DNA from: a virus
DNA: 24,428 nucleotides
Reading direction: 5' to 3' (one strand)
Virus record (IMG/VR): IMGVR_UViG_3300036853_000276
Location: 1 to 24,428 of that record
How positions within the stretch are numbered: position 1 is the first letter of the stretch; every line of letters starts with the position of its first letter. Position numbers and translations under genes: made by a program. Of this stretch, positions 1 through 24,428 are shown piece by piece. Under the pieces are notes generated by a model. It did no database searches and was not told where the DNA came from. It saw only the letters and a program-made list of their open reading frames with translations.

Positions 1-20
1 AAGGGCCTTCCTGGCCCCTT
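1..20. repeat. Imperfect inverted repeat at window edge
   Basis: AAGGGCC is followed five bases later by GGCCCCTT, forming a stem with one bulged C. No T-tract follows on the plus strand. The minus-strand downstream side lies outside the window, so a leftward terminator can be neither shown nor excluded. Confidence 0.3.
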
Positions 21-26
21 CGCCCA

Positions 27-46
27 CCTCTCTATATAGAGGCGCC
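27..46. repeat. Small hairpin and palindrome
   Basis: CCTCT at 27-31 pairs with AGAGG at 38-42 around CTATAT. The core CTCTATATAGAG (30-41) is a perfect palindrome and GGCGCC follows at once. Function unknown; it may be a protein-binding site. Confidence 0.4.
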
Positions 47-72
47 TGGGCAGCACTCCAAGCCCCTACCCG

Positions 73-129
73 TTCCCCCATCTCCCCGGTTTCCCCTCAA
101 GGTTTCCCCATCGTTTCCCCGACTTCCCC
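73..129 (+). repeat. Cluster of five TTCCCC motifs
   Basis: TTCCCC starts at 73, 91, 104, 115 and 124, with a related CTCCCC at 82. The spacings of about 9-13 bases are close to one helical turn. Six more plus-strand copies lie at 350, 413, 462, 508, 586 and 684, and one inverted copy (GGGGAA) at 272. The spacing resembles iteron-like binding sites. The region is C-rich overall and TTCCCC also occurs in coding sequence, so part of the enrichment is compositional. Confidence 0.5.
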
Positions 130-179
130 ACAACGGCACACCCCACCGGGATGGATGGCTAGGGGGTTAGGTGTCTCTT

Positions 180-192
180 AAAAAAAAAATTT
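180..192 (+). other. A10T3 tract
   Basis: Ten consecutive A residues followed by TTT stand alone in otherwise GC-rich DNA. Such A-tracts bend DNA and are often found at origins and promoters. I found no stem next to it that would make it a terminator in either direction. Confidence 0.5.
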
Positions 193-410
193 GTAACAAC
201 CCTACTAATCACTCAACTACTCACCCCCTAAAGAGCCATCTACCTGCCACCCCTGCCCGGGTGAGGAAACCGGGGAAATCATGGGGCAACCTTGACGGGA
301 AACCTATTCATCGAGGGAATCCCGGGATAACTGTGCGGGAAGCACACCATTCCCCTCTTATCCGGTCAACTACTCGTCCCTATTCACGCAAGCCCCCTGA
401 TTTGACAAGG

Positions 411-540
411 CTTTCCCCTTCTGCTAGCCCTTCCCTCTCCAAGCCCCGTTTGATAACCCAATTCCCCACTTTCCCTGTATATCTCTCCTCTCCCTCTCCT
501 AATACTCTTCCCCTCCTCCTCCTTAGATATTCCCTCCCTC
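411..540 (+). other. Long polypyrimidine tract
   Basis: By hand count about 106 of these 130 bases are C or T (about 82%), with runs of C/T broken only by short purine steps. It falls between the TTCCCC cluster and the nested dyad. It could be an unwinding or protein-loading element, or simply part of the C-rich packaging region. Confidence 0.55.
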
Positions 541-544
541 CCCA

Positions 545-588
545 GAACCCGAGAGAAGTGAGTACTCACTTCGGGATTATACGGGTTC
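545..588. repeat. Nested inverted repeat (dyad)
   Basis: An 18-base perfect palindrome, GAAGTGAGTACTCACTTC, occupies 555-572. It is enclosed by a second inverted repeat, GAACCCG (545-551) and CGGGTTC (582-588). The symmetrical arrangement suggests a dimeric protein-binding site or cruciform. No T-tract follows, so it is not a typical terminator. Confidence 0.7.
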
Positions 589-610
589 CCCCTCATATCG
601 CTTTCCCTAA

Positions 611-788
611 CCCCCCGGGGTATCTCCCGACAGCGGGGGGCGGCTTGACGGGGGTTTAGTGCTGGGCTCCATCCACGTGGAATTTCCCCTTCCCAACGAA
701 TTCTTATTCAACTGATCCAAAGCCCCTTGACACCCTGGCCCCCCGGGGGTATCCTTGGGAAATTTGGGTCCTCCGGGACGGGGGTTTA
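611..788 (+). repeat. Two-part direct repeat before terS
   Basis: Two copies of a composite unit are present. Each has CCCCCC followed by four or five G and TATC, and, 36-38 bases after the start of that block, GACGGGGGTTTA. Copy 1 is 611-624 plus 647-658; copy 2 is 739-753 plus 777-788. Copy 2 overlaps the likely terS promoter -10 element and ribosome-binding site, so a protein binding here could control late transcription or mark the packaging site. Confidence 0.6.
727..755 (+). promoter_or_regulatory. Sigma70-like promoter for the late/packaging operon
   Basis: A consensus -35 (TTGACA, 727-732) is separated by exactly 17 bases from TATCCT (750-755), which matches four of six -10 positions. 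The spacer is very GC-rich (CCCCCGGGGG). Transcription would begin near 762, just before the terS ATG at 794. This also argues against the alternative TTG start at 755. No other promoter of similar quality was noticed in the intergenic region, although further TTGAC(A/G) hexamers occur at 292, 402 and 645. Confidence 0.55.
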
Positions 789-793
789 CCGCT

Positions 794-1294
794 ATGTCTG
801 AGATTAAAAAAGTTCGATATACCCATGATGCGATAATTGACGCGATTATTGCAACGCCTGCAATTAGTCAAAGGGACCTTGCGCGGGAGTTCGGGTTTAC
901 TGAGGCGTGGATGAGTATTATTATCAATTCAGACGCGTTTCAGGAAAGATTGGCTGAGAGAAAAGGGGTACTAGTAGACCCAAAAATCACTGCGTCGATT
1001 GAGGCCCGTGTTGACGCGTTAGCAAAGCGGGCTTTGGATCGGTTGATGGATCGGGTTGAGGCGAAGAACGGGATTGGCATGCGTGATGCCGACTTAATCG
1101 CTGCGGCCAAGCTCGGAGTCGGGAATCGTAACATCGCACCACCCCCTCCGCCGCCACAGCATAATCTCTACGTCGTCCAAATCCCTATGCCGGCAACTTC
1201 TGCCCAAGAATGGATGGCTACTCGATCTAAAATCTCCACTTCCCAAGAAGTCTCTCCGAACGCTGACGGAGTTTATTCCGTCGGGGGACAATAA
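794..1294 (+). CDS. terS: Terminase small subunit
   Basis: This 166-aa protein is the likely DNA-recognition subunit of the packaging motor; it would bind the packaging site and pass DNA to the large subunit. The N-terminal part (about residues 10-50) reads as a helix-turn-helix: a helix around DAIIDAII, then SQRDLAREFGFTEAWMS. A charged helical middle follows, then a Pro-rich stretch (six consecutive Pro near residue 117) and a Gly/Ser-rich tail. The ATG at 794 is preceded by a G-rich Shine-Dalgarno (780-784). An upstream in-frame TTG at 755 would lie in the promoter and is rejected. The large terminase follows two bases after the stop. The call rests mainly on position, size and the HTH, since small terminases are poorly conserved. 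Confidence 0.8.
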   Translation: MSEIKKVRYTHDAIIDAIIATPAISQRDLAREFGFTEAWMSIIINSDAFQERLAERKGVLVDPKITASIEARVDALAKRALDRLMDRVEAKNGIGMRDADLIAAAKLGVGNRNIAPPPPPPQHNLYVVQIPMPATSAQEWMATRSKISTSQEVSPNADGVYSVGGQ

Positions 1295-1296
1295 GC

Positions 1297-2784
1297 TTGA
1301 TCCTAAACCCCAGCTCCCATGACTTCACACGGAAAACTCCGTATGAGGTAATCTGGACTCCTCAAGAAGGGCCACAGACGGATCTTGTTCGCTGCCCCGT
1401 CTTTGAAGTTTTCTACGGCGGTGCTCGGGGTGGGGGAAAAACTGACGGTTCCATTGGTGACTGGCTAATCCACTCTTCCCAATACGGCGAGAATGCGATC
1501 GGCCTCTTCGTCCGCCGTAAACTTGTTGCCCTTTCCGAAGTTATTGCCAGAACCAAGCAACTCTTCTACAAACTCGGGGCTAAATACAACGAGCAGAAAA
1601 AAGAATGGTTAATGCCCAACGGGGCTCGGCTTAAGTTTGCCTACCTCGATCGGGATTCTGACGCGGAAGAGTATCAGGGCCACAGCTACACCCGTCTTTA
1701 CGTCGAAGAAGCCACTAACTTTCCCTTCCCTGAGCCAATTATGAAGCTTAAGGGAACTCTCCGCTCCGCCGCTGGTGTTCCTTGTGGAATGCGCCTCACT
1801 GGTAATCCCGGCGGCCCTGGTCATCTCTGGGTTAAATCCCGTTACATCGATCCGAATCCCCTCGGCTACGAAATCATCACTGAAGAGGAAGAGGTTGAAA
1901 TCGAACCTGGTGTTCTTATCAAAGCTAGCATCGATCGAGTTTTCATTCCAGCAAAGCTTAAAGATAACAAGAAACTTCTCCAATCCGATCCCAGTTATGT
2001 CCTTCGGCTTCGCCAAACAGGCTCGGAATCCCTCGTCAACGCGTGGCTTAATGGCGACTGGTCTGGTATCGATGGGCGTTATTTCGATGAATTTGACCTG
2101 GACAAACACGTAATCACTGGTCGCTTTGTCATCCCCCAACACTGGAATCGTTTCCGTGCAATGGATTGGGGTTCAGCCTCTCCCTTCTCAGTCGGGTGGT
2201 ATGCAGTTTCATCGGGCGAACTTGATATTCCTCGTGGAGCCCTTGTTAAATACCAAGAGTGGTATGGCTGGAACGGGAAGCGGAATCATGGGCTGAAAAT
2301 GTCTGCCAATCTTGTCGCCCGCGGCATCCTTTCCCGCGAAGTCGACCAAAATATTCGCTACGGCGTCGCTGACCCCTCCATCTTTATCCAAAACGGTGGC
2401 CCCTCCATCGCAGAAATGATGATTTCCGAGGGTTGTAATTGGATTCGTGGCGATAACGCTCGCCAACCCGGCTGGGAACAGATGCGCCGTCGCTTTTCCC
2501 AAGAACCCCAACCTCTTCTCTATTTCCACGAATCCTGCGAGCAAACAATCCTCACTCTTCCAACCCTCCAACACGACGAAAAGGACATGGAAGACCTTGA
2601 CACCGATTCCGAAGACCATGCCGCGGATGAAACTCGCTATGCATGTATGTCCCGTCCCCTAACCAAAGACCCAAAACGCCCGCATAACCCAGTAGATTTC
2701 TCCTCTGCCCGTGCCGCTCCCACCATCAACGAAATCATCGCCAACCAACGTAAGCGGGAAGCCGCGCGTCAAACGAGGTATTAA
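1297..2784 (+). CDS. terL: Terminase large subunit (packaging ATPase and nuclease)
   Basis: This 495-aa motor protein drives DNA into the prohead and cuts the concatemer. The N-terminal ATPase domain has a Walker A, GGARGGGKT (residues 41-49), a Walker B with catalytic glutamates in RLYVEEAT (133-140), and a coupling motif around GNPGG (169-173). The C-terminal RNase H-like nuclease shows acidic residues in RAMDWGS (D290), YGVADPS (D359) and the SEDHAADETRYA stretch near 438-449. The start is a TTG at 1297 with GGGGGA about nine bases upstream; no in-frame ATG lies near, and the coding sequence aligns with the family only from here. Full length for the family. It follows terS by two bases, so translation is probably coupled. 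Confidence 0.95.
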   Translation: MILNPSSHDFTRKTPYEVIWTPQEGPQTDLVRCPVFEVFYGGARGGGKTDGSIGDWLIHSSQYGENAIGLFVRRKLVALSEVIARTKQLFYKLGAKYNEQKKEWLMPNGARLKFAYLDRDSDAEEYQGHSYTRLYVEEATNFPFPEPIMKLKGTLRSAAGVPCGMRLTGNPGGPGHLWVKSRYIDPNPLGYEIITEEEEVEIEPGVLIKASIDRVFIPAKLKDNKKLLQSDPSYVLRLRQTGSESLVNAWLNGDWSGIDGRYFDEFDLDKHVITGRFVIPQHWNRFRAMDWGSASPFSVGWYAVSSGELDIPRGALVKYQEWYGWNGKRNHGLKMSANLVARGILSREVDQNIRYGVADPSIFIQNGGPSIAEMMISEGCNWIRGDNARQPGWEQMRRRFSQEPQPLLYFHESCEQTILTLPTLQHDEKDMEDLDTDSEDHAADETRYACMSRPLTKDPKRPHNPVDFSSARAAPTINEIIANQRKREAARQTRY

Positions 2785-2786
2785 AA

Positions 2787-4847
2787 ATGCTCCCCTCCCC
2801 CGACAAAACTTCTTCTCCCAACCAATACTTTTCAACCTTCTTGGACAAGATCCAAGAAAGAGAAAAGCAGTTCAAAACAGGTTGGTGGAAAACTGCGGAA
2901 TCCGCCGTCCGTATGTACGATGCAGAAAGCGGGGAGCAGAATGGCTCGGATAACCCATACAACATCCTCTATTCCAACACGGAAGTTCTCCTTCCTAGCC
3001 TTTACTCCAACACCCCCAAACCCGATGTTCGCGCTCGTTTTAGCAAGGAGAATCTCAAGCCCATTCCCGAAGTAATCGAGCGCTACCTAACCATCCTCTC
3101 AGACCCCGCCGACCCTGGAGTTGAATCCCTCGACCAAGCTATGTCGGAGAATACCCTTTCTTCCCTCACTGCCGGGATGGGCTTTATTCGCCTTCGTTAT
3201 TACTCTGATCGTGCTGTCCCTCTGGTCTTCGACGCGGGGCATTACAAGGGTATCATCTGGCCCAAGACTCGAAAGTGGTCTAAACTCCCCTGGATCGCTT
3301 TCCGGCACGAACTAACCAAGGAAGAACTCTTCGCCCAATTCAAAATCAAGAGCGAGGATGAAGTTAATTTCTCCCTCTCCGATGAAGTTGAGGATGAAGA
3401 GGACAAAACCAAACCCCTTGGTACAGTTGTTTATGAGCTTTGGGTGAAAGAGCGAAAGAAAGTCTACTACCTTTGCCCCGACTGGCAGGATATTCTCCTC
3501 TCCGAAGAAGACGATCCCCTAAAACTCTCCGGCTTTTTCCCCACTCCCGGCCTTATGCTAATGACAGCGAAGCCGGGAAAAATTAGTCCCATTCCCCTTT
3601 ACCAATACTACCGAAACCAGGCCGAGGAACTTAACCGCGTAACAGTTCGCCTGAACAAAATCCTCTCCGCTATCCGTGTCCGTGGTGCATATAACTCTCT
3701 TCTCGGGGAAGACCTGCAAAAGATTCTCTCCGATAACGAGCTTGAAAACGCTCTTGTCCCCGCTTCTGAATCTGGCGCCCTTCTTTCTCAGTCAGGTGGT
3801 TTCGATCGGCATATCTGGATGCTCCCTCTGGATAAGCTAATCACCGTCGCTGTCCAGCTTTACCAAGCCCGCCAACAGATTAAGCAGGTCATCTACGAAC
3901 TCACTGGGATTTCCGACATCATCCGGGGTTCCTCTGTCGCGTCAGAAACGGCCACCGCCCAAGACCTAAAAAACAAGTGGGGGACTATCCGCCTACGCAA
4001 AATGCAAACCATCGTGGCCGATTACGTCCGCGACCTCTACCGCATGGCTGTTGATTGCTCCTCCAAAGTCCTTCCCCCGGAAAAGTGGAAGGAAATGACC
4101 CAGATGGATATTCCTCTTGCAGCGGAGAAGCAAGTCGCACAGCAACAGTTACAATTCCTTGCCCAGCAGCAAATGCAAGCTGCGCAAATGGCTCAAATGC
4201 AAGGCCAGCCCCCTTCTCCTCCAAAACCACCCGATCCCCAACTAATTAAGACCCTTCAATCCCCAACAATGGAAGAGGTTCTGGAGAAAATCTCCAGCGA
4301 TGCAAATCGCACCTATACCATCAACGTCCAAACCTCTTCCACCGTGGATATGGATACTGGGACGGATAAGCAGGAGGTGCAGGAGTTCATGAACGCGATG
4401 GGGCAGCTTATGTCTGGACTTGCCCCCCTTACCCAACTTGGCCCAACCGGATTAGAAGCCTCCAAAGCCATTCTCATCGCTGTCTGCCAGCGGTTTAAGT
4501 TTGGTCTTCAAATCGTGGATTCCATCGAGGCTATCCAAGCCCCACCCCCACAGGACGAAAGCGCCTCTGAAAAGGCTAAATCCGACGCCGAACTCCAAAT
4601 TATCCAAGCCGAAACCCAAGCCAAGCTATCCGAAATCGAGGCCAACAAATCCCTCCTCGCGGCTAAAATTCAATTCGAACAACAAAAGCTACAAATCGAA
4701 CACGAAAAACTCCAGATCGAGAAGGAGAAAATGCAGATCGAACTTACCAAAGCCCGTTTGGGGATGCAGCAAACAGCCCTTAAAATGCAGCAACAATCCC
4801 AACCTAAACCCCAGGAAAGGTCCGGAAATGCCCCTGTATCGTCTTAA
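2787..4847 (+). CDS. Portal protein
   Basis: This 686-aa protein probably forms the dodecameric portal ring at the capsid vertex through which DNA enters and leaves. Portal-like sequence occurs in the middle: an Asn/Arg-rich helix with RNQAEELNRVTVRLNKI, then ELTGISDIIRGSS followed by ETATAQDLKNKW. The last 90 or so residues (about 592-670) are an extended coiled coil with repeated KLQIE-type heptads and a Gln-rich end. This resembles the long helical barrel that some podovirus portals project into the capsid. GAGG lies just upstream of the ATG at 2787. The order terS-terL-portal supports the call. The next gene overlaps its 3' end by 20 bases. Confidence 0.92.
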   Translation: MLPSPDKTSSPNQYFSTFLDKIQEREKQFKTGWWKTAESAVRMYDAESGEQNGSDNPYNILYSNTEVLLPSLYSNTPKPDVRARFSKENLKPIPEVIERYLTILSDPADPGVESLDQAMSENTLSSLTAGMGFIRLRYYSDRAVPLVFDAGHYKGIIWPKTRKWSKLPWIAFRHELTKEELFAQFKIKSEDEVNFSLSDEVEDEEDKTKPLGTVVYELWVKERKKVYYLCPDWQDILLSEEDDPLKLSGFFPTPGLMLMTAKPGKISPIPLYQYYRNQAEELNRVTVRLNKILSAIRVRGAYNSLLGEDLQKILSDNELENALVPASESGALLSQSGGFDRHIWMLPLDKLITVAVQLYQARQQIKQVIYELTGISDIIRGSSVASETATAQDLKNKWGTIRLRKMQTIVADYVRDLYRMAVDCSSKVLPPEKWKEMTQMDIPLAAEKQVAQQQLQFLAQQQMQAAQMAQMQGQPPSPPKPPDPQLIKTLQSPTMEEVLEKISSDANRTYTINVQTSSTVDMDTGTDKQEVQEFMNAMGQLMSGLAPLTQLGPTGLEASKAILIAVCQRFKFGLQIVDSIEAIQAPPPQDESASEKAKSDAELQIIQAETQAKLSEIEANKSLLAAKIQFEQQKLQIEHEKLQIEKEKMQIELTKARLGMQQTALKMQQQSQPKPQERSGNAPVSS

Positions 4848-5193
4848 GTGTGAAATCTGCCAGGAGGAATCCGAGATTTTCCGCACTATTGCGACTCGGG
4901 ATGAGATTCCTGCTTGCTCCTGCTCCGGGGAAAGGAAACGGATCCTTTCCCCCCCTATGATTCAAGCGGCGTTTCAGGAATATGTTTCCCCTGCTACGGG
5001 GAAATTGATTTCCTCTCGCGATCAGCATAAAGAGGATCTAAAAGTCTCCGGCTGCTTCATCCAAGAAGCCGGGGTTAAGGAAACCATCGCACGAAATAGG
5101 CAAGATCGGCTAGAAGCGGGTTTTGCTCCCATTGATAAAACAATTGACGAGGCCGTCTGTGCTCTCGTCTCACAAGGAAAGCTGGAAAGCTAA
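4828..5193 (+). CDS. FmdB-like zinc-ribbon protein
   Basis: A 121-aa protein starting MPLYRLKCEICQEESE, a beginning typical of the FmdB zinc-ribbon family. Metal ligands would be C8, C11, C30 and C32; the second knuckle is C-x-C instead of the usual C-x-x-C. The remainder is helical and charged with no recognised domain. The start at 4828 is chosen because AGGAAAGG lies seven bases upstream and the family N-terminus begins exactly here; the frame is open much further upstream but that part is a shadow of the portal gene. Such small zinc-ribbon genes recur between portal and scaffold genes in related phages; their role is unknown. It abuts the scaffold start. Confidence 0.75.
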   Translation: MPLYRLKCEICQEESEIFRTIATRDEIPACSCSGERKRILSPPMIQAAFQEYVSPATGKLISSRDQHKEDLKVSGCFIQEAGVKETIARNRQDRLEAGFAPIDKTIDEAVCALVSQGKLES

Positions 5194-6198
5194 ATGGACG
5201 AAATCACTGAAACCTCTACCCCAGGAGAACTGGCGCTTATTGTCGGGAATGATCTTTTTGGGGAAGACTCCGATCTTGTTGTTCAAGACAGGTCCCCGGT
5301 CACTACAATCGACAACGACTCTGGGAAAATTGTCCAAGGGAAGGAAGATACTTCTCTTCAAACCCAGCAAAACAAACCTAGCCAGAATACCGCTTCCCAA
5401 TCCCAACCACAGCTAAAAGCCCTTCCCAAGTCTTGGAAAAAGGACATGGAGCCCCACTGGGCTAAGCTCGATCCCGCCGTTCATGATTACGTCTACAACC
5501 GTGAAGCCGATGTAATGCGCGGCTTGCAGATGTACCAAGAAGGGCACAATCTCTGGACTGAGACGGTAAAACCCTTCTCCGAGGTGCTTAAACAACACCC
5601 TTCTGTCAATCCCGTCTCCCTCATCCAACAACTTCTCCATAATCACCTCTCCATCACCTTTGGAACACCCGAGCAAAAGAAAACCCTCGCTCAAAACCTC
5701 CTCAAGGCCTACGGAATCGACCTTTCCGGGACAGAAACTTCCCAAACCGAAGTCACCCCAGAAATTCGTGCTATCCAAACCGAAATCCAGGCCCTGCGTC
5801 GAGAAAACCAAACCCTCCGCAACGGCTTTCAAACCTTCCAAGCCTCTCAACAAGAAATCAGCCTCGCTTCCCAAACCAAGCTTGTCGCCGATTTCTTCTC
5901 CGACCCCAAAAACGAATTTGCTGAAGAGTTGGGGGATAACATTCTCCACCTCATCAAAACTGGCGCCGCGGCTGATCTCCAAAGCGCCTATGACCTTGCG
6001 TGTATGATGAATCCGGCGGTTCGGGCTAAAGTTCTTGCCAAACAGCAAGCTACTTCCACCCCCGGAACACAAAATCCCGCAAAATCCGATCCCAAGAACA
6101 TCAGCGACTCCGGTGATGGAAATCTGCGCACCCGTAGAAAGACCTCCTGGGAAGACGACGTTGATGATATCGTCAAATCTCACTACTCCAAACACTAG
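5194..6198 (+). CDS. Head scaffolding protein
   Basis: A 334-aa hydrophilic protein directly before the major capsid gene, the usual place for the internal scaffold that templates prohead assembly and is then removed. The acidic, low-complexity N-terminus (residues 1-70) is followed by a short conserved-looking block, LPKSWKKDMEPHWAKLDP (about 77-94). Helices come next, with a coiled coil around 190-222, and then a basic segment RTRRK near residue 312 that could contact capsid protein. The ATG begins immediately after the preceding stop codon. The sequence has no enzyme motif and no visible protease. Assignment rests on position, composition and this pattern. Confidence 0.82.
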   Translation: MDEITETSTPGELALIVGNDLFGEDSDLVVQDRSPVTTIDNDSGKIVQGKEDTSLQTQQNKPSQNTASQSQPQLKALPKSWKKDMEPHWAKLDPAVHDYVYNREADVMRGLQMYQEGHNLWTETVKPFSEVLKQHPSVNPVSLIQQLLHNHLSITFGTPEQKKTLAQNLLKAYGIDLSGTETSQTEVTPEIRAIQTEIQALRRENQTLRNGFQTFQASQQEISLASQTKLVADFFSDPKNEFAEELGDNILHLIKTGAAADLQSAYDLACMMNPAVRAKVLAKQQATSTPGTQNPAKSDPKNISDSGDGNLRTRRKTSWEDDVDDIVKSHYSKH

Positions 6199-6210
6199 GA
6201 GAAAATGTAA

Positions 6211-7188
6211 ATGGTTTCCCCAAATGCAGTTTTCACCGAGATTGTTACCACGACCTTCCGGAATCACAGGAAGACGATCGCGGATAACTTCTCGAAGCAC
6301 AATGCCCTCTATCGCTGGATGATGAAAGGCGGCCGGACTCGGAAGGAAGATGGTGGTTACTCCATCGTTACCCCTCTTGAATACGCGGCGAATGGAACTT
6401 ACCAGCGTTATTCTGGCTTTGATGTTCTCAACATCGCCCAAAGTGACGTGTTCACTGCGGCGGAATACAACTGGCGGCAAATCGCGATCAACGTGGTTTC
6501 GTCGGGTGTTGAACTCCGGATGAACTCTGGTCCCCAGCGGATTGCAAACCTAGCCAAGTCTCGCATCCGCAACGCGATTCACACTTTCGCAAATAACTTC
6601 TCGTCCGACATGTACGCCGATGGAACCCTCCCGAATCAAATCGACGGGTTGCAAAAGCTTGTTTCAGACGCGGGAACGGGCACGGTTGGTGGGATTAACT
6701 CCAGCACGAATCCGTTCTGGGCTTCGATTGTTCAATCCGCCGCGGCCCCGTTGCAAGGTGGTGGCGCCATCACCCCCTCGGGCCTTCAGGGAGTCATGGA
6801 ATCTCTCATGCTCCCTCTCTTCATGCAGCTTACCCGGAACAATGACAAGCCTGACATCATTGTTTCCTCGAATGACTATTACCAGTTCTTCGAGGCCGGG
6901 CAGGTTACTATCAAGCGCTACACCAAAGGAGAGGAAGCCGACGCCGGGTTCCAAAACCTGCTCTTCCACGGTGTCCCGGTCTTCTTCGACGGGGTTTCCG
7001 GCATGCCCGCCGCGCACATGTATATGCTGAACACGAACTACCTCGAAATGGTGGTTCACAGCGATGCCAACATGACTATCATGGATGAAACCAAGCCCTA
7101 CAACCAGGACGCGGTGGTTATCCCGATTCTTTGGATGGGGAACTTCGTTTGCTCGAACCGTTCCCTCCAGGGTTTGGTCAAGGCCTAA
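6211..7188 (+). CDS. Major capsid protein
   Basis: A 325-aa protein likely to adopt the HK97 fold and form the icosahedral shell. Characteristic stretches include YRWMMKGGRTRKEDGGYSI near the N-terminus, then the QIDGLQKLVSDAGTGTVGGI block followed by an aromatic-rich segment (PFWAS), and the late DIIVSSNDYYQFFE motif. These are typical of a widespread podovirus capsid family. The gene has a strong AGGAGA ribosome-binding site; an upstream ATG at 6205 is followed directly by a stop and is discarded. The protein starts without a long pro-region, consistent with a separate scaffold. Its codons are richer in preferred C/G-ending forms than neighbouring genes, as expected for an abundant product. 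Confidence 0.93.
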   Translation: MVSPNAVFTEIVTTTFRNHRKTIADNFSKHNALYRWMMKGGRTRKEDGGYSIVTPLEYAANGTYQRYSGFDVLNIAQSDVFTAAEYNWRQIAINVVSSGVELRMNSGPQRIANLAKSRIRNAIHTFANNFSSDMYADGTLPNQIDGLQKLVSDAGTGTVGGINSSTNPFWASIVQSAAAPLQGGGAITPSGLQGVMESLMLPLFMQLTRNNDKPDIIVSSNDYYQFFEAGQVTIKRYTKGEEADAGFQNLLFHGVPVFFDGVSGMPAAHMYMLNTNYLEMVVHSDANMTIMDETKPYNQDAVVIPILWMGNFVCSNRSLQGLVKA

Positions 7189-7204
7189 GGAAAGGAGAAA
7201 CAAA

Positions 7205-7969
7205 ATGCGTCTCGCTCCAATCGGTGCCGTTTCCGGTGCCCTGCTTGATTTTTCCACTTCGGTGGATGTTCCTACTACGGGGTATTCAGGGGGAGAAGCT
7301 TCTCAATTCACCCCCGGCGCTTTGATTCACGCTGCCCCTACTGATGGTGTAGATACAGGGACAAATGTCCCCAACTGGGGGGTTTGTGAACTACTGTGGG
7401 TACTCAACTCGTCCACAGCTATCACGCCCGGAAAACTTGTTGCGCTTGACAAGGATTTCAACATCGTGGTAAACCCGGTTACTGCGAACACTGGCCGTCC
7501 GGTCTATGTTGCGTTGACTAGCTTTGCTGCTGGTTCTACAACCCGGCAGGGGGGTTGGGTTCTCCGTTCTGGAATTGCACCTGTTAGTTATTCCGTTGCG
7601 GCTACGGCTGGTCCGGTTTATCAAGGTACAGCTGGGAATGCGACTCCCACCGCGGCAAACGGGTTGCAAATTAACAACTCAACTTGCCTTATCGCTGCGG
7701 CTTCTGCCTTTACCCGGGCAGGTTGCACGACGCAAAATGGGGGGTTATTCCTCAAGATGCCTCGGGTAAACGGTTGCTTTATTGGTCAAGCAGTTTCAGG
7801 CACCGGGATTGCCGCCTCTAGCACCGTTTCTTCTATTGACCCGGGTGGCTTAGGGGTAACTCTCAACAATGCAATGACGGCAACGGGAACCGTTACAGCT
7901 ACCTTCACCCCCACAGGTTTTGGTATCGTCCATCTCGACCGACCGTTTGTACAAGGGCAGGTTGCATAA
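7205..7969 (+). CDS. Probable capsid decoration/cement protein
   Basis: A 254-aa beta-rich protein directly after the capsid gene. Residues about 66-135 (NSSTAITPGKLVALDKDF, then GRPVYVALTSFAAG and a Gly-rich strand) resemble small capsid cement proteins of the DUF2190 type. A Thr/Ala/Gly-rich insert follows (about 190-235, IGQAVSGTGIAASSTVSSI then TATGTVTATF) of the kind seen in phage adhesin and fibre repeats. The C-terminus returns to a strand, FGIVHLDRPF. The ATG at 7205 has AAGGAG eight bases upstream; longer in-frame starts would run into the capsid gene. Function is inferred from position and composition, and a minor head or connector protein is the alternative. Confidence 0.6.
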   Translation: MRLAPIGAVSGALLDFSTSVDVPTTGYSGGEASQFTPGALIHAAPTDGVDTGTNVPNWGVCELLWVLNSSTAITPGKLVALDKDFNIVVNPVTANTGRPVYVALTSFAAGSTTRQGGWVLRSGIAPVSYSVAATAGPVYQGTAGNATPTAANGLQINNSTCLIAAASAFTRAGCTTQNGGLFLKMPRVNGCFIGQAVSGTGIAASSTVSSIDPGGLGVTLNNAMTATGTVTATFTPTGFGIVHLDRPFVQGQVA

Positions 7970-8151
7970 TGAGCACTGTAACTTTGGAAGACACTCCAGA
8001 TTACAAGCGCTTCTTTGCAGAAGTGTTGGCATGGCGCAGGGCACAAGGAGATGTTACCGTTCCTGAAGAATTCGCCCGTTGTGCCGCTGGCAATTACTTT
8101 GGGTTGTGGAGTTATACACTTGCTCAGTGGGAAGCCGCTGGCAAGCCCTAA
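7969..8151 (+). CDS. Small hypothetical protein (60 aa)
   Basis: The ATG shares one base with the stop codon of the previous gene (TAATG), so translation is probably coupled. The product has a short acidic/aromatic N-terminus (TPDYKRFFAEVLAWRRAQGD), then a helical C-terminal half with several Trp and Tyr. No domain is recognised and there is no membrane segment. The rho-independent terminator 22 bases downstream makes it the last gene of the capsid part of the operon. Its tight coupling to the decoration gene suggests a head-assembly role, but this is a guess. Confidence 0.65.
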   Translation: MSTVTLEDTPDYKRFFAEVLAWRRAQGDVTVPEEFARCAAGNYFGLWSYTLAQWEAAGKP

Positions 8152-8172
8152 GCTAGATGAATCATGGTGTTA

Positions 8173-8207
8173 CCGGGAAGCGCTGCAAAAGCCTTCCCGG
8201 CTTTTTT
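8173..8207 (+). terminator. Internal rho-independent terminator
   Basis: CCGGGAAG (8173-8180) pairs with CTTCCCGG (8193-8200) in an eight-base stem with a 12-base loop that can itself form a small inner stem. After one C comes TTTTTT (8202-8207). It lies in the 79-base gap after the capsid/decoration genes, where it would lower expression of the tail genes relative to capsid. Some read-through must occur because no clear promoter follows. Confidence 0.85.
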
Positions 8208-8230
8208 CTATTAAAATCGAAAGGACGAAA

Positions 8231-8836
8231 ATGCAATCACTTGACGACCGCCCCCCGGCTATTCAGTTCGAACGTAGGCAAGTGGAAGACCGGGCGGCTT
8301 CTCAAGCCCAAGGTCACTACGTTCCCAAGGACGTGGATATCGTTATCCTCCAACGCCCGGGCTCTCGGGATACCGTCGAAAAGGAAGTCTCTCAATGGCT
8401 AAAGGAATGGGATGAAAAAGCTCGGCAAAATCTTCTGCCTCTCTCTTGGGCACTGGACGCGAAAAAGGGTTACGAATACTGGAAAAGTGGAGAAGAACTC
8501 CCCCCTAACGGAACCCCTATCAAAGGCTGGCCCGTCCTTAGCCCCGCCCAACAACGAGTCTGCATCGAAGCCAATATTAGAACTGTTGAGGATCTGGGTG
8601 CCCTTCCTGATGGGTCTCTTGGCGTTCTTGGCATTGGTGGTTTAGGGATGAAGATGAAAGCTCGGGCCTGGTTGATGGAGGCCGAGACAAAGGGAATCGT
8701 AGCTGAGCAAAATGCTAAACTCCAACTTCAAGTTGAAGAACAGAAAAGGCAGATTGAAGAGCTTAGCGCAGGGCTTGCTGCGATGAAACTTCTCCTTCCC
8801 CAAGCCCAAGCCCAACCTGGAATGGTGAAGAAATGA
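8231..8836 (+). CDS. Virion-associated protein, unknown function
   Basis: A 201-aa protein between the head and connector genes. Residues 90-100 read GTPIKGWPVLS and are followed by TVEDLGALPDG and LGIGGLGMKMKARAWL, a helix-hairpin-helix-like Gly-rich turn. The last third (about 150-190) is a coiled coil with EQNAKLQLQVEEQKRQIEEL. This arrangement is familiar from uncharacterised genes in podovirus head-tail modules. The ATG at 8231 is preceded by AAAGGA just after the terminator; the reading frame is open further upstream but would include the terminator. The stop overlaps the next start by four bases (ATGA). The role is unknown; a head-completion or capsid-internal function is plausible. 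Confidence 0.65.
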   Translation: MQSLDDRPPAIQFERRQVEDRAASQAQGHYVPKDVDIVILQRPGSRDTVEKEVSQWLKEWDEKARQNLLPLSWALDAKKGYEYWKSGEELPPNGTPIKGWPVLSPAQQRVCIEANIRTVEDLGALPDGSLGVLGIGGLGMKMKARAWLMEAETKGIVAEQNAKLQLQVEEQKRQIEELSAGLAAMKLLLPQAQAQPGMVKK

Positions 8837-9546
8837 GCAAATCGCTGCTTGCTACGGTTCAAGGCTTTTGTGGGGAGTATGGCCTCCCCATCCCTAGTGC
8901 TATTATTGGTGTGACTGAAACCAGTGTCATCCAATACAAAGCAATCATGGAAAAGGTTGTCACCGACCTCCTTGAATTCCGTTGGCAGCAGCAAAGTATC
9001 CGACGGACTTTTACAACCATTGCGGCGGAAGATCAGGGATTGCTAACTACCCTTATTGGGGCAGATTACAAATCCCTGGTCCAAGCTTCTATGTGGGATG
9101 AAACTCTCCGTCGTCCAGTTTTTGGCCCGGTGGGGGATGCGTCTTGGGAAATGTTGAAAGCGTTTCTCAACACCGGTCCCCTTTACCAATATCGAATCGC
9201 ACAGAATCACCTCTTGATCAATCCCGTTATCGAAGCCGGGCACACAATCGGGTTGATCTATATGTCTGGTTATGGCATCCTCGATGGAACCACTGGAATT
9301 GCAAAGGAGTCCTTCACTCTCGACACCGATACAATGCTTTTCCCTGATGTTGTAATCGAGAAAAGCCTTGAATGGCGGTGGAAGAAGATTAAAGGGGAAG
9401 ATTGGCAAGATGACTACAACGATTATCTCGACTCGGTAGCTAGAAATAAAACCAATGACACCTCCCCCGTTCTCTTCCTTGACCGTGGGCAACCTCAACT
9501 AATCCCTGGTATCTGGGTTCCTGCTGGCAACTGGCCGACTGTATAA
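8833..9546 (+). CDS. Head-tail connector (adaptor) protein
   Basis: A 237-aa protein that probably sits below the portal. The N-terminal half is helical, with QYKAIMEKVVTDLLEFRWQ; later come GYGILDG and KESFTLDTDTMLFPDVVIEK, which leads to a basic EWRWKKIKGEDWQDDY helix. These features and the position before a nozzle-type protein resemble tail tubular A / gp4-type adaptors of podoviruses. It starts within the previous stop codon (ATGA) and its own stop overlaps the next start by one base. The family is divergent, so the label is functional, not a precise homology claim. Confidence 0.68.
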   Translation: MSKSLLATVQGFCGEYGLPIPSAIIGVTETSVIQYKAIMEKVVTDLLEFRWQQQSIRRTFTTIAAEDQGLLTTLIGADYKSLVQASMWDETLRRPVFGPVGDASWEMLKAFLNTGPLYQYRIAQNHLLINPVIEAGHTIGLIYMSGYGILDGTTGIAKESFTLDTDTMLFPDVVIEKSLEWRWKKIKGEDWQDDYNDYLDSVARNKTNDTSPVLFLDRGQPQLIPGIWVPAGNWPTV

Positions 9547-11090
9547 TGCTGCCTTACCAAAATAAATCCCCCTCTGCCGGGAAGCGGATTGTAAATGTCC
9601 CGGCTACACTCCCCCCTCCTGTTGGTGGGCTAAACGCCATCTCATCCATCATGGGGATGCCTGCGCTAGATTCCCCCATGATGGAGAATTGGATTCCTTA
9701 TCCTGATCGAATTACTTCTCGTTTCGGCGCAGTGAATCATGTTACTGGTTTTGCTAATCCCGTGAAACGGCTTTGGAATTACACTTCGGCGGGGGGTGCG
9801 GAAACACTTTGGGCAACCACTGACGCAGGGATTTATAATGCAACTACTGCCGGTGCCGCCCCTGCCGCATCAATCGCACTAACAAGTGGCAAAACCATCG
9901 CTACAATGATTGCCACCGGGGCAAATAACTATTTAATGGTAGTTAATGGGGTAGATACGCTCAAGCGCTATGACGGGGCTGTTTGGATTGCTGTTCCCGT
10001 TTTCGGCGCAGTAGCTACATCTATCTACTCCTACATCGAAACCTACAAACAACGTCTCTATCTAATCCGCGCGTCAACAATGACGTTGGATTATCTGCCG
10101 GTTAACTCTGTCGCAGGGGCTCCTGTTTCTTACGAACTTGGAGCCATCTTCCGCCGTGGCGGGTATTTGATGGCCCTTGCCACTTGGACAGTGGATGGTG
10201 GAAACGGGCCTGATGACCTGCTCGCCGTTGCTACATCTAATGGAGAAGTTGCAGTTTTCTCTGGCACAGACCCAGCCACCCCCGCCGACTGGGCGTTCAA
10301 AGGTGTTTTCTACATCGGCCGCCCGCTTGGTCCCTTGTGTTTCTTCAAATACGGAGGCGACCTCCTATTCAACTGCGAAGCCGGCCTTTTCCCTCTGTCT
10401 CGTGCCCTCCTTTCTGCCTCTATTAACCGCACACAAAGCATCACGAATAAAATCCAGCCACTTTTTTCCGCGGCTGCGCAAAGTTTCTTCTCCAATGAGG
10501 GCTGGCAAGTAATTGTTCAACCGGATATCCCACTAATCATTGTTAATGTTCCCAGCACTCCAGTTCGTACGCAGTATTGCATGCATGGGACTGGGGGCGG
10601 TTGGACAATCTTTACCGGCTGGGAAGCTCTTTGTTTCGGCCGTTTAGGGGGTCAACTCTACTGGGCCGATGCAACTAACAAAGTCGCACGAGTAAACGGG
10701 AATGCGGATTTCGGTGCAAATATTACCTGCACCCTCCTAACCGCATATAACCAACTAGGATACCCCCGCAACAAGATAACCAAACTCATCCGTCCCTATT
10801 TCGAAGCAGACGGTAATTTTGTTTATAACATTGGGTATTCCCAAGATTTTAATTCGACTTATGTCACGAATGCCATTAGCGTTCTCCTCTCGGGGGGTGT
10901 ATCTCTTTGGGGAAGTGGAGTTTGGGGAACATCGCTATGGAGTGGGTCAAGTATTGTTACTAACTCTTGGCGCAACATTCCCGATATCTATTCCTCTTGG
11001 AAGGCCTTGTACCTCCAAGTAGTTTCCAACGCAGTTGAGGTCTCTTTCTTTGGGGCGGACCTGCGTATGACACTGGGAAAGGATCATTGA
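9546..11090 (+). CDS. Nozzle / tail tubular B-like beta-propeller protein
   Basis: A 514-aa protein rich in beta strands, Gly, Asn and aromatic residues. The N-terminal segment (PVGGLNAISSIMGMPALDSP, then MENWIPYPDRITSRFGAVNH) is typical of tail proteins whose propeller forms the nozzle of short-tailed phages. Repeated blade-like stretches follow, such as ETLWATTDAGIYNATT and DLLAVATSNGEVAVFSG. The C-terminal part has GGVSLWGSGVWGTSLW, a Trp/Gly beta segment. It begins in the stop of the adaptor gene (TAATG) and leads into the GNAT-like gene. Some P22-like phages have a stopper protein in this place, which is the alternative. Confidence 0.72.
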   Translation: MLPYQNKSPSAGKRIVNVPATLPPPVGGLNAISSIMGMPALDSPMMENWIPYPDRITSRFGAVNHVTGFANPVKRLWNYTSAGGAETLWATTDAGIYNATTAGAAPAASIALTSGKTIATMIATGANNYLMVVNGVDTLKRYDGAVWIAVPVFGAVATSIYSYIETYKQRLYLIRASTMTLDYLPVNSVAGAPVSYELGAIFRRGGYLMALATWTVDGGNGPDDLLAVATSNGEVAVFSGTDPATPADWAFKGVFYIGRPLGPLCFFKYGGDLLFNCEAGLFPLSRALLSASINRTQSITNKIQPLFSAAAQSFFSNEGWQVIVQPDIPLIIVNVPSTPVRTQYCMHGTGGGWTIFTGWEALCFGRLGGQLYWADATNKVARVNGNADFGANITCTLLTAYNQLGYPRNKITKLIRPYFEADGNFVYNIGYSQDFNSTYVTNAISVLLSGGVSLWGSGVWGTSLWSGSSIVTNSWRNIPDIYSSWKALYLQVVSNAVEVSFFGADLRMTLGKDH

Positions 11091-11515
11091 TGTTAATCTC
11101 TGAGCCAAAAGAGATTATCAATGATTGGGTTGCGGAACGAGGAGGGGGAAGAGCGCATGAGAATAGTTATCGTGCGCTCGCTTGGGTTTCCGAAGAAGAA
11201 ATTCAAGCCGGTTTGGTCTTCTACGACTTCAACCCCAAAAACTGTCTAGTCAACCTCGCCATCAAAAACAACTTTTTCCCCAAAACCCTCCTCAAAGCCG
11301 GCCTCTTCTACGCCTTTAATCAACTTGCCCTCCGTAGGTTGACTTTCCTTATCTCTTCCGTTAATATCCCCTCACAAAACCTCGTGCGCCGCCTTGGCGC
11401 AATCCCCGAAGCGACACTCCGGGAAGCAGATCCAAGCGGCGACACGCTCATCTTCGCGTTGTTCCCGGAAAACTGCAAAATCTGGAGTCGCTTTAATGGG
11501 AAAATCGTCAGGTAG
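11090..11515 (+). CDS. GNAT-family N-acetyltransferase-like protein
   Basis: A 141-aa protein with a fold pattern typical of short GNAT acetyltransferases, which move an acetyl group from acetyl-CoA to an amine. A strand pair (LVFYDFN, LVNLAI) is followed by helix FPKTLLKAGLFYAFNQL. Then comes the motif B-like segment LTFLISSVNIPSQNLVRRLG, with N92, S95 and the Leu-Gly-Ala turn, ending in EATLREADPSGDTLIFALF. The usual acetyl-CoA loop (Q/R-x-x-G-x-G/A) is not evident. The ATG at 11090 shares a base with the nozzle stop; a TTG three bases earlier is possible. The gene overlaps the next by 20 bases. Similar genes occur at this place in related phages, but the target is unknown. Confidence 0.75.
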   Translation: MLISEPKEIINDWVAERGGGRAHENSYRALAWVSEEEIQAGLVFYDFNPKNCLVNLAIKNNFFPKTLLKAGLFYAFNQLALRRLTFLISSVNIPSQNLVRRLGAIPEATLREADPSGDTLIFALFPENCKIWSRFNGKIVR

Positions 11516-13469
11516 TGCACCCGCTTCGCCGGATCCGGCTACCACTATTCCGTTGCAAACGCAGGCGAACATGCAGATGTTCGATCAAGCGTTAAACGCA
11601 CAGCGGACTAATTCCTACGGACCCACCGGGTCACAAACTTGGTCAAATGCACCTACCTTTGATGAGGCTGGGTATAACCAAGCTTTGGAACAGTGGCGGC
11701 AGAGCCAGCAGTCCCCTCCTGGCTTGTCGGGAAGATTTGGCCAAATGCTGGGGCAAGGAACACAAACTCCAGCTCCGTCCCGTGACGATTATACACGAGA
11801 CATCTGGACGCAAACCACTACCCTTTCCCCCGAACAGCAAGCTCTATATGACCGGAGCACCCAAGCCCAGCAAGCGATGACTAATCAAGTCGCAGGGCAG
11901 GCGGGACAACCGCTTGATTTCTCCGGCGCACCTTCGTTAACGGGTTCTTTAAACCAAGCTTCCCTGAGTTCAAATTACTTCCAGCCTTACCAAGCCGTCC
12001 AAGTCCCGAATCAAACCTCGACACAGAGTTTTCAAGGAATTCAAGCCCCCAATTTAACTTCAGACCAGAGCTTCCAGACAGTACAGGCGCCCACGGTTAG
12101 TTCAAACCAAAGTTTTCAAGGCATCCAAGCGCCGAACCTTACGTCGAATCAAAGCTTCCAAGGGGTTAACGCACCACAGCTAAACGCACAAGACTTGCAA
12201 CAAATTTCTCAACGTGGGCTTTCTCCCGGACAACTCTCCCAGGGGGTTAACGAGGCTTTGCAGAGCTACAACTCCCAAATTGGGCAGCTTGATCCAATGC
12301 AGTTTAACCAGCAAGCTGCGGATGCGATTTATGGCCAAGGGACTCGATATCTAGACCCGGCGATTAAACAACAACAATCTAGCATGGAAGCCCGGCTGGC
12401 TGAACAAGGCTTTGTCCCCGGAACTCCTGCGTATAACCAGGCCATGACTAACTTCATGGATACGAGCAATCGCGCGTATGCAGATGCACGAGATAGGGCC
12501 ACCTCCGCTGGAGTGTCCTCTGGACAAGCCAACTTTGGAAATCGACTCGGGGCGCTTCAATCCCAAATTACTACAGCACTCCAGGGCGGAAATTTCCAAA
12601 ACTCACAACAGGCACAGGACTTTTCCCAGCAACAAGCACAAGCGGCGCAAGATAGGCAAATTGGGCTGGATCGGAACGCGGTTATGTCCGCGAATGATTC
12701 GACCCGAAATGCTCTTGCACAACAGAATTTCCAAAATCAATCTTCTTCCGCACAACAAAACTTTCAAAATCAAGCTGCAATTGAAGCCGCAAGAAACGCG
12801 GCCTCTCAGGGGAATTTCCAGAATCAATCTAGCGCAGCCCAGCAGCTATTCCAGAACCAAGGCACAGCCGAATCTGCGAGAAATCAAGCCGCGCTACAAA
12901 ACTTCCAAACCCAATCAGCTTCCGCCCAACAAGCGTTTCAAAACCAAGCAGCTATGGAAGCGGCGCGGAATCAAGTCGGGCAACAAAACTTTCAAAATCA
13001 AACTGGAGCGGCACAGCAACTGTTCCAAAATCAAGGAACAATAGATGCGGCGAGGAATAACGCACTCCAAGCCAATTTCCAAAACCAACAAGGGAATGCG
13101 GACAGGACTTTTGCTAATAACATGTCCCTTGGCCAGCAGCTAAATTCCGTCGCTCAGCAAGGGTTCCAAAACCAACTAACCGCCGGGCAGTTTGGAAACC
13201 AGGCCAGGAATCAATCGATTGCTGAGATTCTCCAGCAGAGGAATCAGCCGCTAAATGAGCTTAACGCGTTGCGGAGTGGATCCCAAGTGCAAATGCCACA
13301 AGGAGCAGGGTCCTCGCCCACTCCCAATCTCCAAGCCCCTGACATTATGGGTGCTTACAACAATCAATATATGGGGCAGTTAGGTGCGTATAACGCACAG
13401 GTTGGGCAGGATAACGCAACTACTGGCACAATGGGTCAATTAGCCATGGCCGCAGCCATGTACTTCTAA
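11496..13469 (+). CDS. Gln-rich repeat protein, candidate internal virion/ejection protein
   Basis: A 657-aa protein dominated by Gln, Asn and Ala. Residues about 165-234 are five tandem 14-residue units (pattern FQGIQAPNLTSNQS). Residues about 409-534 hold four copies of a 29-residue unit containing paired NFQNQ motifs separated by Ala/Gln helices, plus a partial copy. Between them is a less repetitive region with RYLDPAIKQQQSSMEARLAE and a YNQAMTNFMD helix. The start at 11496 has GGAG nine bases upstream, inside the 3' end of the GNAT gene; earlier in-frame starts would read through that gene's shadow. Position and composition suggest a protein stored in the head and ejected with DNA, but no catalytic motif was seen. 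Confidence 0.7.
   Translation: MGKSSGSAPASPDPATTIPLQTQANMQMFDQALNAQRTNSYGPTGSQTWSNAPTFDEAGYNQALEQWRQSQQSPPGLSGRFGQMLGQGTQTPAPSRDDYTRDIWTQTTTLSPEQQALYDRSTQAQQAMTNQVAGQAGQPLDFSGAPSLTGSLNQASLSSNYFQPYQAVQVPNQTSTQSFQGIQAPNLTSDQSFQTVQAPTVSSNQSFQGIQAPNLTSNQSFQGVNAPQLNAQDLQQISQRGLSPGQLSQGVNEALQSYNSQIGQLDPMQFNQQAADAIYGQGTRYLDPAIKQQQSSMEARLAEQGFVPGTPAYNQAMTNFMDTSNRAYADARDRATSAGVSSGQANFGNRLGALQSQITTALQGGNFQNSQQAQDFSQQQAQAAQDRQIGLDRNAVMSANDSTRNALAQQNFQNQSSSAQQNFQNQAAIEAARNAASQGNFQNQSSAAQQLFQNQGTAESARNQAALQNFQTQSASAQQAFQNQAAMEAARNQVGQQNFQNQTGAAQQLFQNQGTIDAARNNALQANFQNQQGNADRTFANNMSLGQQLNSVAQQGFQNQLTAGQFGNQARNQSIAEILQQRNQPLNELNALRSGSQVQMPQGAGSSPTPNLQAPDIMGAYNNQYMGQLGAYNAQVGQDNATTGTMGQLAMAAAMYF
11988..12197 (+). 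repeat. Five 42-bp tandem coding repeats
   Basis: Each unit encodes 14 residues of the pattern FQGIQAPNLTSNQS; the first begins YQAVQVP and the fifth diverges at its end. DNA copies differ at many third positions, so selection probably acts on the protein pattern and the duplication is not recent. Confidence 0.8.
12720..13097 (+). repeat. Four 87-bp tandem coding repeats plus a partial copy
   Basis: Units start at 12720, 12807, 12894 and 12981, with a partial copy from 13068. Each encodes 29 residues with two NFQNQ-like motifs 11 residues apart, then an Ala/Arg-rich helix (AAIEAARN). Third-position differences indicate an old, maintained repeat. Confidence 0.8.
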
Positions 13470-14155
13470 TGAAAACCGCCTTGGCTTTCTCTGGTGGTAA
13501 GGACTCCTGGGCTTGCCTTTGGTTAAGCCAGGCCCAACTTCCTGAAATAACTGTTCTCTGGGTAAATACGGGGAAAAACTATCCAGAAACATTAGAATTA
13601 GTAGAGCAGGCCAAGACACTTTGCCCCAACTTTATCGAGATTGCTTCCAATCGAGCTTTTCAAAATGAGGTTAATGGAATCCCGGCGGATGTGGTCCCAA
13701 TTCGCTGGACTCGCTTGGGTCAGTCGTTCTCCGGAAAAAAGCCGGTAACCATTCAGCCATATTTGAACTGTTGCTACGAGAATATTTCCCATCCACTTAA
13801 TAATCGAGTGCAGGAGCTAGGAATAACACACCTGATTACGGGCCAGCGTAATACAGAAACCCACAAAGGCGCAATGCGGCATGGACAAGTAATAAATGGT
13901 GTTACCCACCTCCACCCCATTGAAACCTGGACTGACTTAGAACTTTTCACCTATCTCAGAACAAAAATGGTGATCCCGGAGCATTTCAAGATCAAACACT
14001 CCTCCTTGGATTGCTATGATTGCACTGCGTATTCCCACGAGTCCGAAGACCGAATTGAATACACCAAGGAAAAGTATCCCGAGTTGTACGAGCAATATCT
14101 CCAAAGAAAAACGGCTGTAGACTCTGCGATTATTGAGGAATTGCAATGGAAATGA
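13469..14155 (+). CDS. PAPS-reductase-fold protein with predicted Fe-S cluster
   Basis: A 228-aa adenine-nucleotide alpha-hydrolase-type protein. The PP-loop motif SGGKDS (residues 8-13) binds the ATP or adenylyl group in this superfamily; the following VLWVNTGKNYPET is the usual substrate-binding strand. Cysteines C101 C102 and C182-x-x-C185 form a CC-x79-CxxC pattern very close to the 4Fe-4S site of APS/PAPS reductases (CysH). The C-terminus ends ELQWK and lacks the catalytic ECG(I/L)H cysteine those reductases need. It is therefore probably not a true sulfonucleotide reductase. It starts in the stop of the Gln-rich gene (TAATG) and overlaps the next gene by ten bases, placing it inside the virion operon. 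Related proteins take part in RNA thiolation and DNA phosphorothioation; the role here is unknown. Confidence 0.85.
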   Translation: MKTALAFSGGKDSWACLWLSQAQLPEITVLWVNTGKNYPETLELVEQAKTLCPNFIEIASNRAFQNEVNGIPADVVPIRWTRLGQSFSGKKPVTIQPYLNCCYENISHPLNNRVQELGITHLITGQRNTETHKGAMRHGQVINGVTHLHPIETWTDLELFTYLRTKMVIPEHFKIKHSSLDCYDCTAYSHESEDRIEYTKEKYPELYEQYLQRKTAVDSAIIEELQWK

Positions 14156-15366
14156 ATGACCTGCCCCCCGAATACCTAGCTGAGATTCAACGTCTACAGC
14201 GGCAGCGAAAAATGGCAGAGGCATTGCAAATGCAGGGAATGCAGGGAGGGAATCGGCCTACAGAAATGATTTCGGGGCATGCGATTAGGCAAAGTCCCCT
14301 TGCCGCTCTTGCTCCGGTTTTGCAAATGTACCTTGGGACTAAGATGGGAGGGAAGGCAGAGGAAGGTTTGGGGGAAGTGCAGCAACGTGCTGCAACAGCT
14401 TCTCAAACTGAGTCGGGGGACTTGGCTACCCTTTTCCAAACGGATCCCAAAGCCGCCATCGTAAAAGCTCTCGCAGCCAAGTTCTCTCAGAACCGGAAAC
14501 TAGGAGAAGACTGGGGTAAGCAGTATCAAGATCGAGTGAATCAGTGGAGCAACGCGACTAAGGATACTGATCCCACTGCGTCTGCCGATGCTATCGCTTC
14601 TCAAACTCTTCCTGGGCAGTGGAGTCCTCCCCCCATCCCTTCACCTGAATTTGGAACATCCCCAACGGGCAAGCCATATGCTGTGGATACCAATCGAAAA
14701 GGGGAAAAGACCCTTAAATTCGAGCCCGAGGGGACTAAGGTAACTACGAATGTTACTAACAAAATCCCAGGGATGGAAGGACAGGCCGTTCTCGATTCTC
14801 TGCAACAGGATCTAAAACTCCGTCGGGAACGTGCCCAGATTGCGAAGGAATCCATCGCTCATAACAAGACAGCAAGAGAAGCTCTTGTAAATGGTGCTCA
14901 AGCGGGTGGGGGAGAGGAGCTTAAACAAGGAATTAGAAAAGTAGCCCAAGCTTTTGGCATTGAGGCGCCAGCAACCGCTCCCACAGAACAACTGCAAATG
15001 TCTCTTGGCAACGCTATCCTTGCAAGTGCTCGGGCTCTCGCCCCCGTTACCGGCGAGGATGTAAAACGGCTGGAACGGATCAAGGGCTCAATCAACACCG
15101 ACCCAACTGCGCTTGTTCAGATGTTGGATATTTATGACAACCTTGCGGTTAAAGAACTCGAAACGTTTAATGAATATGTGAATCACCAGTCGAAGAATCT
15201 AGAAACTCCGTACGCCCGGGACTTGTTTAAAGGACAGGCGATTGGCTTTACTGTTCCCAAAATTGAACCAGGACTTGTCAACGTCCCCGCAGTACAAAAT
15301 CACCAAGCGCCGGCGGAGCCAATTTCCCTCGATGATTACCTGAAACGACAGAAAGGGGGGAAATAA
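14146..15366 (+). CDS. Probable internal virion (ejection) protein
   Basis: A 406-aa soluble helical protein. It begins with a Gln/Met-rich helix (LPPEYLAEIQRLQRQRKMAE), then a hydrophobic segment, SPLAALAPVLQMYLGTK (near residues 46-62), and long helical stretches. The C-terminal half has a coiled region around LDSLQQDLKLRRERAQIAKE and a block containing ALAPVTGEDVKRLERIKGSI that is familiar from podovirus ejection proteins. The start at 14146 has GAGGA six bases upstream and overlaps the PAPS-like gene; a second ATG lies at 14152. Its stop overlaps the next start (TAATG). Placement among three large uncharacterised virion genes before the fibre fits proteins that are injected to carry DNA across the envelope. 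No enzymatic motif was seen. Confidence 0.68.
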   Translation: MEMNDLPPEYLAEIQRLQRQRKMAEALQMQGMQGGNRPTEMISGHAIRQSPLAALAPVLQMYLGTKMGGKAEEGLGEVQQRAATASQTESGDLATLFQTDPKAAIVKALAAKFSQNRKLGEDWGKQYQDRVNQWSNATKDTDPTASADAIASQTLPGQWSPPPIPSPEFGTSPTGKPYAVDTNRKGEKTLKFEPEGTKVTTNVTNKIPGMEGQAVLDSLQQDLKLRRERAQIAKESIAHNKTAREALVNGAQAGGGEELKQGIRKVAQAFGIEAPATAPTEQLQMSLGNAILASARALAPVTGEDVKRLERIKGSINTDPTALVQMLDIYDNLAVKELETFNEYVNHQSKNLETPYARDLFKGQAIGFTVPKIEPGLVNVPAVQNHQAPAEPISLDDYLKRQKGGK

Positions 15367-17249
15367 TGCCTATTGTGAAAATGCCAGACGGGACTTTGGT
15401 AGAAATGCCAGAGACGCTTTCCCCCGAGCAGGTTACCCAGCTTAAACAAGTCCAATCCCGACAAGGGGCAGAGCATGGGAATAGACCCCCTCTGCTGGAT
15501 GTTCTCGGTTTTGCAGGAGAATCTGCAAAAGCCTTGGGTAGGGGGGCAGTTGAAACGGGAATCAGTGCATTACAGAATCTCCCCTTCATGCAAATGTCTG
15601 GGTTAGGTAAGCCCGGTGGGGAAATTGCGACACAAGCTTTGGATCAAACTCTCCCTGCCCAGCCGGGACTTTGGTATCGAGGGATGGAAGGCGCTGGTGG
15701 GGGGTTGATTTCGGGTGGTGCTGGTGGGTTGAGAAACCTAGGGATAAGTGCCCTTTCTGGTGCCGGAGGTGGTGTAGCCTCGGCCGCAACTTCTGAAGCC
15801 CTTAAAGAGCAAAATCCCATTCTCCGAAAAGTAGCCAGTCTCTTGGCTGGTGCTGGAGCCGGTGCGGGAATTGGCTTTGGCCTTGGCCCGAAGCAAACCT
15901 CTGGTCAAGCTGCCCTGCGAGAAGCTTCACAAGGGGCTGACTTTCCTCAAGCTGGCCGAAACATCCAAACTATGCAGCAAGGGGGAATGCAAACAGGAAC
16001 CCTTGCAGAGGCTTTTCCTGACCAAAACCAACTTCTGGCTTTGGCGCTAGAAGCTCGGAATAATACAGGGGGAGAGCTACTTAAAACCCGCACGGCAGGC
16101 CGAGTCCAAGATTTGCAAAATGCCGGAGAGGAGTTTCTTAACCGTGTTGGCCCCCCAGTTAATCCCAACGCAGTAGCAAACGAAGTCGCAGATGCGGCGA
16201 ATGCGAATTTGGGGAATCTTCGAGAACTCCGCACGAGCGCCGTGACTAATCGTCTGGCAAATAAAGCCGTTCCTCCCCAAGCGGTCTCTCAAATCTATGC
16301 TGGACTTCTTCGTACTGCACGTAGAACACAATCCCCAGAAGTTGCGGATGCTTATCGTCAAGTCGCACAGCAGCTTGTCCGCCCTAATGGAACAGACTTT
16401 GTTACGGACTTGCAACAGCTTTCCTTCCAGCTTAAGCGGTTAAAGGAAAATCCACCTACCTTAACCGCGTCTACCGGACGGTCGATTAACGCTAATGACT
16501 TGAAAACCGCTATCCAAGACGCAGAGCAACACCTCGGTAGAATTTCAAAAGATTTTCGCGAAGCTATGGAAGATTATGGTTCGTTTTCCCGGCAGGTTGT
16601 TACCCCCGCCCAAGAGGGTACGATGGGGAAGCTTGCGGATAGGAATCCAAACGTAGTTTCCCCTACGCCCGCTAGTCGGTTGGAGAATATTGTTCGGGAT
16701 CAAGGACCCTCCCCTACGCAAACGGGCGGTCCAAGGAATCCGATTCAAGGAACAATGTTTGACCTGGGAGATTCTTCCATCCTTGGCAATTCCGCCGTAG
16801 ATAAAAAGGAAGTTGCACGGGCACTTCTCCAGCGTAGGTTGGAGGGTGGTTCAACCAACCCAGGGGAAACTGTTCGTGGCCTTCCCGGCTCCCGCCTGGA
16901 CCAAAACCTAGACGAGTTGCTTAGCTCGGCTGGGGTTAATCCTGCCCAAGTCAAACAACCTCTTCAAGCCGCGGATCTGCTTCAAAACTTTCAGGGGGCT
17001 CCGGGAACTGGGGGGAATCGGCCCACAAGTGCCCTTGATGCTACTGCGCGTCCCTTACGTGCAATCGGCATGCGAGCTTCTGCGGCAACCCAGGAGCAAT
17101 ACTTCAAAGAAATCGCAGACGCGCTTGCACATCCCACCCCCGAACGCCTGCGCGCCTTGCAAGAAATCGCTATGTTTGATCCAGCCGTTAGGAAACTCCT
17201 AACCGCACAGGGGGCAATGCTCCCCTTTACCCAGCAAAAGGAGCAATGA
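15366..17249 (+). CDS. Large ejection/internal virion protein
   Basis: A 627-aa protein starting MPIVKMPDGTLVEMPETLSP, a short N-terminal module common at the start of ejection proteins in podoviruses. Residues 109-174 form a Gly/Ala-rich, partly hydrophobic stretch (AGAGAGAGIGFGLG) that could insert in or pass through a membrane. The rest is helical and Gln-rich, with no peptidoglycan hydrolase motif seen. The ATG overlaps the preceding stop (TAATG) and the fibre gene begins one base after its stop. As the largest of the three adjacent candidates, it fits the channel-forming member of an ejection set. This is inference from order and composition. Confidence 0.68.
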   Translation: MPIVKMPDGTLVEMPETLSPEQVTQLKQVQSRQGAEHGNRPPLLDVLGFAGESAKALGRGAVETGISALQNLPFMQMSGLGKPGGEIATQALDQTLPAQPGLWYRGMEGAGGGLISGGAGGLRNLGISALSGAGGGVASAATSEALKEQNPILRKVASLLAGAGAGAGIGFGLGPKQTSGQAALREASQGADFPQAGRNIQTMQQGGMQTGTLAEAFPDQNQLLALALEARNNTGGELLKTRTAGRVQDLQNAGEEFLNRVGPPVNPNAVANEVADAANANLGNLRELRTSAVTNRLANKAVPPQAVSQIYAGLLRTARRTQSPEVADAYRQVAQQLVRPNGTDFVTDLQQLSFQLKRLKENPPTLTASTGRSINANDLKTAIQDAEQHLGRISKDFREAMEDYGSFSRQVVTPAQEGTMGKLADRNPNVVSPTPASRLENIVRDQGPSPTQTGGPRNPIQGTMFDLGDSSILGNSAVDKKEVARALLQRRLEGGSTNPGETVRGLPGSRLDQNLDELLSSAGVNPAQVKQPLQAADLLQNFQGAPGTGGNRPTSALDATARPLRAIGMRASAATQEQYFKEIADALAHPTPERLRALQEIAMFDPAVRKLLTAQGAMLPFTQQKEQ

Positions 17250-17250
17250 G

Positions 17251-19548
17251 ATGCCTTGGAATGGTGCCGGGAGTTATGTACTTCCCCCCGCTTATAGTCC
17301 CGAAGTTAATGGGACCGTTATTGATGCCACTCGTTACAACGGCCTAACGAGTGATGTAGCGTCAGGTATTTCCAATGCCGTTGCAAAAGATGGGCAAAAT
17401 GTACCGACAGCCAATCTCCCGATGGGGGGCTTCAAGCACACCGGAGCAGCGGATGCAAACGCAGCGGGGCAGTATATTGCTTTTAACCAAGCTACCGCAG
17501 TTGGAAGTTTAACAATTACAACCCTTACCGTAGGGACCCTTGTCGGACCTACAGCAATAAATACACTAGCTGTTGATACTTTAACAGTTAATACCGCCTT
17601 TACCTCTAATGGCACAGCTACCATTGGCAACGCCGCAGGGGACGCGTTAACTATTAATAGCAGCGCTGCAAGTATCCCTAATGGACTAAGTTTTAACAAT
17701 TTACTCTCTAGCACAGCTACTGGAAATAGTTTTCTCCAAAGCTCCTCCGGAGCCAGTGGAAATTTCATTCAAATTACAAATACAAATGCAGGGGCATCCG
17801 CATTTGCTGCAATTGGCTTAACCGCAGCAAACGGGGGTGGGGACTCCTATATAGCCTATCTAGAATCCGCGGGAACTCAATGGACTTCAGGCCTAGATAA
17901 TAGCGACAGTAACGCATTCGTCATCTCTATGAGTGGCACTCCGGGAACAAATAATGCCATTCGAATTTCAACGGCAGGTGCTATAACTATTCCTGGAACT
18001 TTAGGGGTAACCGGCCTAGTTACGGGAGCCGCAAACTTCTCTAGTACAGGAACTGGAGTTGGGTTTACACAAAGTTCTTCCAATAGTGGCGCAGGAAATA
18101 GCCTACTAATATCAAATACAAGTAATACTGCTACATCTGATGCCGGCTTGGCTGCCCTTGTGGGTGGTGCTTCGGCAGGAACACCGTATTTACAATTGTC
18201 AGTAAGCGGCGTTCAAAACTGGTTTGTCGGTTGTGATAATACAGTAAGCGATGAATTCTATATAGGCGCGGGCTCAGCAATACTTAGTAATAAGCGCTTA
18301 CAAATATCAACGGCGGGTGCTGTGTCTATCCCAGGGACGTTAAGTGTCACGGGGGGAATTACAGCCGCGCTAACGGGTAATGTAACCGGCAATGTGTCAG
18401 GTTCTAGTGGCAGTACTACGGGTAACGCAGCGACTGCAGCAGCTTTGCAAACCGCACGACAGATCAACGGCACGAACTTTGATGGGACAGCTAACATTAC
18501 GGTTACTGCTGCGGCGGGTACACTAACTGGTGCGACTTTGGCGGCGGGTGTCACGGCGTCTTCCCTCACTAGCGTGGGCACACTTACTAGCTTGACAACT
18601 TCTGGGCTTATTACAAGCACCGTAGCAGGGCAGGGGTTTTTACAAACTTCGGCGTCTTCCGGGGCTGGTAATTTTATATCTATAACAAACACAGATGCCA
18701 GTGGTGGTGCGCTAGCGGCAATAGTGCTAACTGCACAAGCTGGTGGTGGGGATCCTTATGCGGCATTCATAGTGAATGCAACCGCGTCTTGGGCCGTGGG
18801 CGCTGACAATAGCGACTCGGATGCTTTTGTAATATCCGCATCTGGAAGTCCTGGTACGTCTAACGCGTTTCGCATCTCTACAGCGGGGGCTGTTACCATC
18901 CCCGGGACACTCGGGGTGACTGGTGCGATTACAGGAAACTTGACAGGAAATATAACTGGTACCGCACCTGCGGGCACCTTGACCGGCGCAACTCTTGCAG
19001 CGGGGGTTACTGCGTCTTCCCTCACCAGTGTCGGGACTTTAACCAGCTTAACAGCCTCGGGTACAAGTGCGTTAACAAACTTAACTGTATCTGGAACTAG
19101 TGCACATACCGGAGCCGCGACTTTTGATGGAAATGTGACTCTTGGGAATGCTGCTGCGGACACTATTACTATTACTGGAACTCCGGCTGGGTTGGTATTA
19201 GGTGGTACATCTACAGCTACCGTTACCGCCGTAGCAAATTGCTCCGCAGCCGGCGGTGGTGCCACAAAATATCACCGCATAGGCAATGTAGTTACGCTTA
19301 GCTGTACCGTAACATTTACTATTACAAGTATCGGAGTCGCTACGTCGGTAGGTGTTTCAATTCCAATACCTAGTAATTTTACTGTTTCCACAGATGCCGC
19401 CGGGACGGGTGCGTCTACTGGTATATTAGAAGTCCGGCCACTTTTAGTAACAGCAGATACTACCAACGATCGTCTATCTCTTGATTTTGTGTCTTCGGCT
19501 TCGGGGGCAGTAACATTTGGTATTACTGCCTCTTATGAAGTTAAATAA
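17251..19548 (+). CDS. Tail fibre / receptor-binding protein
   Basis: A 765-aa fibre-type protein, rich in Thr, Ser, Gly and Ala. It begins with a short domain (PWNGAGSYVLPPAYSPEVNG) of the kind that anchors fibres to podovirus tails. The shaft contains three copies of a ~90-residue beta repeat (17758-18027, 18094-18366, 18667-18936) with the shared ending ISTAGAVTIPGTLGVTG, and two copies of a TLTGATLAAGVTASSLTS segment. The C-terminal ~100 residues (from about HRIGNVVTLSCTVTF) differ and probably form the receptor-binding tip. No intramolecular chaperone (Ser-Lys dyad, peptidase S74) is evident. AAAAGGAG precedes the ATG. Base use in the shaft is more A/T-rich than in the capsid genes, suggesting exchange. 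Confidence 0.88.
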   Translation: MPWNGAGSYVLPPAYSPEVNGTVIDATRYNGLTSDVASGISNAVAKDGQNVPTANLPMGGFKHTGAADANAAGQYIAFNQATAVGSLTITTLTVGTLVGPTAINTLAVDTLTVNTAFTSNGTATIGNAAGDALTINSSAASIPNGLSFNNLLSSTATGNSFLQSSSGASGNFIQITNTNAGASAFAAIGLTAANGGGDSYIAYLESAGTQWTSGLDNSDSNAFVISMSGTPGTNNAIRISTAGAITIPGTLGVTGLVTGAANFSSTGTGVGFTQSSSNSGAGNSLLISNTSNTATSDAGLAALVGGASAGTPYLQLSVSGVQNWFVGCDNTVSDEFYIGAGSAILSNKRLQISTAGAVSIPGTLSVTGGITAALTGNVTGNVSGSSGSTTGNAATAAALQTARQINGTNFDGTANITVTAAAGTLTGATLAAGVTASSLTSVGTLTSLTTSGLITSTVAGQGFLQTSASSGAGNFISITNTDASGGALAAIVLTAQAGGGDPYAAFIVNATASWAVGADNSDSDAFVISASGSPGTSNAFRISTAGAVTIPGTLGVTGAITGNLTGNITGTAPAGTLTGATLAAGVTASSLTSVGTLTSLTASGTSALTNLTVSGTSAHTGAATFDGNVTLGNAAADTITITGTPAGLVLGGTSTATVTAVANCSAAGGGATKYHRIGNVVTLSCTVTFTITSIGVATSVGVSIPIPSNFTVSTDAAGTGASTGILEVRPLLVTADTTNDRLSLDFVSSASGAVTFGITASYEVK
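17758..18936 (+). repeat. Three ~270-bp fibre shaft repeats
   Basis: Units at 17758-18027, 18094-18366 and 18667-18936 encode about 90 residues each, with shared features: GNFIxITNT start, Trp in the middle, DNxxSDxF, then ISTAGAVTIPGTLGVTG. Units 1 and 3 are closer to each other than to unit 2. Two 84-base copies of a second element (18514-18597 and 18970-19053) are nearly identical in protein. Confidence 0.8.
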
Positions 19549-19567
19549 CTGCCTCGTGGAGACTTAA

Positions 19568-19834
19568 ATGGAAACATCCCCTTCCTCTTTTGTTGCTAAT
19601 CGAGGTGCAGTAGCTTCCGTCCCAGCTACCGGTTCCCCGATGACAATAGCCAACACTGGGGTAACCCCAATGCTTTTTATTACCTCCGGGGGGACAGTGA
19701 CTACAATTTCTCTCTCCCCTGATGGGACAAATTTTTACCTGGCTGGCTTACTCGCCGGAGCTTTTCTTCTCTTCCCTGGGTGGTCGATTAGAATAGCCTA
19801 TGTCCTCGCGCCCACAATGCCTGCAATTTCCTAA
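19568..19834 (+). CDS. Small beta-rich virion-type protein
   Basis: An 88-aa protein with alternating hydrophobic residues typical of beta sandwiches: TPMLFITSGGTVTTISLSPD, then TNFYLAGLLAG and the ending WSIRIAYVLAPTMP. GGAGA lies six bases upstream of the ATG. It follows the fibre gene and precedes the small membrane-protein cluster. Small proteins with this pattern are common next to phage fibre genes and are thought to be minor structural proteins; it may share a fold with the 99-aa protein at 20625. No signal peptide is evident. The function is not known. Confidence 0.6.
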   Translation: METSPSSFVANRGAVASVPATGSPMTIANTGVTPMLFITSGGTVTTISLSPDGTNFYLAGLLAGAFLLFPGWSIRIAYVLAPTMPAIS

Positions 19835-19844
19835 GGAGATTAAA

Positions 19845-19967
19845 ATGGAAAAGACCGTGTTGGATGTTTTTCTTGATTTGGTTTCTCGGCTGTGGCAACG
19901 ATTTGTCGGATATTTGAAGAGTAATAAAAACAAAGCCTCCATCGGAGGAGGCCAGGGGGAAGAATGA
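19845..19967 (+). CDS. Short 40-aa protein of the putative lysis cluster
   Basis: This 40-aa frame starts at an ATG with a strong AAGGAG seven bases upstream and its stop overlaps the next start (ATGA). The product begins MEKTVLDVFLDLVSRLWQRF, which can form an amphipathic helix, followed by a basic SNKNK stretch and a Gly-rich end. The good ribosome site and translational coupling to a membrane-protein gene make it likely to be real. A regulatory or antiholin-like role is possible but unsupported. Confidence 0.55.
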   Translation: MEKTVLDVFLDLVSRLWQRFVGYLKSNKNKASIGGGQGEE

Positions 19968-20338
19968 TTTTCTTCCTATTCGGCTTGGCAGCTTTAACCC
20001 ACCTTATGCCGGGTGTACTTGCTTCGACATTTGGGCATAGCCAAGCTGCTTGGGAATATGTTTGGTATGGGGTAGAAGCCGCCGGGCTTTGGGCTTATCT
20101 AGGTGGGAAGATAGGTTCAAAAGGTGGGCTGGGTTTAACCTTAGTTTGCCTTTGGGGGTATTTCGAATCGATTCAACGCAGTTGTCGATTAGCCTTCCCA
20201 ATGAACCAACCCCCGCCGAAACTACTCCCGGGGCAGAACCTCTGCGATGTTGCAATCGGCCTCCCCATGACTTGGTTTAGTCTAATCGCCGCACTTTTCG
20301 TGGCCTGTATTTTACAAGAGGTACTTAAAAATGAGTGA
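19964..20338 (+). CDS. Membrane protein, holin candidate
   Basis: A 124-aa protein with three or four predicted membrane segments: residues 1-20, about 28-48, possibly 54-72, and 99-118. A short polar loop with PPPKLLPG joins the last two. The N-terminus MIFFLFGLAALTHL could be a first membrane helix or a signal anchor. It is coupled to the 40-aa gene (ATGA) and overlaps the next gene by eight bases. Two small membrane proteins at the end of the late operon suggest a holin/antiholin pair that permeabilises the inner membrane at the end of infection. No holin family was recognised. Confidence 0.6.
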   Translation: MIFFLFGLAALTHLMPGVLASTFGHSQAAWEYVWYGVEAAGLWAYLGGKIGSKGGLGLTLVCLWGYFESIQRSCRLAFPMNQPPPKLLPGQNLCDVAIGLPMTWFSLIAALFVACILQEVLKNE

Positions 20339-20612
20339 TACAGCTAAAGGCCTCACACAGGCCGAAAGGGAAATGGCAGATTACATCGCGGAGAAATCTG
20401 CGGTGATTGTGATTGACCGACTTAGAGGAGTTCTTCTCGATGAAAAGTTTGCGGATAACTTCTTTGATATCTGGGGAGGGAAAATTGATCGGACGATTGG
20501 GCGGGGGTTGAGAAGGTTAGGCTTCTACGTTCTTGTAATTATGGTAGGGCTGGCCGCGGTTAAGTTTGGATTTACCGAGAAGCTCTTATCTATTTTTGGG
20601 CTGCGGCCTTGA
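20331..20612 (+). CDS. Small protein with one C-terminal membrane segment
   Basis: A 93-aa protein with a charged, helical N-terminal half (about residues 1-60, including AEREMADYIAEKSAVIVIDR) and one membrane segment at about 63-82 (LGFYVLVIMVGLAAVKFGF). This soluble-helix-then-anchor arrangement resembles small phage haemolysin/holin-accessory proteins of the XhlA type, but similarity is by topology only. Its start overlaps the upstream membrane gene. It could be a holin partner or antiholin. Confidence 0.6.
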   Translation: MSDTAKGLTQAEREMADYIAEKSAVIVIDRLRGVLLDEKFADNFFDIWGGKIDRTIGRGLRRLGFYVLVIMVGLAAVKFGFTEKLLSIFGLRP

Positions 20613-20624
20613 AAGGGGAATGAA

Positions 20625-20924
20625 ATGTCAGGTGTGAATAGTCTTTGGGGGTTGCGGGCGAAGGGATATCAACAGTTTGCAGCGGGGTCGATTGATGCTG
20701 CGACTGCGTTGACGGTCCCGGATGGCACTTCGCTTGCCCTCATCATCCCAGCGGCCCAGGCAGTGCGCTGGCGAGATGACGGAGTGAACCCGTCTGCGAC
20801 GGTGGGGCAGCCCCTGGCGGTGGGCTCTGAGCTTCGTTACGACTCGGTTAGCATTTCGGCTTTCCGTGTCATCGCACAGACCGCTGGTGCAATTCTCAAC
20901 GTGACTTACTACGGCCCCGTTTGA
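20625..20924 (+). CDS. Small beta-rich virion-type protein (VRWRDDG motif)
   Basis: A 99-aa protein containing AVRWRDDGVNPSATVGQPL and ending in AILNVTYYGPV, a pattern recurrent in small, probably structural, tailed-phage proteins. Alternating hydrophobic residues suggest a beta sandwich. AAAGGGGA precedes the ATG. It is the last gene of the rightward operon; the terminator begins 22 bases after its stop. Confidence 0.68.
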   Translation: MSGVNSLWGLRAKGYQQFAAGSIDAATALTVPDGTSLALIIPAAQAVRWRDDGVNPSATVGQPLAVGSELRYDSVSISAFRVIAQTAGAILNVTYYGPV

Positions 20925-20943
20925 GGTAAAGAAATCTCGTCCT

Positions 20944-21207
20944 TTAGCCCTCTTCGGAGGGCTTTTTTTCTTCTTGTTCGATTTGAGTGACAATTGGGAG
21001 CATGCAGTCTTCACGGTTTAAGCAGGGGCGCTCCCCCCTTTTCAAGGCTTTGTAGTGATAACAAATAGTGTGGTAGGATTGGTTTAGATTAGCTCCCATT
21101 TCATGTCTGTCCTCCCCGCGAGCACGACATAGGCGAAGATAGGCATGTGGACAGCAATAGCCTTCGTTAAGTATCTTGGTAAAAAGGCTTCCAATTGGGG
21201 CAGTCAT
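20944..21207 (-). CDS. Small Cys-rich helix-turn-helix-like protein
   Basis: An 87-aa protein, last gene of the leftward operon. Residues 33-58 (EDRHEMGANLNQSYHTICYH and following KALKRGE) resemble a helix-turn-helix, and six cysteines (C18, C19, C27, C49, C62, C68) may bind a metal. AAAGGAA precedes the ATG, and its start overlaps the HNH stop (ATGA). Its C-terminal residues are encoded by the terminator stem of the convergent operon. A DNA-binding regulatory role is plausible but unproven. Confidence 0.6.
   Translation of the reverse strand: MTAPIGSLFTKILNEGYCCPHAYLRLCRARGEDRHEMGANLNQSYHTICYHYKALKRGERPCLNREDCMLPIVTQIEQEEKKPSEEG
20946..20969 (+). terminator. Rho-independent terminator of the late operon
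   Basis: AGCCCTC (20946-20952), a TTCG tetraloop (20953-20956) and GAGGGCT (20957-20963) form a stable stem followed by T residues to 20969. It ends rightward transcription. The same DNA encodes the last residues of the convergent minus-strand gene. No matching T-tract exists for minus-strand transcripts. Confidence 0.92.
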
Positions 21208-21578
21208 TTCCTTTTCTCCAAGATTCTTTCCAGCTTGCGTTGGTTGTTTATTTTACCTGGGACAGGCTCTAAACAATCCGGGCGGCAACAAGCGGAGTTT
21301 ACACAAGTGTGATCTAGTTCTAGTCCGCTCTCGCGAAATTCTCGATAGGCTAGCCAAAGGTCATTTGCATTTTCACATTTGGCTTCTAACCAAAGCCAGG
21401 AAACGAGGTGGACCATTAGTGTTTTAGTTTTTCCTAGCCCCGGGATATAAACTTCCATTCTCCCATAACCCCAGCGATCTTTTCTTTTCTTCCAGATCCA
21501 GCAGCCTTGTTCGCTGGTGGGCTCTTCCGTATTAGCGATGATTCGTAGGAACAAAGTTTCATAACGGACTCCGCTCAT
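21204..21578 (-). CDS. HNH endonuclease
   Basis: A 124-aa His-Me finger nuclease. The N-terminal CWIWKKRKDRWGYGRM block leads to MVHLVSW (H57), then the core ELDHTCVNSACCRPDCLEPV (residues 87-106) with D89, H90, N94 and structural cysteines C92, C97, C98. The final metal position, usually His in PAHLEPV-type motifs, is Cys102 here. Such small HNH genes are frequent phage passengers, acting as homing endonucleases or in DNA processing. It overlaps the gene on each side by four bases, so it is now fixed in the operon. Catalytic activity is uncertain. Confidence 0.88.
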   Translation of the reverse strand: MSGVRYETLFLRIIANTEEPTSEQGCWIWKKRKDRWGYGRMEVYIPGLGKTKTLMVHLVSWLWLEAKCENANDLWLAYREFRESGLELDHTCVNSACCRPDCLEPVPGKINNQRKLERILEKRK

Positions 21579-22771
21579 TTCACCTCCGTTAGAAAAACCA
21601 TCCCAGTTTCACGGGAGAGCCCAATATACCCAGCGTCTTGAAGTCCGATTAGGATTTTATCGAACTTGTCCGAGTCTGGATAGAGTTTATGCATAGCGCG
21701 GTAGAGGATGGAAAATGGCATCTTTCCTCCGTAGCGGCGAATAACGCTTAGAACTTGGTCTGCCCCTTGAGAGTCGGCGCTAGCACCCATGCGGGAATAC
21801 ACATTCGGCATACTCTTCTCCAACTCATCGAGAAGAGCCACTGCGCGTTTGATAATAGGGAGGTCGATTACCAGGGAATTATTCTGGGAAACCGCAAGGA
21901 CCATGGCGACCTTGTGTACAAGGGTCTGCTTCCGTGCAATGTATCCCCCGATCAAAGTCGCGTCTAGCTTCTTTGCTTGATTTTTATGAAAATCCTCGTA
22001 CCAAGCTTGTCCCCATTCTCGGACTTCCTTAGTCAGGGTAAATTTCCCCACCAACTGCGCAATCCGGCCGAGGTCACGGATTAGCTTTTCTTGCCTTACT
22101 GTGTAATCTTCTGGCAGGTGGTCTTGGGGGTATGCAATATATTTTGACTTCGCATCCGCATAGATGAAAAGCATGCGGGAGGTTAATCCACCTCCAATTA
22201 GATAACGCCCAAAGTTGTCCGCTATCCAGTCTGGGGTTGTGCAAGCGATGATATTTAAGGAGGGGGTCGGAATCTTCAACTCCCCATCCTTCCGAGTCCT
22301 CTTCCTCATTTCCACCCCGTCCCAGATGTGGACAAGTTGGTCAATCATTTCGAGGTCTTTGGTGTTGAGAGTTATCCCAAACTCGGGAGAGTTAATGACG
22401 AGAGGGAATTGAGTTTGGACCTCCGTATCAGAGACTTCAAACTCTTCCCCGACTTCGACAAAGGCATCGTAGAGGGATTGCCAGGTGAGGGTCGAGGGGC
22501 CGAATCGGATTTCAGGGAGGGCACGGAGAAGTCGCATGCCGAGGTCGGCTGTGCTTCCTTTCGACACGATCCCGGGCGGTGCGACAATTAGGGTGTAAAG
22601 ATTTGGCCGCCAGATAAAAGTCCCCATATCGATCCAAACTTTTCGGCGAAGCGCGGCGGCGATTGTTGCTACCCCCACCCAAAAGTACATATGAACCGGC
22701 GCCTCTCCCCATTTGGAATTCTCTACAAACTCTGACAACCAATCTGGGAGTTCTCGATCGAGATTTGACAT
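21575..22771 (-). CDS. DUF3987-like primase/helicase-type ATPase
   Basis: A 398-aa protein. Residues 1-60 include a WxxxxAxxxxAAALRRKVWI helix typical of the DUF3987/primase-associated phage family. The P-loop region reads IVAPPGIVSKGST (62-74): it keeps the PPG and a Lys-x-Ser but not the usual G-K-S/T order. A probable Walker B-like segment is FPLVINSPEFG, and IACTTPDWI fits a sensor strand. The C-terminal ~80 residues (VLSVIRRYGGKM on) resemble a winged-helix. Its operon includes DNA polymerase, so it probably acts at the replication fork, possibly as a helicase or primase partner. Translation is coupled to the HNH gene by ATGA; the Tat protein stop lies seven bases before its start. Confidence 0.78.
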   Translation of the reverse strand: MSNLDRELPDWLSEFVENSKWGEAPVHMYFWVGVATIAAALRRKVWIDMGTFIWRPNLYTLIVAPPGIVSKGSTADLGMRLLRALPEIRFGPSTLTWQSLYDAFVEVGEEFEVSDTEVQTQFPLVINSPEFGITLNTKDLEMIDQLVHIWDGVEMRKRTRKDGELKIPTPSLNIIACTTPDWIADNFGRYLIGGGLTSRMLFIYADAKSKYIAYPQDHLPEDYTVRQEKLIRDLGRIAQLVGKFTLTKEVREWGQAWYEDFHKNQAKKLDATLIGGYIARKQTLVHKVAMVLAVSQNNSLVIDLPIIKRAVALLDELEKSMPNVYSRMGASADSQGADQVLSVIRRYGGKMPFSILYRAMHKLYPDSDKFDKILIGLQDAGYIGLSRETGMVFLTEVK

Positions 22772-22778
22772 TTTGGGG

Positions 22779-23027
22779 TTAGTTTTTGAAAACCAATGTT
22801 TTAATACGCTCTGTCACTCCTGGGAGGTATTTAATTAAAACTAATTCAATTCCTGGGTGTACTCTTTCGTGGTGTGCTTTGAAATAGGCAATATCTGCAT
22901 CGGAAAATCCATAAATGTGTGCAGTTATTATTTCTTTCTCTGGCACCCGAATCTTCATCAAATTCTCCGCATGCACAATCGCCGGAGCGACGAAAAGCCC
23001 GGAAAGGAATTCTCTTCTCTGAATCAT
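22779..23027 (-). CDS. Small protein with a twin-arginine signal peptide
   Basis: An 82-aa protein beginning MIQRREFLSGLFVAPAIVHA: Arg-Arg at residues 4-5, F7/L8, a hydrophobic stretch and a plausible signal-peptidase site after A20, matching the Tat consensus (R-R-x-F-L). The mature part would be about 60 residues (IRVPEKEII, then AYFKAHHERVHPGIELVLIK) with no recognised domain. It is coupled to the polymerase stop by ATGA overlap and precedes the DUF3987-like gene. Tat export normally carries folded, often cofactor-bound proteins; this one is very small. Exported partner, membrane-anchored peptide or leftover signal are all possible. Confidence 0.75.
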   Translation of the reverse strand: MIQRREFLSGLFVAPAIVHAENLMKIRVPEKEIITAHIYGFSDADIAYFKAHHERVHPGIELVLIKYLPGVTERIKTLVFKN

Positions 23028-24428
23028 TTCGCATCCCCCCAGCTTCTTTCAGAGGTTTTGATCCCGACAGGGATGATTAATGGATCGGGGTAAGGAATCT
23101 CGATTCGAGAGAGTTTATTGAGTAGAATCAAGCTTTGCTCCTTTTCTTCAATGGGGAACTGGCCAGCGAGGGAGTCGTGAACTTGGAGGAGAAGTTCGAT
23201 GTTGGTCTCCCCTCGTTGCTGGGCAGCGTCAATGTTGATGAGGGCTTGGTTGATAACACGCGCAACTACACTCTGCGGTTGCCAGCCAAGGGCTTCGGGA
23301 AGATCATAATCTCCAAACTGATAAAGCCTGGCGCCGAAGATATTCGTTACATAGCCTTGTTGGTGCATTTGCTTCTCCGTCCTTTGATGCCACTTCTTAA
23401 TCCCAGGATGCATTGCAAACCACCTGGCGATGAATTTCGCAGCTTCGTGCCGGGAGATGTTTAGTTCCAAAGCAAGCTTGTAATCACCTACTCCGTAATC
23501 CACCGCGTGTGCGCCCTTTTTCGACTTGTCCCGATTCGCTTTCCCAATCTTTGCCCGATGTTCTTTATAATTCGGATGATCTTCGCTTAACTCGTCGTAG
23601 GGAATTCCCTTGATATCAAAAATATCACAAGCATTAACAAGGTGGATATCAAGGTTGTTTCGGAGGGCGAGCTTGAGAATATCATCATCCGCTTCCCACG
23701 CTACTACTTGCAAATCCGCCCGGTCCAAGTCCATGTCGAAGAAAAGCATCCCGGGATCGGGGATGAAGAGCTTTCGGATGTTGGGGAGTTTGATGTAGTC
23801 GGGGTCTTTAATTTTTTGCTTTTCTTCGGTAGGGATGTTTTGAAGGTTCATCCCACTACCAAAGGCATTCCCCGAGGAAGCAAAGCGATAAGTAATTGGC
23901 CCCGCAACCGAGAACGCGCATCGCATGCGGTTGTCGTAATCCAGGTCAGCGTTGATAAAGGTTTTAAGGAAAACCCCAATCGAACGAAGCTCGGTGATAA
24001 GGATGCAAAGGGGTTTGAGAACTGGCTCTCGCAAGGCAATTTGCGCCATTGCGGGGGAATTCGTTGTTATAGCTTCAGTTTGCAACGCGCGGATAACCGG
24101 GAGCTTTAAGTCGTGGTAGAAGAGCTTAATTAGTTGTGTTGAGGAACGGGGGTTAAGTGGACCTCCGGCAACGTAATCTAGCTTAGCTTGTCGATCTGTT
24201 TGGGTGGCAAGGAGACCGATTTTAACGTGCTCCCTTTCCTTCCTATCCAGTGCTACTCCCCGATTCATCATCCGGAGAACAGGGAAGAAAAGGTCCTGCT
24301 GGAATTTCTGATGGGCGATAAACTTCTCATCTCCTTTAGCAAATTCAATCCCAGTTTGACGAATCTCGGGGGAGATTTCCCAAGTGATGACACAATCTTT
24401 GCAGTTGTAGATCCAGAGTTGTTGTTCC
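23024..24428 (-). CDS. Family A DNA polymerase (5' end outside window)
   Basis: The frame stays open from 24428 to the stop at 23024 (467 residues visible), so the internal Met at 24271 is not the start. The first residues include YNCKDCVITWEI, matching the exonuclease III motif (Y-x3-D). Polymerase motif A is FFDMDLDRADLQVVAWEADD, with the metal-binding Asp but Asp where Pol I has Glu710. Motif B is KKGAHAVDYGVGDYKLA, with Tyr at the Pol I Phe762 place and His where Lys is usual. Motif C is LLLQVHDSL, HDS instead of HDE. These changes occur in a phage branch of family A. It is the replicative enzyme of the phage and is coupled to the Tat-signal gene. Confidence 0.93.
   Translation of the reverse strand, partial: EQQLWIYNCKDCVITWEISPEIRQTGIEFAKGDEKFIAHQKFQQDLFFPVLRMMNRGVALDRKEREHVKIGLLATQTDRQAKLDYVAGGPLNPRSSTQLIKLFYHDLKLPVIRALQTEAITTNSPAMAQIALREPVLKPLCILITELRSIGVFLKTFINADLDYDNRMRCAFSVAGPITYRFASSGNAFGSGMNLQNIPTEEKQKIKDPDYIKLPNIRKLFIPDPGMLFFDMDLDRADLQVVAWEADDDILKLALRNNLDIHLVNACDIFDIKGIPYDELSEDHPNYKEHRAKIGKANRDKSKKGAHAVDYGVGDYKLALELNISRHEAAKFIARWFAMHPGIKKWHQRTEKQMHQQGYVTNIFGARLYQFGDYDLPEALGWQPQSVVARVINQALINIDAAQQRGETNIELLLQVHDSLAGQFPIEEKEQSLILLNKLSRIEIPYPDPLIIPVGIKTSERSWGDAK

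Follow-up and report, generated by a model that had tools for sequence, protein, structure and literature searches.

A predicted Tat leader at the polymerase–primase junction of a phage fragment and its relatives on environmental phage contigs

The gene at the polymerase–primase junction

Why a small protein with an apparent Tat export signal should be encoded between the DNA polymerase and primase genes of a phage is the question raised by the locus described here, which comes from a 24.4-kb viral fragment (the whole stretch analysed, 24,428 nucleotides in length, is referred to as the window). The ORF is as an earlier sequence-only reading had described it, 82 amino acids long and lying between the two replication genes (Table 1), and the translational coupling to the polymerase proposed there is borne out by the overlap of the ATG of the gene (23027–23025) with the TGA of the polymerase (23026–23024), which share the four nucleotides ATGA. 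At the other end, the stop codon is 8 nt before the start of the DUF3987 primase (22771). When scored for phage codon usage, the frame of the gene was the best of the six (-4.5 nats compared with -16.8 to -51), and its GC content of 39.8% is lower than that of the polymerase (48.7%) and primase (50.3%), which suggests acquired DNA. The length of 415 amino acids given earlier for the polymerase ORF needs correction, as this counts the part after an internal methionine and the frame is open to the window edge. We also note two other genes in the window, an HNH/His-Me homing endonuclease-like gene adjoining the primase (21204–21578, minus strand; PF05551, phrog_1872) and a phosphoadenosine phosphosulfate reductase-like gene of the auxiliary metabolic type amid the virion genes (13469–14155, plus strand; phrog_424, E 1.4e-21).

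Table 1. Coordinates of the features at the polymerase–primase junction of the window.
Feature	Position	Strand	Basis
Tat-leader accessory gene, 82 aa (MIQRREFLSGLFVAPAIVHAENLMKIRVPEKEIITAHIYGFSDADIAYFKAHHERVHPGIELVLIKYLPGVTERIKTLVFKN)	22779..23027	-	ORF, ATGA overlap, coding-frame score
Predicted Tat signal peptide, residues 1–20 (MIQRREFLSGLFVAPAIVHA), short h-region, V-H-A signal peptidase site	22968..23027	-	Leave-out leader HMM, alignment, RR, F/L and I/L positions kept in relatives
Conserved start of the predicted mature protein, residues 21–35 (ENLMKIRVPEKEIIT)	22923..22967	-	x[SN]LM[PKR][VIL] kept in leaders
Orphan passenger domain, residues 36–82, predicted beta-alpha-beta-beta (low confidence)	22782..22922	-	AlphaFold2, homology searches
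Family-A DNA polymerase, open to the window end	23024..24428	-	PF00476 2.6e-41, phrog_17
DUF3987 / phrog_14296 primase-helicase-like gene	21575..22771	-	PHROGs and Pfam matches
GGGGGG run lying 7 nt ahead of the ATG of the 82-aa gene, a possible ribosome-binding site	23035..23040	-	Inference

The N-terminus of the protein is that of a canonical Tat signal (RREFLSGLFVAPAIVHA followed by EN after the predicted cleavage site), with the twin arginines followed by x-F/L-L (RREFL), an uncharged h-region and an AxA-like cleavage site (FLSGLFVAPAIVHA). The spacing between RR and AP is 10 residues rather than the usual 13, and the h-region is similarly three residues short in two relatives (L265 and L243). 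When 88 other phage leaders were made into a profile, with the window protein excluded, the window leader scored 50.7 bits against it compared with no more than 6.4 bits for 1000 shuffled sequences, and the leader is thus not a chance resemblance; it conforms to the RRxFL..APAIVxAx[SN]LM[PKR][VIL] pattern of the family described below. The claim of a RREFL Tat signal with a small, probably exported product stands on this sequence evidence, and the 60 or so residues expected after the signal become 62 when the cut is placed after VHA. It should be noted that the curated Tat model PF10518 did not match the window protein at E ≤ 10 and recovered only eight of the 89 family members at E ≤ 0.01; since it misses most of the leader family, this does not exclude a Tat signal. 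We regard it as likely that the product is exported in a Tat-dependent manner, and as highly probable from its sequence that the protein belongs to the phage leader-module family. Its leader has the KI/LxVP..II form common to L225, L196, L192 and L191, the first three of which have 53–62% identity to the window protein over 37–47 amino acids and the K-I/L-x-VP-II form.

No recognised domain had been seen in the mature part, and searches of Pfam, NCBIfam and PHROGs with the 82-aa protein returned no significant family match, while direct homology searches of phages, plasmids and viral contigs with the whole protein gave only chance-level matches. Residues 36–82, which we refer to as the passenger, had no homologue in phage, plasmid, viral-contig or family-profile searches, and neither hhalign nor tblastn matched residues 25–82 to another protein of the window. 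A single-sequence AlphaFold2 model had a mean pLDDT of 55 (approximately 62–70 in residues 31–70), fold searches with it gave nothing below E 0.001, and its best viral match, a 'tail protein' at E 0.009, does not suffice to assign a fold. Two candidate relatives, a fragment of the SNF2 helicase of Pseudomonas phages Epa5/19/43 (E 0.8–3; phmmer 0.94) and a 61-aa protein of phAPEC8 (tblastn E ~8–10; PHROG E 0.053), were both judged to be chance matches because the shuffle test had used the best hits of a database search and thus carries no weight.

A leader family on viral contigs

We scanned viral contigs with a DNA pattern for APA[IV]VxAxxLM and recovered at least 120 stretches, most of those listed being in-frame small proteins beginning RRxFL...APAIVRAx[SN]LM[PKR][VIL], and at least 95 distinct leader versions were present on environmental phage contigs among the matches listed. 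The search motif was drawn from the window, which guarantees the conservation of A, P, A, I/V, V, A, L and M; it placed no constraint on RR, F, S or [PK][VIL]. Conservation of the arginine pair in relatives, on which the sequence-only reading had staked the Tat signal, was found in 94 of the 95 distinct leaders among the matches listed, using this pattern without RR. The exception (L213) has room for only five residues ahead of the motif in its open frame, and a partial leader match lying next to it in the record suggests that RR is lacking through a frame break. Among these listed leaders, F or L was found at RR+2 in 91/94, the RR-to-AP distance was 13 in 81, the region between RRx and AP was free of charge in 93/94, and most had an Arg in the c-region, where a basic residue is a typical Sec-avoidance feature. 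A second viral pattern which includes neither RR nor AP (VxAxxLMKxxVP) recovered 14 stretches, nine of them already known and five new, and all five of the new stretches have RR leaders.

The strict leader pattern was found eight times in 257 Gb of cellular genomes (seven of these are real leaders) and at least 78 times among the viral matches listed. To judge from these counts, the signal and start of the mature protein are a phage-enriched module found almost exclusively in viruses. The residues at the start of the mature protein are more strongly conserved than is usual behind a signal that is simply cleaved off, and from their sequence they could be a membrane-retained segment or have a role of their own. 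Searches of a phage collection by tblastn with leader queries gave no matches, most probably owing to low-complexity masking of the Ala-rich leader, and this does not demonstrate that the family is absent from isolate phages; a longer member (L182) used as the query likewise gave no match. We note that a leader protein is also encoded in the chromosome of the cultured Bradyrhizobium erythrophlei GAS478 near transposase-like genes (L297:374–781, minus strand), and this gene is a possible laboratory system.

The 78-nt leader has 78–88% DNA identity in several pairs of contigs in which the flanks just outside are mostly unrelated (~20–47%), e.g. L259/L271, L177/L198, L228/L235 and the two copies in L223. 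Comparisons of this sort indicate that the leader recombines independently of passenger and flanks, as a unit of ~80–100 bp. The dN/dS of the leader is mostly <0.2, indicating purifying selection, and that of the passenger is ~0.2–0.5 in the two best-sampled families, from which we conclude that both parts are translated and selected. In each of two contigs (L285 and L223) a pair of leader genes lies in tandem and the two passengers differ, possibly through duplication of the cassette followed by passenger exchange. Seven further records (L182, L206, L215, L238, L247, L276 and L291) form a sub-family sharing one conserved passenger of 130–160 amino acids (QNLMPVKVIPFEPYM...) for which dN/dS is mostly 0.2–0.4; no annotated phage relative of this passenger was found, and it would be a good target for structure work.

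Junction cargo, passengers and possible roles

The position of the gene had invited the suggestion of a special tie to replication, including the tethering of replication to the membrane. We gathered ~160 viral loci using polymerase and primase profiles and measured the junction between the two genes. These abut in most distant relatives, and in the closest group (60–67% identity) most records have ~190–1580 nt of extra DNA with small, unrelated genes in it (HNH endonucleases, zinc-ribbon ORFs and short unknown ORFs). No junction gene was present in the annotated phages inspected (Manatee Spring phage, Microcystis phage Mel-JY34, Vibrio phage VS-ABTNL-3, Caulobacter phage Kuura and Pseudomonas phage 119X), and the leader was found in none of the 12 closest polymerase/primase kin records compared with all 24 of the positive-control records. 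Leaders are therefore not conserved beside phage polymerase genes, and the other leader relatives were collected without reference to the polymerase, with several lying 0.06–5 kb from a capsid gene. The tie to replication was not upheld, as the absence of the leader from the kin and the variability of the junction mean that the gene is better seen as cargo at a variable site than as a replication component, which its low GC content also fits. Tethering is disfavoured for the same reasons.

The junctions include some further rearrangements of note. Genes like the HNH gene of the window (21204–21578) fill the junction of several kin phages, the polymerase of another kin phage is apparently split into an exonuclease part and a polymerase part by an HNH-like ORF (L002:2913–5744), and two distant relatives have a related DNA-methylase-like gene of ~225 amino acids in the junction (L084:4664–5332 and L127:2823–3500; similarity assessed by eye).

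We think it probable, from the sequence comparisons above, that the window gene is a horizontally acquired, 'moron-like' accessory gene whose product is exported and acts outside the cytoplasm. The 82-aa gene would have entered the polymerase–primase junction as cargo at a variable site, and it follows the family plan of a conserved, independently recombining leader (the Tat signal plus the first 6–15 mature residues) and then a variable passenger. The host Tat system would export the product and signal peptidase would cut after VHA, and the remaining 62 residues would come to lie in the periplasm or on the inner membrane, the small domain acting there on something outside the cytoplasm. By analogy with small exported phage proteins the likeliest target would be an incoming phage or the envelope, and the superinfection exclusion or envelope alteration suggested by the sequence-only reading remains our first guess, though a tentative one, with exported virion mimicry close behind.

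Mimicry is suggested by the passengers of the relatives, since the family might export, or place in the membrane, fragments of virion proteins (mostly capsid, but also portal and tail fibre) that hinder or help virion proteins, for example by poisoning superinfecting phages or by placing assembly at the membrane. When passengers were compared with the large ORFs of the fetched loci, at least 16 of the 87 members matched at E < 1e-3 among the matches listed (17 matches less one self-match, L223), compared with 7/130 in an admittedly crude control set of small ORFs (Fisher p = 0.003). On inspection we took 14 of these 16 targets to be probable major capsid proteins; all of the eight that were scanned were 'major head protein', from five PHROGs (283, 371, 212, 1357 and 9953), and in six records the capsid match is on the same contig with 36–52% identity (G017, G022, G023, G024, G028 and G027). 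The 89-member set, which includes the window protein, matched 17 PHROG families, and all 15 of those with a named function are virion parts, although several families can come from one member. Further domains recognised by Pfam are Collar, Laminin_G_3, DUF7483 and pectate-lyase-like, and some passengers (L259 and L273) appear to be re-ordered pieces. The virion matches are in the native frame only; everything matched in frames 2–6 was either an overlapping ORF from the locus itself or from its duplicate, or the overlap frame in a related member (L194/L202), and random out-of-frame capture of passengers is therefore unsupported. Against mimicry, ~80% of the passengers had no identified source in the comparison with the large ORFs, capsid fragments have no known use in the periplasm, and the window passenger resembles no virion protein, or any other, encoded in the 24-kb fragment, perhaps because it is too diverged or because the source gene is missing from the fragment. 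The tail protein match of the window model is in keeping with mimicry. As the window passenger has no virion match and only a weak fold, we treat this as a lead at the level of the family and not as a result for the window gene, for which we consider it a rather unlikely explanation. The wider proposition, that a Tat leader mobile at the DNA level is common to phages of several capsid lineages and serves them to send fragments of their own virion proteins, chiefly the major capsid protein, to the membrane or periplasm, and that the window gene is a member, is a little easier to entertain but still doubtful.

The conservation and mobility of the leader, the differences between passengers and flanks, and the lower dN/dS of the leader might also mean that the leader is the active part, occupying or jamming the host Tat translocon or sitting in the membrane, with the passenger an interchangeable filler taken from neighbouring genes. 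This is unlikely, as filler would need neither a native frame nor purifying selection. We give still less weight to an N-terminus that merely anchors the protein at the inner membrane and brings replication or assembly there: coupling of the gene to polymerase and primase and the extension of conserved residues beyond the predicted cleavage site would fit such an anchor, but relatives of the leader show no tie to replication genes, and the polymerase/primase kin lack the leader. Least probable of all is a spurious ORF or decaying remnant. The codon usage is atypical for the phage, the GC content is low and the passenger is without relatives, but the leader profile match is far above the shuffled sequences, the gene is packed tightly between its neighbours (4 nt and 8 nt) and the family is under purifying selection. 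The horizontally acquired, exported accessory gene remains our preferred reading.

Comparison with known systems

To our knowledge, use of the Tat system is established or suspected for few phage proteins. We found no published description of the leader family (Tat with phage, capsid or superinfection; APAIVRA), subscription literature and preprints aside, and provisionally regard both the family and the capsid-piece fusions as new to the literature. That a near virus-only mobile leader is repeatedly joined to capsid pieces of five sequence families suggests a common and unexplained phage strategy outside the cytoplasm, and the export of virion fragments, if true, would make these proteins a class of exported virion mimics not described before. 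In practice, the leader offers annotators a means of identifying one set of small 'hypothetical proteins'.

The phage leader shares RRxF[LI], an uncharged h-region, an AxA-type cleavage site and a basic c-region residue with the bacterial Tat signals of PF10518, but it is shorter, with a fixed APAIVRA and the conserved mature start x[SN]LM[PKR][VIL]. In a Rhizobiales genome (G034), the sequences that otherwise score best with the leader model reach no more than 25.5 bits, compared with roughly 40–71 for phage leaders, and are presumably ordinary Tat signals. The 61-aa protein of phAPEC8 (phrog_25271; Phapecoctavirus) is ~48% alike over a stretch of 31 residues, which is not significant for a database search, and unlike the window protein it has no Tat leader.

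Superinfection exclusion 'moron' proteins such as Llp of T5, Cor and LTP of TP-J34 are small, exported, accessory proteins encoded outside conserved operons, and take the form of lipoproteins or membrane proteins in which the domain is conserved. The window protein is likewise small, accessory, predicted to be exported and encoded outside a conserved operon, but its leader is a predicted Tat signal and the domain behind the leader varies across the family. Polymorphic toxins and RiPP leaders also combine a conserved leader with a variable C-terminal part, and the phage family resembles these in having one leader common to many unrelated C-terminal parts; it differs from them in that no toxin domain, peptidase or modification enzyme was seen, and in its predicted Tat route and virion-like passengers.
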